A model generated the notes under the pieces. The model searched no databases, had not been told where the DNA came from, and saw nothing but the letters and a program-made list of their open reading frames with translations. 64,000 nucleotides of DNA, from positions 1,245,639-1,309,638 of the forward strand of contig CP125320.1 in NCBI GenBank assembly GCA_030142985.1, read 5' to 3'. This document shows, piece by piece, positions 1 to 64,000 of the stretch; positions within the stretch are counted from its first letter, which is position 1, and each line of letters begins with the position of its first letter. The position numbers and the translations under genes were made by a program. Source of the stretch: Candidatus Ruthturnera sp. Tsphm01. Lineage in GTDB: Bacteria > Pseudomonadota > Gammaproteobacteria > PS1 > Pseudothioglobaceae.

Positions 1-1191
1 GATTATGTACGTAAGCCAATTGAAACACAAGAGTTCGGTCGTATTGCGGCGCAAATTGTTAAGCAAGTAATTATTCAAAAAGTTCGCGAAGCGGAAAGAG
101 GGGTGATTGTTAATGATTATTCCTCTCGCATTGGCGAGGTAATTATGGCCACGGTTAAGCGTGTTGATAGAGGCAATGTTTATGTGGATATGGGCGGTGT
201 TGATGGCATGATTCCTAAATTTGACCTTATTCCTAATGAATCGGTGCGTAAAAATGATCGTTTAAGAGCCTATATTAAAGAAGTTAAATCTTCTGTTCGT
301 GGTGCGCAAATTTTCTTATCACGTAGTGCGCCTGAAATGATGATTGAACTGTTCAAAATGGAAGTACCTGAAATTTCTGAAGGCATGATTGAAATCATGG
401 GCGGCAGTAGAGATCCTGGTTTACGCTCAAAACTAGCAGTCAGAGCTAAAGACAAACGTATAGACCCAATTGGTTCTTGTATTGGCATGCGTGGTGCGCG
501 CGTTCAGGCGGTATCAAATGAGCTAAATGCCGAACGTGTCGATATCATTCTTTGGGACGAAGATCCTGCGCAATTTGTGATTAATGCGATGGCGCCTGCA
601 CAAGTGAGTTTAATTATTGTTGATGAAGACAAACATTCAATGGAGATTGCAGTTGAGGATGATCAGTTAGCGCTAGCTATTGGTCGTGGTGGTCAAAACA
701 TTAAGCTTGCCTCTCGTTTGACTGGTTGGAAATTAAATGTGATGTCAACAACTCAAGCTGACGAAAAACAAGCACAGGAGACGTTAAAAATTAGTGATAA
801 ACTTGCCGACCAATTAGGGGTTGATTCTGAAGTGGCAGGCGTATTGATTGAAGAAGGATTTGGCAGTGTGGATGAACTGGTTGATGCAGACGCGCAAGTT
901 TTGGAAAACATAGAAGAATTTGACACATCAATGGTTGAAGAACTTCAAGAGCGTGCATCAGATGCACAATTAGTACAGGCTTTGGGAGACGCTGAGGCTT
1001 CTGAAGCGCTAATGAGTGTTGAGGGTGTTAGTGAGGACTTAGCAAGCGCATTAATTGAATCAGACATTGTTACTGTTGATGATTTAGCGGAATTGTCCAT
1101 TGGCGAATTGCTCGATATTCAAGATATGGATACTGAGATAGCATCCAGTGTTATCATGACTGCAAGAGAGAATGAAGGGTGGTTTGATTAA
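1..1191 (+). CDS. nusA: Transcription termination/antitermination factor NusA (5' end outside window)
   Basis: NusA binds RNA polymerase and nascent RNA and modulates pausing, termination and antitermination. The reading frame is open from base 1, beginning DYVRKPIETQEFGRIAAQIV, so the start lies upstream and the ATG at 103 is internal. The S1 domain follows (VIMATVKRVDRGNVYVDMGG), then two KH domains (first near IGSCIGMRGARVQAV, second near LAIGRGGQNIKLAS) and a C-terminal acidic region with two helix-hairpin-helix type repeats ending in EGWFD. It leads the nusA-infB-rbfA-truB cluster, a standard proteobacterial arrangement; infB follows after 53 bp. Identification is secure. Confidence 0.97.
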   Translation, partial: DYVRKPIETQEFGRIAAQIVKQVIIQKVREAERGVIVNDYSSRIGEVIMATVKRVDRGNVYVDMGGVDGMIPKFDLIPNESVRKNDRLRAYIKEVKSSVRGAQIFLSRSAPEMMIELFKMEVPEISEGMIEIMGGSRDPGLRSKLAVRAKDKRIDPIGSCIGMRGARVQAVSNELNAERVDIILWDEDPAQFVINAMAPAQVSLIIVDEDKHSMEIAVEDDQLALAIGRGGQNIKLASRLTGWKLNVMSTTQADEKQAQETLKISDKLADQLGVDSEVAGVLIEEGFGSVDELVDADAQVLENIEEFDTSMVEELQERASDAQLVQALGDAEASEALMSVEGVSEDLASALIESDIVTVDDLAELSIGELLDIQDMDTEIASSVIMTARENEGWFD

Positions 1192-1244
1192 TTTAGCGTT
1201 GGAATTTGTTTTAAATTAATAATAAAAAAATATAGGCAAGCATT

Positions 1245-3692
1245 ATGGCACACACGGTTCAAACACTTTCTAAATTATTGAAAAAAACGCCTGATGAGGT
1301 AATCACAATTCTAGCTAATGCTGGTGTTGATGGTAAAAATTCAAATTCTGCCATTTCAGCAGAAGAAAGAAAAATTTTAATGAGCGGTCTTTCGAAACGT
1401 TCAAGTAGCAAATCTAGTATATCTGTTTCTCGCAAGGCGGGTACTAAGTCCAGTGCCAGTTCGGCAAGTGGTGTTAAGGTACAAGTTAAGAAAAAGCGCC
1501 TTGCAAAGTCAGCTACAATGACTGACGAGCGGTCTGAAGTCGCTGTTCTTGAAGCCGCCCAAGCCGCCCAAGCTGCCTTGGATGCCGGTCGTGATGCAGA
1601 TGAAAAATTATTAGCCCAAGACGCCAAGCGCTTGGAGATGGCGCATTTGCAAAAAACCCAAGCAGAGGCGTTAAAATCCCAGAAAGAAACAGTTAAACAA
1701 GTACAAGCGCAAAAAAATGCAAAGAAAGTTGAAAAACCCAAAGCAGCAGACAAGTCCAAAGAAGATAAAAAACCTAAGCGCTTACGTAGTGCGCCTAGTG
1801 AAAATAATACTCGCAGGCAACTTCATGTTGCTAGACACAACCCAAATCGTAAACTAAAAAAGAAAGATAGGACGCGTTTGTCACAAAAGGTACAAGAAGA
1901 GCAGGCACAACATGCTTTCCAAAAACCTGTTGAAAAAGTGGTTCACGAAATTGCTATTGCTGAGAATATTAAAGTAACTGAACTTGCACAAAAGATGGCG
2001 ACTAAAGTTGGCGAGGTACTGAAAGTGTTAATGGGTATGGGTGTTATGGTCACACTGAACGATGTAATCGACCAAGATACCGCTATGTTAGTTGTAGAAG
2101 AAATGGGGCATAAAGGCGTTGCTAGTGTTGAAGAAACTATTGAAGATGTATTAATTGAGCAGTCAAAATCTAGTGGCAATGAAAGTGCCAGGCCACCTGT
2201 TGTCACCATTATGGGTCATGTTGATCATGGCAAAACCTCACTGCTTGATTACATTCGCCAGGCCAAGATAGCATACGGTGAAGCTGGTGGTATTACGCAA
2301 CACATTGGTGCTTACCAAGTTCAGTCAAATGGCAACACCATTACTTTTATTGACACACCAGGGCATGCAGCATTTTCAAAAATGCGCTCTCGTGGTGCTA
2401 ATGCGACTGATATTGTTATTTTGGTGGTAGCTGCTGATGATGGCGTGATGCCACAAACGATTGAATCTATCAAACACGCACAAACCGCAGGCGTGCCAAT
2501 AATTGTTGCAATTAATAAGATAGACAAAGAGGGGGTGGATATTGACAAAATAAAGCAAACCCTTTCAACGCATAATGTGATTTCTGAAGATTGGGGTGGT
2601 GATGTGATGATGATACCCGTATCAGCGCATACCGGCGAAGGTGTGGATGCTTTATTAGACGCAATTTCACTAACTGCTGAGGTTTTAGAGTTTTCAGCTG
2701 TGATTAAAGGCCCAGCACGTGGTACTGTACTAGAAGCACGCCTTGAAAAAGGCCGTGGCAAGGTTACTACTATCTTAGTGCAATCGGGCACGTTGAGTAA
2801 AGGCGACATTATGATTGCTGGATTTGAATATGGCAAAGTGAAACAAATTGTAGACGACAAAGGCAAAGTGCTTAAATCAGCCATACCATCAATGCCTGTA
2901 GAGGTGTTAGGTTTGTCTGGTGTGCCCAATTCTGGTGATGAAGTGTTGGTGGTGGATAGTGAACGCAAGGCTCGTGAAGTGGCTGATTTTAGAAAAGCCA
3001 AAGACCGTGAAGCACAATTACAAAAGCAACAAGCATCGAAGATGGAAAACTTCTTAATGAAAATGGAAGAAGGTGATGTTTCGACCGTTAATGTATTGCT
3101 TAAAGCGGATGTTAGGGGCTCAGCACAAGCATTGGTTGAAGCCTTAGAAGAATTATCCACGGATGAGGTTAGAGTAAAAGTAGTATCAAGTGGTGTTGGT
3201 GGCATCAACAACACTGATATTACACTGGCAGCAACTTCTAACGCTTTGGTGCTTGGCTTTAATGTGCGCACTGATACTGTTGCACGAAAAACAGCTGACA
3301 ATGAAGGCGTTCGTGTTGAATATTACTCAATTATTTATAACTTAATTGATGATGTGAGGGCGATTATGAGTGGTTTGCTCAGCCCTGAACTTAGTGAAAA
3401 TATTATTGGCATTGCCTCTGTTAAGGATGTGTTCAGATCTCAAAAAATGGGTGATATTGCAGGATGCATGGTTGAGGAAGGTGTGGTCAGACGTGACAGC
3501 CCAATTCGAGTATTACGCGATAGTGTGGTTGTTTTCGAAGGCGAATTAGAATCACTAAGACGCTTTAAGGACGATGTTAATGAAGTAAAATCAGGCACTG
3601 AATGTGGTATTGGCGTCCTTAATTACACAGATGTTCAGCCAGGTGACCAGATAGAAGTTTTTGAACGTGTTGAAAAAGCACGCACACTTTAG
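1245..3692 (+). CDS. infB: Translation initiation factor IF-2
   Basis: IF-2 is the GTPase that brings initiator tRNA to the 30S subunit and promotes subunit joining. The 815-residue protein has an N-terminal IF2_N-like segment, a long Lys/Ala/Gln-rich low-complexity linker (about residues 50-210), a second IF2_N-type domain, then the G domain with G1 GHVDHGKT, G3 DTPGH and G4 NKID, and the C-terminal domains II-IV. The length is typical of proteobacterial IF-2. It lies between nusA and rbfA, and rbfA starts 8 bp after its stop, which suggests co-transcription. No strong Shine-Dalgarno is seen before the ATG. Confidence 0.97.
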
Positions 3693-3700
3693 TTGGGTTT

Positions 3701-4048
3701 TTGATACAAGTGTTAGAACAAGCCTCTTATAGAGTTGAAAGAATCAACGAACTTATTCGTCGTGAGTTAACGCTATTATTAAGAACCGCCACCAAAGATC
3801 CAAGATTAAGTGGTGTGGTGATTACCGATGTATTGGCAAGTCGTGATTTAAGCAGTGCCAAGGTCTTTTATACAGTCACTAAAGAAGACAAGGTAGTGGT
3901 TGAGACGGTACTTGGCAAGGCCAGTGGTTTTTTTCGTTCGCGTTTGTCAAAAACGCTAGAGCTTCGCCACACGCCCGCACTTAGATTTATCTTTGACCCT
4001 GCACCTAACACAGGCGTAAGAATTGAACAACTACTGTCTAAACTTTAA
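3701..4048 (+). CDS. rbfA: 30S ribosome-binding factor RbfA
   Basis: RbfA is a single KH-type domain protein that assists late 30S maturation and cold adaptation. The 115-residue product contains the family pattern RVERINELIRRELTLLL near the N-terminus and DPRLSGVVITDV after it, with an AKVFYTV strand. The open frame begins with TTG at 3701; a GTG at 3710 is an equally good start, since neither has a clear ribosome-binding site. Position between infB and truB is the classic context. Function is certain, the exact start is not. Confidence 0.93.
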   Translation: MIQVLEQASYRVERINELIRRELTLLLRTATKDPRLSGVVITDVLASRDLSSAKVFYTVTKEDKVVVETVLGKASGFFRSRLSKTLELRHTPALRFIFDPAPNTGVRIEQLLSKL

Positions 4049-4071
4049 CAGACTGTTATATCAACTCATCC

Positions 4072-4980
4072 ATGTCAAGACGCAACCCAAAAGGTAGAAA
4101 TATTAATGGTATTGTTTTATTAGATAAAGAGGTTGGTCTCAGTTCTAATGCTGCTTTACAAAAAGTGAAGCGACTTTTTTTTGCTAAAAAGGCAGGGCAT
4201 ACGGGTGCGCTAGACCCTTTAGCAAGTGGCATTTTGCCAATTTGTTTAGGTCAAGCGACTAAAATAGCACAATTTTTACTAGAAGATGATAAGCGTTATT
4301 TTGTGCGCGGTAAATTAGGGCAAACGACCGATACAGGCGATTGCGAATGCAGTATTATCAAAACCCAGCCTTTTGAACATTTAAATGAGAGTGAGATTGC
4401 TAGCGTGGTTGCGAGTTTTAAAGGTAATATTTTACAAATTCCGCCTATGTATTCAGCACTCAAAAGAGACGGACAACCATTGTATAAACTTGCCAGACAA
4501 GGCATAGAAGTGAAAAGAGAGCCACGCCCAGTGACCATTCATAAAATGACTTATCTTGGTTATGAAAATGGCATACTTTCGCTTGAAGTAACGTGCTCTA
4601 AAGGCACTTATATTCGCACTTTAATAGAAGATATTGGCAAAAAATTAGATTGTGGTGCGCATGTTGTTGAACTCAGACGCACAGGCTTTGCGCATATTGA
4701 TGTCAGTCAAACTTTTAAATTTTCTGACCTTGAGGCGCTGGCATTGGATGATTATCAAGCGCTGGATGAGAAAATTCTTGCTAGTGAAGCTATGCTGCCA
4801 AATCTTGAAGATGTTTATCTGAGTGAGACTCAAAGTGTGGATATCAAGTTTGGTAGAGAGATTCAAATAGATCAGCAGGGATTGCTCAAAGTGAAATTAT
4901 TTGATGATAAAAAACAATTTTTGGGCATTGGACAACGTCAAGAAAATGGGATAATTACACCAAAAAGGTTATTTATATGA
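4072..4980 (+). CDS. truB: tRNA pseudouridine(55) synthase TruB
   Basis: TruB isomerises U55 of the tRNA T-loop to pseudouridine. The catalytic segment GHTGALDPLASGILPI carries the nucleophilic Asp, and the later motif SKGTYIRTLIEDIG is the usual second TruB signature. At 302 residues it has the expected length, including a C-terminal PUA-like extension. Its last four bases overlap the start of the next gene (ATGA), indicating translational coupling. The start was taken at the ATG 23 bp after rbfA. Confidence 0.96.
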   Translation: MSRRNPKGRNINGIVLLDKEVGLSSNAALQKVKRLFFAKKAGHTGALDPLASGILPICLGQATKIAQFLLEDDKRYFVRGKLGQTTDTGDCECSIIKTQPFEHLNESEIASVVASFKGNILQIPPMYSALKRDGQPLYKLARQGIEVKREPRPVTIHKMTYLGYENGILSLEVTCSKGTYIRTLIEDIGKKLDCGAHVVELRRTGFAHIDVSQTFKFSDLEALALDDYQALDEKILASEAMLPNLEDVYLSETQSVDIKFGREIQIDQQGLLKVKLFDDKKQFLGIGQRQENGIITPKRLFI

Positions 4981-5603
4981 GTAAAAAAGAGGCATTAGTC
5001 GGTTATTATTTTAATAACAATTTAATGCACTCTATCAAGGGTGATAAAAGCCTGCGAGAAAGTGTTTATAACCGTGAGAGAGCTTTTAATATTGTCGATG
5101 ATCATTTAGATGAGCTGGTTGATGTTTGGCTGTTTTTGCTACTTAAAACGGGTGCATATCGTTTGGTGATTGGACTCAATAATGCAGAAGTGCGTGTTGC
5201 ATCAGTGTTTGACCCATTTAATACCGAGGTGCATTTAGCAGATGATTTGTTAAAGCCTGACTATGTTGATTTTCATTTTAATAAAATTAGCCTTGATGAA
5301 AAAGACAAGTTTATTAAACGCATCTACCTAATGCTTGAAAAAGACAAGACCTTTACCCTGCTTTCAGAAGATTGGCAACAGTCTTTGTTAGATAGAAACC
5401 AAAAAATGCAGCAGTTAACCAGTGAAGATGATTTGTGTTTTATTTTGCAAAACATTCCAAAATTACGCCATCTTGAGGGTTATTATCTACGCTCAATTAC
5501 CATTAATTTGTTTAATTCAACTGTGTCAATGTCGTTTAATTGCGACGGCACACAAATTATGTCACATAAAAAATTTAAAGAATTTATTACGGAGTACTTA
5601 TGA
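4977..5603 (+). CDS. Hypothetical protein between truB and purD
   Basis: This 208-residue protein is not recognised. It begins MSKKEALVGYYFNNNLMH and has no signal peptide or membrane segment, so it is probably cytoplasmic. It is mixed alpha/beta with many acidic residues and no obvious catalytic motif. It overlaps truB by four bases at the start and purD by four bases at the end, so it is almost certainly translated as part of this operon. The double coupling argues for a real gene. No function can be assigned from sequence alone. Confidence 0.8.
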   Translation: MSKKEALVGYYFNNNLMHSIKGDKSLRESVYNRERAFNIVDDHLDELVDVWLFLLLKTGAYRLVIGLNNAEVRVASVFDPFNTEVHLADDLLKPDYVDFHFNKISLDEKDKFIKRIYLMLEKDKTFTLLSEDWQQSLLDRNQKMQQLTSEDDLCFILQNIPKLRHLEGYYLRSITINLFNSTVSMSFNCDGTQIMSHKKFKEFITEYL

Positions 5604-6871
5604 AAGTTTTAGTTATTGGTGGTGGTGGTCGTGAACATGCCTTGGCTTGGCAGTGTGCTAAATTTGATACGGTTAGTCAAGTGTTTGTCGCCCCTGGCAA
5701 TGCTGGTACACAATTAGAAGATAAATTGACCAATGTTGATATTGCTGTAGAGGATATAGTGAGTTTAATTGCCTTTGTAAAAACCAACCAAGTTGATTTA
5801 ACCATTGTTGGTCCTGAAGCGCCATTAGTAATAGGCGTGGTTGATAATTTTCAAGCCGAAGGTTTGGCAATTTTTGGGCCAACTCAAGCCGCTTCTCAAC
5901 TTGAGGGGTCTAAAGCATTCTGCAAGGATTTTTTAAAGCGTAATAATATTCCTACAGCGTATTATGGCGTATTTACTGACGTAGATTCTGCTATGCAATA
6001 TGTTAAAAGTAAAGACACGCCTATCGTCATTAAGGCTGATGGCTTGGCTGCAGGCAAGGGTGTGATTATTGCTCATACGCAAACTGAAGCCGAAGGTGCA
6101 ATTATTGATATGTTGCAAGGCAATCGTTTTGGTGAGGCAGGCTCACGCGTGGTTATTGAAGAGTTTTTGAGTGGCGAAGAAGCAAGTTTTATTGTGATGT
6201 GTGACGGTAAAAATGTTTTACCAATGGCAACCTCACAAGACCATAAAGCTCGTGATAACGGCGATAAAGGTCCAAACACTGGTGGTATGGGTGCTTATTC
6301 TCCAGCACCTGTTGTTACCGATGAGATTTTTCAGGCAGTCATGACTAAAGTTATTTACCCAACTGTTGATGCAATGGCGGCAGAAGGCAATACCTACACA
6401 GGGTTTTTATACGCGGGGCTGATGATTGATGCAAATAATAATTTTAAAGTATTAGAATATAACTGTCGCTTTGGCGATCCTGAAACCCAGCCGATTATGA
6501 TGCGTCTTAAGTCTAATTTGGCGCAACTGTGCTTATTAGCAACACAACAAAAATTGGATCAGACAAGTATTGAGTGGGATGAACGCTCATCAATGGGTGT
6601 CGTTTTGGCGGCTAATGGCTATCCAGATAATTACCCTTCTGGTGAGTTAATTGGTTTGCCAAAAAATAGCACATCGACAAAAGTATTCCACGCTGGCACC
6701 AAAATGGACAAAGACAATGTTGTTAGTAATGGCGGGCGTGTTTTATGTGCTACTGCACTTGGAATAGACACCAAAGATGCACAGAAAAATGCCTATGCGT
6801 TACTTGAAAAAATCGATTGGGAAAATGCTTATTATAGAGATGATATTGGCTTTAAAGCAATTGATAGTTAG
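5600..6871 (+). CDS. purD: Phosphoribosylamine-glycine ligase (GAR synthetase)
   Basis: PurD catalyses the ATP-dependent ligation of glycine to phosphoribosylamine, the second step of purine synthesis. The 423-residue protein opens with the Rossmann-like GGGGREHALAW, contains VIKADGLAAGKGV of the ATP-grasp domain, and has GAYSPAPVV and RFGDPETQPIM characteristic of PurD. Length matches the monofunctional bacterial enzyme. Its ATG overlaps the stop of the preceding hypothetical gene (ATGA). The end of this operon is followed by a 90-bp AT-rich gap. Confidence 0.97.
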   Translation: MKVLVIGGGGREHALAWQCAKFDTVSQVFVAPGNAGTQLEDKLTNVDIAVEDIVSLIAFVKTNQVDLTIVGPEAPLVIGVVDNFQAEGLAIFGPTQAASQLEGSKAFCKDFLKRNNIPTAYYGVFTDVDSAMQYVKSKDTPIVIKADGLAAGKGVIIAHTQTEAEGAIIDMLQGNRFGEAGSRVVIEEFLSGEEASFIVMCDGKNVLPMATSQDHKARDNGDKGPNTGGMGAYSPAPVVTDEIFQAVMTKVIYPTVDAMAAEGNTYTGFLYAGLMIDANNNFKVLEYNCRFGDPETQPIMMRLKSNLAQLCLLATQQKLDQTSIEWDERSSMGVVLAANGYPDNYPSGELIGLPKNSTSTKVFHAGTKMDKDNVVSNGGRVLCATALGIDTKDAQKNAYALLEKIDWENAYYRDDIGFKAIDS

Positions 6872-6960
6872 CGTCATATTAATGCAAGTTGAATACTAAC
6901 TAATAATACTATATGTTGAATTAACTACTGTTAATACTGCTTATTCATTAAAAAAATTAT

Positions 6961-7002
6961 CTAACTATCAATTATTAAAAAATTGATAGTTAGTGTTATA
7001 AT
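6961..7002 (+). promoter_or_regulatory. Palindromic operator-like site over the fic promoter
   Basis: A perfect inverted repeat of 13-bp arms (CTAACTATCAATT at 6961-6973 and AATTGATAGTTAG at 6981-6993, 7-base loop) lies immediately before a consensus -10 TATAAT at 6997-7002. The right arm overlaps the -10/-35 spacer and the left arm lies around or above a weak -35. This geometry suits a repressor site. The encoded Fic protein has a C-terminal winged-helix-like region, so autoregulation is possible but is inference. A hairpin in the leader RNA is unlikely because the palindrome lies upstream of the expected start of transcription. Confidence 0.6.
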
Positions 7003-7027
7003 GTGTTTTTATTTAATGTATTTTAGT

Positions 7028-8341
7028 ATGAAAATTATCCCCCCACCTGAATTCTGTATGCAAGATTTATTAGAATTAGCGGCTGTAAAAATGCAACAAA
7101 AAGTCATGCTACGTATCACCGATGAAAAAAATCGCTATCTGCATTGGGATAAAATACGCCACCTAAAAGTGCCTGAAAATTTTGATGATATTGAGCAATA
7201 TTGGCACTTTATTAAATTTTCACGGATGCAACAGCGAAAAACCCTACCTTTTATTGAAAATTTTTCTTTTATTTTGACAGACGATATTCAAAAAAATATC
7301 TATGAAATTGATTCAAAAATGCGTGGTTCGCTTGAGGCCAAAAATATTGACGATAATAAGGATAGGTATATTATTCGCTCACTGATTGATGAGGCAATTA
7401 GTTCATCTCAACTTGAAGGAGCAGCAACCACTAGAAAAGTTGCACGCGATATGTTGAAATATGAAAAAATGCCCAAAGACCATTCACAGAAGATGATTTA
7501 TAACAATTATCAGGCGATTAAATTTATTAATGACCACAAAGAGGATGATTTAACCCCAAACTTGATTTTAGAATTACACACTATTATTGCTAATGGCACG
7601 ATGAATAGTTCAGATGTTGGAAAACTTAGGCAAGACAATGAAATTAATGTGGTTGATAATAGCACAGGAAGTGTTCTACATCACCCACCTGATTTTAAAG
7701 AATTGTCTGATAGATTAGAAGCCTTATGTAACTTTGCTAATGGCAGTTCGCCTGATTATTTTATTCATCCTATTATTCGAGCGATTATTGTGCATTTTGC
7801 TTTAGCATTTTATCACCCTTTTGCAGATGGCAATGGGCGTACAACTAGAGCGTTGTTTTATTGGGTGATTTTGAAAAATAATTATTGGTTGTTCCAATAT
7901 GTAACCCTATCAACTTATATTAAAGAAGCACAAACGCAGTATGGCGAGTCTTTTCTTATGGTTGAAAGTGATGATTTTGATTTGACCTATTTTATCAATA
8001 ACCAACTCAAATTTATTAACCAAAGTATCAAAGGTTTGTTTGATTATGTGGACAACAAGCAAAATCAACAGCAACAAGCATTAAAACTACTTGGTGCATA
8101 TTTAGCCGATGGAAAGTTAAATCCTCGTCAAGCCATGATTATTCAACATGCTATCAAGCATCCAGGGGAGGGGTACACGATTGCAGGGCATAAATTATCT
8201 CACCATGTTAGTTATGCAACAGCCAAATCAGATTTAGAAAAACTAGAAAAACTAGACTTATTACAACAATCCAAACATGGGCGCGCCTTTGTGTTTATTG
8301 CGCCAAATGATTTAGAGCAACGAATTAAAGCATATCAATGA
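7028..8341 (+). CDS. Fic-family protein (probable AMP transferase) with C-terminal winged helix
   Basis: Fic proteins usually transfer AMP from ATP to hydroxyl side chains of targets. From the ATG at 7028 the protein has 437 residues. The core motif HPFADGNGR (about 263-271) matches HxFx[D/E]GNGRxxR with the catalytic His. An N-terminal SSQLEG (126-131) matches the autoinhibitory [S/T]xxxE[G/N] helix of class II Fic proteins. The last 80 residues ([18 protein letters not shown] onward) look like a winged helix-turn-helix. A TTG at 6983 would add 15 residues, but it lies inside the upstream palindrome and before the -10 box, so 7028 is preferred. The end overlaps rnhB by four bases. The target is unknown. 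Confidence 0.88.
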
Positions 8342-8892
8342 TTATTGTCGGTGTGGATGAAGTTGGTAGGGGTTGCTTGGTGGGCAATGTGGTGGCAGGT
8401 GCTGTTATTTTGCCAAATGATTTTGATTTGCCTGAGTTGACTGATTCAAAAAAACTTAGTGAGAAAAAGCGCGAGATTTTATATGCGTTAATTACCAATC
8501 AGTGCCAGTGGGCAGTGGGCGAGGCAAGTGCAATTGAGATTGATGACATTAATATTTTGCAGGCCACTATGTTGGCTATGCGTCGTGCTGTTGAGCGTCT
8601 AAATATCAAATATGATCAAGTATGGGTGGATGGTAATCGCTGTCCTGAGCTTGAAAATTGCGTATCAATTATTAAAGGCGATTTAACTGAGCCAGTTATA
8701 TCGGCAGCATCAATTATTGCCAAAGTAACGCGTGATAGACAAATGATTGAATTGGATAAACTTTACCCAGTGTATGGTTTTGCCAAACACAAAGGTTATG
8801 GCACTAAGGCACATATTGAAGTTTTAACAAAGTTTGGCGCTATTAATGAACACCGATATTCATTTACTCCGGTGAAAAATTTGTCCCTGTAG
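8338..8892 (+). CDS. rnhB: Ribonuclease HII
   Basis: RNase HII cleaves RNA in RNA-DNA hybrids and single ribonucleotides in DNA. The 184-residue protein starts [15 protein letters not shown], containing the catalytic Asp-Glu pair, followed by [10 protein letters not shown] and [10 protein letters not shown], all RNase HII hallmarks. The ATG overlaps the Fic stop codon (ATGA), an unusual partner for rnhB, which elsewhere commonly sits near lpxB or dnaE. Its 3' end overlaps the convergent BON lipoprotein gene by 29 bp. Confidence 0.96.
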
Positions 8893-9616
8893 CATCGTTA
8901 CTGCCTAATGCCCTAATTTGACGCTGTAGGTCGGCTTTTTTTGCCTCAAGTTCGGCCTGTTGTTTTTCAAGTTCAGTTCTATGCTTATCTTTAAGTGCTC
9001 TAAGTCTATCGCGCTCTATTTCGATCTTGGGACGAGTTTTTAGATAATCAAACAACTTAACAATTTTGTAAACACCTTTGGCTTTAGCGGCAGTTTTAGC
9101 GGCCATATCTGCTTCACGTTTAGTCACGGCGCCCATTAAATAAATCACTTGATTTTCAGTCATCACCCGAATGTGGGTTGGATGAAATACTTCCTGATTT
9201 TGAAATAGAAGTTCAACTTGTATGGTGATGGTTGAATCTTTGGCTCGGCTGAGTAGCCCACTTGAAGGTCCGAGCTTGGTTTCATTGAATATTTTTGAAA
9301 TTTGTGGAACTTGAAGTTGTGCTTGTTTGCTAGCATAAACACGCATTTCTGGTGTTAGCACTTCCCCAGTAATGAGTACTGCTTTGTTATAAACCATGAA
9401 ATTAAGATGTGCATCACTAAGTGTTGAATCTTTGCTAGACCAAGTAAATAGTCTTAGGCTAATGGCTTTATCATCCAATACCTTGCCAGCACTACGCCTG
9501 TCATTGCTCACTGAAATGACTGAACCAATGACTGAAACGCCTTGAATGGTTGAAACGCAACCTATTAAAAATAAGGAGTTTGCTATTAGAAATATTGATA
9601 GAATGGTTTTTTTCAT
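8864..9616 (-). CDS. BON-domain outer-membrane lipoprotein (DolP/YraP-like) with coiled-coil tail
   Basis: The start chosen is MKKTILS at 9616, giving 250 residues. It has a lipoprotein signal peptide ending in LFLIGC with the lipidated Cys at 20. Two BON-type repeats follow (AISLRLFTW... and [11 protein letters not shown]... with [14 protein letters not shown]), then a C-terminal charged coiled coil ([18 protein letters not shown]). E. coli DolP maintains outer-membrane integrity and is encoded near yraN; here yraN is immediately upstream, supporting the assignment. The coiled-coil extension makes it longer than DolP. It overlaps rnhB convergently. Confidence 0.87.
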
Positions 9617-9621
9617 GATGT

Positions 9622-9993
9622 TTAACTTTCGAAAGCGTCTTTTATCCAATTGATTTTGGGATATTTTAAATCAGATTCAAGTCCAACAACATCAAATCTG
9701 CACAGATAATCTTGATATTTTTGGTGTCTTTGTAAATACAATTCAGCAGTGTGAATTATTTTTGCTTGTTTTTTGTGGGTAACCGTCTCTACTGCAGCGC
9801 CAAAATGAATATTAGCCCGATACCGAACTTCGATAAAAACTAGTGTTTGGCTAGTTTTATCAAGCATAATGATATCTATTTCACCCAATGGAGTTAAATA
9901 ATTTTTTTCAATGAGTTTAAGACCTTGTTTGGACAAATATGCCAATGCAATGTCTTCTGCCTGATTGCCAATTTTTCTTTTAAAATTAAACAT
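9622..9993 (-). CDS. yraN: UPF0102 protein YraN (endonuclease-like fold)
   Basis: This 123-residue protein matches the YraN/UPF0102 family: RKIGNQAEDIALAYLSKQGL at the start, then GEIDIIMLD and VFIEVRYR, the arrangement of a PD-(D/E)xK nuclease core, with an Arg in the usual Lys position. The biochemical role is not established. Its ATG occupies 9991-9993 on the minus strand while rsmI starts at 9992 on the plus strand, so the two divergent start codons share a single CATG. The BON lipoprotein gene follows 5 bp downstream. Confidence 0.92.
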   Translation of the reverse strand: MFNFKRKIGNQAEDIALAYLSKQGLKLIEKNYLTPLGEIDIIMLDKTSQTLVFIEVRYRANIHFGAAVETVTHKKQAKIIHTAELYLQRHQKYQDYLCRFDVVGLESDLKYPKINWIKDAFES

Positions 9994-10822
9994 GAGCGGA
10001 ATGCTTTATATTGTTGCCACACCAATTGGAAACCTAAATGATATCACCTTTAGGGCGATTGAAACGCTAAAAACAGTCGATATCATTTTGGCGGAGGATA
10101 CACGTCATTCCAAGCACCTGCTTAATCATTATGATATTACAACACCCATGCGCGCTTTTCATGAGCATAATGAAAGACATAAGACGCCCGATGCGATAAA
10201 TGAATTGTTAGCAGGCAAGCATATTGCGTTGATTAGCGACGCAGGTACGCCACTCATCAGCGATCCAGGCTATGTATTAGTGAGCGAGGCAAAAAAAGCA
10301 GGTATTAGCGTATCGCCAATTCCTGGCTCTAATGCAATGATTAGTGCAATTAGCGTGTCGGGAATTGCCAGTGATAAATTCAGTTTTTTTGGTTTTCTAC
10401 CCAGTAAACAATCAGCACGTCTTAAGGTTATTCGTTCAATTGCTCATATCAATGAAGTGGCTATTTTTTATGAATCACCCAAACGCATTCTTTCCTGTGC
10501 GCAGGATTTACAAGCAGTACTAGGTAATGAGCGTATTGTTTGTTTTGCTAAAGAGTTGACTAAGTCGTTTGAGACGATTAAAACAGACGCCTTGTCAAGA
10601 TTGATTGATTATTTACAAGCAGACGATGCGCACCAAAAAGGTGAATTTGTGATTCTTGTTTCTACAATAGGTAAAGACAATAAAGTATCAGGAGAAGAAA
10701 TGCTGGATAAAATATTACCCATTTTACTCACTGAGATGGGCGCGGCAAAAGCCGCTAAACTTGCAGCTAAAATGACCGGTATTGATAAAAAATACTGCTA
10801 TCAGCACGCCATTGATTTATAA
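9992..10822 (+). CDS. rsmI: 16S rRNA (cytidine(1402)-2'-O)-methyltransferase RsmI
   Basis: RsmI methylates the ribose of C1402 in 16S rRNA using SAM. The protein from ATG 9992 has 276 residues: LYIVATPIGNLNDITFRAIE near the start, AEDTRHSKHLL, LISDAGTPLISDPGY and PGSNAMISA, all typical of the tetrapyrrole methylase-fold RsmI family. A longer frame from 9965 runs into yraN and is rejected. Divergent arrangement with yraN is conserved in E. coli (yraL/yraN region). The 2Fe-2S protein gene follows after 12 bp. Confidence 0.95.
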   Translation: MSGMLYIVATPIGNLNDITFRAIETLKTVDIILAEDTRHSKHLLNHYDITTPMRAFHEHNERHKTPDAINELLAGKHIALISDAGTPLISDPGYVLVSEAKKAGISVSPIPGSNAMISAISVSGIASDKFSFFGFLPSKQSARLKVIRSIAHINEVAIFYESPKRILSCAQDLQAVLGNERIVCFAKELTKSFETIKTDALSRLIDYLQADDAHQKGEFVILVSTIGKDNKVSGEEMLDKILPILLTEMGAAKAAKLAAKMTGIDKKYCYQHAIDL

Positions 10823-10834
10823 GGATTTTTTTTG

Positions 10835-11161
10835 ATGAACTTTTATACACGGCATATTTTCTTTTGTAATAATACTCGCAAAGATGGCAAAGTCTGTTGT
10901 TCGCAGTTTGATGCTAAAACAATGTATCGTTATGCTAAGGATAAATGTCGTCAAGAAGGCATTATGGGCGAGGGTAAAATTGGCATCAGCGAGTCACGCT
11001 GTTTGGGGCGTTGTAAATATGGACCTGTGGCGGTTGTTTATCCTGATAATGTTTGGTATCAGTATATTGATGAAGACGATATTAATGATATTATCACCGA
11101 ACATCTAATTAATGGTAGTGTTGTTAAGAGGCTACAAATTGAGACCTTTGCATCATTTTGA
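10835..11161 (+). CDS. Thioredoxin-fold [2Fe-2S] ferredoxin-like protein
   Basis: The 108-residue protein begins MNFYTRHIFFCNNTR and has an N-terminal Cys, a second Cys (pair) about ten residues on, and a later CLGRC motif, matching the C-x(n)-C ... C-x3-C pattern of thioredoxin-like 2Fe-2S ferredoxins. Electron-transfer partners are unknown. An AAGGA lies about 10 bases before the ATG; a TTG one codon earlier is less likely. The last six residues (ETFASF) are encoded by a palindromic repeat whose outer end matches the terminus of the IS5-type elements in this window, so the C-terminus appears to have been rewritten by an insertion. Confidence 0.88.
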   Translation: MNFYTRHIFFCNNTRKDGKVCCSQFDAKTMYRYAKDKCRQEGIMGEGKIGISESRCLGRCKYGPVAVVYPDNVWYQYIDEDDINDIITEHLINGSVVKRLQIETFASF

Positions 11162-11185
11162 TGGTTATTCATAATGATGCAAAGG
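11141..11185. repeat. MITE-like palindromic repeat between convergent genes
   Basis: Arms CCTTTGCATCATT (11145-11157) and AATGATGCAAAGG (11173-11185) form a perfect 13-bp stem with a 15-base loop. The outer sequence GAGACCTTTGCAT is identical to the terminus of the IS5-type element at 15288. The repeat supplies the stop-proximal codons of both the ferredoxin-like gene and coaE and may now act as a transcription terminator between them. A degenerate relative lies at 16571-16606. Mobilisation by the IS5-type transposase is inference. Confidence 0.65.
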
Positions 11186-11791
11186 CCTTAAGTTAATTAA
11201 TTTTTTATATAATTGATTAATTTTCTGAGTCGCATCAGCAACGTCTAAGTTGTTTTCAATAATATCGATGGGCAATTTTCCACATAATTCTAAGCGTAGT
11301 GAATGACTCATTTGCATAGAAATCATACTTTCTGCTTCTTTTGCATTGACATTGTCACGAGTAATTAGTCTTTTTAATTGTTGTTTTGCATCGCAATCAA
11401 CAATAATTACTCTGTCAAATAAATGAGTAAGATTTTTTTCAGCCAATAGTGGTATTTCAACCACCACTAGTTTGACTTTTAATTTCTTAATTTTAGCTTG
11501 CATGCGCATTAATATTTCTGGGTGCAACACCGCTTCAATCAATTTTTGATTAGATCTATTCTTTAATAAAAGTTGACGTAAAGTGCCACGATTAAGACTT
11601 TTATCAGCATTAAGAATATTATCACCAAAGTGCTTTATTAGTTCTTTAAGCCCAGGCGAGCCTGGCCTGACTACGTCGCGCGCAAGCTCATCAAGGCTGA
11701 TAACATCTACACCCAAACCACTTAAGATTTGACCCACTTTTGATTTGCCACAAGCAATGCCGCCTGTTAGTGCTATTTTAATGATTGACAT
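11165..11791 (-). CDS. coaE: Dephospho-CoA kinase
   Basis: CoaE phosphorylates dephospho-CoA in the last step of coenzyme A synthesis. The 208-residue product has the P-loop LTGGIACGKSKVG at the N-terminus, LDELARDVVRPGSPG, and VVEIPLLAEKN with the LID region, as expected. It is convergent to the ferredoxin-like gene, with a 3-bp gap between stops, and its C-terminal residues RPLHHYE come from the intervening palindromic repeat. In many proteobacteria coaE sits with pilD and yacG; that context is absent here. Confidence 0.95.
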   Translation of the reverse strand: MSIIKIALTGGIACGKSKVGQILSGLGVDVISLDELARDVVRPGSPGLKELIKHFGDNILNADKSLNRGTLRQLLLKNRSNQKLIEAVLHPEILMRMQAKIKKLKVKLVVVEIPLLAEKNLTHLFDRVIIVDCDAKQQLKRLITRDNVNAKEAESMISMQMSHSLRLELCGKLPIDIIENNLDVADATQKINQLYKKLINLRPLHHYE

Positions 11792-11826
11792 GGTAAATTT
11801 ATTTTATCAATATTATGCTTTATCTA

Positions 11827-11855
11827 TTGACATTTACGTTAAATTTTTCGATAAT
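11827..11855 (+). promoter_or_regulatory. Sigma-70 promoter of tRNA-Met
   Basis: TTGACA at 11827-11832 and GATAAT at 11850-11855 are separated by 17 bp, with the expected start of transcription about 6 bases before the mature tRNA. The -35 is a perfect consensus match. Confidence 0.8.
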
Positions 11856-11867
11856 ACCCTTTTTTAT

Positions 11868-11944
11868 GGTTATGTAGCTCAGCTGGTTAGAGCACAGCAT
11901 TCATAATGCTGGGGTCGGTGGTTCAAGTCCACCTATAACCACCA
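11868..11944 (+). tRNA. tRNA-Met (CAT), elongator type
   Basis: The 77-nt gene folds as a full cloverleaf. Acceptor GGTTATG pairs with TATAACC (one G-T pair), the D-arm is AGCTCAGCTGGTTAGAGC, and the anticodon stem CAGCA/TGCTG encloses loop TTCATAA with anticodon CAT at 11902-11904. The T-arm is GGTGGTTCAAGTCCACC. CCA is encoded. The body resembles elongator tRNA-Met rather than initiator or tRNA-Ile2, which share the CAT anticodon. Its own promoter and terminator flank it. Accessory genes begin about 150 bp downstream, so its 3' end may have been an integration site. Confidence 0.95.
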
Positions 11945-11952
11945 TATTCTAT

Positions 11953-11970
11953 AAGGCTTTCAGCCTTTTT
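11953..11970 (+). terminator. Rho-independent terminator of tRNA-Met
   Basis: AAGGCT (11953-11958) and AGCCTT (11962-11967) form a 6-bp stem with a TTC loop; the T-tract continues to 11970. It begins eight bases after the encoded CCA. Confidence 0.75.
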
Positions 11971-12097
11971 CACTAAATTCAATATTTCTCCAGGATTACA
12001 CTGGGATTACACATTGTATTTTTTGACGTCTCAACTTGCACCTTTTGTCTAAAGGGTTTATAGTGGCATTTCACTAAATAATCACTATTTTCGCACT

Positions 12098-12358
12098 ATG
12101 TTTGAAAAAGGACACAATAAATTAGGCGGACGAAAGAAAGGTTCAAAGAATAAAAGAACCTTAGTGGCCGCTGACGCCATATTGGCAGATTTAAATATAA
12201 ATCCTATTGAGAAGCTTGTTGAAATTGCTGAATCTGCTGAATCATCTATTGAGCAAAAGATAAGGTGCTGGCAAGAGGTTGCTAAATATTCCTGTCCAAA
12301 GCCAAAACCACAAGCGGGCGTTACTGAGTTTGACCCTATTGAAATACGCTTTGTATAA
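12098..12358 (+). CDS. Small phage/plasmid-type protein with GGRKKGSKNKRT motif
   Basis: The 86-residue protein starts MFEKGHNKLGGRKKGSKNKR. A glycine/lysine-rich GGRxKGSKNK opening is common in small phage-packaging or DUF5681-type proteins. The remainder is a short helical region (EKLVEIAESAESSIEQKI) and a Pro/Lys-rich tail. No enzyme motif is visible. It is the first gene after tRNA-Met in a patch with restriction-modification debris, consistent with an acquired segment. Assignment to a phage family is tentative. Confidence 0.5.
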   Translation: MFEKGHNKLGGRKKGSKNKRTLVAADAILADLNINPIEKLVEIAESAESSIEQKIRCWQEVAKYSCPKPKPQAGVTEFDPIEIRFV

Positions 12359-12389
12359 ATGAATGGAGCAAGAGGATAGTTTGGTTTGA

Positions 12390-12782
12390 TTACAGTTTAT
12401 AGGGTTCTAATAATAACTGATTGTCTTTAGCTAATTTTGGCGCACTCCAGGCATCTGTTGCCTCTAAAGAAATTCTATGCCCCACCTTACTTAGTATTTC
12501 ATCATGAGGGTAAAGATAAGTTTCGCCATCATTGTCAATAAAACAAATGTATATTTCTTTGCCCATATACTTTTTAGCAAAAGACAATCTACCTTTTAGT
12601 TGAACTTTTAAGTCTGTAACACCATCAATGTGAACTGCTATGAAGTCAGCACCCTGCCAATCATTATTGAGCCACATACAGGTATAGCCATAATCAGCAA
12701 GCCTTGCTAAGACTTTATGAAAGTTGTACATCTCTTTGGCTTTGGAATTTAAGTCCGAATAGTTTATCTTGGTAAGCTTCAT
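12390..12782 (-). CDS. Hypothetical protein, possible PD-(D/E)xK nuclease-like fold
   Basis: From the ATG at 12782 the product has 130 residues (an ATG at 12848 would add 22). It begins MKLTKINYSDLNSKAKEMYN and contains GADFIAVHIDGVTDLKVQLK, a spacing of acidic residues followed by QLKGR that resembles the catalytic core of small restriction-associated nucleases. The gene is divergent from, and 89 bp from, hsdM. A link to the type I restriction system is inferred from position only. No other family is recognised. Confidence 0.55.
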   Translation of the reverse strand: MKLTKINYSDLNSKAKEMYNFHKVLARLADYGYTCMWLNNDWQGADFIAVHIDGVTDLKVQLKGRLSFAKKYMGKEIYICFIDNDGETYLYPHDEILSKVGHRISLEATDAWSAPKLAKDNQLLLEPYKL

Positions 12783-12871
12783 ATAATAAATTGTACCTCG
12801 GTGAAGTTTTGAATCCATTGTAAATCTGTCATCGTCTATACTTACCATTATGAACTATTCAAATTAGACAA

Positions 12872-13723
12872 ATGGGCGACGAAGACAAAAAACAATTAGA
12901 GCAAATACTTTGGGACATTGCCAACAGATTGCGTGGCAAGATGGATGCGGATGAGTTTAGGGATTATATTCTTGGGTTTATCTTTTACAAGTACCTGTCT
13001 GAGAAGATGGCGAGCTACGGAAATAAGCTATTAGCTGAAGACGGTATCACTTATCTATCACTTGATGAAGATAGTGCTGATGGCGCTGAGTATCTTGATG
13101 CGATTAAAGAAGAGTCAGTTGAAAAACTGGGTTATTTCCTAAAGCCATCTGAGTTATTTGGTGAGATTGCTAAGCGTGGTAATGGCGATACTGACAACTT
13201 TATACTTGAAGACTTGATGCAAATTCTGCGTAATGTTGAGCAAAGCACAATGGGCTACGAGTCTGAGGATGACTTCGGTCATTTGTTTGAAGACTTGGAT
13301 TTAACTTCTACTAAACTTGGTAGAACTGAAGAGGCTAAAAACACGCTAATTTCTAAGGTTTTATTCCACTTAGACCAAATTAACTTTGACCTTGATGACA
13401 TTGAATCTGACGTACTGGGCGATGCGTACGAGTATCTGATTGGGCAGTTTACTGCTGGCGCTGGTAAGAAGGCTGGTGAGTTCTACACACCTCAACAAGT
13501 ATCTAAAATCTTGGCTAAGATAGTCACCACTGGAAAGAGTAAGCTTAAGAGTGTGTACGACCCAACTTGTGGCTCAGGCTCGTTACTGTTGCGTGTGGCT
13601 AAAGAAGTTGATGACGTGTCGAATTTCTATGGTCAGGAGCTAAACCGAACTACTTACAACCTTGCTCGAATTGTAATCCTCCCATTTTTAACCACTGCTA
13701 AAAATAGAATTTCCGTTGTTTAA
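12872..13723 (+). pseudogene. hsdM: Type I restriction-modification methyltransferase HsdM, truncated by IS3
   Basis: HsdM is the adenine-methylating subunit of type I restriction systems. About 266 native residues are present: the N-terminal HsdM domain (LEQILWDIANRLRGKMDADE) and the start of the methyltransferase domain with GEFYTPQQVS and motif I DPTCGSGSLLL. The frame is interrupted at 13671/13672 by the end of an IS3 element, and the last 17 codons are IS sequence. The catalytic NPPF/Y motif and everything downstream (hsdS, hsdR) are missing, so the system is dead here. The lost part is not found elsewhere in the window. Confidence 0.9.
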
Positions 13724-14517
13724 ATAGCCTCAAGTAGCTTTCTTGGTGGAATGCCACCAATCGAACTATGAGGTCGTTCGTTATTATATACCCACATCCA
13801 TTGTGTTGCTAACGATTGAGCGTGCTCAATCGAATCAAAAATATGCATATTCAACCATTCGTTTCTTGCTGTTCTGTTAAATCTTTCTATATAGGCATTT
13901 TGGGTTGGTTTGCCTGGTTGTATATACATAAGCTCAATATCCATTGCTTGTGCCCATTCTCTGAGTATATGAGATATATATTCTGGACCATTATCACATC
14001 TGATGGCTTTGGGTTTGCTACGCCATTGAATAAGTTGCTCTAATGATTGAATCACTCGTTGTGCTGGTAATGAGTGGTCTATTTCAATGCTTAGACACTC
14101 TCTGTTGTAATCATCAATCACATTAAAGGTTCTAATTTTTCTACCTGTATTTAAAGAGTCTGACATAAAATCCATTGACCAAATTTGATTGATTGTCATT
14201 GGTACGCTTAAAGCTTGTGGCTTATCGCGTTTGATTCTTCTTCTAGGCTTAATCCTAAGATTGAGTTCTAGTTGCCTGTAAATACGATACACACGCTTGT
14301 GATTCCACCTAAAACCTTTTATGTTACGTAAATACATAAAGCACAATCCAAATCCCCATTGCTTGTGTGTTGTGGTTAATCGCAATAACCAATCAGCAAT
14401 TAGCTCATTCTCGGATGATAACTTTGGCTCGTACCGATAACATGTCTCGCTGATCTTAAAAGCCTGGCAAGCTAATCGTGCTGTTACTCTGTGTTTATTG
14501 ATACTCTGCTTGACCAT
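13720..14517 (-). CDS. IS3-family transposase OrfB (rve integrase core)
   Basis: The 265-residue OrfB carries the DDE integrase core: WSMDFMSD (first Asp), DDYNRECL, CDNGPEYIS (second Asp) and YIERFNRTARNEW (Glu), followed by YNNERPHSSIGG. N-terminal residues RVTARLACQAFKISETCYRY form the usual helix-turn-helix-like HTH_21 region. It is expected to be made as an OrfAB fusion by a -1 frameshift at the AAAAAAG near the end of orfA (see 45930). It ends 48 bp from the outer end of the element. Confidence 0.95.
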   Translation of the reverse strand: MVKQSINKHRVTARLACQAFKISETCYRYEPKLSSENELIADWLLRLTTTHKQWGFGLCFMYLRNIKGFRWNHKRVYRIYRQLELNLRIKPRRRIKRDKPQALSVPMTINQIWSMDFMSDSLNTGRKIRTFNVIDDYNRECLSIEIDHSLPAQRVIQSLEQLIQWRSKPKAIRCDNGPEYISHILREWAQAMDIELMYIQPGKPTQNAYIERFNRTARNEWLNMHIFDSIEHAQSLATQWMWVYNNERPHSSIGGIPPRKLLEAI

Positions 14518-14537
14518 CTTCTTACGTAAAGATGGTC

Positions 14538-14804
14538 TTAAAACTTTTTTGTTAATGCCTCTTGTACAATCATTGCCTTTAAGCGCTCATCGGCGTACAT
14601 CTTCTTAAGCCTTGTATTCTCTGCTTCAAGTTCTTTAAGTCTAGTTATCATTGATGTATCCATGCCGCCATATTTAGCACGCCATTTATAAAAAGTGGCA
14701 CTGCTCATACTGTGCTCTCTGCATAGTTCAGATACTGGCGTACCTGCTTGTGCTTGATTAAGAATTTGCATGATTTGTGAATCTGATTTACGTGTTGTTT
14801 TCAT
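14538..14804 (-). CDS. IS3-family transposase OrfA
   Basis: The 88-residue OrfA has a helix-turn-helix (QILNQAQAGTPVSELCREHS, SSATFYKWRAKYGG) followed by a leucine-zipper-like helix (LKELEAENTRLKKMY). It binds the element ends and, alone, usually limits transposition. The gene ends in ACA AAA AAG TTT TAA, the slippery site for the OrfAB fusion. Sequence is identical to the copy at 45676. Confidence 0.94.
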   Translation of the reverse strand: MKTTRKSDSQIMQILNQAQAGTPVSELCREHSMSSATFYKWRAKYGGMDTSMITRLKELEAENTRLKKMYADERLKAMIVQEALTKKF

Positions 14805-14875
14805 TTGAATCTCCTTATGTTTTGATTATAAGAAAATTCTACTTTTATTGGGTGTTAATTTTTGGGAGGATTACA

Positions 14876-15287
14876 CCCTGCTCATTAAAATTTGGATGAA
14901 CAATAAAGTTATCTTCTTTATGATCACTAACAAAGTTCAACCAATCATCTTGACGGTTTTCCATAAGCTTGTCGTTATCCATAATCTCTTGACCAGTCAT
15001 GGATAGTCCACCATTGTTATTGGTCATATCAGTCATAGCGCTCATAACAGATTCTTTTTCAAAAGGAGAGTCACCATTAAGCCTTGTCATATTCCGAACA
15101 TTATCCACGCCGCTAAATTGCTTATAAGCAGCATTCATTGCCAATTGATCTGCGCCATCTACTTGTGTGCCATCGGTTGTTAAATTTTCATGAATGTATT
15201 GTTGTGCATCAGTACGAGTTTGTTGATTAATCGCACTTGTTGTAGCAGTAGTCTCTGCTAAGAGTGGATTTAAGAAATTCACAATTT
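14876..15287 (-). pseudogene. Orphan gene fragment trapped between two IS elements
   Basis: An open frame on the minus strand runs through the whole 412 bp between the IS3 and IS5-type elements; in the larger frame (15300-14845) both ends are IS-encoded. The native part (about LNPLLAETTATTSAINQQTR through FIVHPNFNEQG) is hydrophilic and rich in Asn, Thr and Met, with no membrane segment. It is not recognised. Truncation at both ends means it is not a functional gene here. A large mobile-element or toxin-type protein is possible, but nothing in the fragment decides this. Confidence 0.55.
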
Positions 15288-16553
15288 GAGACCTTTGCAT
15301 AAATCAACTAAAAACCCAACAATCTAGTAAAATAACACCCACCCAAAAACAACTTTAAAAATATCAAAAATGTCTTGGAAAAACACCCAACAAAACTCAT
15401 TTGCAGATTCTCTTGTTGTAGATCACAAATCCCTATCAGAACTTGATGATGTACACAACATCATCAACTGGAACGAGATAGAACAAACACTTTCGAACTT
15501 GTATTCTTCTATTAGGGGTGCACCCAGTTATCCGCCACTGATAATGTTTAAAATCCTAATCCTTCAAGCTTGGTACGGTCTAAGTGATGAGGCGCTAGAA
15601 AAGCAAATTGCCAGAGATTTAATGTTCAGACGTTTTATTGATTTATCCCTATCTGAGAATGTGCCAGACCATTCCAGCATTTGGCGTTTCAGGCAACTAC
15701 TCAGCACCGAGAAATTACTAGCGCCTCTACTAGAGCAAATCAATACCCATCTTGAACAAAATTCAATCATTGTTTCCTTGGGTTCAATCAACATCATTGA
15801 TGCCACCGTTATAGAAGCCAAACAATCACGCAAGCGTAAAGGCAAGGATGGCAACAACACTCAAGACAAAGAGGCAAAATACAATGTCAAAATAGCAGCC
15901 GATGGCAAACGTAAAACCACCTATGGTTTTAAGATGCACGCCAATACCGATGAAGATGGTTTTGTTAAGAAAATGACTTACACTCCAGGTAATGTACACG
16001 ACTCACAAGAGTTTGATAAATTATTAGAGGTAGAACGCACTAACAGTAAAATAAAAACATGTGGACAAGTCTATGCTGATAGCGCTTATGCCAATAAAAA
16101 CAATGATGAAAAACTAGGCAAAGAAAATAATAAAATATTGCACCGTGCCTACAGAAACAAGCCTTTAACCAAGCAACAGAAACAAGAGAATAAACAACGC
16201 TCATCCATTCGCTATATTGTTGAGCGCACTTTTGGACTACTTAAGCTTCATCACGGATTAGCCAAGGCAAGATACCTTGGACTAGAAAGAAACAAAACCA
16301 GAGCGCAACTAATTGCCATGAGTCACAACCTTAAAACTGGAATGAACATTTTTAAACAGATGCGAGACTTGCAGGATTGTTGCGTCCAATGAGTGGCAAA
16401 AGGGTAAAAATAGAAAAATGTGGCGATGAAAACTCAGATAAGCAAGATGTTTTTTAGGTTTTTATAGAAAAATAGGGAAAATTTTGAAAATATTTTTGAA
16501 AAATTGTAAAAGTTGAAATTAGGATGGGAAATTATGAATTACGCAAAGGTCTC
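15288..16553 (+). mobile_element. Complete IS5-type element (1266 bp) with 5-bp target duplication
   Basis: Ends are GAGACCTTTGCAT at 15288 and GCAAAGGTCTC ending at 16553. AATTT flanks both sides (15283-15287 and 16554-16558), a 5-bp direct repeat. The same 5-bp rule holds for the deleted copy at 57330 (AACGG), supporting the boundaries. This is the only full copy in the window; scars of its ends occur at 30013, 32140, 40789-41228 and 57330-58325. Confidence 0.9.
15370..16392 (+). CDS. IS5-family transposase (full length)
   Basis: The 340-residue transposase has an N-terminal DUF772/InsH-like domain (SYPPLIMFKILILQAWYGLS, RRFIDLSLSENVPDHSSIWR) and a DDE domain: NIIDATVIEAK (first Asp), YADSAYANK (second Asp) and YIVERTFGLLKLHHG (Glu). 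It appears intact and may mobilise the deleted derivatives. The ATG is used as start; it lies 82 bp inside the left end. Confidence 0.93.
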   Translation: MSWKNTQQNSFADSLVVDHKSLSELDDVHNIINWNEIEQTLSNLYSSIRGAPSYPPLIMFKILILQAWYGLSDEALEKQIARDLMFRRFIDLSLSENVPDHSSIWRFRQLLSTEKLLAPLLEQINTHLEQNSIIVSLGSINIIDATVIEAKQSRKRKGKDGNNTQDKEAKYNVKIAADGKRKTTYGFKMHANTDEDGFVKKMTYTPGNVHDSQEFDKLLEVERTNSKIKTCGQVYADSAYANKNNDEKLGKENNKILHRAYRNKPLTKQQKQENKQRSSIRYIVERTFGLLKLHHGLAKARYLGLERNKTRAQLIAMSHNLKTGMNIFKQMRDLQDCCVQ

Positions 16554-16570
16554 AATTTAATAAAATCTGT

Positions 16571-16606
16571 CATTTTGTCAATCGTCCATAATGATGCAAA
16601 TGTCTC
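16571..16606. repeat. Degenerate IS5-end/MITE-like sequence
   Basis: The stretch from CATTTTG (16571) to CATAATGATGCAAATGTCTC (ending 16606) is a diverged relative of the right half of the palindromic repeat at 11141-11185. Its outer end differs from the IS5-type terminus GCAAAGGTCTC by one base. It lies just outside the complete IS5 copy, so the IS may have inserted into or next to an older remnant. Confidence 0.45.
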
Positions 16607-16673
16607 AATTTAGTCAGTTGCTCCTGTTACATGGTTACTTTTTTTTGTTATAAAACAATCATTTGGATACACC

Positions 16674-16702
16674 TTGATTGAATGACAGTTTTTACGTATA
16701 AT
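16674..16702 (+). promoter_or_regulatory. Sigma-70 promoter of tkt
   Basis: TTGATT at 16674-16679 and TATAAT at 16697-16702 are separated by exactly 17 bp. The AAGGA ribosome-binding site and the tkt ATG at 16732 follow, giving a leader of about 24 bases. Confidence 0.78.
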
Positions 16703-16731
16703 TATTTAGTTTTTGTATCAAGGAATTTTAT

Positions 16732-18717
16732 ATGCCATCACGCAGAGATTTAGCAAATGCCATTCGCGCTTTAAGCATGGATGCAGTTCAGAAGGCAAAT
16801 TCAGGCCATCCAGGTGCACCAATGGGTATGGCAGATATTGCACAAGTACTTTGGAATGATCATTTGAAGTATAACCCAACACATGCTAAGTGGGCTAATC
16901 GCGACCGTTTTGTGTTATCAAATGGACATGGTTCAATGCTGATTTATTCATTGCTACATTTATCAGGTTATGACCTTAGCATAGACGATATTAAAGATTT
17001 TCGTCAATTACATGCTAAGACGGCAGGCCATCCTGAATATGGTTATGCAGATGGTATTGAAACAACAACAGGTCCATTAGGGCAAGGCATTACTAATGCA
17101 GTTGGCATGGCAATCGCCGAGCGCACATTAGGCGCACAATTTAACAAGCCAGGTCATAATATTGTTGACCATAATACATATGTATTTATGGGTGATGGCT
17201 GTTTAATGGAGGGCTTATCTCATGAGTCTTGCGCTATGGCAGGTACATTAGGGCTTGGTAAATTGGTTGCATTTTGGGACGATAACGACATCTCTATTGA
17301 TGGTCATATTTCTGACTGGATGGAAAAAGATGTGGCAGGTCGTTTCGAGTCTTATGGTTGGCATGTTGTTCGTGATGTTGATGGTCATGACGCTGATGCA
17401 ATTAATACAGCCATCGAAGCTGCCAAATCTGAAACTGCCAAGCCTTCACTTATTTGCACACGCACAACGATTGGTTTTGGTTCACCTAATTTATGTGGCA
17501 CGCATAATTGTCATGGCGCTCCATTGGGCGATGATGAAATTGTAGCAACTCGCAAAGAGTTGGGCTGGGATTCTGCACCATTTGAAATTCCTGCAGATAT
17601 TTACGCAGGCTGGAATCATAAAGAAAGAGGCATTGCTGATGAGTCAGTTTGGGATGTTAAATTTTCAGCCTATAAGGCTGAGTTTCCAGCAGATGCTGCT
17701 GAGTTTGAGCGCCGCATGTCGGGTGATTTACCTGCTGATTTTACAGTTGAAATGGATAAATTTATTGCTAAAACGCAAGAAGAAATGCCAAGCATTGCTT
17801 CTCGTCAAGCTTCTCAACGTACTATTGAGGCTATGGGTCCTTTATTGCCAGAAATGTTTGGTGGCTCTGCTGATTTGACTGGTTCTAATCTAACCGACTG
17901 GTCAGGCACTGTTAAAGTGAATGCACAAAACGCAAACGGTAATTACATTTCATGGGGTGTGCGTGAATTTGGCATGGCACACATGATGAATGGCATGGTG
18001 CTTCATGGTGGCTTTAAGGTTTATGGCGCAACTTTCTTTATGTTTATGGAATTTATGCGTAATGCATTACGCATGTCAGCATTGATGAAAATTGGCACGA
18101 TTTATGTTTATACCCATGATTCTATTGGCTTGGGTGAAGATGGACCTACGCACCAGCCAGTTGAGCAATTAGCAACCATGCGCATGATTCCTAATTTCCA
18201 GTCTTGGAGGGGTTGTGATGCGGTTGAGTCAGCGGTATCTTGGAAAATGGCGATGCTTAGAGGCGATGCACCAACAGGATTGGTCTTTTCACGCCAAACC
18301 TTAACAGCAATGGCGCGAACTTCTGAGCAAGTGGAAAATATTGAAAAAGGCGGCTATGTTCTTAAAGATTGTGAAGGTGTGGCTGATATTATCTTTATTG
18401 CAACAGGCTCTGAAGTGGGCTTAGCAATTGAAGCGGCAGCGATAATGGATGCTAAGGTGCGCGTCGTTTCAATGCCTTGTACGAATGCTTATGACGATCA
18501 AGATCAGGCTTATCAAGATTCAGTTCTAACGCCAGGTGTTAAGCGCCTTGCGATTGAGGCAGGTGTTGGCGACGGATGGTACAAATATGTAGGCCTAGAT
18601 GGCGATGTGGTTTGTATGACAACCTTTGGCGAGTCTGCACCAGCGGATCAATTATTTAAAGCGTTTGGCTTTACAATAGATAACGTCATTGCAAAAGCAA
18701 AAACCGTTATTAGTTAA
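16732..18717 (+). CDS. tkt: Transketolase
   Basis: Transketolase moves two-carbon ketol units between sugar phosphates using thiamine diphosphate, in the Calvin-Benson and pentose phosphate pathways. The 661-residue protein begins with the typical [20 protein letters not shown], has SGHPGAPMG, the ThDP motif [10 protein letters not shown], and in the second domain [20 protein letters not shown]. Length is normal. It has its own promoter and leads a cluster with gap, pgk, pyk and fba, which together supply central carbon interconversions. In a carbon-fixing organism this would serve RuBP regeneration (inference). Confidence 0.97.
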
Positions 18718-18826
18718 ATAATAAATTTAAACACGGCAAAAGTTACTGGTAATTTTTTGAGTGTTTTTTAATGAGATTTATGCCTAAATGGCATAATACA
18801 ACGAAGTAAAAAAAAGGAGTAAGAAA

Positions 18827-19822
18827 ATGGCAATAAAAATAGGTATTAATGGTTTTGGTCGTATTGGTCGCATGGTATTTCGTGCAATTGCAAAGGATTT
18901 TTCAGAACTAGAAGTGGTCGGTATTAACGACTTATTAGATAATGATTACTTAGCATATATGCTTAAGTATGATACAGCTCACGGTCGTTTTGACGGCGAT
19001 ATTGTAGTCGATGGTGATAATTTTATCATCAATGGCAAAAAAATCCGCTTGTCAGCTGAGCGCAATCCTGCTGATCTTGCATGGGGTGATATTAATGTAG
19101 ATGTAGTCATTGACTGTACAGGTTTTTTCTTAACTGAAGAATCTTGTCAAGCGCACATTGACGCAGGTGCAAAAAAAGTAGTTCAATCAGCACCTTCTAA
19201 AGACGGAACGCCAATGTTTGTATATGGTGTAAACCACACTGAATATGTAGGACAAGCCATTATTTCAGCAGCATCTTGTACCACCAATTGTCTTGCACCA
19301 ATCGCTAAAGTAATTAATGATAATTGGGGTTTAAAGCGTGGCTTAATGACGACAGTTCACGCATCAACAGCAACACAAAAAACGGTTGACGGGCCTTCGA
19401 TGAAAGATTGGAGAGGTGGTCGCGCAGTGTTTGAGAACATCATCCCTTCATCAACAGGCGCTGCCAAAGCAGTAGGTATTGTATTGCCAGAGCTTAATGG
19501 TAAATTAACGGGCATGGCATTTCGCATTCCATCGGTTGATGTTTCAGTGGTTGACTTAACTTGCGAGTTAAACAAGAGTGCAACTTATGAACAAATTTGT
19601 GATGCCATGAAAGAGGCCTCGCAAAGCTCAATGAAAGGCACATTAGCTTATACTGAAGACTCAGTTGTATCAAGTGATTTCCGTGGTTTTAGCGCTTCTT
19701 CAATTTTTGATGCTGGCGCAGGTATTGCACTAGATGATACGTTTGTTAAAGTTGTGTCTTGGTATGATAATGAGTATGGTTATACTTGTAATATGCTCCA
19801 TTTAGTTGAGCACATTGCTTAA
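18827..19822 (+). CDS. gap: Glyceraldehyde-3-phosphate dehydrogenase, type I
   Basis: GAPDH interconverts glyceraldehyde 3-phosphate and 1,3-bisphosphoglycerate with NAD(P). The 331-residue protein has the nucleotide-binding [15 protein letters not shown] and the catalytic [12 protein letters not shown] with the active-site Cys, plus [14 protein letters not shown] at the C-terminus. A strong AAAGGAG precedes the ATG. Coenzyme preference cannot be read reliably from the sequence. It lies 109 bp after tkt and is followed by a hairpin and the DUF302 gene. Confidence 0.97.
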
Positions 19823-19834
19823 ACTATTAAAAAT

Positions 19835-19855
19835 ACGGCTCATGACACGAGCCGT
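19835..19855 (+). terminator. Hairpin after gap, abutting the DUF302 gene
   Basis: ACGGCTC (19835-19841) and GAGCCGT (19849-19855) form a perfect 7-bp stem with a 7-base loop, followed by GCTTTT. The T-run is short, so termination may be partial. The hairpin ends six bases before the ATG at 19862 and leaves no room for a normal ribosome-binding site. Confidence 0.6.
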
Positions 19856-19861
19856 GCTTTT

Positions 19862-20254
19862 ATGTCGGATTTATATATTAAAAGCTCACAACTTAGTGTT
19901 AGTGAGGTAATTGAAAAACTCAAGCAGGCCGTTACAGACAACCAGTTTGGTATTTTGCATGTTTTCGATATTAGACAAATATTGGCTGACAAAGGTCAAG
20001 AATTAGCAGAAGAGTGCTACGTATTCGAAATTTGTAATCCAAAAGTTGCAAAAAGCATTCTCGAAAAGGATATTAATTTAGCCACAATGTTACCATGTCG
20101 AATTTCGGTATATACTCAGGATAATGTTACCAAAGTTGGATTGGCATTACCCTTTAGGCAGATTGCCCAATTGTTGAGTGCTAATGGGTTATTGCCATTA
20201 GTCGAACCTGTTGAAAAAAACCTGATTAAAATTGTTAATCAGTCTATTGCATAA
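19862..20254 (+). CDS. DUF302-family protein
   Basis: The 130-residue protein resembles the DUF302 family: an N-terminal strand-helix unit ([21 protein letters not shown]), then [20 protein letters not shown] and [20 protein letters not shown]. These small beta-alpha proteins occur often in sulfur-oxidising and other environmental bacteria; their role is unknown. It sits inside the gap-pgk gene pair, which suggests a link to carbon or redox metabolism, but this is only context. The start is uncertain because a stable hairpin abuts the ATG. Confidence 0.8.
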
Positions 20255-20273
20255 ACTAAGTAGGAGAATTGTT

Positions 20274-21449
20274 ATGTTAGTTGTTAATTTATCAGATTTG
20301 GACTTAAGTTCAAAACGAGTGCTAATTCGTCAAGATCTTAATGTACCCATTTCTAATGGGGTTGTTACCAGTGATAAGCGTATTAAGGCCTCCCTGCCAA
20401 CTATTGAAATGGCTTTAAAACAAGGCGCTAAAGTCATGCTAATGTCACATCGTGGTCGTCCAACTGAAGGCGAGACCAGTGATGAATTTAGCTTGCAACC
20501 TGTTGCTGATCGTTTGAGTGAATTATTAAACACCACAGTACGCTTAGAAAAAGACTGGCTGGACGGCGTTCAGATGAACGACGGTGAAGTGGTACTTTGT
20601 GAGAACGTACGTTTTAATATTGGTGAAATGGCTAATGACGATAACCTGTCTAAGCGTATGGCTTCGATGTGTGATATTTTTGCAATGGATGCATTTGGTA
20701 CTGCGCACCGCGCTCAAGCTTCTACTCATGGTGTTGCTAAATATGCGCCCATTGCTTGTTCAGGACCATTATTATCGGGTGAGCTTGAAGCGCTTGGCAA
20801 GGCATTGGACAACCCTAAACGCCCGATGGTTGCGATTGTTGGTGGTTCTAAAGTTTCAACTAAATTAACTGTATTAGAGTCTTTGTCCAAGATAGTAGAT
20901 CAGTTAGTTGTAGGTGGTGGTATCGCCAATACTTTTATTGCGGCTCAGGATTTTAACGTAGGTAAATCTTTATGTGAACATGATTTAATTCCAATGGCTA
21001 AAAAACTCATGGAAGATTGTGAAATTCCAGTGCCAACAGACGTGGTTTGTGGCAAGGAGTTTTCAGAGACCGCACAAGCGCAAACCAAAGCATCAACAGA
21101 AGTTACTGATGATGACATGATTTTTGACATTGGACCTGAATCTGCTAAGCAGTTAGCTGAGATTATGAAGAACGCAGGTACGATTGTTTGGAACGGTCCA
21201 GTTGGCGTGTTTGAATTTGATCAATTTGCTAGTGGCACTAAGACATTAGGCAAGGCAATTGCTGAGTCTGATGCATTTTCAATTGCTGGTGGCGGTGATA
21301 CATTGGCAGCCGTTGATAAATACGGTATTGAAGATAAAATAAGTTATATTTCAACAGGTGGTGGTGCATTTCTAGAATTTCTAGAAGGTAAAAAATTGCC
21401 AGCAGTAGAAATTTTAGAGCAAAGGGCCTCAGGTGCAGAATTTACCTAG
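20274..21449 (+). CDS. pgk: Phosphoglycerate kinase
   Basis: PGK transfers phosphate between 1,3-bisphosphoglycerate and ADP. The start is ATG 20274 ([20 protein letters not shown]), preceded by AGGAG at a good distance; a frame open from 20232 would overlap DUF302 and is not used. The 391-residue protein contains [31 protein letters not shown] and [13 protein letters not shown]. Length is normal. Its 3' end overlaps pyk by 17 bp, so the two are translationally linked. Confidence 0.97.
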
Positions 21450-22884
21450 GAGGACTAAAATATTAGCCACACTTGGCCCCGCAACGGATAAAGAAGGCGT
21501 ATTAGATAGCATTCTTAAAGCAGGCGTTAATGTTGTGCGCATTAATTTCTCACATGGTTCAGAGAAGGAACATTTAAACAGGGTTAAGGCGGTACGTGCT
21601 TGGGCGCAAGCCAATCAGACTTATGTGGGTGTTTTGATGGATCTTCAAGGTCCTAAAATTCGTATTTCTGCTTTCAAAGATGGCATGAAAATCCAGTTGA
21701 ATAATGGTGATGCCTTTGTACTTGACGCTGATTTAGATAAGAATTTAGGCAATCAACATTCAGTGGGTATTGCGTATAAAAAATTACCACAAGAGGTGCA
21801 TGCTGGTAATGTTTTATTATTGGACGATGGAAAAATAGCACTAAAAGTCATCGATATTAAAGGCAATAGAATTAATACCATTGTGACCCAAGGTGGTATT
21901 TTGTCAGATAAAAAAGGCATTAATCTTCGTGGCGGTGGCTTGTCTGCTAATGCACTAACCGAAAAAGATAAAAAAGACATCCTAATTGCGGCAAAAGCCG
22001 AAGCGGATTATGTAGCTCTATCATTCCCAGTTAGTGGTGATGATGTGCGTGAAACCAAGCAATTATTAAAACAATCGGGTTGTGATGCAGGCGTGATTTC
22101 AAAAATTGAACGCGCTGAATCTTTGGTAGAAAATATTATTTTAGATATCATCAAAGAGTCGGTAGGTATTATGGTAGCACGTGGTGATTTAGGCGTTGAA
22201 ATTGGTGATGCGCAATTACCTGCACAACAAAAACGCTTAATCAAATTAGCCAGATCAAATGACCGAATTGTTATTACTGCAACACAAATGTTGGAATCAA
22301 TGATTACCAGCCCAATCCCAACTCGCGCTGAAGTTTTTGATGTTGCTAATGCAGTGTTGGATGGTACCGATGCAGTGATGCTTTCAGCTGAAACGGCAGC
22401 AGGTGATTTTCCTGAAAATGCTGTTAAAGTTATGCACAATGTTTGTATAGAGGCTGAAAGAAATCCCATTGCTAAAATCTCTTATCATCGTCTTAATAAG
22501 ATTTTTTCTTATATTGATGAAACTATTGCCATGAGTGCAATGTATGCTGCTAATCATATTGGCGCTAAAGTAATTGCGACTTTAACAGAAAGCGGTAAAA
22601 CTGCTATGTGGATGTCAAGAATTAGTTCAGATATTCCTATTGTGGCGATGTCTGATAAAATATCAACTTTGCAAAAAACCACGCTTTATAGAGGGGTTCA
22701 CCCTTGTTTTTTACCAACTAAAAAAGATTGGGTTAAGATAAATAAATCTACTGTTAAACGCTTACAAGCTGGCGGTTTCATCAGTGATGGTGATATTGTT
22801 GTACTAACCAAAGGTATGTATAAAAATAAGTCTGGTGGTACAAATTTGATGAAAATTTTGACAGTAGGTGATTCAGAGTATTAA
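21433..22884 (+). CDS. pyk: Pyruvate kinase
   Basis: Pyruvate kinase makes ATP and pyruvate from phosphoenolpyruvate. The 483-residue protein starts with GTG ([19 protein letters not shown]), inside the end of pgk. Conserved blocks are [37 protein letters not shown] and [11 protein letters not shown] with the catalytic region. The terminal domain is complete. No terminator is visible between pyk and fba, 74 bp apart. Confidence 0.96.
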
Positions 22885-22958
22885 AATAAGAGCAAAAAAA
22901 AATCGTATTTATTAAATAGCAAGACACTAAACTTTAACGACTTAAAAAGGAGAAAAAT

Positions 22959-24020
22959 ATGTTAATTTCATTAAGAGAATTATTAGATCACGCAGCAGCC
23001 AGTAGTTACGGCATGCCAGCATTCAATGTTAACAACATGGAGCAGGTTCACGCTATTATGCAAGCTGCAGATAAAACCAACAGTCCTGTTATTATGCAAG
23101 GTTCTGCTGGTGCAAGAGGCTATGCAGGCGAGCCGTTTTTACGTCATTTAATTTTAGCTGCAACCGAAATGTATCCACACATTCCAGTGGTTATGCACCA
23201 AGATCATGGTTCTGAGCCGTCTGTTTGTTTGCGTTCAATTCAATCAGGTTTTTCATCAGTGATGATGGACGGTTCATTAGAAGCAGATATGAAAACACCA
23301 GCTTCATTTGAATACAATGTTAATGTGACTGCTGAAGTTGTAAAAATGGCGCATGCAGGCGGTGTTTCCGTTGAAGGTGAGCTGGGCTGTCTAGGTTCAT
23401 TAGAAACAGGCATGATGGGCGAAGAAGATGGCCATGGGGCTGAAGGTAAATTAGATTTAGATATGTTGTTGACTTCAGTTGAAGAGGCTGCTGATTTTGT
23501 TAAGGCAACCAACGTTGATGCACTGGCTATTGCTATTGGCACTTCGCATGGTGCTTATAAGTTCACTCAAGAGCCAACAGGCGATGTGTTGCGCATTGAT
23601 AGAATTAAAGAAATCCATGCACGCATCCCAGATACGCATTTAGTGATGCACGGCTCTTCTTCAGTGCCACAAGATTGGTTAAAGATTATTAACAATTTTG
23701 GCGGTGATATGGGTCAAACTTATGGCGTTCCTGTAGAGGAAATTCAAGAAGGCATCAAGCACGGCGTACGTAAAGTTAATATTGATACCGATTTACGCAT
23801 GGCGTCAACAGGTGCAGTACGCAGGCACTTGGTTGAAAATACATCAAACTTTGATCCGCGTAAATTCTTAAAAGAAGCGACCAATGCAATGAGTGATATT
23901 TGTGTAGCGCGTTTTGAAGCTTTTGGTTCAGCGGGCAATGCAGATAAAATCAAAATTTCTTCATTAGATGCTATGGCTCAAAGATACCTCTCTGGCGAAT
24001 TAAACGCTCAAGTAAAGTAG
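22959..24020 (+). CDS. fba: Fructose-bisphosphate aldolase, class II
   Basis: This zinc aldolase joins dihydroxyacetone phosphate and glyceraldehyde 3-phosphate; related enzymes also act on sedoheptulose bisphosphate in the Calvin cycle. The 353-residue protein has [12 protein letters not shown], the zinc-binding [21 protein letters not shown], and [14 protein letters not shown] near the C-terminus. It matches the CbbA-type class II subfamily in length. A GGAG ribosome-binding site precedes the ATG and a terminator follows, ending the carbon cluster. Confidence 0.96.
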
Positions 24021-24040
24021 ACGCTTAACAATTAAGAATC

Positions 24041-24071
24041 AAAAAAGGCTCGTTTTAACGGGTCTTTTTTT
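24041..24071 (+). terminator. Rho-independent terminator after fba
   Basis: AAAAAAGGCTCG and CGGGTCTTTTTTT pair around a short TTTTAA turn, with two G-T pairs, and the T-tract is eight bases or longer. It closes the tkt-to-fba cluster just before mnmG. Confidence 0.8.
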
Positions 24072-24082
24072 ATTTTGAGTTA

Positions 24083-25957
24083 ATGAACATAGGTCAAACT
24101 AAACACTATTCAGTGATTGTTATTGGCGGCGGTCATGCTGGCACAGAAGCAGCACTTGCGAGTGCCCGTATGGGTGTTAGCACGCTACTTATTTCTCATA
24201 ACATTGAAACACTTGGGCAAATGAGTTGCAACCCTGCAATTGGTGGGATTGGTAAGGGGCATTTGGTTAAGGAGATTGATGCGATGGGTGGTATTATGGC
24301 GCGCGCGATTGACAAATCTGGGATACAATTTCGCATACTGAATGCTTCGAAAGGTCCTGCAGTGCGTGCGACTCGTGCACAGGCTGATCGTATTTTGTAT
24401 AAGGCGCAAATTCGTTATGCTTTAGAAAATCAAGACAATCTGTCTTTGTTTCAACAGTCGGTTGATGATTTAATCATTGAGCATGGTCAAATTAAAGGTG
24501 TGGTGACCCAGATGGGGCTTGCCTTTATGGCGAATAAGGTTGTTTTAACATCAGGTACTTTTTTAGGTGGTGTTATCCATATTGGGCAGCGCAACTTTCA
24601 AGGCGGTCGTGCAGGAGATGCGCCATCAAACGCTTTGTCAAGAAAATTACGCTCTTATGCTTTGGGTGTTAGTCGGCTAAAAACGGGCACACCACCAAGA
24701 CTAGATGGCAGAACGTTAGATTATTCCCTTATGCAAATACAGCCGGGGGACACGCCATTACCAACGTTTTCATTCATGGGTGTTAAAGCAGACCATCCAA
24801 GACAAATCCCTTGCTATATCACGCATACTAACGAAAAAACTCATGATTTTATTCGCACTGGATTAAAAGACTCACCCATCTTTACTGGAAATATTGAAGG
24901 TGTTGGCCCTAGATATTGTCCATCAATTGAAGATAAGGTGGTGCGTTTTAGTGAACGTGATGCACATCAAATTTTTGTTGAGCCTGAGGGACTGACCACT
25001 AATGAGATTTATCCAAACGGGGTGTCTACATCGTTGCCTTATGAGGTGCAACTAGATTTTATTCATTCAATTAAAGGCTTTGAAAATGCACAAATCATAC
25101 GTCCAGGTTATGCAATTGAGTATGATTTTTTTGACCCTAAAGGATTAAAACAAACACTAGAAGTTAAGAAAATCTCAGGGCTATATTTTGCTGGGCAAAT
25201 TAATGGCACTACGGGTTATGAAGAGGCGGCAGCCCAAGGATTGTTGGCAGGTGTTAATGCGGCATGCGCCATATTAGAAAAAGATGCTTGGCTGCCAAAA
25301 CGTGATGATTCCTATATTGGCGTTATGGTGGATGATTTAATTACCAAAGGCACTAATGAGCCTTATCGGATGTTTACCTCACGTGCTGAATATCGCTTGT
25401 TATTAAGAGAGGATAATGCAGATGAACGCCTTACGCCTAAAGCTAAAGACCTTGGGTTGATTGGTGAGGCGCGCTGGCAGTCTTTTCAAGTTAAATATGA
25501 GGCTGTTGCACAAGAAAAGAAGCGTCTTAAAAACACTTGGATACAAGCAAGTGACACCCAAGCTGGCACGGTTTTAAATCAAAATCTAAGCCATGAATAT
25601 TCTTTGCTCGAACTGCTTAAACGACCTAAAGTTGATTACCAAATATTAAGTCAAATCGAATCTGGTAAGCCGTTTTTAACAGACACTACTTTAATTAATG
25701 CGGTTGAAAATCAAATTAAATATGCTGGATATATTAAGCGTCAACTAGAGGAAATTGAAAAATACCGCAAGAATGAAAATACAGCATTATCTGTAGATAT
25801 AGATTATGACTCAATTAAAGCGCTCTCTGCTGAGGTTAGACAGAAACTTGAACTGCACAAGCCAGAGACGATTGGTCAAGCAAGTCGCATCCAAGGTGTC
25901 ACTCCTGCCTCTATTTCTATTTTATTAGTTTATCTAAAAACGTACCAGTCAAAATGA
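24083..25957 (+). CDS. mnmG: tRNA uridine-5-carboxymethylaminomethyl modification enzyme MnmG
   Basis: MnmG (GidA), with MnmE, modifies wobble U34 of certain tRNAs using FAD and methylene-tetrahydrofolate. The 624-residue protein opens with the FAD motif [20 protein letters not shown] and contains [20 protein letters not shown] and [11 protein letters not shown]. The C-terminal helical domain is complete. It overlaps rsmG by four bases, the widely conserved gidA-gidB pair, and heads an operon running to ubiA. Confidence 0.97.
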
Positions 25958-26562
25958 GTTTCGAGGCGTTGCTAATAGAGGGTGCTAATACAATGGGTAT
26001 TAAACTTGAAAGCGAACAAATCAGCAAACTAATGAACTACCTTGAATTGATTATTAAGTGGAATAAGACTTATAATTTAAGTGCCATTAGAACCATGGAG
26101 CAAGGTATTTACAAGCATTTGTTAGACAGTTTATCAATTATTGCATATATTAGAGATGAGTCTTTATTAGATGTTGGCTCTGGTGCAGGTCTACCAGGCA
26201 TTGTGATTAGCATTATGAAACCCGAGCTTTCAGTTACTGTGCTTGATACAGTTGGTAAAAAATGTCATTTTATGCAATTTGCTAAAACCCAACTACAATT
26301 GAAAAATCTCAATGTGGTTAATCATAGAGTAGAAAACTATCAGACTGAATCTTGTTTCGGTCAGATTATTTCAAGAGCTTTTTCAGAAGTTGAAAAAATA
26401 TTGAAATTGACACAACATTTATTATGCGATAATGGCGAACACTTGCTGATGAAAGGAGTTGGATTCCAACAAGAGGCACTGCCTCATGATATAGATATTC
26501 AGTTGTTATGCGCTCCAAAAACTTTGGGTAAGCGATATTTATTAATTCTTAGGAAAGAGTAA
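25954..26562 (+). CDS. rsmG: 16S rRNA (guanine(527)-N7)-methyltransferase RsmG
   Basis: RsmG methylates G527 of 16S rRNA. The 202-residue protein contains [20 protein letters not shown] and the SAM-binding [17 protein letters not shown], both family hallmarks. Start overlaps mnmG (ATGA) and its TAA overlaps the next ATG (TAATG). Confidence 0.95.
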
Positions 26563-27362
26563 TGAAAAAAATAGGTTATTTTTTAATAGGTTTAATCATT
26601 GTTTTAACTCTTATTGTGATACTTGTATTTGATCCAGTAGGGAAAAGATATGCACAACAATATGCACAAAATTTACTCAAAACACCAGTAACCATTAGCC
26701 AATTTAGTAGTAGTTTTTTAGATAAGCGTTTAAATATTGATTTTATTGAAGTGCAGAACCTGCCAAATTTCAACAATAAAGAAGCTTTTTCTTTGGACCA
26801 CTTTGTATTAAAAATAAGTGATGAAACTACCTCAGATTTAATTGTCATTGATGAGTTGTCTTTTGATGGCATGCATTTTGTTCTGGAACAAAACAAGACT
26901 AATGTGAATTTAGTTACACTGATTGACAACTTAGGCAAAGTGAGTGATAGCACTACTTTATCTTCATCTGAAAAGACCCAAAGTATTGGCAATAAAAGAA
27001 TTAAGATTAATCAATTTAATGTCATTAATATCACGTTAAAAATTGACACGAAGTGGCTTAAAAAAACCATCAAAATGCCTAATATTAACCTTCAAAAATT
27101 CGGTGGTGGCAGTGGTATTGCACTTAGTCAAGTTGGTCAAGAATTGATGAAAGTTGTGTTTAAAGATCTAAAAGGTGCTTTAGAGAAAAAAGGCATCGAA
27201 CTGAGCAAGAAAGAAATTAAAGAAACCCTAATACGCAAACTAGAAATCGGCAGTATTAAGTTAAAACCTAACTTAGATAAAATTAAAGACTCATTGGACT
27301 TTGGCGATACAGAAGAGTTGCAAAATAAAGCCAAATATTTATTCAAGCAACTTGGTCTTTGA
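26562..27362 (+). CDS. Membrane-anchored AsmA-like hypothetical protein
   Basis: The 266-residue protein has one N-terminal hydrophobic segment (about residues 4-24, IGYFLIGLIIVLTLIVILVF) followed by FDPVGKRYAQQYAQNLLKTP and a long beta-rich, mostly periplasmic part. The layout and the phrase on a newly crossed membrane (LLKTPVTISQFSSSFLDKRL) resemble small AsmA/DUF748-type envelope proteins that may help move lipids; this is inference from fold pattern. It is coupled to rsmG by TAATG and is followed 6 bp later by tatD. Confidence 0.7.
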   Translation: MKKIGYFLIGLIIVLTLIVILVFDPVGKRYAQQYAQNLLKTPVTISQFSSSFLDKRLNIDFIEVQNLPNFNNKEAFSLDHFVLKISDETTSDLIVIDELSFDGMHFVLEQNKTNVNLVTLIDNLGKVSDSTTLSSSEKTQSIGNKRIKINQFNVINITLKIDTKWLKKTIKMPNINLQKFGGGSGIALSQVGQELMKVVFKDLKGALEKKGIELSKKEIKETLIRKLEIGSIKLKPNLDKIKDSLDFGDTEELQNKAKYLFKQLGL

Positions 27363-27368
27363 TTAATT

Positions 27369-28139
27369 GTGCAAATAGTTGATTCGCATTGTCACCTTGA
27401 TAGGGTAGATTTATTCGCTTTTGGTGGTAGTGTTGAGAGTGTGCTTGCTCATGCTAAAGAATTATCGGTAGCGCAATTTTTATGTGTGTGTATTGATTTA
27501 GAGCATTTTGATGAGGTGCTTTTTTTGGCAAAAAAATACCCACAAGTTTATGCCTCAGTAGGCGTGCATCCTTGTGAACTAGAGGGCAAAGACCCAAGTG
27601 TGGAGGAATTATTAGCATTGGCAGAACATGATAAGATCATTGCCATTGGCGAAACTGGCTTGGATTATTTTCATGTTGAAAAAGTAATGGCTGACTGGCA
27701 GCGAGATCGTTTTCGGCGACATATTAAAGCCTCAAACCAATCAGGTAAGCCGATGATTATTCACACGCGCAACGCCAAAGAGGACACCATTGCAATTATG
27801 CAAGCCGAAAAAGCTGAACAAGGTGTCATGCATTGTTTTTCTGAAGACTGGGAAACTGCCAAAGCAGCGTTAGATTTGGGTTTTTATATTTCTTTTTCTG
27901 GCATTATTACCTTTAAAAGTGCTAAAGATTTACGCGAAGTGGCAAAAAAAGTGCCCAGCGATAGATTGTTAGTTGAGACTGATTCGCCCTATTTAACGCC
28001 CGTACCTTATAGAGGAAAGCCCAATTCGCCGGCTTATAGTTATTATGTTGCTGAGAAGTTAGCTGAAATTCGTGGCGTGAGTATTAATGACATTGCCAGT
28101 ACAACCACAAGTAATTTCGAGCAGCTTTTCTTAGCATGA
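27369..28139 (+). CDS. TatD-family metal-dependent hydrolase/deoxyribonuclease
   Basis: The 256-residue protein begins (GTG) MQIVDSHCHLDRVDLF with the HxH metal motif and has IGETGLDYFH, MIIHTRNA, MHCFSEDW and LVETDSPYLTP, matching the TatD/YcfH amidohydrolase family. Members act as 3'-5' exonucleases or D-aminoacyl-tRNA-related hydrolases; which applies here cannot be told. It overlaps the rluC-type gene by four bases. Confidence 0.92.
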   Translation: MQIVDSHCHLDRVDLFAFGGSVESVLAHAKELSVAQFLCVCIDLEHFDEVLFLAKKYPQVYASVGVHPCELEGKDPSVEELLALAEHDKIIAIGETGLDYFHVEKVMADWQRDRFRRHIKASNQSGKPMIIHTRNAKEDTIAIMQAEKAEQGVMHCFSEDWETAKAALDLGFYISFSGIITFKSAKDLREVAKKVPSDRLLVETDSPYLTPVPYRGKPNSPAYSYYVAEKLAEIRGVSINDIASTTTSNFEQLFLA

Positions 28140-29047
28140 GCGTGAGTTTTCAAACCGTTGATGAGTTTTCACAAGGCCAGCGCTTAGATAATTATTTACT
28201 TAAAACACTCAAAGGCGTTCCTAAATCGCACATCTATCGGATCATTCGCAAAGGTGAAGTGCGCGTTAATAAAGGTAGAAAAAAGGCAGACTATAAACTT
28301 ATTTTGGATGATATTGTGCGCATTCCACCAATTAAAGTGTCAGTCACTAAGTCTGTATATACTTCAGATAGTTTAAAAAAATTATTAATCGACGCCAAGT
28401 TGTACGAGGACAAAGGTTTGCTTATTATCAACAAACCAAGTGGCTTAGCAGTACATAGTGGTTCTGGGATTGATGTTGGCGTTATTGAAGCACTTAGGAA
28501 AATGTATAAAGAGCCTATTGAATTGGTGCATCGATTAGACAGAGCCACTTCTGGGGTGCTTTTAATTGCTAAGAAGCGTAATGTGCTAAAGAACTTGCAC
28601 GAGCAGTTAAGCCAGCATACCGTTGAAAAACGCTATACAGCCTTGGTTAAAGGAGTTTGGTCAAAAAAGCGCCATACTATTGATGTGCCACTTTATCAAA
28701 ACTCAAGATACGTTGTGGTAGATGCTAAAGGTAAATATGCAATTAGTCATTTTCAGCCACTTAAAAATTTTAGTACTGGGGGGTTTTCTGCTTCATTGGT
28801 TGAGATTAGCATTGAAACTGGACGCACTCACCAAATCCGTGTACATGCAAAATATGCTGGACATGCGCTGGCTTGTGACGACAAGTATGGGGATAAAGAA
28901 TTCGACAGACAAGTTAGATTCAAAGGTTTAAAAAGATTATTCTTGCATGCACATCAACTTATTTTTACTAATCCATCAACCAATGATATTCAAAAAGTGA
29001 ATGCACCTTTGCCAGTCGAACTAGAAGAATTCTTAGCCAAACTATGA
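28136..29047 (+). CDS. rluC: 23S rRNA pseudouridine synthase, RluC/RluD family
   Basis: The 303-residue protein has an N-terminal S4 RNA-binding domain (QRLDNYLLKTLKGVPKSHIY, GEVRVNKGRKKADYKL) and the catalytic ELVHRLDRATSGVLLIAK with the active Asp, followed by TGRTHQIRVHAKYAGHALA. RluC modifies U955, U2504 and U2580 in E. coli. RluC is the likeliest subfamily by the S4 spacing, but RluD cannot be excluded. It is overlapped on both sides by four bases. Confidence 0.9.
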   Translation: MSVSFQTVDEFSQGQRLDNYLLKTLKGVPKSHIYRIIRKGEVRVNKGRKKADYKLILDDIVRIPPIKVSVTKSVYTSDSLKKLLIDAKLYEDKGLLIINKPSGLAVHSGSGIDVGVIEALRKMYKEPIELVHRLDRATSGVLLIAKKRNVLKNLHEQLSQHTVEKRYTALVKGVWSKKRHTIDVPLYQNSRYVVVDAKGKYAISHFQPLKNFSTGGFSASLVEISIETGRTHQIRVHAKYAGHALACDDKYGDKEFDRQVRFKGLKRLFLHAHQLIFTNPSTNDIQKVNAPLPVELEEFLAKL

Positions 29048-29913
29048 GCTCACAGCCTAAGAGTACTTCCTTTGGGGCATATTTACGCCTGATGCGTTTG
29101 GACAAGCCAATTGGTATTTATTTATTATTATGGCCAACATTATGGTCGTTGTTTTTGGCAGCAGAAGGAGTACCCGATTTAAAATTATTATTGATTTTTG
29201 TTTTAGGTGTTATCTTAATGCGATCAGCAGGCTGTGTGATTAATGACTATGCAGATAGACACATTGATAAACTCATAAAACGCACCAAACACAGACCTAT
29301 TACTTCAGGTGAGATTAATCATGAATCTGCGCTTAAATTATTTGTATTGTTAATCATGTTAGCATTTATATTAGTGCTATTAACCAACTGGTTAACCATT
29401 CAACTTGCGATGATTTCGACATTATTAGCAATCTTATATCCGTTTACTAAGCGTTGGACTCACTTGCCACAGTTTGTGCTAGGATTGGCGTTTGCTATGA
29501 GTGTGCTAATGGCTTTTTCAGCAACTCTTAACATCATCCCAACTACTGCTTGGTATGTATTCGCAGCAACACTAATTTGGACAATAATTTATGACACGAT
29601 GTACGCAATGGCTGATCGAGAAGAAGACTTAAAAATTGGGGTTAGATCAACAGCTATTTTATTTGCCAAATTTGACCGTGTCATTATTGCGATATTACAA
29701 CTAATATTAATAGGTGTTTTGATTAAAATGGGATTGGTATTTGAGCTAAAATTAAGTTATTTTTTGATGCTTTTTATGGTGGTGATATTAATGACTTATC
29801 ATCAGTTTTTAATTAAAAAGCGTGAAAAAAACGATTGTTTTAAAGCGTTTCTTCATAATCAGTATATTGGTGTCAGTGTTTTACTTGGTATAATGTTTAG
29901 TGTGAGTTTTTAA
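29044..29913 (+). CDS. ubiA: 4-hydroxybenzoate octaprenyltransferase UbiA
   Basis: UbiA is a membrane prenyltransferase that attaches the polyprenyl tail to 4-hydroxybenzoate in ubiquinone synthesis. The 289-residue protein has eight or nine hydrophobic segments and the two Asp-rich motifs: INDYADRHIDKLIKRTKHRP and MYAMADREEDLKIGVRST. LDKPIGIYLLLWPTLWSL near the start is diagnostic. It ends the mnmG operon; the following 100 bp hold no gene. Confidence 0.95.
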   Translation: MSSQPKSTSFGAYLRLMRLDKPIGIYLLLWPTLWSLFLAAEGVPDLKLLLIFVLGVILMRSAGCVINDYADRHIDKLIKRTKHRPITSGEINHESALKLFVLLIMLAFILVLLTNWLTIQLAMISTLLAILYPFTKRWTHLPQFVLGLAFAMSVLMAFSATLNIIPTTAWYVFAATLIWTIIYDTMYAMADREEDLKIGVRSTAILFAKFDRVIIAILQLILIGVLIKMGLVFELKLSYFLMLFMVVILMTYHQFLIKKREKNDCFKAFLHNQYIGVSVLLGIMFSVSF

Positions 29914-30012
29914 AATGTTTGATGAAAATTTTGCCATTATTTTTTTGTTTTTGCGCCCATGCATAATCTACTTATCAGTGGGCTCAAATAGTGACGAATA
30001 ATCAATTTAACC

Positions 30013-30055
30013 TTACTAGATTGTTGGATTTTTAGTTGATTTATGCAAAGGTCTC
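30013..30055 (-). repeat. Solo left end of the IS5-type element
   Basis: Read on the minus strand this matches the first 43 bases of the complete IS5 copy at 15288 with one mismatch, from GAGACCTTTGCAT inward through AATCTAGTAA. No transposase follows. Its outer end stops 1 bp before the stop codon of the LysE gene, so it marks an old insertion or deletion boundary between ubiA and lysE. Confidence 0.85.
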
Positions 30056-30056
30056 A

Positions 30057-30722
30057 TTAGAAGTCATTAATTTGATAAGCTATAGATATTCCTATTAATA
30101 TCAACGCTAATCCAGAAAACTTATGTAAATATTGAACTTTATCCTTGTTAATGTATTTTTTTATATAATTGGACAAGTTAGCAAAGCCAATCATTACAAC
30201 CGTATCAGCGAATACCATAGTGCATACTACTATAAATATTTGTTCCGCATTATATGAGTTTGGGGTGGTGATAAATATAGGAATAAATAAAATTAAAAAC
30301 AATGTAGCTTTTATATTGGTTAGATTTATAAGTATTGCTTTTAAAAACTGTATATTCCCATTAAACTTTGCAGATTTTAGTGTGTCGTTCAAATTTATAT
30401 AATCATCTTTATGTATCCATTGTTGTATCCCTAGTATTAAAAGATAAACAACGCCAGACCATTTAAGTGCAGAAAGAATAAATGTACTTGATTCTATAAG
30501 TGTTCCAATTCCAAATGACACAATTATAATTTGTATTGCCCACCCAGTCTGCAATCCAGCAATTGTATATAAAGATTTTCTAAAACCATAACAAATGCTT
30601 TGGTTCATAGTTGTTATTGCACCAGCACCTGGAGAAATACTTATAAAAAGTGAAGTAAACAACAAATTAAACCAAAGTTCAATACTCATTAAGTCTACCA
30701 TTGATATCTTCTTCATTGTCAA
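30057..30722 (-). CDS. LysE/RhtB-family amino-acid exporter
   Basis: The 221-residue protein has about six hydrophobic segments and the family signature FISISPGAGAITTMNQSICYG near the N-terminus, as in RhtB/LysE translocators that export amino acids or related solutes. The exported substrate is unknown. Alternative starts lie within the first 12 codons (MKKIS, MVDLM, MSIELWF). The gene sits alone between IS5 and IS256 debris, so it may be acquired or simply bracketed by insertions. Confidence 0.85.
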   Translation of the reverse strand: MTMKKISMVDLMSIELWFNLLFTSLFISISPGAGAITTMNQSICYGFRKSLYTIAGLQTGWAIQIIIVSFGIGTLIESSTFILSALKWSGVVYLLILGIQQWIHKDDYINLNDTLKSAKFNGNIQFLKAILINLTNIKATLFLILFIPIFITTPNSYNAEQIFIVVCTMVFADTVVMIGFANLSNYIKKYINKDKVQYLHKFSGLALILIGISIAYQINDF

Positions 30723-30783
30723 ATATTACGAGCAGTATATCTCTATATGTCATGGCATTGCTTTCACTTCCAAGTGGTGTTAC

Positions 30784-32139
30784 GACCCTGTAAACCAGAT
30801 TGTGTAAACTCCTCTTTCAAAAATCAGACATAATCCTTTAATCGATCCTCATGCAGGATTATAAACTGATTCATTGCTTGTGACCAATTCCTTATCGGCA
30901 TCGTCCATTTCTTACTGGCTGCTTCAATGGCTAAAAAGACAACCTTGAAAGCAGAATCATCGTGATTAAAAATCTTTCTATTCTTGATAGATTTTCTAAT
31001 CACAGAATTTAGGGATTCAATGGCATTGGTGGTATAGATTGCCTTTCTGATTGCCTCAGGATAAGAAAATAGAGTAGCAACATTATCCCAATTTCGTCGC
31101 CACGATTTAGCGATACTTGGGAACTGCTTATCCCATTTGTACTCAAAATCATCTAATGCTAATAAAGCTTCTTCTTCAGTAATAGACTGATAGATTTGCT
31201 TTAAATCAGCTGCGACTTTCTTACGTTCTTTATAGCTCACGTATTTGAGTGAGTTGCGAACCATATGAACAATACACAGTTGAACATCGGTTTGTGGGAA
31301 CACAGCATTAATGGCTTTAGGGAATCCTGTTAATCCATCGACTGAGGCAATCAAAATGTCTTTAACGCCACGATTGGCTACGCCTAACCAAAACTTAGAA
31401 GATTCATTTTTGGACAACCACAAGCCCAAACATTCTTTCTTACTATCAAGATTAACCCCTAGGGCGATATACATGGTCTTCTTGATGATTTGTTTGTCTT
31501 GTCTAACCTTGATAACAATGCCGTCCAGATAAACAATGGGGTAAACCTCATCTAGTGGACGATTACGCCATTCAATCGCTTGGATGATAACTGCCTGTGT
31601 TACATTAGATACCAGTGTTGCTGAGATGTCTGCGTCATACATTTCTTTGAAGGTAGAGACAATATCACGAGTACTCATGCCTTTGGCATACAAGCTTAGA
31701 ATTTGACTATCAAAAGCACCTAATCTAGTTTGACCTTTTTCAACAATCAAAGGCTCAAAGTCAGAATGACGATCCCTTGGAATAGTAAGTTCTACTTCGC
31801 CATGATTGCCTTTAACAATCTTTGGATAATAGCCATTGAGAGTATTATCAGAGCCATTATCTTGCCTATGCTTTGGGTAGCCAAGATGATGTTCCATCTC
31901 AGCACCTAATACTGCTTCAATGGTCATTTTTACCAGTGAAGCAGACAAATCTGCTAAATCATCTTGGGTGTGGATGTCTTTGGCAAGTTCACCAGCAAAA
32001 GCACGAAGCTTTTGCTGATTGATACCCGTATTATTAAGTTGATTCTTTTGGTTTTTTCTTAGTGTTGTGTTACTCATGTTTTTTCTCCTTTTTAAAGATT
32101 ATAAAATATGAGGGTTTACACAATCTGGTTTACAGGGTC
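30784..32139 (-). mobile_element. IS256-family element (1356 bp)
   Basis: Inverted ends GACCCTGTAAACCAGATTGT (30784) and its complement ending ...TTTACAGGGTC (32139) match over about 27 bases. The family usually makes 8-9-bp duplications; the flanks (GTGGTGTTAC and TATGAATTAT) do not match. The right flank is the terminus of an IS5-type element, so this copy lies in or was recombined into older IS sequence. Confidence 0.9.
30824..32077 (-). CDS. IS256-family (Mutator-type) transposase
   Basis: The 417-residue transposase carries YLDGIVIKVRQDKQI (first Asp), SVDGLTGFPKAINAVFPQTD (second Asp), QLCIVHMVRNSLKYV (C/H motif) and TTNAIESLNSVIRKSIKNRK with the catalytic Glu. The N-terminal region holds EAVLGAEMEHHLGYPKH, typical of the family. 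The frame is intact and the ends are present, so it may be active. Confidence 0.95.
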   Translation of the reverse strand: MSNTTLRKNQKNQLNNTGINQQKLRAFAGELAKDIHTQDDLADLSASLVKMTIEAVLGAEMEHHLGYPKHRQDNGSDNTLNGYYPKIVKGNHGEVELTIPRDRHSDFEPLIVEKGQTRLGAFDSQILSLYAKGMSTRDIVSTFKEMYDADISATLVSNVTQAVIIQAIEWRNRPLDEVYPIVYLDGIVIKVRQDKQIIKKTMYIALGVNLDSKKECLGLWLSKNESSKFWLGVANRGVKDILIASVDGLTGFPKAINAVFPQTDVQLCIVHMVRNSLKYVSYKERKKVAADLKQIYQSITEEEALLALDDFEYKWDKQFPSIAKSWRRNWDNVATLFSYPEAIRKAIYTTNAIESLNSVIRKSIKNRKIFNHDDSAFKVVFLAIEAASKKWTMPIRNWSQAMNQFIILHEDRLKDYV

Positions 32140-32160
32140 TATGAATTATTCAAAGGTCTC
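32140..32160 (+). repeat. Solo right end of the IS5-type element
   Basis: TATGAATTATTCAAAGGTCTC matches the last 21 bases of the IS5 copy at 15288-16553 with two mismatches. It directly follows the IS256 right end, so the IS256 element replaced or interrupted the body of this IS5 copy. Confidence 0.8.
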
Positions 32161-32192
32161 TTATAAGAAGTAGATATTTTTTAGCACAAGAT

Positions 32193-33008
32193 TTAAATAC
32201 CCCTTAATAACTCGTTAATACCGATTTTAGAGCGTGTTTTAGCATCAACCCGCTTAACAATGACCGCGCAATAAAGCGAATAAGCGCCATCTTTGCTTGG
32301 TAAATTGCCAGATACGACTACTGAACCAGCAGGAATACGTCCATATGTAATTTCACCCGTTTCACGATTGAAAATTTTGGTGGATTGTCCAATATAAACA
32401 CCCATTGAGATAACCGCACCTTGTTCAACAATCACACCTTCCACAACTTCTGACCTAGCGCCAATAAAGCAATTATCTTCAATAATTGTCGGACTTGCTT
32501 GCAATGGTTCTAATACACCGCCAATACCAACACCACCTGATAGGTGTACATTTTTACCGATTTGTGCACATGAACCAACTGTTGCCCAAGTATCTACCAT
32601 TGTGCCTGAATCCACATAAGCGCCAATATTGACATAACTTGGCATAAGTACTGTGTCTTTAGCAATAAAAGAGCCGCGGCGTGCGCTTGCTGGCGGCACT
32701 ATGCGAACACCTGCTGCATTAAATTCATCTGCCGACATATCAGAAAATTTAGAAGGCATTTTATCAAAGTATTGAGTAAAACCACCTTGCATAACGACAT
32801 TGTCTTCTAGTCTAAAAGATAACAGGACTGCTTTTTTCAACCATTCGTTAACAACCCAATCACCCACACCTTTTTGTTCGGCAACACGCACTTGACCTGA
32901 ATCAAGTAAATGGATGGCCTCAGCAACAGCTTGTTTGATTTCCATGCTGGTTGATTGTGGGTTAATATTGGCTCTGTCTTCAAAGGCTTGTTCAATAATA
33001 TCTTTCAT
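32193..33008 (-). CDS. dapD: 2,3,4,5-tetrahydropyridine-2,6-dicarboxylate N-succinyltransferase
   Basis: DapD succinylates tetrahydrodipicolinate in the lysine and diaminopimelate pathway, needed for peptidoglycan. The 271-residue protein has the N-terminal helical part ([15 protein letters not shown]) and a left-handed beta-helix of hexapeptide repeats ([36 protein letters not shown]). Length is normal. It is divergent from ccoG across 160 bp that carries an FNR-type site facing ccoG. Confidence 0.96.
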
Positions 33009-33091
33009 GTTAAATCCTGTCCAAAAAACTAGGCATTATATCAGCAAGCGTGTTTTGTTGATAAGTGGTGGGCTTAAATTGTTGTATTTTT

Positions 33092-33133
33092 TTGATACAA
33101 ATCAAGAAAAAATTAGGATTAATGATATATGAT
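33092..33133 (+). promoter_or_regulatory. FNR/Anr box and class II promoter before ccoG
   Basis: TTGATACAAATCAA at 33092-33105 is a perfect match to the FNR consensus TTGAT-N4-ATCAA. A -10 TATGAT lies at 33128-33133, 32 bp centre to centre, which places the box at about -41.5 relative to a start near 33140, the geometry of FNR-activated class II promoters. ccoG belongs to the cbb3 oxidase assembly group, commonly under FNR/Anr control. The regulator itself is not in this window. Confidence 0.8.
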
Positions 33134-33168
33134 ACGCAAGGTTAAAATATTCCCCATTAAAGGCAAGT

Positions 33169-34563
33169 ATGACAGACAAAAAAATCCAAGTAGAAGGCTT
33201 ATATGAAGAGGGTGAGCAATGGGTGCAAAACCTAGGGGATGAAACCATTCATGCAAAACGCATGAAGGGGAAATTCCGAAATTTCAAATGGTTGGCTATT
33301 ATTGTTTGGTCGCCATTTTTTATTGGTCCATACCTTACTTGGAATGATAAGCAAGCTATTTTATTTGACATAGATAAAAGACAGTATCACTTGTTTGATA
33401 TTACCATTTTCCCGCAAGACATTTGGATGCTTACTATGGTGTTGTTATTTTTAGCGATTCTACTAGCAGCAATGACCACTGTTTTTGGTCGAGTGTTTTG
33501 TGGTTATTTTTGTTTTCAAACAATTTGGACGGATATTTTTACCAAAATAGAGCAATGGATTGAGGGCACGCCAGTCCAGCGCCGAAAGCTAGACAAAGCG
33601 CCAATGAACTTTAATAAACTCAAACTCAAACTAGCCAAACATTCTATCTGGATAGCAATCGCACTTTTCTCTGGCGTTACTTGGATGCTGTATTTTGGGG
33701 TCACTTGGACTGATTATTTTAAGGGTGATATTACCTCTACAACGATAGCTATCACCGCCGCTATTGCACTTGGTGCTTATGTCTTTGCTGGGTTTATGAG
33801 AGAGCAAACCTGCTTGTGGATTTGCCCATATGCGCGCATTCAAGGGGCAATGGTTGATGATCAAAGCATTTTGCCAACTTATGACTATTATCGTGGCGAG
33901 CAGCGTGGCAGACTTAAAAGAGGTGAATTTGTTGAAGGGTTTGGTGATTGTATTGATTGTCATCAATGCGTTGCCGTTTGCCCAACAGGTGTTGATATTC
34001 GCAAAGGTCAAGAATACGGTTGTATTACCTGCGGGTTGTGCATTGATGCTTGTGATTTGGTGATGGAGAAAGTTGGCAAGCCTAAAGGCTTAATTCGCTA
34101 TACCTCCTTAATTGAGATGAAGTTTAACAAGCCAGTTAAAGCGCTTTATAAACGCCCAAGGGTTATTATTTATGTGTCAATATTATTAGCAGCATTATCA
34201 GTATTGACTTATGGTATTTTAAATCTTACTCAAATGGATTTAAAAGTATTGCACGACAGGCAGCCACTATTTGTACAGCTTTCTAATGGCTCAATTCGCA
34301 ATAAATACGAACTAAAGGTCATGAATAAAACAGATAAAGTTGTGCCAATTAGCATTAGTTTTAGCAGTAAAATTAAAAACTTGAAATCTAAAAAAGTATT
34401 CAAAACAGTGATGATTCCGAGTGGCAATGTTAAATCTATTTATGTTTATTTAACAGCTTTTGAAAGCGATGTAAGCACCGATAATAGTGTTATATTTGTG
34501 GTTAAAAATGAACAAGTTGCTTTAAAATATAAAACTTCATTTTTCACACCTAAGAGTATGTAA
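33169..34563 (+). CDS. ccoG: Cytochrome c oxidase accessory protein CcoG (FixG/RdxA)
   Basis: CcoG is a membrane-bound polyferredoxin needed for cbb3-type oxidase biogenesis, reported to act in copper reduction. The 464-residue protein has an initial cytosolic part, membrane segments (AIIVWSPFFIGPYLTW, WMLTMVLLFLAILLAAM, an array near GVTWMLYFG and AIALGAYVFAGFM), and two 4Fe-4S motifs, CIDCHQCVAVCPTG and CITCGLCIDACD, before a periplasmic C-terminal domain. fixH overlaps its stop (TAATG). The ccoNOPQ structural genes are not in the window. Confidence 0.95.
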   Translation: MTDKKIQVEGLYEEGEQWVQNLGDETIHAKRMKGKFRNFKWLAIIVWSPFFIGPYLTWNDKQAILFDIDKRQYHLFDITIFPQDIWMLTMVLLFLAILLAAMTTVFGRVFCGYFCFQTIWTDIFTKIEQWIEGTPVQRRKLDKAPMNFNKLKLKLAKHSIWIAIALFSGVTWMLYFGVTWTDYFKGDITSTTIAITAAIALGAYVFAGFMREQTCLWICPYARIQGAMVDDQSILPTYDYYRGEQRGRLKRGEFVEGFGDCIDCHQCVAVCPTGVDIRKGQEYGCITCGLCIDACDLVMEKVGKPKGLIRYTSLIEMKFNKPVKALYKRPRVIIYVSILLAALSVLTYGILNLTQMDLKVLHDRQPLFVQLSNGSIRNKYELKVMNKTDKVVPISISFSSKIKNLKSKKVFKTVMIPSGNVKSIYVYLTAFESDVSTDNSVIFVVKNEQVALKYKTSFFTPKSM

Positions 34564-35042
34564 TGAGTATTCATAAAAGCCCAATCATGATGTTCATGTT
34601 AGTGCTGTTTATCGCTTTAGTGGGCGCGACCGTCTATCGAATTATTACCGCACTTGAAACTCATCCAGGGTTAGTGGTTGAAGATGCGTATTCGAGTGGC
34701 AAACGCTACGCAGAAACACTAAACCAAAAGAGCCAATTAACACAGCTTGGCTGGACATTAAACCTTGCCACTCCTAAGGTTGTAACTCATAATATTAAAC
34801 AAACCTATACGGTCAATAGTGCACAGAACGGTAAGGCTCTAGCAAATGCTTTAGTTACAGCATATTTTTATCGTCCTTTAGAAAAAGCACACGACTTCTC
34901 TATCAATATGGCATTTCATCAAGAAATAAATCAATATCAAGCACAAGTAACACTGCCCTTAAAAGGGCGCTGGGATGTGGTAATTGAAGTTGTTAAGGGG
35001 AAGTTTGTACAAAGAACTTCTAGGAAACTATTTGCTCAATAG
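34563..35042 (+). CDS. FixH-family protein
   Basis: The 159-residue protein has one N-terminal membrane segment (IMMFMLVLFIALVGATVYRI) followed by a periplasmic beta-domain with HPGLVVEDAYSSGKRYAETL and LKGRWDVVIEVVKG, as in FixH/CcoH, which helps assemble cbb3 oxidase. It is coupled to ccoG by a TAATG overlap. CcoI and CcoS, the usual partners, do not follow; the next gene is the convergent znuC-type gene. Confidence 0.88.
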   Translation: MSIHKSPIMMFMLVLFIALVGATVYRIITALETHPGLVVEDAYSSGKRYAETLNQKSQLTQLGWTLNLATPKVVTHNIKQTYTVNSAQNGKALANALVTAYFYRPLEKAHDFSINMAFHQEINQYQAQVTLPLKGRWDVVIEVVKGKFVQRTSRKLFAQ

Positions 35043-35203
35043 TTATTAGTTTCTTAATAAAAACTATTACAAAACTTGTCGCCTTTTAACAATACAACAA
35101 TAAATATGATTATTGTTAGTTATTATTTAGTAATTAACAGCCCTGCGCCAGTAATACCAACAGCTGGAATTAAGATGGTATGTGTTATTTTTTTAATATT
35201 TTT

Positions 35204-35233
35204 TTTTGAGCCTTGACTAGTTAAGGCTCAAAA
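35204..35233. repeat. Inverted repeat between convergent fixH and znuC-type genes
   Basis: TTTTGAGCCTT and AAGGCTCAAAA form an 11-bp palindrome with an 8-base loop just before the end of the ABC-transporter gene. It could terminate transcription from one or both sides, although the T-tract expected after the stem is interrupted. The rest of the 197-bp gap is AT-rich with no recognisable gene. Confidence 0.5.
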
Positions 35234-35239
35234 TTTATA

Positions 35240-35959
35240 TTAGTGCCTGTGGTCATGATTATGATGGTGTTCATAAGTGGCCATAAGCTCATCCATTTGG
35301 TCGGCAAATAAATTATTAAATTGAGCATCTTTTAAAATGGCTTCTGGTTGTCCCATGCAACAAATATGGTGGTATAAGCATAAGACTTGAGTTGATTCTT
35401 TCATTACTCTATGAAGGTCGTGCGATACCATGAGCACGGCGCAATTTTGCTGTTTGTGAATATCTTGAATGAGTTTATATAGATGCATTTGACCATTCAC
35501 ATCAAGGTTTTGGGCGGGCTCATCAAGGATTAAGATATTGGGCTTTGCGAGTAAGGCTCGGGTCAGTAGTACGCGCTGCATTTCACCACCAGATAAATTT
35601 TTTAATGATAAATGCAGTAGTGTTTCAATGCCCGTGAGTGTGGCGGTATTTGTTAAAAATTGGGCATCAATTTTTTGGTTGAGTTTTAGAAAATCAATGA
35701 CTAAAATAGGGATAAACTCATTGGGGATAAATTTTTGTGGTGTATAGCCTAGTCTGATATGCTTAGATTTTTTAATTTTACCATCATCAGGGGTAATAAG
35801 CCCAATCAGAATTTTAATTAACGAGCTCTTTCCAGCGCCATTTGGACCAATTAAGGTAATGAATTCGCCCGTTTTTAATTCAAAGCTAACGTCATCAAGT
35901 ACCTTTTTGCCATGATGGCTAAGACTAATATGATTTGCGCTAATAAGGACTTCTGACAT
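35240..35959 (-). CDS. znuC: Metal ABC transporter ATP-binding protein (ZnuC-like)
   Basis: The 239-residue ATPase has Walker A LIGPNGAGKSSLIK, the signature NLSGGEMQRVLLTRAL, Walker B NILILDEPAQNLD and the switch His in MVSHDLH. The sequence pattern and the His-rich tail (EHHHNHDHRH) indicate a zinc importer ATPase such as ZnuC. The permease (ZnuB) and the binding protein are not adjacent; polA lies divergent on one side and fixH on the other. Whether the other subunits lie elsewhere is unknown. Confidence 0.85.
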   Translation of the reverse strand: MSEVLISANHISLSHHGKKVLDDVSFELKTGEFITLIGPNGAGKSSLIKILIGLITPDDGKIKKSKHIRLGYTPQKFIPNEFIPILVIDFLKLNQKIDAQFLTNTATLTGIETLLHLSLKNLSGGEMQRVLLTRALLAKPNILILDEPAQNLDVNGQMHLYKLIQDIHKQQNCAVLMVSHDLHRVMKESTQVLCLYHHICCMGQPEAILKDAQFNNLFADQMDELMATYEHHHNHDHRH

Positions 35960-36066
35960 GGGCTAACAATAATGAATGACTAGTTTGTATTTTATACGTA
36001 CAATTTACATATCTTGGCTTATCTTATGCTCGTGTGGACGTTCAAAAAATTGGTAAAATCTAGTCT

Positions 36067-38796
36067 ATGCCACATAAACTAATTTTAATGGATGGCTCGG
36101 CTTTTTTGTTCCGAGCTTATTTTTCTACACTAAAGCAAAACTTAACCAATCAAGATGGTTTTCCAACAGGTGCTATATTTGGTGTTATTAATGCTATTAA
36201 ACGCCTTCAAAAGCAGTATCCAGAGGCCAAGATAATCACCATATTTGATGCCAAAGGTAAAAATTTCAGACATGACATTTACCCACAATACAAATCACAT
36301 AGAAAGCCAGCTGATAGCGAACTGGTGATGCAGATTGAATCTTTATATGAGATTATTAAAACCATGGGATTTCATTTTATATGTGTGCCTGATGTTGAAG
36401 CAGATGATGTAATTGCCACCTTGAGTTGTTGCGCCAATCAAAATAATATTAAGACCATTATTGCTAGTGGCGATAAAGATTTAATGCAATTAGTGGGTGC
36501 TAATATTTCTCAATTAGACATGAAGGGTGCTGTGTATGATCGCCAAGGTGTGATTGAGAAAATGGGGGTCGCACCAGAGCAAATTTTAGACCTTTTAGCC
36601 TTAACTGGTGATAGTGCAGATAACATTCCTGGTGTGCCTAGTGTTGGTCCTAAAACAGCCATTAAATGGTTGCAAGCTTATAGTGATATTGCAGGGGTTA
36701 AGGAAAATGCAACACAAATTAAGGGCAAAGTAGGCGAAAAGCTACGTGATAATTTTGATTTGTTGGATTTATCTCATCGATTAGTCATGCTTAAATTTGA
36801 TGTTGCCTTGCCTTGTAATATTTTAGATGACGAACCGGGGCAAGATGTTGCCAAACTGGCTGATTTGTATCAGCAATATGGTTTTTCGATGTGGTTAAAG
36901 CAACTGGGCAATGTGCCTATGTCAGGGCAAGAAAATACTCAAGCCATTGAAACGGTTGAAAGCATTAGCAATACGGTTGATATTTTTGAGGATTATTCAC
37001 AGATATTGGCACTAGATTTGGATATATTTAACACAATGGTTAATCGGCTTAAAACCTCAAGAACGTTTGTATTTGATTTAGAAACCACGTCGCTAGATTA
37101 TATGAATGCTACCATTGTTGGTTGGGTATTTTTAGTTGATAAGAATAGTTTTTATGTGCCTGTTGGTCATGATTATTTAGATGCGCCAAAGCAGTTGAAT
37201 TTTAATGATGTGCTTAATCAGCTAAAACCAATTTTAGAGGATGCATCTATTGGAAAAGTCGGGCAAAATCTAAAATATGATGCACACATCTTGGCCAATT
37301 ACCAAATTGATTTACAAGGCATTAGTGATGACACCATGGTGAAATCTTATTGTTTAAATTCAGTTGCCACAAGGCATAATATGGATGATTTGAGTGAATA
37401 TTACTTAAACCATCAAACCACCCATTTTTCTGATGTGGCGGGCAAAGGTAAAAAACAAATTACTTTTAATCAAGTAAATTTAGAAGCAGCTTTCCCATAT
37501 GCTTGTGAAGACGTAATAGTGACAGACTTGTTAAATCATGTGTTGAATGAAGAAATTGCCCAATATCCTAAATTGGTTAAGTTGTATCAAAATCTAGAGC
37601 TACCATTGGTCAAAGTTCTATTACGCATAGAACGTAATGGTGTTGAATTAGACGTGAATGTATTAAACACCCAACAGTTAGATATTATTCAACAAATGAA
37701 GGATATTCAAGCTCAAGCATTTGAACTGGTAGATGGTGTGTTTAATCTTGAGTCGCCTAAACAAATCCAACAAATTTTATTTGAACCCGAAGGTTTAGGG
37801 TTAACGCCTTTGAAAAAAACCCCTAAAGGCGCACCATCTACGAATGAAGAGGCGTTAAAACTTTTAGACCATCCATTGGTTGATTTAATATTAAGCTATC
37901 GTACATTAACCAAGCTTAATTCCACGTATCTTGAAGCACTGCCTAAACAAATTGATTTAAACACGCACAGACTCCATACTTCTTATCATCAGGCAGTAAC
38001 TGCTACAGGTCGGCTATCATCAAGCAATCCAAATTTGCAGAATATTCCTATTCGTTCTGAACAAGGTGCGCTTATTCGTAGTGCATTTGTTGCTGGCAAA
38101 GGTAACGTTATTATTGCTGCTGATTACTCGCAAATTGAACTTAGAATTATGGCACAATTATCCCAAGATAAAAACCTATTAGATGCTTTTAATCATGATA
38201 AAGACGTGCATAGTGCAACAGCATCAACCATGTTTAATGTGCCAATTGATAAGGTAACAAAAGAACATCGTAGGCGTGCCAAGGCGATTAATTTTGGTTT
38301 GATTTATGGCATGAGTGCATTCGGACTAGCAAAACAAATTGATGTTTCTAGAGCCGATGCGAAGCAATATATTGAGGCTTACTTTGATAATTATCCCGGC
38401 GTGTTGCACTATATGGACAGCACCAAAGAAAGCGCAAAAGTACAAGGCTATGTTGAAACTGTCATGGGCAGGCGCTTGTATTTGCCACAAATTAATGCCA
38501 AGAATAAAATACTACAACAGCACGCACTTAGAGCCGCTATTAATGCGCCCATGCAAGGCTCTTCAGCGGACATTATTAAAAAAGCCATGCTTGATGTTCA
38601 TACGTGGATTGGGCAAAGCAATACAGATATTAAAATGATTATGCAAGTACACGATGAGTTGGTATTTGAAGTAATCGCATCAAAAGCTGATGAATTTGCC
38701 CATAAAGTACAAAACTTAATGGCAAACGCTTACCCATTAGACATTCCTCTTAAAGTAGATGTGGGGATTGGTAATTCTTGGCAACAGGCGCATTAA
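36067..38796 (+). CDS. polA: DNA polymerase I
   Basis: Pol I fills gaps and removes primers. The 909-residue protein has the 5'-3' exonuclease domain (LILMDGSAFLFRAYFST, VEADDVIATLS, ASGDKDLMQLV), a 3'-5' exonuclease domain with FVFDLETTSLDYMN retaining the acidic pair, and the polymerase domain (SNPNLQNIPIRSEQG, ADYSQIELRIMAQLS, MQVHDELVFEV). Length is normal, and the proofreading residues appear present. argS begins 6 bp after the stop. Confidence 0.97.
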   Translation: MPHKLILMDGSAFLFRAYFSTLKQNLTNQDGFPTGAIFGVINAIKRLQKQYPEAKIITIFDAKGKNFRHDIYPQYKSHRKPADSELVMQIESLYEIIKTMGFHFICVPDVEADDVIATLSCCANQNNIKTIIASGDKDLMQLVGANISQLDMKGAVYDRQGVIEKMGVAPEQILDLLALTGDSADNIPGVPSVGPKTAIKWLQAYSDIAGVKENATQIKGKVGEKLRDNFDLLDLSHRLVMLKFDVALPCNILDDEPGQDVAKLADLYQQYGFSMWLKQLGNVPMSGQENTQAIETVESISNTVDIFEDYSQILALDLDIFNTMVNRLKTSRTFVFDLETTSLDYMNATIVGWVFLVDKNSFYVPVGHDYLDAPKQLNFNDVLNQLKPILEDASIGKVGQNLKYDAHILANYQIDLQGISDDTMVKSYCLNSVATRHNMDDLSEYYLNHQTTHFSDVAGKGKKQITFNQVNLEAAFPYACEDVIVTDLLNHVLNEEIAQYPKLVKLYQNLELPLVKVLLRIERNGVELDVNVLNTQQLDIIQQMKDIQAQAFELVDGVFNLESPKQIQQILFEPEGLGLTPLKKTPKGAPSTNEEALKLLDHPLVDLILSYRTLTKLNSTYLEALPKQIDLNTHRLHTSYHQAVTATGRLSSSNPNLQNIPIRSEQGALIRSAFVAGKGNVIIAADYSQIELRIMAQLSQDKNLLDAFNHDKDVHSATASTMFNVPIDKVTKEHRRRAKAINFGLIYGMSAFGLAKQIDVSRADAKQYIEAYFDNYPGVLHYMDSTKESAKVQGYVETVMGRRLYLPQINAKNKILQQHALRAAINAPMQGSSADIIKKAMLDVHTWIGQSNTDIKMIMQVHDELVFEVIASKADEFAHKVQNLMANAYPLDIPLKVDVGIGNSWQQAH

Positions 38797-38802
38797 ATTA
38801 TT

Positions 38803-40500
38803 ATGAAAGAACAATTACAAAGAATATTAAAGCAAGCGCTAAACTCATTAGTGAATGAGGGTGTACTTGAGAGCGCGCCTGAGAAGATTCGTATTGATCA
38901 TTCCAAGGACAAAACCCAAGGAGATTTTGCCTCAAACATTGCCATGGTTTTGGCAAAGCGAGCAGGGCTGATTCCGAAAGTATTAGCACAAAAAATTATT
39001 GACAACTTGGGTGATAACACGCAGATTGATAAAGTGCAAATTGCAGGTCCTGGGTTTATTAACTTTTTTATTTCCCAAGGTGAAAACATACAAATAATTG
39101 ATCGAATTATTAATCAAGCAGAGCATTATGGGAAAGCTGACGTAGGCAAAGGTCAGCGCATATTGCTGGAGTTTGTATCTGCCAACCCAACTGGTCCACT
39201 TCATGTGGGGCATGGCCGTGGGGCGGCGTATGGGGCAACAGTTGCTAATCTTTTGCGTGCAGTAGGGTTTGAAGTTGACAATGAATATTATGTGAATGAT
39301 GCAGGTCGGCAGATGGATATTTTGGCGACTTCAGTTTACTTGCGTTATGTTGATACTGAGCAATTCCCAGATAATGGCTATAAGGGTGATTATATCTTTA
39401 ATATTGCTAAAGATATTAGTGGTGTAAAAAAGTGTGATATTTTCGATGGTGTTTACAAAGATGAGAAAAACGGTGGCGACAAGGAAAAGCATATTGATGA
39501 TTTGATTGCGTGTGCCAAATCTCAATTAGGGCATGATTACAAAAAAATCTTTGATTTGGCGATTAATAATATTTTGAGTGGCATTAAAATTGATTTGGCT
39601 GAGTTTGGTGTTGAATATCAGCAGTGGTTTTCTGAGCAATCTTTGGTAAATAGTGGCTTGAGCAAAGAAACCGTGAAAAAATTACAGAACTCAGGATATA
39701 TTTATGAAAAAGAAGGCGCACTTTGGTTTAAAACCACTGATTTTGGCGATGATTTAGACCGTGTAGTGGTTCGGGAAAACGGGATACACACTTATTTTGC
39801 CTCTGATATTGCCTATCATCTTGAGAAGTTTGAACGTGGTTATGACAAAATTATCAACATTTGGGGTGCTGACCATCATGGTTATATTGCTAGGGTTAGG
39901 GCTTCTATTAGCGCATTGGGTCACAATCCCGATAAATTAGAGATTTTATTAGTACAATTTGCCAACCTGTATCGAGACGGTGAGAAAGTCGCAATGTCAA
40001 CTAGAAGTGGCTCGTTTGTAACACTTGAAGAGTTGCGCCATGAAGTGGGTAATGATGCGGCACGTTTTTTCTATATTTTGCGTAAATCAGAACAACACAT
40101 GGATTTTGACCTAGATTTAGCCAAATCAAAAAGCAATGAAAATCCTGTGTTTTATATTCAATATGCGCACGCACGCATTTGTTCCGTGTTAGACAAAGCG
40201 CAAGACAATCAAACGCCAGATTTAGTATTACTTAATAATGAATATGAACAAGCCCTAATTAAACAACTAAACCGTTATTCAGACGTGATTAAAAATGCCG
40301 CCATCAATTATGAACCACACGTTTTAGCCTATTATTTGCGTGATTTGGCTGGCGATTTCCACAGTTATTACAATAATTGCGAGTTTTTAATTGATGATAA
40401 AATCTTGCAAGCCAGTCGTCTGCAACTCATTATCGCCATAAGACAAATACTTCGTAATGGATTGGGCTTATTGGGCGTGTCTGCACCTGATAAAATGTGA
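38803..40500 (+). CDS. argS: Arginine-tRNA ligase
   Basis: ArgRS charges tRNA-Arg. The 565-residue class I enzyme has the N-terminal Add-1 domain, the HIGH-like motif [45 protein letters not shown] and [11 protein letters not shown] in place of KMSKS, and the C-terminal DALR anticodon domain. It follows polA by 6 bp. Just 3 bp after its stop lies the chimeric ATPase/transposase frame, so an unrelated gene was once immediately downstream. Confidence 0.97.
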
Positions 40501-40503
40501 ACT

Positions 40504-41079
40504 ATGGATAATTTATCGCACATTAAAATCAAAGGCTTTAAGTCTATTAAAGAGTTAGATTTAGAAATGAAACCAATTAATGTTTTGATTGGCGCTAATG
40601 GCTCGGGCAAGAGTAATTTTATTTCTATTTTTAAGTTGTTTGAAAATATAAACAACAAAAGACTACAAGAATATTTAATTAATGGTGGTGGTGCAGATGG
40701 CTTCTTACATTTTGGCAGTAAAATCACGGAGGAAATTTTAATAGATGTAACAATTGGAAAAAACAAATATTGTGCATTATTATCAAAAAATGATGAAAAA
40801 CTAGGCAAAGAAAATAATAAAATATTGCACCGTGCCTACAGAAACAAGCCTTTAACCAAGCAACAGAAACAAGAGAATAAACAACGCTCATCCATTCGCT
40901 ATATTGTTGAGCGCACTTTTGGACTACTTAAGCTTCATCACGAATTAGCCAAGGCAAGATACCTTGGACTAGAAAGAAACAAAACCAGAGCGCAACTAAT
41001 TGCCATGAGTCACAACCTTAAAACTGGAATGAGCATTTTTAAACAGATGCGAGACTTACAGGATTGTTGCGTCCAATGA
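40504..41079 (+). pseudogene. Chimeric frame: AAA-ATPase N-terminus fused to IS5 transposase C-terminus
   Basis: The first 95 residues or so belong to an AAA-family (RecF/SMC-like, AAA_21) ATPase: HIKIKGFKSIKELDLEM, then Walker A LIGANGSGKSNFISIF. The last 97 or so residues are the C-terminal transposase segment from the IS5-type element (NDEKLGKENNK to DLQDCCVQ), joined in frame at about 40789. All downstream ATPase motifs (signature, Walker B) are lost, so the ATPase is dead. Related ATPases take part in phage defence or DNA repair, but the fragment does not say which. The frame is open and could still be translated as a 191-residue hybrid. Confidence 0.88.
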
Positions 41080-41228
41080 GTGGCAAAAGGGTAAAAATAG
41101 AAAAATGTGGCGATGAAAACTCAGATAAGCAAGATGTTTTTTAGGTTTTTATAGAAAAATAGGGAAAATTTTGAAAGATTGTAAAAGTTTAAATTAGGAT
41201 GGGAAATTATGAATTATACAAAGGTCTC
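40789..41228 (+). mobile_element. 3'-terminal fragment of the IS5-type element
   Basis: This stretch matches about 16104-16553 of the complete IS5 copy, including its right end GGTCTC, with a few substitutions and a small internal deletion near 41170. The left part of the element is missing. Its left breakpoint (AATGATGAAAAACT) falls at almost the same internal base as the deletion junction of the copy at 57330-58325. Confidence 0.88.
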
Positions 41229-41281
41229 AAATAGTTAATAATGCCCTAATGAAATGTAATATTATAAATTGTATTAATACC

Positions 41282-41303
41282 ATCTTCTCCTATATGAGAA
41301 GAT
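41282..41303 (+). terminator. Hairpin in front of the 41308 gene
   Basis: ATCTTCTC (41282-41289) and GAGAAGAT (41296-41303) form an 8-bp stem with a 6-base loop, followed by TTTTA. It looks like a terminator for transcripts coming from argS and the chimera. It lies only four bases before the next ATG and leaves no ribosome-binding site, so that start may be wrong. Confidence 0.55.
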
Positions 41304-41307
41304 TTTA

Positions 41308-41796
41308 ATGATCTGCCTATTTGGAGCATGCATCATAGCGGCACAGATATTAGATGGTGGAACGTATGCAGAACACACACCTGTAGTGGCGGTTGATACT
41401 GCAAAAGTGACACACAATATCGCCCATTTTTATAAAGTAGAAAATCATCAATTTAATATAAATGGTTATTTAATATTAAATACCGATACTCGTATTGACC
41501 TTAACTATGACAATGGCTTAAAGTCTCAGAAAAGAACAAGGTCTAAGGCGTTAACAGTAGGTATAACTCAACTGTCTTTTATTGATAACAATAGTCATGT
41601 TGTCTTTGGGGTGTCTACTAAATTAGGTGGCAAAATAACAGAGACTTCTTGTACGGATGATAGTGGTATGGACAAGCAGTTCTTCTGTAACAATCTAGCC
41701 ACATCACAACCATTTGAGCAGCCTAAGTACAGCAAGAATACAAAGATATCTATCAATTATGAACATAAATTTAACTGGCCATTTAAGCCAAAATAG
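41308..41796 (+). CDS. Hypothetical secreted protein preceding the subtilisin-like lipoprotein
   Basis: The 162-residue product is not recognised. A short hydrophobic N-terminus (MICLFGACIIAAQIL) could be a signal peptide, and the rest is beta-rich and polar, with two Cys (TETSCTDD, QFFCNN) and alternating strands such as KISINYEHKF near the C-terminus. It ends 9 bp before the peptidase gene, with GGAGAG between, so the two are likely co-transcribed. It could be an inhibitor, chaperone or surface partner of the protease; nothing in the sequence decides. The start is doubtful because a hairpin abuts it. Confidence 0.55.
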   Translation: MICLFGACIIAAQILDGGTYAEHTPVVAVDTAKVTHNIAHFYKVENHQFNINGYLILNTDTRIDLNYDNGLKSQKRTRSKALTVGITQLSFIDNNSHVVFGVSTKLGGKITETSCTDDSGMDKQFFCNNLATSQPFEQPKYSKNTKISINYEHKFNWPFKPK

Positions 41797-41805
41797 GAGA
41801 GAAGT

Positions 41806-42825
41806 ATGAGTAGTAATAAAATAATAGCACTAGCAGGATTAACATTATTATTAACAGGTTGCGGCAGTGGTTACAACGTACAACCAACTGTAATTGATAG
41901 TTTTGATATGACAGAATCGCTTGCAGATAGCAAAAAAGGCGCTACATACTTATCTGAATTTTTAATAAGTAGGGGCGCTAAAAATACAACTGTTTCTGAT
42001 TTATATTCTAGAGGAGATGTGACTGGTCTTGAGAGTGCTCATAGTAGTGGCTGGACGGGAAAAGGAAAAACCATTACTGTATTGGATGTTAATTTTGATC
42101 ATAATAAAGGACACGGTAGAAATGTTAGTGATATTGCTGGATTGGTTGCACCAGGAGCAAGTAAAAATGAATTTGTATTCCGCGGTCAGCTAAATGCAGA
42201 TAAATGGCTTATTACAATGAATTCTGATGTTGTCACAACTTCACTTGGATTTTCCCCTTCAGGAGTTGAATCAGATGGAGCGCTCAAGTCAAGAATTAAT
42301 GACTTTATACGAGATATAGAGAGTTCAGATGCTGTTTTCACTGTTGCTGCCCAGCATTCTAATTGGGATGGAGATAGAGATGGTACAGATATAGATGGTA
42401 GAGGTGGTTTTACGAACTGCCCTAATTCTGGGGTAATAACTATAGCTGATTGTAATACTTGGGCAGCATATGATTTAGATAATGACAATGTTATATATGT
42501 AGGGGAAGTAAATAGCGAGAATGAAATCCCAATTTGGTCTAATCAAGCTGGTGATGCTCATAAAAATCAGTTTATTGTTACCTCTTCTGATGAAATAACA
42601 ACAGCCAGTAATGGAGAACCAAAGGGCAATTCATATGCCGCGCCTCGTGTGGCTGGTGCAAGTGCTTTGGTTCGCCAAAAGTTCCCTAGTCTTACAGGGT
42701 CACAAGCAGCTACAGTTATTCTACATACGGCAGATGATTTAGGTGCTGCTGGTGTTGATGCTGTGTATGGACATGGAAAGCTTAATGTGGGCAAAGCATT
42801 GGCTCCAGTCGGCAATCTACATTAA
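41806..42825 (+). CDS. Subtilisin-like (S8) serine peptidase lipoprotein
   Basis: The 339-residue protein has a lipoprotein signal (GLTLLLTGC, lipid Cys at 19). The S8 catalytic triad can be placed: Asp in ITVLDVNFDHN (about 94), His in GHGRNVSDIAG (about 103) and Ser in GNSYAAPRVAGASALVRQ (about 276). The Asp-His spacing is short. The usual AAGN oxyanion segment reads AAQHSNWDG, so the oxyanion residue may be replaced. The end GHGKLNVGKALAPVG resembles passenger domains of autotransporter subtilases, but no beta-barrel follows. It is probably anchored at the cell surface or periplasmic face. Context is accessory. Confidence 0.82.
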   Translation: MSSNKIIALAGLTLLLTGCGSGYNVQPTVIDSFDMTESLADSKKGATYLSEFLISRGAKNTTVSDLYSRGDVTGLESAHSSGWTGKGKTITVLDVNFDHNKGHGRNVSDIAGLVAPGASKNEFVFRGQLNADKWLITMNSDVVTTSLGFSPSGVESDGALKSRINDFIRDIESSDAVFTVAAQHSNWDGDRDGTDIDGRGGFTNCPNSGVITIADCNTWAAYDLDNDNVIYVGEVNSENEIPIWSNQAGDAHKNQFIVTSSDEITTASNGEPKGNSYAAPRVAGASALVRQKFPSLTGSQAATVILHTADDLGAAGVDAVYGHGKLNVGKALAPVGNLH

Positions 42826-43003
42826 AACAATAAAATTATCTAAAGTTTCATTATTACAGCATTTGTAATGTGGTATGCTTCTTACCAATTTTCCATAACT
42901 TGTTGTTTTAACAACAGAAAGTGGCACACATCAGGACCTGATGCCTGCTAGATAATCTTCAGCCGAAAGCCTGCTAGTCAAGCAGACAATCCTCCAAGAG
43001 AAT

Positions 43004-43035
43004 ATAACGCTTACCCTAACAGGTTCGTTATTTTT
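43004..43035 (+). promoter_or_regulatory. Hairpin leader before alpA fragment
   Basis: ATAACG (43004-43009) and CGTTAT (43026-43031) form a stem followed by a T-run to 43035, resembling a terminator or attenuator, and a strong GGAGG lies at 43049-43053 before the ATG. Upstream (42940-42990) there are repeated CCTGCTAG and complementary CTGCTAG/AGCAG segments, suggesting a folded leader RNA. The 236-bp gap after the peptidase gene otherwise holds no gene. Confidence 0.5.
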
Positions 43036-43061
43036 ACATCTTTACTTTGGAGGTATTCATA

Positions 43062-43178
43062 ATGGATAACCAAATAATAAAATTACCAACTGTTATAAAG
43101 CTGGGTACTTTAAGTAGTGCAACCATCTATCGTCTTATTAAAAAAGGTAAATTTCCAAAGCAGCTCAAGCTTTATTAG
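43062..43178 (+). pseudogene. AlpA-family phage regulator, N-terminal fragment
   Basis: This 38-codon frame encodes MDNQIIKLPTVIKLGTLSSA then TIYRLIKKGKFPKQLKL, the helix-turn-helix opening of AlpA-type regulators, which control excision of P4-like satellites and integrative elements. Family members continue for 25-35 more residues; here the frame stops where an integrase fragment from the opposite strand begins. A strong GGAGG precedes the ATG. It marks a dead mobile island. Confidence 0.8.
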
Positions 43179-43254
43179 AATCTGTATGTGCAAGCTGACG
43201 TTCAATAACATCATCTCTAAAACCTAGTTCATTAAGTCTTGATGCTATATGTCT
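43165..43254 (-). pseudogene. P4-type tyrosine recombinase, C-terminal fragment
   Basis: The minus strand reads RHIASRLNELGFRDDVIERQ followed by LAHTDSNKA and a stop. This matches the conserved C-terminal block of P4-family integrases (ASTLLNE.G...D.IERQLAH...N.VR). It runs into the alpA fragment at one side and the IS481-type end TTTAGTCCCATACAATAATG at the other. The N-terminal fragment of a similar integrase lies after ssrA at 55681 and abuts the same IS end. Confidence 0.75.
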
Positions 43255-43259
43255 AAGTA

Positions 43260-44200
43260 TTTAGTCCCATACAATAATGTGATGAAATACAACAATTTAA
43301 CAAAAGCAAAACTATGGGACAAATACTTCACAGGCGTGCTACTACAACACAAGAAATCAGGAACAAAATTAAACAAGAGAAAGGAGCTATTAGTTCCATT
43401 GCCAAAAAATATAACATTGCCTGGAGTGCCGCAAAGAAATGGCAAAGTCGTGATACCCTTGAAGATAAACCAATGGGAAATGGTAGAGCAAACTCAAATT
43501 TAACGCTTGATGAAGATTGGCTAATATGCGAAGTTCGCAAGCTCACCTGGCTACCACTTGATGATCTTTGGTTATTGCTACAATCTATGTTTCCAAAACT
43601 CTCTAGTAGTGCACTACATAGAGTGTTGCAATATTATGGCATTAGTAAAAAACCAAAAGAATTACAACAAAAACCACAACGCTCAAAGTTTAAATCTTAT
43701 GAAATTGTCTACCTGCATATTGATATTACTGATTTTTGGCTTGAGAAAAAGAAATGGTCTTTGTTTGTAGCGATTGATAGGGAAACTAAATTTACCTATT
43801 GTGAAATATTTTCCAAAAAGACCATGCAAAACGCAATTACTTTTTTTTTGAAAAACACTTATAAGTTTTTCCCTTATAAAATCCATACTATATTGACAGA
43901 CAATGGGTTACAGTTTAGTTATAAAGCATTAGCAAAAGACTTAAAAACAAACAAAATTCATCCCTTTGATAAGCTTTGTGAAATGCAGGGTACTGAGCAT
44001 AGATTAACCAAATTTGCTCATCCTTGGACTAATGGACAAGTAGAAAAAATGAATCATATCATCAAGTCTGCAACACTAAAGCTGTTTCATTATGAAGGCA
44101 TTGATGAATATTCAAAGCATTTGGCAAAGTTTTTGAATTATTATAACTTTGAGATGAAATTAAAAAGCCTAGGGTTTAAATCTCCTTATGGTATGATTAT
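43260..44200 (+). mobile_element. IS481-type element, right end missing
   Basis: The left end TTTAGTCCCATACAATAATG (43260-43279) recurs at 55769-55788 next to another integrase fragment, identifying it as the element terminus. The body holds one transposase gene. On the right, the element stops inside the transposase C-terminus where an attC-like site begins, so the right end is lost. The exact right boundary is approximate. Confidence 0.7.
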
Positions 44201-44216
44201 TCCAGCCGACCGCTAA
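43314..44216 (+). CDS. IS481-family transposase, C-terminus altered at an attC junction
   Basis: The 300-residue protein has an N-terminal helix-turn-helix (SIAKKYNIAWSAAKKWQSR), then the DDE core: YLHIDITDFWLEKKKWSLFVA, ILTDNGLQFSYKA and HPWTNGQVEKMNHIIKSAT. The last residues PADR are encoded by an attC-like palindrome rather than by the IS. Usual family members have a few more C-terminal residues after PYG. It may be catalytically intact, but the element cannot move without its right end. Confidence 0.88.
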   Translation: MGQILHRRATTTQEIRNKIKQEKGAISSIAKKYNIAWSAAKKWQSRDTLEDKPMGNGRANSNLTLDEDWLICEVRKLTWLPLDDLWLLLQSMFPKLSSSALHRVLQYYGISKKPKELQQKPQRSKFKSYEIVYLHIDITDFWLEKKKWSLFVAIDRETKFTYCEIFSKKTMQNAITFFLKNTYKFFPYKIHTILTDNGLQFSYKALAKDLKTNKIHPFDKLCEMQGTEHRLTKFAHPWTNGQVEKMNHIIKSATLKLFHYEGIDEYSKHLAKFLNYYNFEMKLKSLGFKSPYGMIIPADR

Positions 44217-44243
44217 CGTGGCAGCTGAATTCAAACGTTAACA
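44199..44243 (+). other. attC-like integron recombination site, left part lost
   Basis: ATTCCAGCCGACCGC, a central TAACGTG, GCAGCTGAATTCAAACG and the terminal GTTAACA resemble the inner stem and right (R') side of integron attC sites. The left TAAC-type box is missing, replaced by the IS481 transposase end. The sequence closely parallels the complete site at 44895 (CCAGCTGAC...GTCAGCTGAATTCAA). A cassette gene begins 13 bp downstream. Confidence 0.65.
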
Positions 44244-44256
44244 TTAGGGATGTGGT

Positions 44257-44721
44257 ATGATAAAAAAAACGTTATTTTGTTGTATGGTGCTGTTCTACGG
44301 CTTGGTTTATGCTGCAGAGCCAGTTAACAAAAGTTTTTGGGATAATATTGCTATTGGCGGTTACGACGCTGTTGCCTACCATGAGCCTGATAACATAAAA
44401 CAACATAAAGCAATACAAGGTGATAGTTCATATCAATATAATTGGAAAAATGCAAAATGGTATTTTTCTAGTAAAAATAATCTTGACATGTTTATCAAAA
44501 ATCCAGATAAATACGCACCGATGTATAACGGATATTGTTCAAATGCACTTAGTTTAGGAGAGGGCTTAGTTAAAACTGATGGTACGCATTGGCAAATTTT
44601 TTCTGACAAACTACATCTTTTTTACTCAGCTCAAGGACGTAATCGTTGGGTTGAAGGTGATTATATGAAATATAAAAAAGTTGCAGATAAAGCATGGAAA
44701 GCAATCATTGAAGGGTATTAA
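44257..44721 (+). CDS. Secreted YHS-domain protein, likely integron cassette gene
   Basis: The 154-residue protein has a signal peptide (KKTLFCCMVLFYGLVYAAEP) and a YHS-type domain: GGYDAVAYHEPDNI, KWYFSSKNNLDMFIKNPDKY and YNGYCSNALSLG. YHS domains bind metal or occur in metal-handling and electron-transfer proteins; a specific role cannot be given. AGGGA lies just upstream of the ATG. It sits between two attC-like sites in the orientation expected of a gene cassette. Confidence 0.82.
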   Translation: MIKKTLFCCMVLFYGLVYAAEPVNKSFWDNIAIGGYDAVAYHEPDNIKQHKAIQGDSSYQYNWKNAKWYFSSKNNLDMFIKNPDKYAPMYNGYCSNALSLGEGLVKTDGTHWQIFSDKLHLFYSAQGRNRWVEGDYMKYKKVADKAWKAIIEGY

Positions 44722-44724
44722 AAA

Positions 44725-44871
44725 ATGAAAACAAAATATTTATTAATATTGCTTGTAATAATCGCATTAGTAATGATGCTATTTAGTATGTTAAATAATA
44801 TTATTCCTCCATTATTGACTGGCATTGGCTTCATCATTATTGCCATAATATTTTTTAATAAGAAATATTAA
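44725..44871 (+). CDS. Small two-segment membrane protein (48 aa)
   Basis: The frame starts 3 bp after the YHS stop and encodes MKTKYLLILLVIIALVMMLF, a short Asn/Pro turn, then a second hydrophobic stretch (TGIGFIIIAIIFFNKKY). Two membrane helices are likely. A possible RBS is AAGGG within the end of the YHS gene, about 8 bases before the ATG. It fits within the same cassette, before attC. No homologue is recognised; it could be a partner of the YHS protein. Confidence 0.55.
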   Translation: MKTKYLLILLVIIALVMMLFSMLNNIIPPLLTGIGFIIIAIIFFNKKY

Positions 44872-44894
44872 TTAGTATTTTTTTGCAGCAAAAA

Positions 44895-44951
44895 TACTAA
44901 CAAATCATTCCAGCTGACCGCTTACGCGTCAGCTGAATTCAAGCGTTATGT
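44895..44951 (+). other. attC-like integron recombination site (complete)
   Basis: The site starts at ACTAAC (44896-44901), runs through AAATCATTC, stem CAGCTGAC (44911-44918), loop CGCTTACGC, complementary GTCAGCTG (44928-44935), AATTCAAGC and ends in GTTATG (44945-44950). The 8-bp central stem is perfect and the outer boxes are spaced as in short attC sites of about 55-60 bp. It follows the YHS and small membrane protein genes in the correct orientation. Immediately after it a truncated transposase starts. Confidence 0.75.
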
Positions 44952-45604
44952 TTCTAGGAAAAACGGTTGATAACACTGTACAAGAGAAGAATATCACCTT
45001 CCCAACCGACTCAAAGTTGCTTAACAAGGCTAGAATAAATTTAGTCAAAGTCGCCAAAGCACACAATATCAATCTCAGACAAAATTATAATCAAAAATGC
45101 AAAACCCATGTCTTAATGGCAGGACGCTAAGCAATTCAAAAGAATGCGGGCAATGAATAAGAAATTAAAGAGCAGACTGGGTAGAATTGTTCGAAACATT
45201 GAACGCCAATTACCAGCAGACAATCCATTGCTGCAATAAACCTTTAATCTGGGTTTAGCGCAAGCCAAGCAGCTAATTAACCAACAACAAAATAGCAAAA
45301 GCAAGGCGCACAAAAAGTATGAGTTTGGGGTTAAGACATCAATTGCTGTTACCAACAAAGAGAGTTTTACAATTGGAGCGATAAGCTGTCCAAATAACCC
45401 TTATGATGGACACACCTTGAAACAACAATTGGTTCAGGTTCAAGACTTGGTGGGCAAGCACAATAAAATCAAACAATGCTTTGTGGACAGAGGTTATCGA
45501 GGACATAGCATTAAAGACATTCAAGTATTCATCTCAGGACAAAAGCGCTGGGTAACAAGCAGTATTAAAAGACTGCTCAAACGCAGAAGTGCCATAGAGC
45601 CTGA
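44948..45604 (+). pseudogene. Degenerate IS5-like transposase, 5' part (split by IS3 copy 2)
   Basis: Three pieces of one transposase are readable: TVDNTVQEKNITFPTDSKLL..., then after a frameshift near 45127 AKQFKRMRAMNKKLKSRLGR... to a stop codon at about 45237, then SKAHKKYEFGVKTSIAVTNK and CFVDRGYRGHSI. The pattern is that of another IS5-family (or IS1182-like) transposase, different from the 15370 type. The N-terminus is absent: the coding sequence begins inside the attC R' box. At 45604 it is interrupted by the IS3 element and resumes at 46809. Confidence 0.85.
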
Positions 45605-45675
45605 TGTAATCCTCCCAAAAATTAACACCCAATAAAAGTAGAATTTTCTTATAATCAAAACATAAGGAGATTCAA

Positions 45676-45942
45676 ATGAAAACAACACGTAAATCAGATT
45701 CACAAATCATGCAAATTCTTAATCAAGCACAAGCAGGTACGCCAGTATCTGAACTATGCAGAGAGCACAGTATGAGCAGTGCCACTTTTTATAAATGGCG
45801 TGCTAAATATGGCGGCATGGATACATCAATGATAACTAGACTTAAAGAACTTGAAGCAGAGAATACAAGGCTTAAGAAGATGTACGCCGATGAGCGCTTA
45901 AAGGCAATGATTGTACAAGAGGCATTAACAAAAAAGTTTTAA
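45676..45942 (+). CDS. IS3-family transposase OrfA
   Basis: The product is identical to that of the copy at 14538-14804: helix-turn-helix at the N-terminus (SDSQIMQILNQAQAGTPVSE) and a Leu-zipper-like helix (LKELEAENTRLKKMYADERL). Stop codon TAA at 45940 comes directly after the slippery sequence, so most ribosomes make OrfA alone and a fraction make OrfAB. Confidence 0.94.
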   Translation: MKTTRKSDSQIMQILNQAQAGTPVSELCREHSMSSATFYKWRAKYGGMDTSMITRLKELEAENTRLKKMYADERLKAMIVQEALTKKF

Positions 45943-45962
45943 GACCATCTTTACGTAAGAAG
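45930..45962 (+). other. Programmed -1 frameshift signal for OrfAB
   Basis: A AAA AAG (45930-45936) is in the correct register of the orfA frame (ACA AAA AAG TTT TAA). A stem-loop follows immediately: GACCATCTT and AAGATGGTC pair over 9 bp around TACGTAAG. Slipping back one base continues as VLRPSLRKKMVKQS into orfB. This is the standard IS3 mechanism and gives the full-length transposase. Confidence 0.85.
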
Positions 45963-46760
45963 ATGGTCAAGCAGAGTATCAACAAACACAGAGTAACAGC
46001 ACGATTAGCTTGCCAGGCTTTTAAGATCAGCGAGACATGTTATCGGTACGAGCCAAAGTTATCATCCGAGAATGAACTAATTGCTGATTGGTTATTGCGA
46101 TTAACCACAACACACAAGCAATGGGGATTTGGATTGTGCTTTATGTATTTACGTAACATAAAAGGTTTTAGGTGGAATCACAAGCGTGTGTATCGTATTT
46201 ACAGGCAACTAGAACTCAATCTTAGGATTAAGCCTAGAAGAAGAATCAAACGCGATAAGCCACAAGCTTTAAGCGTACCAATGACAATCAATCAAATTTG
46301 GTCAATGGATTTTATGTCAGACTCTTTAAATACAGGTAGAAAAATTAGAACCTTTAATGTGATTGATGATTACAACAGAGAGTGTCTAAGCATTGAAATA
46401 GACCACTCATTACCAGCACAACGAGTGATTCAATCATTAGAGCAACTTATTCAATGGCGTAGCAAACCCAAAGCCATCAGATGTGATAATGGTCCAGAAT
46501 ATATATCTCATATACTCAGAGAATGGGCACAAGCAATGGATATTGAGCTTATGTATATACAACCAGGCAAACCAACCCAAAATGCCTATATAGAAAGATT
46601 TAACAGAACAGCAAGAAACGAATGGTTGAATATGCATATTTTTGATTCGATTGAGCACGCTCAATCGTTAGCAACACAATGGATGTGGGTATATAATAAC
46701 GAACGACCTCATAGTTCGATTGGTGGTATTCCACCAAGAAAGCTACTTGAGGCTATTTAA
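45963..46760 (+). CDS. IS3-family transposase OrfB (rve integrase core)
   Basis: The 265 residues are identical to those of copy 1, with the DDE residues in WSMDFMSD, CDNGPEYIS and YIERFNRTARN. The ATG at 45963 lies in the frame reached by the -1 shift, so independent initiation is not required. Complete identity of the two copies points to recent transposition. Confidence 0.95.
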   Translation: MVKQSINKHRVTARLACQAFKISETCYRYEPKLSSENELIADWLLRLTTTHKQWGFGLCFMYLRNIKGFRWNHKRVYRIYRQLELNLRIKPRRRIKRDKPQALSVPMTINQIWSMDFMSDSLNTGRKIRTFNVIDDYNRECLSIEIDHSLPAQRVIQSLEQLIQWRSKPKAIRCDNGPEYISHILREWAQAMDIELMYIQPGKPTQNAYIERFNRTARNEWLNMHIFDSIEHAQSLATQWMWVYNNERPHSSIGGIPPRKLLEAI

Positions 46761-46808
46761 ACAACGGAAATTCTATTTTTAGCAGTGGTTAAAAATGGGA
46801 GGATTACA

Positions 46809-47005
46809 CTGAGATTGGACATATAAAAAACGATGGCAGGCTGAATCGCAATTACCTCAAAGGTGAAATGGGCGATATGCAAAATGTTATTTTATGTGCC
46901 AGTGGGCACAACTTAAGGAAGATTCTTAATAAGTTGGTAAATTCTTCTGGGGATTTTTTGTCTCAAATTTACAGAGCCTGGTTTTTGGGTTGTGGACGAG
47001 CTTAA
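46809..47005 (+). pseudogene. Degenerate IS5-like transposase, 3' part
   Basis: This is the continuation of the pseudogene at 44948-45604. After the CTGA duplication it reads IGHIKNDGRLNRNYLKGEMG, then MQNVILCASGHNLRKILNKL and ends in FLGCGRA at a stop at 47003-47005, an ordinary C-terminus for the family. The following 96 bp up to glmM contain no gene that I can see. Confidence 0.85.
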
Positions 47006-47101
47006 AAGACCAAACATAGTGCTATTAGTTGGTTAAGTTTTTGGTTTATTCAGGTTGGACTAATTATATAAAAGTCTCATAAAGAATAAGCGTTTTTTGT
47101 T

Positions 47102-48427
47102 TTATTTGAAAATATTTGCTAGTTTTTCAGCGCCTTGTTGGGCAATAACTTTATCTTTAGCTTCAACCATTACCCTTATAAGCGGCTCTGTACCTGAAAC
47201 TCGGATTAATACTCGGCCTTCATCGCCAAGTGTTTGTTCAACTTCAAGTTGGACTTGTTGTAGTTGGGTGTGATTTTCAAGGTTAATGTTTGTTTGGGTT
47301 TTGATATTAATTAAAACTTGTGGATGTTTTTCCATTGCTTGCTTTAATTCAGCAAGACTGGATTGGCTTTTTGCGAGTACTTCCAACACTTGCAAGGCAG
47401 AAATAACACCATCACCAGAGGTGGTTTTATTCAAACATATAATATGCCCTGAACCCTCACCGCCTAGTATTGAGTCACTCTTTTGCATTTGCTCCATCAC
47501 AAAGCGATCACCCACATCAGCTTCGATAAATTTAATGTCTAACTCTCTTAGTGCATGGCGCATGCCTAAGTTACTCATTTTTGTGCCAACCACTGTATTA
47601 TTAACCAGTCTACCTTGAGATTGCCAAGCTTTGGCGATAATAAATACCAGTTCGTCTCCATCAACCAGCTCGCCATTTTCATCAACCATCATTAAGCGGT
47701 CGCCATCACCATCAAAGGCAATACCCAAATCTGCTTTTGACTCTAAGACAACTTGTTGCAGGTGTTTGGTGTCGGTTGCACCACAATGTTTGTTAATATT
47801 AAAGCCATCTGGTGTGTTATTAATGATATTAATGTTTGCGCCCAATTCTGAAAATAAGCTTTGGGCAATGTGATAAGTAGCCCCATTTGCGCAATCAATG
47901 ACGATATTAAGCCCTAAAAGATTTTGTGTTCGGTCAAAAGTTGATTTGCAAAATTCGATATAACGCCCAAGTGGTTGTTCGTGCCTATGGGCTTTGCCAA
48001 TCTTATCAGCGCCTACACTAACCATAGGCTCAGCTAATTTTTTCTCAATTTCGCTTTGGTCTTGGCTGCTTAATTTAAAACCTTTGGCAGAAAAAAACTT
48101 GACACCATTGTCTTGAAAATGATTATGTGAAGCGCTAATGACTGCGCCAACACTGGCATTATAAGTTTGCGTTAAGTAGGCAACTGCAGGTGTTGGCATC
48201 GGGCCTAGTAAACCAACATCAACACCAGCAGATAAAAAACCCGCCTCAAGTGCAGATTCAAATAAATAGCCAGATACGCGGGTGTCTTTACCAATAATAA
48301 CACTAGCTTTGCCTTGTTTAGCTAATACTGAGCCAACTGCCCAGCCTAATTTTAAGAAAAAATCAGCGGTAATAGGCTCAACACCTACCTTGCCACGTAT
48401 ACCATCAGTACCAAAATAATTACCCAA
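47102..48427 (-). CDS. glmM: Phosphoglucosamine mutase
   Basis: GlmM converts glucosamine 6-phosphate to glucosamine 1-phosphate for peptidoglycan and LPS precursors. The 441-residue protein has [11 protein letters not shown] at the start, the phosphoserine loop [18 protein letters not shown], the metal-binding AFDGDGDRL and the sugar-binding GGEGSGHII. It overlaps folP by eight bases, keeping the ftsH-folP-glmM order of E. coli. Confidence 0.97.
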
Positions 48428-49250
48428 TTTGTTCTCCTGCTACGCCTTGTAAAATCTTAAATGCGTCTTTAGTTTCTAAAACGTCGTGTACACGTACAAT
48501 ATTTGCACCGTTTTGAGATGCAATTATAGCGGTTGTTACGCTACCAATCATTCTTCCGTTTGTGTTTCTATTATTAAGTATACTGCCAATCATTGACTTG
48601 CGCGACATACCGACCAAAATCCTCAAACCAAAGCTTTTAAACTCGTCAAGACGACGTAGAATTTCAAGGTTGTGATTGAGTGTTTTACCAAAGCCAAAAC
48701 CTGGGTCTAGAATAATTCTATTTTGGCTAATACTAGCACCAATGCAAGCCTCAATTCTTTGATCAAAAAAGTGTTTTATTTCATCAATGATGTCTGTATA
48801 AAAAGGGTTGTTTTGCATTGTTTTAGGGTTGCCTTGCATGTGCATAAGACACACATCCTTGCCAGTTGATGCTGCCACTTCAAGGGATGATTTGGCTTGC
48901 AAGGCACGTACATCATTAATCATACTTGCCCCTGCTTCAGTAGCAAGTTGCATGATTTTTGCTTTTGAAGTATCAATGGAAATTGGTACACTGATTAACT
49001 TGGATAATGCTTTAATAACGTGAATAACACGACCGATTTCGTCATCAATTGATACTTGTGGTGCATCTGGCCTGGTTGATTCGCCACCAATATCAATCAT
49101 ATCAGCACCTTGGTCAATCATTAGTTGAGCCTGATTAATGGCTTTGTCAATAGCAAGATATTGACCGCCATCTGAAAAAGAATCGGGCGTTATATTGAGC
49201 ACACCCATAATCATTGTATTAGAAGATTGCATTGTTATGTGGCTGGGCAA
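48420..49250 (-). CDS. folP: Dihydropteroate synthase
   Basis: FolP condenses p-aminobenzoate with a pterin diphosphate in folate synthesis. The 276-residue protein has [30 protein letters not shown] and [18 protein letters not shown], all DHPS signatures. It lies 23 bp after ftsH and overlaps glmM, so the three genes are likely one transcript. Confidence 0.96.
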
Positions 49251-49273
49251 TGTTCAAAAACAGGAAAAGAAAA

Positions 49274-51196
49274 TTAAGCGACTTGTTCGGTAGAGCCCCC
49301 ACTTAATGGCTTTTCATTAGAATTTTTATTGCCATTATCCAATTCAACACCCGAACCCAACTCGGTAGAGGCAACATCAGAATCAACAATTACGGCTGGT
49401 TCACGTATTGGTTTTCTGTTCATCAAATCGTCAATTTGCTCTTTATCAATGGTCTCAAACTCCATCAAGGTTTTACTCATTTCAATTAAGATGTCTTTAT
49501 TGTCTTTTAGAATTTTTGAAGCTATTTGATAATTGCTGTCAATAATTTTACGAATTTCAACATCAATAGTTTTAAAGGCATCTTCTGAAATGTGCTTGTG
49601 TTTGGTAACTTGTCGACCTAAAAATACTTCACCCTCTTCTTCACCATACGCTAAAGGTCCTAGTGTCTCAGACATGCCCCATTGTTTTACCATTTTGTGT
49701 GCAATTTCTGTTGCACGCTCAATATCATTACTTGCGCCAGTGGTTACGCTATCTGCGCCGTAAATTAACTCTTCTGCAATTCGCCCACCAAAAAGTGAAG
49801 CCACTTGAGAATTTAGCTTGCGCTTAGAGATGCTATAACTGTCTTTTTCTGGTAAAAACATGGTCACGCCTAATGCTCTACCCCTTGGAATGATACTTAC
49901 TTTATACACAGGGTCATGCTCAGGAACTAGTCGACCCACAATAGCATGACCTGCTTCATGATAAGCGGTCATTTCTTTCTCGGTTTCATCCATGGCCATA
50001 GATTTACGTTCAGAACCCATCATAATTTTATCTTTGGCTTTTTCAAACTCTTGCATACCAACCAATTTTTTGTCCTTGCCTGCTGCAATTAACGCAGCCT
50101 CATTAGTCAAATTGGCAAGATCTGCACCAGAAAACCCCGGCGTACCTTTGGCAATGTTGATTGATTTAACATTTTTTGCAATAGGTAATTTTAGCATGTG
50201 TATTTTTAAAATCGCATCACGACCATTAATATCAGGCAAGCCTACCGTAACTTGGCGATCAAAACGACCCGGTCTTAATAAAGCAGGATCTAACACGTCT
50301 GGTCTATTGGTTGCGGCAATCACAATCACACCTTCAGAGCCTTCAAAGCCATCCATTTCAACCAGCATTTGGTTTAGTGTTTGCTCACGCTCATCATGGC
50401 CACCGCCCATGCCAGCGCCACGTTGGCGACCCACAGCATCAATTTCATCAATAAAGATAATGCAAGGTGCATTTTTCTTTGCTTGTTCAAACATGTCACG
50501 AACACGTGATGCACCGACACCGACAAACATTTCTACAAAATCAGAGCCTGAAATAAAGAAAAATGGCACATCGGCTTCACCCGCAATCGCTTTGGCTAAT
50601 AAAGTTTTTCCCGTTCCTGGAGGGCCTACTAAAAGCACACCTTTAGGGATTTTTCCGCCTACTTTGGTGAATTTTCCAGGGTTGGATAAAAAATCTACCA
50701 GTTCACTCACATCATCTTTAGCCTCATCAACACCTGCTACATCATCAAAAGTAGTGTCAGATTCATCTTTAGTAATTAGGCGCGCTTTAGATTTTCCAAA
50801 ACTCATTGGATTCTTTCCACCCATAGCGCCACCAGCGCCCTTCATAGTGTAAAGAACAACGCCAATTAATAATAAAATTGGCGCTAAAGAAATAATTAAT
50901 TGCTTGAAAAATCCGTCTTTTTCAGGTGGCTTAGCAACCACGTTAACGCCGTTGTTCAATAAATCGCCCATTAAGCCTAAATCACCTGGGCTATAAGTTG
51001 AAAATTGCTCACCACCAGCGCCCACACCAGTAATATTACTACCAGCAATCGTTACTTGAGACACATCGCCTTGCTTAACACTTTGAATAAACTGAGAATA
51101 AGTAATGTCGTTTTTTTGATCGCCTATTTGGAACTGATTAAAAATCGAAGTAAGGACACTGCCTAAAACCAACCAAAGTAATAAATTCTTAAACAT
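49274..51196 (-). CDS. ftsH: ATP-dependent zinc metalloprotease FtsH
   Basis: FtsH degrades membrane and regulatory proteins. The start is [15 protein letters not shown] at 51196 (640 residues); a frame 28 codons longer is not supported. Two membrane segments ([15 protein letters not shown] and [19 protein letters not shown]) bracket a periplasmic domain, followed by Walker [13 protein letters not shown], Walker [10 protein letters not shown], the second region of homology and the zinc motif HEAGH. The C-terminus is acidic and Asn/Ser-rich. It heads ftsH-folP-glmM, and lptE is divergent. Confidence 0.97.
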
Positions 51197-51347
51197 AATA
51201 TAAAAAATATTGTAAAAAAAATAAGAGGGACAACTATACCCTATTGCACACTTATATATAGTTTGATAGCGTTTTTTCAAGGTTTATCTACAAATAAATT
51301 TAAATTCTGTCATAATTCTTAACTTTATTAAAAAATACTTTAGAATC

Positions 51348-51800
51348 ATGTCAAAAATCAATTTATTAGTCGCTACTATTGTCGTAACACTCCTTGGTTC
51401 TTGCGGGTTTCATACGCCATATAAAAACTCAGCAATAAACGCCTCTATTGCTAGTAGCCATAATAATACTTTTGTTGATGAATTACAAAAGCGCTTTAAT
51501 CAAAACATACCTCAAACTCTAGTTATTCAAGTGGGTGCTGAAAATCAAAATCAACGCACAGCTTCATACACTCTAAGTAATAAAGCTAGTAGCTACACAC
51601 TCAGCCTAAGCGTACCCATCAAGGTATTTAATCAGCACAACAAACTACTATTATTCCAAACTTTCAGTGCTAATACACACCTGAGTAAGATGGATGAATC
51701 CCAAGCAGACAGGCTACAAATTGAAGAGGGTTACCAGCAATTGCGCCATTTAATTATCAAACAGTTATTAAGAAAATTAGCCAAACTTAATGAAAATTAA
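51348..51800 (+). CDS. lptE: LPS-assembly lipoprotein LptE
   Basis: LptE plugs the LptD channel that inserts lipopolysaccharide into the outer membrane. The 150-residue protein has a lipoprotein signal (LVATIVVTLLGSC) followed by GFHTPYKN, and the beta-alpha pattern expected of the family. Sequence conservation is low, so the identification rests partly on position: it overlaps holA by 11 bases, the usual lptE-holA pair. leuS, which often precedes it, is absent. Confidence 0.85.
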   Translation: MSKINLLVATIVVTLLGSCGFHTPYKNSAINASIASSHNNTFVDELQKRFNQNIPQTLVIQVGAENQNQRTASYTLSNKASSYTLSLSVPIKVFNQHNKLLLFQTFSANTHLSKMDESQADRLQIEEGYQQLRHLIIKQLLRKLAKLNEN

Positions 51801-52809
51801 ACCGCAGCAACTTAATACTCAATTAGCCAACAAACTTGATGCTATTTATTTTGTCTTTGGTGCGGAAATATTACTCATTGAACAAAGTTTAGCGCAAATA
51901 AACAAGACAGCAAAACAGGCTGGGTTTAACGAAAAAGCAAGCTTTGAAATTGATACTAATTTTGATTGGAATCAAATCTTTGGAGAAATTTCAGCCGCTT
52001 CGCTTTTTTCACCAAAGCGCATCATTAAATGCCGATTAAAGACAGGGAAAATTGGCATTAAAGGCGCCAAAGCATTGAGAGAAATTGCCAGCACCTTGCC
52101 TGATGATATCTTGTTGATTGTTTCCACTGGTAAGTTGGACATGGCGCAGCAAAAAAGCAAATGGTTCAAAACACTAGAACAACTTGGTAGTGTTGTTCAG
52201 CATTTTGAAGTGCAAAGTAATTATTTGGTTGGCTGGATTGCAAATCATATGGCAGAATTAGGACTTGAAGCCAATATAGAAATTGCACAAAGTATTGCTT
52301 TTTACACAGAAGGCAATTTGACTGCCTCTATGCAGGAAATTCAAAAACTAAAAATGGCTTATCCAAATGGAAAAATCAACACACAAGAATATCTTAAACA
52401 GGCCAACCAACAATCTAAATACACCATTTATGGCTTAATTGATGCGGCTTTATTTGGCAATAGTAATCAGGTTAATAAAATTTATCAAACCTTAATTTCT
52501 GATACAGCTATGCCAATTCAACTAAGCAGTTCCTTGTACCGAGAAATTAAATCAATGATTGAGATGTCGGTTGAACTTAGACAGGTGAAAGATATTAATA
52601 CAGTCTTGCAAAACCATCGAGTTTGGGATAAAAGAAAAACTGTTATTACTAATGCATTAAAACGCCACCCTTATCAGCATTTGCAAAAATTATTATTATT
52701 ACTAGGGCGTATTGACCGCTCAATTAAAGGCATGGATAATCTTAATGTCATTGATGAATTACACACATTATTACTAAGCTTAGCTGGGAAAACACAATGG
52801 ACTCAATAA
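51790..52809 (+). CDS. holA: DNA polymerase III subunit delta
   Basis: The delta subunit opens the beta clamp within the clamp loader. The 339-residue protein has the family-typical [18 protein letters not shown] at the N-terminus, [20 protein letters not shown] and a helical C-terminal domain ([10 protein letters not shown]). The clamp itself, DnaN, is encoded at the right end of the window. holA overlaps lptE by 11 bp and proA by 13 bp. Confidence 0.92.
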
Positions 52810-54056
52810 AAAATTTAATCACCGCGCTGGGTGAAAATGCAAAAAATGCTGCAAAAACATTGCACAGTGCTACAATGGCAGTTAAAAATAGCGCACTAAT
52901 CAATATTGCTAGTCAAATTGACCAAAACAGAGCGAGCATACTTGAGGCTAACGAGAAAGACCTTACCAATGGCAAAGATAAAGGGTTGGAAGTGGCGCTA
53001 CTTGATAGGCTCATGCTTGATGATGAGCGTCTTAATGGTATTATTGAAAGTCTGAATCAAATTGTCAATCTGTCAGACCCTGTTGGTGAAATTACAGATT
53101 TAAAATACCAACCAAGTGGCATTCAAGTGGGTAAGATGCGCGTACCACTCGGTGTATTGGGGATTATTTATGAATCTCGTCCTAATGTCACTATTGATGC
53201 TGCGGCACTTTGTTTAAAATCAGGCAATAGTGTTATTCTACGTGGTGGGTCAGAAGCTGTTCACTCCAATCATGCGCTTTATGCTTGTGTCAAGCAAGGC
53301 ATAACACAAGCAGGTCTTAATGAAAATTGCGCACAACTCATTGACACTCAAGATCGTGAAGCTGTTATTGAGTTGGTTAAAGCAAGTGATTATGTTGATG
53401 CTATTATTCCTAGGGGCGGTAAAGGCTTGGTTGAAGCCATTAGTAACAGTGCCAAAGTGCCTGTTATCAAACATTTAGATGGCCTTTGCCATACTTACAT
53501 TGATAAAGATGCCGACACACAAAAAGCCATCAGCATTGCCTTTAATGCCAAAACACGCCGTTATGGTGTGTGTAATGCCACTGAAACCTTGCTAATTCAC
53601 AGTTCGGCAGTAGGTAGAATATTGCCCGAACTGATTGCGCAATACTTAGCAAAAGGAGTGGAATTACGTGGCTGTGAAGAGACTATAAAGCTGTCAAATA
53701 AAATCATTACAGCCACCGAAAAAGACTGGGATACAGAATATTTAGATGCAATTTTATCCATTCGTATTGTCAACACAATGAGTGATGCCATTAAACATAT
53801 TGATAAGCATAGCTCAGGTCATACTGAATCAATCGTGAGTGAAAACTACACTCGTTCACGTCGTTTTATTACCGAAGTAGATTCTGCTTCAGTCATGATT
53901 AATGCATCCACTGGCTTTGCCGATGGTTTTGAATATGGCTTAGGTGCAGAAATCGGTACCAGTACTGACAAATTCCACGTGCGTGGTCCTGTTGGCCTGG
54001 AAGGATTGACTTCACAAAAATTTATCGTCCTAGGTGACGGACATATCAGGCAATAA
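52797..54056 (+). CDS. proA: Gamma-glutamyl phosphate reductase
   Basis: ProA reduces glutamyl 5-phosphate to the semialdehyde for proline synthesis. The 419-residue protein has [35 protein letters not shown] and the catalytic Cys in [15 protein letters not shown], and ends [20 protein letters not shown]. Its start overlaps the end of holA by 13 bases. In several gammaproteobacteria holA is followed by nadD, so this linkage to proA is of note. Confidence 0.96.
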
Positions 54057-54061
54057 AAAAC

Positions 54062-55246
54062 ATGGATATAGAACAAGCACTGGCTGTTTTTGCGCGTGGC
54101 ACTGATGAGATATTGCCATTTGATGAACTCAAGAAAAAACTCAAGAAAAACAAACCACTACGCATCAAAGCTGGTTTTGACCCAACCGCGCCTGATTTAC
54201 ATTTAGGACATACGGTTTTAATCAATAAACTCAAGCAATTACAAGATTTGGGGCATAAAATATTGTTTTTAATTGGCGATTTCACCGCCATGATTGGCGA
54301 CCCAACAGGCAAGAGTAAAACCCGCCCACCACTTTCACGAGAACAGATTCAAGAAAACGCCAAAAGCTACACCAAACAAGTATTCAAAATCTTAGATAAA
54401 GACAAAACCACGGTCGTGTTTAACTCGCAGTGGATGGATAAAATGACATCAATGGAATTTATCCAACTCGCCAGTAAGCAAACGGTTGCTAGAATGTTAG
54501 AACGCGATGATTTTTCCAAACGCTACAAATCAGGTCAAGCTATTTCTACCCACGAATTCTTATATCCTTTGGTTCAAGGCAATGATTCTGTTGAATTAAA
54601 AAGCGATGTAGAAATCGGTGGTACGGATCAAAAATTTAACTTATTAGTGGGCAGAGAACTACAAAAACAAGCAGGACAAGAGCAACAAGTTATCCTTACC
54701 ATGCCGATTTTAGAAGGCTTGGACGGCGTGCAAAAAATGTCAAAATCTTTAGACAATTACATCGGTATTGATGATGCGCCTGATGAAATGTTTGGAAAAA
54801 TCATGTCAATTTCTGATGAGTTAATGTGGCGTTATTTTGAGTTGTTAAGTTTCCAAAATTTAGAAGCAATTGTTGATTTAAAACAAGCAATGACACAGGG
54901 TAAAAATCCAAGAGATATTAAATTTATCCTAGCTGATGAGATCATCACCCGCTTTCATAATTCTAATGTCGCCAAACAAGCGCAGCAAAATTTTATTGAC
55001 CGCTTTAGTAAAAATCAAATGCCTGATGAAATGGATGAATTCAGCTTTAAAGCTGGCATAAAAATTGCCAATTTACTCAAAGATGCTGGACTTTGTCCCA
55101 GCACCTCAAATGCCTACCAAATGATTAAACAAGGTGGCGCTAAAATCAATGGCGAAAAAATCATAGACAAAAACCTTGAGCCAGAGACTGGTACAAACGT
55201 TTATCAAGTAGGCAAACGCAAATTCGCAAGAGTGACAATTCAATAA
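54062..55246 (+). CDS. tyrS: Tyrosine-tRNA ligase
   Basis: TyrRS charges tRNA-Tyr. The 394-residue protein has the HIGH-like [33 protein letters not shown], and the KMSKS motif in [11 protein letters not shown], with an S4 domain at the C-terminus ([10 protein letters not shown]). It is of the TyrZ-like long form. The ssrA promoter overlaps its last codons. Confidence 0.96.
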
Positions 55247-55260
55247 AAAAGTGTTATAAT
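55232..55260 (+). promoter_or_regulatory. Sigma-70 promoter of ssrA
   Basis: GTGACA at 55232-55237 and TATAAT at 55255-55260 are exactly 17 bp apart; the -35 lies inside the end of tyrS. The mature tmRNA begins at about 55271. Confidence 0.8.
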
Positions 55261-55270
55261 CCTCGCTTTT

Positions 55271-55617
55271 GGGGATGACATGGCTTCGACGAGGAGTTGG
55301 ATCTCAAGGATGCATGCCGAGGATAAAGACAACTCGTAAAATACGCTTTAAAAAGATAGTTGCAAACGAAAACAACTACGCTCTAGCTGCATAGCTAGCC
55401 GTCACTTAGAGGGTGTCTGTACTTTTAGGATGACGGTCGCTCACAGACTCGCTAGGATTATTTTTTTCACATAATTCGGTTAAAACTTGTTGGGAATCGC
55501 CACTTACATCCCTGATGGTCGGGTGGTAAGTGGCTAACTAAAATAGACCAAGCTAAGCATGTAGACTTCTTGTTTGAAAGTTTTCGGACGCGGGTTCAAT
55601 TCCCGCCATCTCCACCA
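55271..55617 (+). ncRNA. ssrA: Transfer-messenger RNA (tmRNA)
   Basis: tmRNA rescues stalled ribosomes and tags the nascent chain for degradation. The 5' end GGGGATGACATGGCTTCGAC and the 3' end, a T-arm (CGCGGGTTCAATTCCCG) followed by CCATCTCCACCA, form the tRNA-like domain. The tag frame begins with GCA at 55362 and encodes ANENNYALAA before TAG at 55392-55394. Pseudoknot regions lie between. The gene is a common integration site for P4-type elements, and a piece of such an integrase begins 63 bp downstream. Confidence 0.97.
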
Positions 55618-55680
55618 ATATTACATATTACCACGTATCATAATATCTAAATACCCTTACTACATAGTTCTATTCACAAT

Positions 55681-55773
55681 ATGTTGACTGATACTAAAGT
55701 TAGGAATCTTAAGCCTAGAGCTACGAAATTTGGAAGATATGGCGAGGCTGATTCAAATGGTCTAACTGTTTAG
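55681..55773 (+). pseudogene. P4-type tyrosine recombinase, N-terminal fragment
   Basis: This 30-codon frame reads MLTDTKVRNLKPRATKFGRY then GEADSNGLTV, the typical opening of P4-family integrases (M.LTDT.VRN.KP). It starts 63 bp after ssrA, the place where such integrases sit when their element uses ssrA as attachment site. The frame is cut by the IS481-type end TTTAGTCCCATACAATAATG, which supplies the stop. A C-terminal piece of a P4-type integrase lies at 43165-43254. Confidence 0.8.
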
Positions 55774-55788
55774 TCCCATACAATAATG
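55769..55788. repeat. Solo end of the IS481-type element
   Basis: TTTAGTCCCATACAATAATG is identical to the left end of the IS481-type element at 43260-43279. No transposase follows. It joins the integrase fragment to a piece of another insertion sequence. Confidence 0.75.
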
Positions 55789-56004
55789 GGAAGTATTTTC
55801 CAAAAATAAATCAGGTTTATCCTGATATTTTTGAATAATAATATCATAGCCCTCATTGACCATTAGTTTGACATAATCTAGTTTTAGTTCAACCGTGAAT
55901 ATTACACGCTGCTTTCTGGTTTTTACTTGTGTCATTTGTTGGCCTCCTTATATTTTGTATTATAAGGCTATCTTTGTGTCCAAGTTTGTCAGGCCACTAC
56001 AAAC
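55789..56004 (-). pseudogene. Fragment of a second IS3-type element (start of orfA)
   Basis: On the minus strand a start at 55935, preceded by AAGGAGG, encodes MTQVKTRKQRVIFTVELKLD then YVKLMVNEGY, matching the first helix of IS3-family orfA proteins. It then diverges into unrelated sequence and ends at the IS481 end. The region from 55936 to about 56004 (TGTAGTGGCCTGACAAACTT inward) looks like the upstream terminus of that element. It differs from the IS3 copies at 13672 and 45605. Confidence 0.6.
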
Positions 56005-56024
56005 AAACTGTGTTGAGAACAGCT

Positions 56025-56102
56025 TGTTAACCTTTACAAAGCTTTGCTCACCGGTAAATTGGGAACGTAGCGAGTAATTTATCCGCGTGCAGTAACTTGT
56101 TA
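56025..56102 (-). other. attC-like site after the PLP-enzyme gene
   Basis: On the minus strand, TAACAAG directly follows the stop codon of the PLP gene. After it come TTACTGCACGCGG, ATAAATT, a loop, AATTTACCGGTGAGC and finally GTTAACA at the other end (56025-56031). The inner GCACGCGGATAAATT and the complement of AATTTACCGGTGAGC match imperfectly, as in larger attC sites of the Vibrio type. Total length is 78 bp. Orientation matches the gene before it. Confidence 0.6.
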
Positions 56103-57290
56103 TTACTTAGCTAGGATGTTTTTTAAAACATCCACAAAGTGGTCAATTTCTTCATTGGTATTGAAGTAGTGAACAGATGCTCTGACGACTTCTTTTAAGC
56201 CTCTTTTTTCAAAAGAGACTAAGTTACCAGAGCCTTTTGAGGTTGATACGTTAATTCGCTGCTTAGATAAGGCCTGCTTGATTGCTACTGGCTCTAGTTG
56301 ATCTGCGGTAAAAGTTATGATACCGCATTTTTCTACTCCATCATCGGTTGAATGGATTCCATCAATCTGTGATAGTTTTTGGCGCAGATTGTCAGCTAGC
56401 GGGTATATTCGTTTTTGTATCGCATCTAGATCCCAGGACAAAGCATAGTCAATCGCAACCCCTAGGGCATATTTACCAGCACAGTATTGTTCCCAATTTT
56501 CAAAGCGTTTACTATCTGGGCGGATGAGGTATTCTGTGGGAGAGATGAGTTCTGCAGCGTGTTGGTCTAGTATGGGTGGTTCTAATTTATTTAAGAGTGA
56601 GTTTCTTACGAATAACAGGCCTGTTCCCCTTGGCCCTCTAAGGTATTTTCTACCAGTGATACAAAGTACGTCACAACCTATTTCTTCAACGTCGATGGGC
56701 ATGTGCCCGACACTTTGACAGGAATCTAGAATGTAAGGAATGCCCGCAGCGTTGGCTATTTTCCCTACAGCTTTAGCTGGATTAACCAGACCTCCACCTG
56801 TGGGTATATGCGTGATAGAAATGAGTTTAACTTTTTCATCAATCATATTAGACAGGGCGTTTACATCTATTTGCCCAAATTCATCATTCGGCACAAATAT
56901 GACATCTACACCAAAGCGTTTCGCTTGCTGTAGATAAGCAATTACATTGCTGCCGTATTCTGCGATGGTGGTTAAGATTTTGTCACCAGGGTTGAACTTA
57001 AAGGAGTAGAAAGCCATATCCCATGCACGCGTTGCATTTTCGACATAAGCAATTTCACTAGGCGAACAATTCAAGAGTTTTGCAGCAGATAAATAGATAC
57101 TATTTAGTGATTCTGCGTATAAATTTTCTGCCTCATAGCCACCAATTTGTTCTTCTTTATTTAGATATTCATGTAGTGCTTTACTGACAGGGGTTGGCAT
57201 TAAAGAAGCACCAGCATTATTGAAATGGATAAGGTCAATGCAAGCAGCCGTTTCTTCTCTAGCACGTTTAATGTCGAAAGTATTTATCAT
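56103..57290 (-). CDS. Aminotransferase class V / cysteine desulfurase-like PLP enzyme (cassette gene)
   Basis: The 395-residue protein begins INTFDIKRAREETAACIDLI and contains FNNAGASLMP, the PLP-contacting YILDSCQSVGHMPID with Asp189 and Gln192, and the Schiff-base Lys in CITGRKYLRGPRGTG (Lys215). These match the fold-type I class V family that includes cysteine desulfurases, isopenicillin N epimerase-like and EgtE-like C-S lyases. The substrate cannot be fixed. attC-like sites follow it and precede it, so it appears to be a gene cassette. Confidence 0.85.
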   Translation of the reverse strand: MINTFDIKRAREETAACIDLIHFNNAGASLMPTPVSKALHEYLNKEEQIGGYEAENLYAESLNSIYLSAAKLLNCSPSEIAYVENATRAWDMAFYSFKFNPGDKILTTIAEYGSNVIAYLQQAKRFGVDVIFVPNDEFGQIDVNALSNMIDEKVKLISITHIPTGGGLVNPAKAVGKIANAAGIPYILDSCQSVGHMPIDVEEIGCDVLCITGRKYLRGPRGTGLLFVRNSLLNKLEPPILDQHAAELISPTEYLIRPDSKRFENWEQYCAGKYALGVAIDYALSWDLDAIQKRIYPLADNLRQKLSQIDGIHSTDDGVEKCGIITFTADQLEPVAIKQALSKQRINVSTSKGSGNLVSFEKRGLKEVVRASVHYFNTNEEIDHFVDVLKNILAK

Positions 57291-57329
57291 TTAATTTTGG
57301 CTACTCTATTGGTTTTTTTAATATAACGG

Positions 57330-58325
57330 GAGACCTTTGCGTAATTCATAATTTCTCACCCTAATTCCAATTTCTATATTTTTTCAAAAATATTTTCAAA
57401 ATTTGCTGTTTTTTTCCAACAAAACCTAAAAACATCTTGTTTTTCTAGTGCTTTCAAACTTGATTTTTCTATTTTTACTCTTTCTTTGCTCATTAGACAC
57501 AACAATCCTTCAAATCTTGCATTTGTTTAAAAATATTCATTCCAGTTTTAAGATTATGACTCATGGCAATGAGTTGTACTCTAGTCTTATTTCTCTCTAA
57601 TCCAAGATATCTTGCCTTGGCTAATCCGTGATGAAGCTTAAGTAGTCCAAAGGTGCGCTCAACAATATAACGAATGCTGGAGCGTTGTTTGTTTTCTTGT
57701 TTTTGTTGGTCTGTCAGTGGCGTGTTTCTGTAAGCCCTATGTAAAACCTTGTTGTTGTGCTTACCCAGTTTTTCATTATTGTTTGGCTTCTGTAACGGTG
57801 GCATCAATGATGTTGATTGAGCCTAATGAGACGATAATTGAATTTTGCTCTAAATGGTTGTTTATTTGCTTTAGTAGAGGTTCTAAGAGTTTTTCAGTAT
57901 TGAGCAGTTGTCTAAAACGCCAAATGCTGGAACGGTCTGGCACATTCTCAGATAGGGATAAATCAATAAAACGTCTGAACATCAAGTCTCTGGCAATTTG
58001 CTTTTCTAGCGCCTCATCATTTAGACCGTACCAAACTTGAAGGATTAGGATTTTAAACATCATCAGTGGCGGATAACTAGGTGCACCTAGTCTAGATGAA
58101 TACAAGTTCGAAAGTGTTTGCTCTATCTCAGACCAATTGATGATGTTGTGTACATCATCTAGCTCCGATAGAGATTTATGCTGAACAACAAGAGAATCTG
58201 CAAATGAGTTTTGTTCGGTGTTTTTCCAAGACATGCTTAATTTTTTAGAGTTGTTTTTAGATGGGTGTTATTTTATCATACGGGTGGTTTCTTTGATTTT
58301 TTTAGTTGATTTATGCAAAGGTCTC
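57330..58325 (-). mobile_element. IS5-type element with internal deletion (996 bp), AACGG target duplication
   Basis: The ends GAGACCTTTGCG (57330) and GCAAAGGTCTC (58325) match those of the complete copy, and AACGG flanks both sides (57325-57329 and 58326-58330). About 270-290 bp inside the transposase gene are missing compared with the 1266-bp copy. It inserted into the attC-like site that separates the DoxD-like and PLP genes. Confidence 0.9.
57493..58234 (-). pseudogene. IS5-family transposase with internal deletion and frameshift
   Basis: The N-terminal part (58234 to about 57776) reads as in the complete copy up to NIIDATVTEAKQ. The C-terminal part (to 57493) resumes at NNEKLGKHNNKVLHRAYRNT and ends DLKDCCV. 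The missing region holds the second catalytic Asp. In the complete gene the sequence AACAAT occurs at both break sites, so slippage between short direct repeats explains the deletion. Confidence 0.9.
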
Positions 58326-58378
58326 AACGGGTGAATTCAACTGCCGCGTTAACGGTCGGCTGGAATGAATTGTTAGGA
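58326..58378 (-). other. attC-like site after the DoxD-like gene, split by IS5
   Basis: On the minus strand the order is CCTAACAATTCATTCCAGCC, GACCG, a TTAACG turn, CGGCAGTTGAATTCACC and CGTT. Removing the IS5 element and one AACGG copy restores a terminal CCCGTTATAT. The sequence is close to the sites at 44199 and 44895 (CATTCCAGC..GACCG and GCAG.TGAATTCA). It begins 38 bp after the stop of the DoxD-like gene in matching orientation. Confidence 0.7.
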
Positions 58379-58415
58379 TTATTTTTAATAATTAAGCATT
58401 GTACTTCATTATCTT

Positions 58416-59297
58416 TTATTTTATTCTCTTGAATACTTTTGTGATTACTGAATTAATAGTATGCGAATGACCGCCTCCGAATATAAATAACACAACACCG
58501 CCTGCAATAAATGCAAATTCGCGTTTGAATCCATTTAGGTTGCCAATAAGAGATTTGTCTATATTCAGTTTATGAACCATATACCACAACATAATCAATA
58601 TTAGAATAATACTAATATAACGGAGACCAGCGCCTCCAACGATTAAAATAGCTGTTAATAATAAAATCCATGGTGTTGATGCAAATGTTTGAATATTGGG
58701 CATACTGAAAAATATTGCACCAATACCTAGAGGTATTGCCAATGAAAGTCTGAGTAAAAGACCTAGAATATCCCAGTTAATGTTTGTATTAATAGCAGGT
58801 AAGCGAAAGAGTTTTTCATCCAAACTATAAGCACCAGAACCTAAATTGTATAATACAAACATCATACCTGATAAAGCAATATCGCGAATTTGTACAAAAA
58901 TTGCAGGAGCAAGATAGGTTTTAACTGTAACTTCTATACCAGGCACCGTTACCGTTGGTAATGCTACAACAAATGTCCATAATAAGAAACCATATAATAA
59001 ACTTAAAGGACGCACGGCAAGACCAACAATTAAAGCAATACCACTAATAAACTCAAATGTAGATAATGAAGTTAAAAACCACCATGGCGAAAGTTGACCG
59101 GAGGCAAATAAAAAGTCAACAAAAAATTGATTAACATAACCGCTTGTTCCCCAGTAAGATGCTAATATTTTTTCTTGTAATGCTGGATTAAGTAATTGAC
59201 TTAATTTATTAATACCACCAATTACAAAAACTAATCCTAAACCAACTCGAAGTATTAACGGCGTCATTACCATTGCATTTTTATTTTCTATACTCAT
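58416..59297 (-). CDS. DoxD/DoxX-family membrane protein (cassette gene)
   Basis: The 293-residue protein has about seven hydrophobic segments and the family start TPLILRVGLGLVFVIGGINKL. DoxD is the small subunit of thiosulfate:quinone oxidoreductase, and DoxX-type proteins also occur in unrelated stress roles. In a sulfur oxidiser, a thiosulfate role is attractive but unproven, and no separate DoxA is seen nearby. A C-terminal GGGHSHTINS segment is unusual. It is followed by an attC-like site and so may be a cassette; the 250 bp upstream contain no gene. Confidence 0.75.
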   Translation of the reverse strand: MSIENKNAMVMTPLILRVGLGLVFVIGGINKLSQLLNPALQEKILASYWGTSGYVNQFFVDFLFASGQLSPWWFLTSLSTFEFISGIALIVGLAVRPLSLLYGFLLWTFVVALPTVTVPGIEVTVKTYLAPAIFVQIRDIALSGMMFVLYNLGSGAYSLDEKLFRLPAINTNINWDILGLLLRLSLAIPLGIGAIFFSMPNIQTFASTPWILLLTAILIVGGAGLRYISIILILIMLWYMVHKLNIDKSLIGNLNGFKREFAFIAGGVVLFIFGGGHSHTINSVITKVFKRIK

Positions 59298-59467
59298 AAA
59301 ATATATCCTATGTTGTACCTAACTATTAGTATAAGGACATATTCCTTTATACACTCTATTAAAAACAACACTATGTAAAAATGCTGTATTTTTGCCACTT
59401 TCTTAGTCTAAAATAAATTTTTACTTAAGGGCACCTCTAAAAACCTCATTATAACACCAAAAAATCT

Positions 59468-59513
59468 TGTAATCCTCCCATTTTTAACCACTGCTAAAAA
59501 TGGGAGGATTACA
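59468..59513. repeat. 46-bp miniature derivative of the IS3 element
   Basis: The sequence starts with 34 bases identical to the orfB-side end of the IS3 copies (TGTAATCCTCCCATTTTTAA...) and closes with GGGAGGATTACA, so both terminal repeats are kept with nothing between. It forms a long palindrome. Flanks (ATCT, TCCC) show no duplication. It looks like an excision or deletion relic. Confidence 0.8.
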
Positions 59514-59547
59514 TCCCATACAAGCCTTGAAATAAGGCTATCAAAAG

Positions 59548-59633
59548 TGGTGCCGATGGCCGGAGTCGAACCGGCACAAGCGTAGCTTACTACCCCCTCA
59601 AGGTAGCGCGTCTACCAATTCCGCCACATCGGC
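59548..59633 (-). tRNA. tRNA-Leu (GAG)
   Basis: The 86-nt gene on the minus strand has acceptor GCCGATG pairing with CATCGGC, a long variable arm as required for Leu, and anticodon loop TTGAGGG with anticodon GAG (CTC on the plus strand at 59597-59599). CCA is encoded. It lies just downstream of secG, the same place as leuU in E. coli. A weak AGCCTT/AAGGCT hairpin lies at 59523-59539 beyond its 3' end. Confidence 0.95.
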
Positions 59634-59652
59634 ATATAGGGTTGGAATGTTA

Positions 59653-60012
59653 CTAGTTTGGAATGTCGCTAATATCTGACTCAGTTGAAATAGGCGTAAC
59701 AACCATAGGCACGTCAGATGGAGCTACCCCGCCTATTGCTTGTTCCATAATACTTGTTGGCTCATTATTAACATTACTGTTATTGGTTGCCAAATAAGCC
59801 AATGTTAAACTGGTTAGAAAAAAACCAAAGGCTAAACTAGCAGTTAGCTTGTAAAGAAATGAATTTGCACCTCGTGCACCAAAAACTGACCCAGAAGCGC
59901 CCGCACCAAAAGCAGCGCCCGCATCAGCGCCCTTGCCGTGTTGCATTAAAATTAAAGCAATTAAACCTAGCGCTAATAGTATATGAACAATTAAAATAAA
60001 TTGGAACGACAC
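59653..60012 (-). CDS. secG: Preprotein translocase subunit SecG
   Basis: SecG aids protein export through SecYEG. The 119-residue protein has two membrane segments ([19 protein letters not shown] and [19 protein letters not shown]) with the glycine-rich linker [20 protein letters not shown] between them, diagnostic for SecG. It is 2 bp downstream of tpiA, followed by tRNA-Leu. The C-terminus is longer and polar. Confidence 0.95.
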
Positions 60013-60014
60013 TA

Positions 60015-60761
60015 TTAACCCGCTTTACAAATTTGTAAGAAATCTTGCGCTTTAAGTGAAGCGCCGCCAATTAAGCCGCCATCAATATCTTCACAATTAA
60101 GTAATTCAGTTGCATTACTAGGGTTCATACTACCGCCATAAAGAATTGGAGTGATTTGTGCAATATCGGCGTCGTATTCGGCTAACATTGAGCGAATAAA
60201 AGCATGTGTATCCTGTGCTTGCTGTGGTGTTGCGGTAACGCCTGTGCCAATCGCCCAAACAGGCTCATAAGCCACAATGATATTTTTAAATGCGTCAATA
60301 CCAACCTGATCAATCACTGCTTGAATTTGTTTTGAAACAACTGCTCGTGTATTGTCAGATTCTCTGTCTTCTAATAATTCGCCAATACAAAAAAGTGGAG
60401 TTAAATTATTATCCAGTGCAACTTGTACTTTTTGTGCAACAATCTCATCGGTTTCACCATAAAGACTTCTGCGCTCTGAATGGCCTACAATAACGTACTG
60501 TGCGCCAAAATCTTTAATCATATCAACGCTGACTTCGCCCGTAAAAGCGCCCGACGCGTTAACATTTAAGTTCTGCGCACCTAAATTAAGTTGTGAATGC
60601 ACAACCAATGCTTCAACCTGTGACATATAAGGTGAAGGCACACAAACAATAACCTTGGATTTAACATCTGCTATGCCTGAAAGAATACCCATGATTAATG
60701 CATTAGTCGCTTCTTTTGAGGCGTTCATTTTCCAGTTGCCCGCTATGATTACTTGACGCAT
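60015..60761 (-). CDS. tpiA: Triosephosphate isomerase
   Basis: TpiA interconverts the two triose phosphates. The 248-residue protein has AGNWKMNAS, the His in [13 protein letters not shown], the catalytic Glu in [17 protein letters not shown] and [13 protein letters not shown] for phosphate binding. It is detached from the gap-pgk-fba cluster but supplies the missing step. The tpiA-secG order is common in proteobacteria. Confidence 0.97.
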
Positions 60762-60832
60762 AATAATTATCTTTTAAAAAATTGAAACAATGTTACGCTA
60801 TTTGGTTGTAAAAATCAATCCTAGTCAGAGTG

Positions 60833-61351
60833 TTAGTGTGAAGATTTCGAGCCAAAATATAAGGCCAATGAAACCATTAAAATACCCAAAGAAAAATACA
60901 TCAAATCTAAAGCCGAATTAAATGACATGGACAAAGACACCTCAAAAAAGGTCACCACTAAAATCATGAGTATTACCTTAGCGAGTTTAGATTTCAAATC
61001 ATCCAATGAATTAATCACCAAAACTTTAGACGACTGATCGCTTTCTTTAGCCTCATCAATGTCACTAATAAAAAGCTCATACAAACCTAATGAGAAAATT
61101 AACAAAATAGTTGCTAACAAAAATCCATCAATTGAACCTACCGTATGCGCAACCAATTCAATCTTTAATACCTTTCTAGCCTCTGTTGTAGCTGAAATAT
61201 AGTCAAAAGAATGCACCAATAAAGCAGCCACATCAACTGCAGTGATAACAAACAATAATAATGACAACAATAACGACGAAATAACTGCCGTCAAAACCAT
61301 GTGGCGAGAATTCCACAATAATTTTTCAAAATACTTTTCTAAACCACTCAT
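60833..61351 (-). CDS. YqhA/UPF0114-family membrane protein
   Basis: The 172-residue protein begins LEKYFEKLLWNSRHMVLTAV and has four hydrophobic segments (among them ISSLLLSLLLFVITAVDVAA, FLLATILLIFSLGLYELFIS and a C-terminal LMYFSLGILMVSLALYFG), matching the UPF0114/YqhA family. Function is unknown. It lies divergent to dnaA across a 65-bp gap. Confidence 0.82.
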   Translation of the reverse strand: MSGLEKYFEKLLWNSRHMVLTAVISSLLLSLLLFVITAVDVAALLVHSFDYISATTEARKVLKIELVAHTVGSIDGFLLATILLIFSLGLYELFISDIDEAKESDQSSKVLVINSLDDLKSKLAKVILMILVVTFFEVSLSMSFNSALDLMYFSLGILMVSLALYFGSKSSH

Positions 61352-61416
61352 TGATTAACCTTACGTGCACAATATAATGCTTTAGTATATCATTACTTAA
61401 TTTTAATTTAGCTTTT

Positions 61417-62718
61417 ATGTCGCAAACTTGGTCACAATGTTTAAACACACTTAGAGACAACATCCCTCTTTCTCAATATAGTGTATGGATACAACCCTTA
61501 AAAGCACTTGAAAACAACAACACCTTGTCTTTATTAGCGCCCAATTCACAAGTGCTCAACTATATTAATAAGCACCTTAAAGCGCAAATCAAAAATGCGG
61601 TTGCACAACACAACAAAAATCTAAAAATTTTTATCAGCATTGCATCCAATCAAAATTCACAAACCAACCAACAGCACACCACGCCTTTATTTGAAGACTA
61701 TACATTTGATAATTTAGTACTAGGCAATGCCAACCAAATGGCCTATGGTGCAACCAAACAAATTGCTGAAAATATAAAAACTTCACCCTACAACCCTTTT
61801 ATTATTTATGGTGGCTCAGGACTTGGAAAAACACACTTAATGCAAGCTGCTGGACACTTAGCAAAAGAAAAAAATCCAGATATCAAAGTGATTTATGCAC
61901 CATTGATGGATTTTGTTAGGAATATTACCTCCAGCTTAAGACACAACACTATTGAAAATATTAAAACTTTTTATCAGTCTGCTGATTTATTATTGGTTGA
62001 CGATATCCATTTAATTGCAGGCAAAGAAAAATCTCAAGAAGAATTTTTTCACATTTTCAATTTTCTATTTAGTGGTAAAAAACAAATTATTTTTACCTGC
62101 GATCAGCCACCTAAAAACATAAAGTCATTAGAAGATCGTCTAAAAACCCGATTCTCTCAAGGCTTAAACCTGCATTTAACCCCACCAGAATTAGAAATGC
62201 GCGCTGCTATTTTGCTTAAAAAATCACAAAATGAAAGAATTAACATCAATTTAACAGAAGACACCGCTTTGTTTATTGCTGGTCATGTTGTTTCCAATGT
62301 TAGAGACCTTGAAGGAGCACTTCTTAAACTCAAAGCCTTTATTGATTTTTCAAAAATAGACCATGATTTTATTTCTAAAGAGGTTGTGGAAACAGCCCTA
62401 GGTGATTTAATCAAACCTCAAATTAAAAACATCGATATTAACGATATACAAAAAGCAGTAGCTAGGCATTACGCTTTAACCATCTCTGATTTAAGTTCAA
62501 AATCCCGTAAACAACACATGGTTCTTGCTAGACAAATGGCAATATTCATTTGTCATGAACTAAGTTCTTTGTCGTTAAGTAAAATTGGAAAACATTTCGG
62601 AAACAGAGATCACTCCACTGTTCTACATGCGATTAAAAAAATAAAAGAAAAACACCTAGAAAGCACTGAAATAAAGAATGATTATGAATTAATAAAATTA
62701 AAATTAGCCCACTTATAA
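61417..62718 (+). CDS. dnaA: Chromosomal replication initiator protein DnaA
   Basis: DnaA binds 9-bp boxes and melts the origin. The 433-residue protein has domain I (WSQCLNTLRDNIPLSQYSVW), a short linker, the AAA+ domain with IIYGGSGLGKTHLMQAAG and LLLVDDIHLIAGK, and domain IV with FGNRDHSTVLHAIKKI, the box-binding signature. It is slightly shorter than the E. coli protein because domain II is reduced. DnaN follows across an origin-like intergenic region. Confidence 0.97.
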   Translation: MSQTWSQCLNTLRDNIPLSQYSVWIQPLKALENNNTLSLLAPNSQVLNYINKHLKAQIKNAVAQHNKNLKIFISIASNQNSQTNQQHTTPLFEDYTFDNLVLGNANQMAYGATKQIAENIKTSPYNPFIIYGGSGLGKTHLMQAAGHLAKEKNPDIKVIYAPLMDFVRNITSSLRHNTIENIKTFYQSADLLLVDDIHLIAGKEKSQEEFFHIFNFLFSGKKQIIFTCDQPPKNIKSLEDRLKTRFSQGLNLHLTPPELEMRAAILLKKSQNERININLTEDTALFIAGHVVSNVRDLEGALLKLKAFIDFSKIDHDFISKEVVETALGDLIKPQIKNIDINDIQKAVARHYALTISDLSSKSRKQHMVLARQMAIFICHELSSLSLSKIGKHFGNRDHSTVLHAIKKIKEKHLESTEIKNDYELIKLKLAHL

Positions 62719-62933
62719 ACATATCCACACCCAACTTAACCAACCAACTGTTGATAACATTAATAACCTAAACACTTTACAAAATTTATGCACATATCCA
62801 CATTTTTTTACATAAAATACTCAAATATTATCAACAGGCTAAATATTTATTTTTTAAAGAAAAATAAATATTATTAACATAAAATAACCGTACTAATATT
62901 AATAATAACTTCTTAATAAAAGGATTTTTTTTA
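62719..62933. other. oriC: Probable replication origin oriC with DnaA boxes
   Basis: This 215-bp AT-rich gap holds five DnaA-box-like 9-mers: ATATCCACA at 62721-62729, TGTTGATAA (reverse) at 62749-62757, TTATGCACA at 62786-62794 (perfect consensus TTATNCACA), ATATCCACA at 62794-62802 and TTATCAACA at 62828-62836. The rest is A/T-only runs fit for unwinding (62840-62910). Position between dnaA and dnaN is a classical location. GC skew was not computed. Confidence 0.75.
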
Positions 62934-64000
62934 ATGAACACAAAACTCTCTGTTAAAGAACTACTTGAACCCTTACAAACAGTTATTAGTGTGGTTGAGA
63001 AAAAACAGACATTACCTATTCTTTCTCACGTCCTTATCCAACTTAAAGATAACTTGCTAACTTTAACCACAACAGATATGGAAATTGAGATAAGAGCTTC
63101 TCAAATTGTAAAAACCCAAGAGGAGATTTCTTTTACAATTTATGCAAAAGATTTAATTGATATTATTAAAAAATTGCCAGAATGTACAATAATTGAATTT
63201 ATCATTAAAAGTTCTAAAATTTACATCAAAGCCAATAAAAACTCATTCGAACTTAATACCTTCAATCATCAAGATTTCCCCTCATTACCAAAAATAGAAA
63301 ACAGTGATATTATCAAAATCAAACGTTATGTTTTAAAAGACTTAATTGAAAACACTAGTTTTTCAATGGGTAATCAAGACATTAGAGCCTACTTAAATGG
63401 TTTATATCTTGAAGTTAATAAAAATAGCATTACTATTGTTGCTACTGATGGTCATCGCCTTTCTATTGGCAAAGTAAAACAAGACAATAACTTACCCAAT
63501 AAAAAAACAGTTATTTTGCCAAGAAAGGCAGTACTTGAATTAACCAAATTACTTAATAAAAATGGACATGAGGAAATTAACATTCATTTATCAAATAACT
63601 ATTTTTACCTTATTAGTGATAACACAACCATTATTAGTCGATTAATTGATGGTAACTTCCCTAATTATTTACAAGTATTACCTACAAACTTCGATAACAC
63701 AACCATTATTAACCGTTTGGATTTTTTAAATGCGTTACAACAAGCCTCAATTTTTGTTGAAGAGCGCACCAAAGGTGTTAAATTAGTGTTTAAAGATTCC
63801 CAATTACATATTTTTTCACATTCTGAAAGAGGGCAGGCTAAAACACAAATTGACACTAAAAATTTTAACAAAGAAATTGAAATTGCATTTAATATTCATT
63901 ACTTAATTTCAATTTTAGATAAATTACATACTAATGAAATTAATATAGTACTACCTAATGAAGAAAGCCAATCTTGTTTATTAAGTGGTATAAATGATGA
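62934..64000 (+). CDS. dnaN: DNA polymerase III beta clamp (3' end outside window)
   Basis: The sliding clamp encircles DNA and holds the polymerase. The frame starts at ATG 62934 with AAAGGA about 11 bases upstream and reads MNTKLSVKELLEPLQTVISV then VEKKQTLPILSHVLIQL. Later blocks are TTDMEIEIRAS, YLNGLYLEV, VATDGHRLS and GNFPNYLQVLP. About 355 codons are visible with no stop, and the window ends within the last domain. Confidence 0.97.
   Translation, partial: MNTKLSVKELLEPLQTVISVVEKKQTLPILSHVLIQLKDNLLTLTTTDMEIEIRASQIVKTQEEISFTIYAKDLIDIIKKLPECTIIEFIIKSSKIYIKANKNSFELNTFNHQDFPSLPKIENSDIIKIKRYVLKDLIENTSFSMGNQDIRAYLNGLYLEVNKNSITIVATDGHRLSIGKVKQDNNLPNKKTVILPRKAVLELTKLLNKNGHEEINIHLSNNYFYLISDNTTIISRLIDGNFPNYLQVLPTNFDNTTIINRLDFLNALQQASIFVEERTKGVKLVFKDSQLHIFSHSERGQAKTQIDTKNFNKEIEIAFNIHYLISILDKLHTNEINIVLPNEESQSCLLSGIND

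Follow-up and report, generated by a model that had tools for sequence, protein, structure and literature searches.

The window (the whole stretch of 64,000 nucleotides analysed here) carries on its plus strand a 708-bp unit (44238-44945) bounded by two G^TT crossover points, its boundaries being taken from attC alignment and a covariance model; judging from its sequence, it is near certain that this unit is an integron gene cassette. Two open reading frames lie within it, both in the orientation of the attC sites: the first (44257-44721, plus strand) encodes a 154-aa protein of the YHS (seleno)protein family (NF041384, 108.9 bits at a cut-off of 70) with an N-terminus that looks signal-peptide-like by eye, and the second (44725-44871, plus strand) encodes a 48-aa hydrophobic protein. 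Both genes and their matching orientation agree with the original prediction, which was made from the DNA letters alone.

Upstream lies a transposase ORF with an rve integrase core (43314-44216, plus strand; Pfam rve/rve_3), which is truncated at its 3' end and whose last codons extend into the first attC site. Homologous transposases in genome G007 run past the residues SPY as DKI...KYQ.. for about 20 further residues that are missing at 43314-44216, and the IS right end found at one of these homologs, TATTGTATGGGACTAAA, is missing in the window as well. On the other side of the cassette stands a glmM-like gene (47102-48427, minus strand; PGM_PMM domains), whose counterpart in the sister genome G011 forms the boundary of the integron array. 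Elsewhere in the genome, at 616307-617933 of the chromosome, a second copy of the YHS gene was observed that is identical over 393 bp, contains an IS3-family element and lacks its ends. No attC site was detected beside this copy (617 kb) by the covariance model at E values up to 1, suggesting that non-integron duplication occurs in this genome too.

A complete and a damaged attC site flank the cassette

Since an Rfam scan of 42-47.5 kb matched no family, a covariance model was built for the present analysis from ten plasmid-integron attC sites, with the lineage under study contributing none of them. A scan with a hand-written attC descriptor was dropped in favour of this model, as it returned many false matches in AT-rich DNA. 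The site downstream of the cassette (44895-44951, plus strand; crossover between 44945 and 44946) matched the plasmid-derived model with 60.5 bits (E 1.1e-11). Read directly, it shows a ctAAC left box, an 8-bp stem formed by CAGCTGAC and GTCAGCTG and the right end GCGTTATG, exactly as had been predicted for its boxes and stem. Its bottom strand adopts a fold with a single bulged base (z -3.3), which none of 200 shuffled sequences matched, and by blastn it shares 84.6% identity with the blaDIM-1 cassette attC from a class 1 integron.

The upstream site (44197-44243, plus strand; crossover between 44237 and 44238) is a remnant in which L''-loop-L'-R' is retained and R'' (the AAC box) is gone at the IS junction. 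Its core (44197-44236) scored 22.1 bits (E 0.011) over model positions 11-52 only, and 40 of 50 positions are identical to the attC consensus of the lineage; its folding was no better than that of shuffled sequences (z -0.3). The junction with the insertion sequence coincides with the lost left box, so that one deletion explains both the truncated element and the damaged site. Both sites share the predicted block CCAGC.GACCGC and a second block, the 13-mer CAGCTGAATTCAA; the leading G that had been assigned to the latter is present in the upstream site only. In the 1,523,273-bp genome this 13-mer occurs at these two places only, and the control gave 0 matches.

The original prediction had called these sites integron-type and had proposed a covariance search, which matched both and additionally revealed a third site that had been missed (58322-58378, minus strand; 42.2 bits, E 2e-7), with an IS end directly after its R' box. 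Together with the 60.5-bit match and the likeness to the blaDIM-1 attC, the presence of homologous sites beside integrases in sister genomes supports that assignment, and it is near certain, with regard to cassette status, that 44895-44951 and the damaged 44197-44243 represent genuine attC sites.

The search was extended to the whole genome (ten places at E values up to 5, the three window sites included), and the further cassettes and attC sites that had been anticipated elsewhere were found, as was the expected bottom-strand fold at 44895-44951. The matches lie at 480, 511, 661 (three in a row in one array), 1148, 1290 and 1304 kb, plus weak ones. The attC sites at 480084-480140 and 511525-511581 share the 30 bases that come next, TTAGAACGACTTAAAATTCTATTGTATTTA, as if the same next cassette had once followed both. 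Among relatives, G007 holds 18 attC sites, G014 ten and G031 six; at E 0.01, no attC was found in seven genomes of the same genus that have no intact intI (G001, G003-G006, G008 and G009).

An intact integron lies on the same chromosome

Integron integrases (IntI) recombine the folded bottom strand of attC with attI, by which circular cassettes are inserted or removed. The cassette had been reported without an integrase and classed as a CALIN. In the window there is indeed no integrase among the matches listed, and at 44.2-44.95 kb stand one complete and one damaged attC site; on the same chromosome, however, an integron with an intact intI is found 143 kb from the window cassette. This integrase gene (1,146,394-1,147,347) has no stops and matches TIGR02249 with 426 bits (cut-off 265); its product aligns over the full length with other IntI proteins, conserves the IntI-specific insert and the catalytic residues and is 47% identical to IntI1. 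The integron at 1,146-1,148 kb consists of intI, attI and one cassette that encodes a phospholipid-methyltransferase-like protein and is followed on its 3' side by an attC site (1147988-1148044; 51.4 bits with the covariance model). With an adjacent attI and at least one nearby attC, this is a complete chromosomal integron. The term CALIN would describe the spot in the window and is misleading for the genome, in which the array is most likely the detached end of a complete integron.

The attI next to intI is conserved in this genome, G011, G035 and four other public genomes (L052, L053, L056 and L057). The element ends in AATAGTTA, and beyond that point all sequences diverge; the homology between this genome (G000) and G011 likewise ends just past the G^TTA of attI, a break that fits what cassette turnover would predict for this position. 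A scan for a Pc promoter yielded a single consensus promoter-like match, fewer than in shuffled sequences and on the intI strand. In a tree based on a scan of public genomes, IntI falls into a well supported clade (100/98) with proteins from Ca. Ruthturnera, Ca. Thiodubiliella endoseptemdiera, the B. heckerae thiotrophic symbiont and two sponge-symbiont MAGs, and further with one Psychromonas and one Hydrogenovibrio MAG.

The window array and the integrase probably lie at the two halves of one locus

In G011 the order is contiguous: RsxA-like gene, TauE-like gene, intI, attI, array and glmM, with integrase, array and glmM within 4.6 kb (gene names at the locus are by inspection, except for glmM, which was assigned by its domains). 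Over the part of the G011 sequence that the comparison covered, G000 1140001-1147529 corresponds to G011 1253282-1260624 (left block) and G000 1292731-1301261 to G011 1264061-1272587 (right block), both in the same orientation. Between the blocks, G011 has 3.4 kb of array and G000 145 kb, and much of this 145-kb stretch matches G011 9.6-48.9 kb and 1352-1403 kb in inverted orientation. The window array is located at the right block, about 2 kb from glmM.

Eight outgroups (G012, G013, G015-G018, G020 and G022) have only 6-62 bp between the TauE-like gene and glmM, and this spacing is the empty site; in G031 the two genes are likewise adjacent. Within the genus, four genomes of 1.0-1.2 Mb (G001, G003, G004 and G009; loci L277, L282, L278 and L281) have intI fragments in the interval between glmM and the TauE-like gene or in its remnant. 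The fragment in G009 comprises the last 48 residues (83-89% identical), and G003 and G009 also retain fragments of a G011 cassette gene. Outside the genus, intI and the TauE-like gene are neighbours in a sponge-symbiont MAG and in isolate 455 of Ca. Thiodubiliella endoseptemdiera, whose intI contains stops; this argues that the locus is older than the genus. Cassette uptake had been thought unexpected in a sulfur-oxidising symbiont lineage. That expectation is not supported: integrases of a single clade neighbour the same gene in a sponge symbiont as well as in Ca. Ruthturnera and Ca. Thiodubiliella, and reduced genomes of the genus have decayed remnants at this locus.

Taken together, the window array most likely represents the distal end of the chromosomal integron of this genome, now detached from the rest. 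According to this model, the original array would have run from intI-attI, beside the TauE-like transporter gene, to glmM, and the YHS/48-aa unit (44238-44945) would have been one of the cassettes handled by IntI. Rearrangements including inversions would then have moved the intI end and the glmM end about 145 kb apart, at least two such events being needed given that the orientation of glmM was kept. The arrangement attC-YHS-attC would have been left beside glmM as an apparent CALIN, and a deletion adjacent to the insertion sequence would have removed the left box of the upstream attC. We consider this explanation as a whole, i.e. a cassette of the genome's own integron in an array detached by rearrangement, to be highly probable. 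IntI is presumed to be expressed and active and may still recognise the detached cassette in trans; descent of the window array from the intI array, as opposed to later insertion, is likely.

Other origins of the cassette

The cassette could instead have been inserted later at its present place, if IntI, encoded 143 kb away, had used a secondary (attG-like) site or an attC there. An intact integrase is at hand, and single sites with an attC occur dispersed at 480, 511 and 661 kb and, within the window, at 58 kb, but the second, damaged attC directly upstream means that at least two cassettes were once present here, and one secondary-site event would leave no attC on the left. As the place moreover abuts glmM, the boundary of the array in G011, we regard later insertion as unlikely.

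Alternatively, the YHS/48-aa pair could be a resident operon of the TauE-glmM interval that became a cassette by gaining an attC. In G014, a homolog of the YHS ORF (77% identical) and, adjoining it, a homolog of the 48-aa ORF (68% identical) lie between the TauE-like gene and glmM, the homology being limited to the coding part (44253-44872), and no attC was detectable at this pair with the covariance model. The pair is reversed relative to the window cassette, and its position and lack of a detectable attC raise the possibility of a resident operon that was captured later. Its opposite orientation between the two genes is also a point against this origin, as are the outgroups, which hold nothing between both genes and thus argue that the pair is not ancestral there; with ten attC sites elsewhere in G014, a decayed cassette is as likely an explanation. 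A resident operon is accordingly judged very improbable.

No better placed, and rated marginally lower still, is the idea that the flanking insertion sequences brought or moved the unit with the attC sites as passengers. IS remnants are found on both sides of the cassette, and the second YHS copy is broken by an IS3-family element; against this, no matching IS pair surrounds the cassette, the left element is truncated, no target-site duplications with identical IS ends were seen around 44238-44945, and both the attC type and the locus fit the integron of the lineage. Finally, the notion that the palindromes are simply terminators or ordinary repeats of intergenic DNA with no recombination role, to which related palindromes at several places in the genome might point, can practically be dismissed. 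They match the covariance model, which was built from unrelated plasmid sites, and the one extra C in their L'' arm stands where class 1 attC sites have it; they sit 3' of ORFs in attC orientation, form arrays after attI, and are absent from the seven genomes of the genus that have no intact intI.

attI copies without an integrase

The probably detached integron end is accompanied in the window by a copy of attI that has no intI beside it (59320-59428, minus strand; crossover between 59323 and 59322). This 109-bp run is identical to the attI beside intI (L010:2527-2635) and ends just past G^TTA. From it to the third attC site extends a second cassette of 995 bp (58328-59322, minus strand), which encodes a 293-aa DoxX-domain membrane protein (58416-59297, minus strand; Pfam DoxX, 40.1 bits). 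The region 58322-59428 (minus strand) adjoins secG/tpiA-like genes and a tRNA-like sequence.

Another attI copy (90% identity over 48 bp) is found at 662 kb beside an rnr-like gene. It heads an array with no integrase between the rnr-like gene and an ilvD-like gene (L142:4453-7476; 659.4-662.5 kb, minus strand), whose cargo comprises a GNAT protein, a 100-aa protein, an ABM-domain protein, a delta carbonic anhydrase and LysE fragments, with attC sites between most of them. The delta carbonic anhydrase (PF10563, 267 bits) looks secreted and could be an asset for a carbon-fixing symbiont. In G011, an attI copy with no integrase stands beside a metH-like gene and is followed by cassettes.

The rnr-attI arrangement recurs in G006 and G031 and thus in two genera, where it is followed by different genes. 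The G000 and G006 loci align up to the end of attI and then differ; in G006 the GTT of attI is mutated and an attC half-site was discerned by eye downstream. In G031 (L313:6551-10162), RecQ-like and DprA-like genes follow attI, with a weak attC score (16.7 bits), and possibly constitute a two-gene defence-like cassette. The occurrence of one platform with different genes in two genera suggests that the platform was kept while the cassettes changed. Upstream of the G031 attI, the first codons of an intI are apparently kept, as judged by eye, and the platforms may thus be former complete integrons. At another place in G031 (C1:434000-448000, L312), the first 50 residues of intI (80% identical) are followed by attI and a strong attC; on these sequence features the locus is a decayed integron, the only full intI of G031 being of another type (48%). 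A distributed integron, in which one intI would serve several attI platforms in trans, is conceivable from this layout and is put forward tentatively, with more doubt than confidence. If it is true that the extra platforms are used in trans, this would represent a new integron layout.

Comparison with known integrons

IntegronFinder defines a CALIN by two or more attC sites in the absence of an integrase, and the upstream attC described here is damaged beyond what a strict count of two sites would allow. Among mussel symbionts, a published table gives CALINs for that of B. thermophilus and both CALINs and In0 for that of B. septemdierum, with no locus or history (PMC10295459). The window array resembles these in being an attC cluster with no neighbouring intI and differs from them in that its probable parent integron could be traced within the genome itself. 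It shares the attC architecture and the extra-base position with class 1 integron cassettes (blaDIM-1, aadA7), but is chromosomal and has metabolic or unknown cargo. Literature searches on integrons together with vesicomyids and on extra attI sites returned nothing relevant. CALINs in mussel symbionts and this kind of cassette are thus already known; what appears to be new is the ancestral locus at a fixed place, together with its decay and the additional attI platforms.

The data point to a working-looking cassette-capture system that was inherited at a fixed site by relatives of bivalve-associated sulfur-oxidisers and whose decay has left just fragments in those genomes of the genus that are smallest. 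They offer a route for gene exchange in symbionts that can be tested, and a case in which a CALIN would have originated by rearrangement from a known parent integron on the same chromosome.

The integron at ilvD in Xanthomonas is a sedentary chromosomal integron with a fixed ancestral locus (PMC12444791). Common to both systems are one conserved place for intI, homogeneous attC sites, progressive loss of intI and CALINs at other conserved places; the host family differs, as does the locus, which here is the interval between the TauE-like gene and glmM. Several of the integrase-less arrays in the present lineage begin with a recognisable attI copy. The ancestral integron of Xanthomonas is the closest biological parallel to the system described here.

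Follow-up and report, generated by a model that had tools for sequence, protein, structure and literature searches.

The array between ssrA and tRNA-Leu

The window, by which we mean the whole stretch of 64,000 nucleotides that was analysed, is contained in a complete genome of 1.52 Mb of clam/mussel-symbiont-like character. Within it, ssrA (55271-55617) and a tRNA-Leu gene (59548-59633) bracket an array on the minus strand, and between the two there lie, all on that strand, a DoxX-family gene, an IS5-like element whose transposase is split, and a gene for a PLP enzyme. In the order of minus-strand transcription the locus is an attI-DoxX-attC58-PLP-attC56 array without intI, in which an attC stands 3' of each single gene, in gene orientation, and an attI lies directly 5' of the first cassette, as expected of integron cassettes. 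The gene positions and strands which an earlier note had given for the two genes hold as described; the attI copy and the exact insertion of the IS5-like element, with CCGTT on both sides, are features beyond that note. The features of this locus, followed by those of the cassettes near 44 kb, are given below.

59468-59513, no strand: 46-bp palindromic IS remnant with TGTAATCCTCCCA ends, between the attI copy and tRNA-Leu
59322-59428, minus: attI copy, 107/107 identical to the intI-linked attI at 1.147 Mb; ends TAATAG^TTA directly 5' of the DoxX cassette
58416-59297, minus: cassette gene 1, DoxX-family membrane protein of 293 aa (DoxX 5.9e-10), first cassette 3' of attI
58322-58378, minus: attC58, attC of the DoxX cassette, Ruthturnera-type, 57 bp (E 1.3e-11)
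57331-58329, minus: IS5-like element, split DUF772 + DDE transposase, inverted repeat GAGACCTTTGC, at the attC58/PLP junction with CCGTT each side
56103-57290, minus: cassette gene 2, class V aminotransferase-fold PLP enzyme (Aminotran_5), SufS/EgtE-like, under all cut-offs
56034-56105, minus: attC56, attC of the PLP cassette and array end, estX-type by homology to the estX attC, GTT changed to TTT
44191-44243, plus: attC marking the left edge of the YHS cassette (E 1.8e-8); a transposase gene has taken the place of the attC 5' end
44257-44721, plus: YHS-domain cassette gene (NF041384, 108.9 bits, cut-off 70)
44895-44951, plus: attC of the YHS cassette (E 4.5e-20), by synteny the far end of the ancestral array between intI and glmM

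The earlier note had described both genes as bounded by attC sites and proposed that an attC model be applied and the sites compared between loci. A covariance model was trained on 11 attCs of the lineage, all outside the window, across which the helix is kept (89% of cells paired, vs at most 29% when slid), and at E < 1e-7 it returned three matches in the window: 44895-44951 (+), 58322-58378 (-) and 44191-44243 (+). The palindrome 3' of the DoxX gene is thus an attC, with a score of 52.9 bits, and it clusters with the 44-kb sites because it is 83-88% identical to them. The start of the DoxX cassette, TTAGGT, fits the start of its attC, TCCTAAC, as does that of the intI-linked cassette, TTATAC, the start GTATAAC of its own. 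A plain regular-expression scan for R'' and R' boxes was dropped, since it missed real attCs.

The site 3' of the PLP gene neither matched the lineage covariance model nor clustered with the 44-kb sites, and the proposed comparison was borne out for attC58 only. The attC56 sequence aligns over 64 bp, at 86% identity, with the attC that the estX cassette carries in class 1 integrons, and this homology supersedes hairpin scores as the basis for its assignment. In a BLAST search of the PLP-side region against phage records, the match was a resistance integron in a P1 isolate; among plasmids, 561 records match the attC56 region at 80-95% over ~65 bp, and in an annotated plasmid the match sits between estX and psp in the order intI1-estX-psp-aadA2-cmlA1-aadA1. 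Its boundaries were placed by alignment with the estX attC and with plasmid sequences from marine Pseudoalteromonas and Vibrio, which puts the R'' box at 56099-56105 and the R' core, or crossover triplet, at 56038-56040 (-), where TTT is found and GTT expected. The terminal motif GTTAACA previously assigned to this site (56025-56031) falls beyond the true R'. On the strength of these alignments, we regard attC56 as a genuine attC of another type than attC58, its triplet having decayed to TTT. Both attCs share the orientation of their genes and are opposite to the 44-kb sites, as the earlier note had it.

Neither gene has an orthologue in the 11 other genomes of the genus, a comparison with relatives that had been suggested as a test of whether they are ordinary operon members. 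We give scarcely any credence to the view that the locus is an ordinary chromosomal operon whose palindromes are terminators or chance inverted repeats. Its one attraction is that the hairpins of attC58 and attC56 are not exceptionally stable (the folding z of the single bottom strand is -0.5 for the former and +0.45 for the latter, vs about -3 for 44895-44951 and the intI-linked attC, and between 35/1000 and 188/1000 shuffles scored as well as the attC56 hairpin), yet it is contradicted by attC homology at both sites, by the identity of the attI copy to the intI-linked attI and by the lack of both genes in all 11 congeners. In the wider family the DoxX-family gene has one relative, in genome G055, which is 83% identical and interrupted; it adjoins a DEAD-box helicase gene and no attC was found nearby, so that the gene can also occur outside a cassette. 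The PLP protein has similarity to enzymes of the SufS/EgtE type and falls below every NCBIfam curated cut-off shown. In a sample of the whole class, its nearest orthologue shares 68% identity with it and, judged by eye, does not lie in an array; by eye the orthologues elsewhere in the class likewise had no attC-like flank.

The IS5-like element is inserted at the R' box of attC58 and CCGTT is duplicated on both sides of it; read on the minus strand and with a slash at each junction, the sequence runs ...GAATTCACCCGTT/GAGACCTTTGC...GCAAAGGTCTC/CCGTTATATT... The DoxX and PLP cassettes were evidently contiguous before this insertion. As attC56 has lost its GTT and the element separates the cassettes, the array is probably now partly frozen. 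On the other side, from 59429 on, the sequence past the attI copy is unrelated to the intI locus. Separately, an IS of ~1.2 kb is present in the window in two full copies (13672-14875 and 45605-46808), with the same TGTAATCCTCCCA ends as the remnant at 59468-59513.

The 44-kb cassettes and the split of the rnf-glmM integron

In the related genome G006 the array is whole and runs from intI to glmM in the order rnf-TSUP-intI-attI-cassettes-glmM. By comparison with it, the 44-kb cassettes are the glmM-proximal end of an ancestral integron of that order, the far end of the original intI-glmM array, which was severed by rearrangement. In the present genome the 44-kb attCs still stand to the left of glmM, but intI and attI, together with one cassette, lie ~142 kb away; the old array was therefore split. 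At the left edge of these cassettes, a transposase gene (43314-44216) overlaps the attC at 44191-44243 and takes its last codons (ending IIPADR and a stop) from attC sequence.

Given the inverse orientation of the two groups, the earlier note had suggested either two separate cassette loci or a single array that a rearrangement had divided. The split stands for the 44-kb array. The array beside ssrA does not just represent the other half of that array, because it has an attI copy of its own and the intI-linked attI is still at 1.147 Mb, and the genome as a whole has at least five cassette loci. A single inverted array, whose halves, the ssrA cassettes on the attI side and the 44-kb cassettes on the glmM side, would have been parted by a flip of the glmM-ssrA block, accounts for two cassette groups that flank this block in opposite orientation, for a window attI identical to the intI-linked one and for the direct contact of the G006 array with glmM; moreover, large rearrangements are common, ssrA and tRNA-Leu/secG being far apart in most relatives. 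However, a clean flip would leave the number of attI sites unchanged, and beside intI at 1.147 Mb there is still an intact attI, followed by a first cassette of its own; the inversion needs an added duplication step. The left neighbour of the 44-kb site is also argS, vs a DEAD-box gene after ssrA in G006. We therefore consider the inversion unlikely, if still a serious contender.

A distant integrase and dispersed attI modules

The window attI, identical over 107/107 positions to the intI-linked attI, is 93% identical to the same region in G006. All attI copies have the common end TAATAG^TTA and diverge past it, as would be expected of an attI crossover point. No intI remnant lies within 1.5 kb of the window attI, and the nearest intact intI, the sole one in the genome (G000:1146394-1147347; TIGR02249, 426 bits vs a cut-off of 265), is 157 kb off. 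Its product matches the solved Vibrio IntI4 end to end. The gene adjoins TSUP-rnfA-rnfB-rnfC-queA, as it does in G006, G011 (a congener, Ca. Ruthturnera CSMAG_640) and G049 (Ca. Thiodubiliella), and the rnf-TSUP-intI order is conserved across these three and the present genome, G000.

It is conceivable that IntI inserted the cassettes at a random secondary, attG-like site near ssrA. Integrases can use non-attI sites (PMC12901181, PMC12444791) and isolated attCs are scattered in G011, yet such an event cannot supply the 107 bp identical to a real attI 5' of the first cassette. We regard it as highly improbable; the attI copy rules it out for the ssrA array, and it may hold for isolated attCs elsewhere.

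Our best explanation, which we hold to be quite probable as a whole, is instead an intI-less, attI-headed cassette array with possible service in trans, the 44-kb cassettes having been cut off from the original intI-glmM array. Since the junctions are exact, the cassettes would have been inserted one by one at the window attI by an integron integrase through attI x attC recombination. This attI may once have had an intI of its own, since lost, and now abuts IS debris beside tRNA-Leu; its route of copying to the ssrA side is putative, and no copy matching an IS with a GGGCACCTCT end, as at the attI junction where TTAA meets GGGCACCTCT, was found among the sequences compared. The IS5-like element would have landed later in the cassette boundary, and the last attC would have lost its GTT. 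The attI, the two cassettes, both attC types, the IS5 insertion and the remoteness of intI are established directly, and from the sites we infer that the distant IntI filled the array. As the sole intact IntI stands 157 kb off and would be the only remaining candidate enzyme, any current activity at the array must be in trans, and we hypothesise that it may still act there. Against this explanation are an attC56 without GTT, an attC58 which, as a single strand, folds no better than shuffles, and the DoxX homologue of G055 outside a cassette.

The window attI is not solitary. A search with the crossover-proximal 23 bp, allowing up to 3 mismatches, found 6 copies in this genome and 1-7 in each of 12 other family genomes, mostly of two genera; the reversed pattern, used as a control, gave ~0 except in G049 (15 matches, presumably an unrelated AT-rich repeat), yet six of the true matches in G049 are exact. 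The copies here lie after rnr (662 kb), after metH (486 kb), at 482 kb (cut by an IS5), at intI, in the window and at 501 kb (weak). At several of these attCs follow, and many copies in the other genomes also have attCs 3'. The attI-headed array after rnr (L076:8100-10480, genome 660-662.5 kb) encodes a GNAT protein, two small proteins and a secreted protein, a candidate carbonic anhydrase-like protein by eye, and has three attC types in a row.

Beside some copies there is a complete intI or an N-terminal piece of one (G054, with three remnants, G049:1096k and G051:440k), and beside others none, such that intermediate states can be seen among the related genomes, namely a full intI beside attI, an N-terminal remnant of intI beside it, and attI alone. 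The dispersed modules look like intI-attI copies whose integrase decayed. One might alternatively take them for miniature transposable elements or for repeated promoters that stand before cassettes by chance, and their number (1-7 per genome) and internal inverted repeats agree with this. We think it very unlikely, however, given that in several genomes the module is located between intI and the first cassette, that it stops precisely at G^TTA, beyond which the cassettes vary, and that an in-register N-terminal intI remnant is kept at several loci.

Within a genome, the final 50 columns of the attI module alignment remain alike (mean 0.92), including in pairs with just 54% identity in their upstream halves; the between-genome mean for such pairs is 0.86 (permutation p 0.0025, on 12 same-genome pairs that are not independent). 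This likeness within genomes hints at concerted evolution or at co-adaptation to one enzyme, and does not imply proof of use in trans. In G011, no recognisable attI module was found beside the intact intI (L061:12860-13060), and an attI with attCs is on another contig (C117), an arrangement that appears to be a natural case for IntI action in trans. The same genome has ~20 attC sites over many contigs, several of them apparently solitary. We tentatively propose, at somewhat less than even confidence, that in Ruthturnera- and Thiodubiliella-type symbionts one IntI may serve dispersed attI platforms in trans, with ~45 bp of crossover-proximal attI kept alike within each genome by concerted evolution despite divergence in the rest of the module.

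Relation to known integron arrangements

Our literature search, of partial coverage, found no work on integrons in vesicomyid symbionts nor on several attI platforms served by a single IntI. Dispersed clusters that lack an integrase are known from Xanthomonas, where CALINs occupy several fixed loci away from intI (PMC12444791), and an IntegronFinder table gives 4 CALINs and 1 In0 for the Bathymodiolus septemdierum symbiont and 3 CALINs for that of B. thermophilus (PMC10295459). The ssrA-side array resembles a CALIN in having two attC-bounded cassettes without a nearby integrase, potentially mobilisable in trans by an IntI elsewhere, and it differs from a complete integron, in which intI adjoins attI. 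Unlike a CALIN, which is defined by attC alone, it is headed by an attI copy identical to that of intI, and other arrays, in this genome as well as in relatives, are likewise headed by attI modules. In the Delta-attI gene cassettes of class 1 and 2 integrons (PMC12901181), attI copies also occur outside the usual integron place; these are mostly short attI fragments that replace attC at a cassette end, whereas here 107 bp of attI precede a separate array elsewhere on the chromosome. The intI-attI-cassettes order at a conserved rnf-TSUP position in two genera, with similar, lineage-specific attCs, is that of a sedentary chromosomal integron, and the differences are the several dispersed attI copies, the one intact intI per genome and the short arrays.

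Cassette clusters that have no integrase are commonly regarded as remnants that lack a landing site. In these host-associated, sulphur-oxidising symbionts the clusters carry attI copies apparently homogenised with the intI-linked attI, and our results suggest that tools which define clusters by attC alone overlook attI. In these genomes the idea of an integron in which a single enzyme serves many platforms can be tested; if that reading is true, the integron in these organisms would be a distributed system and not a single array.
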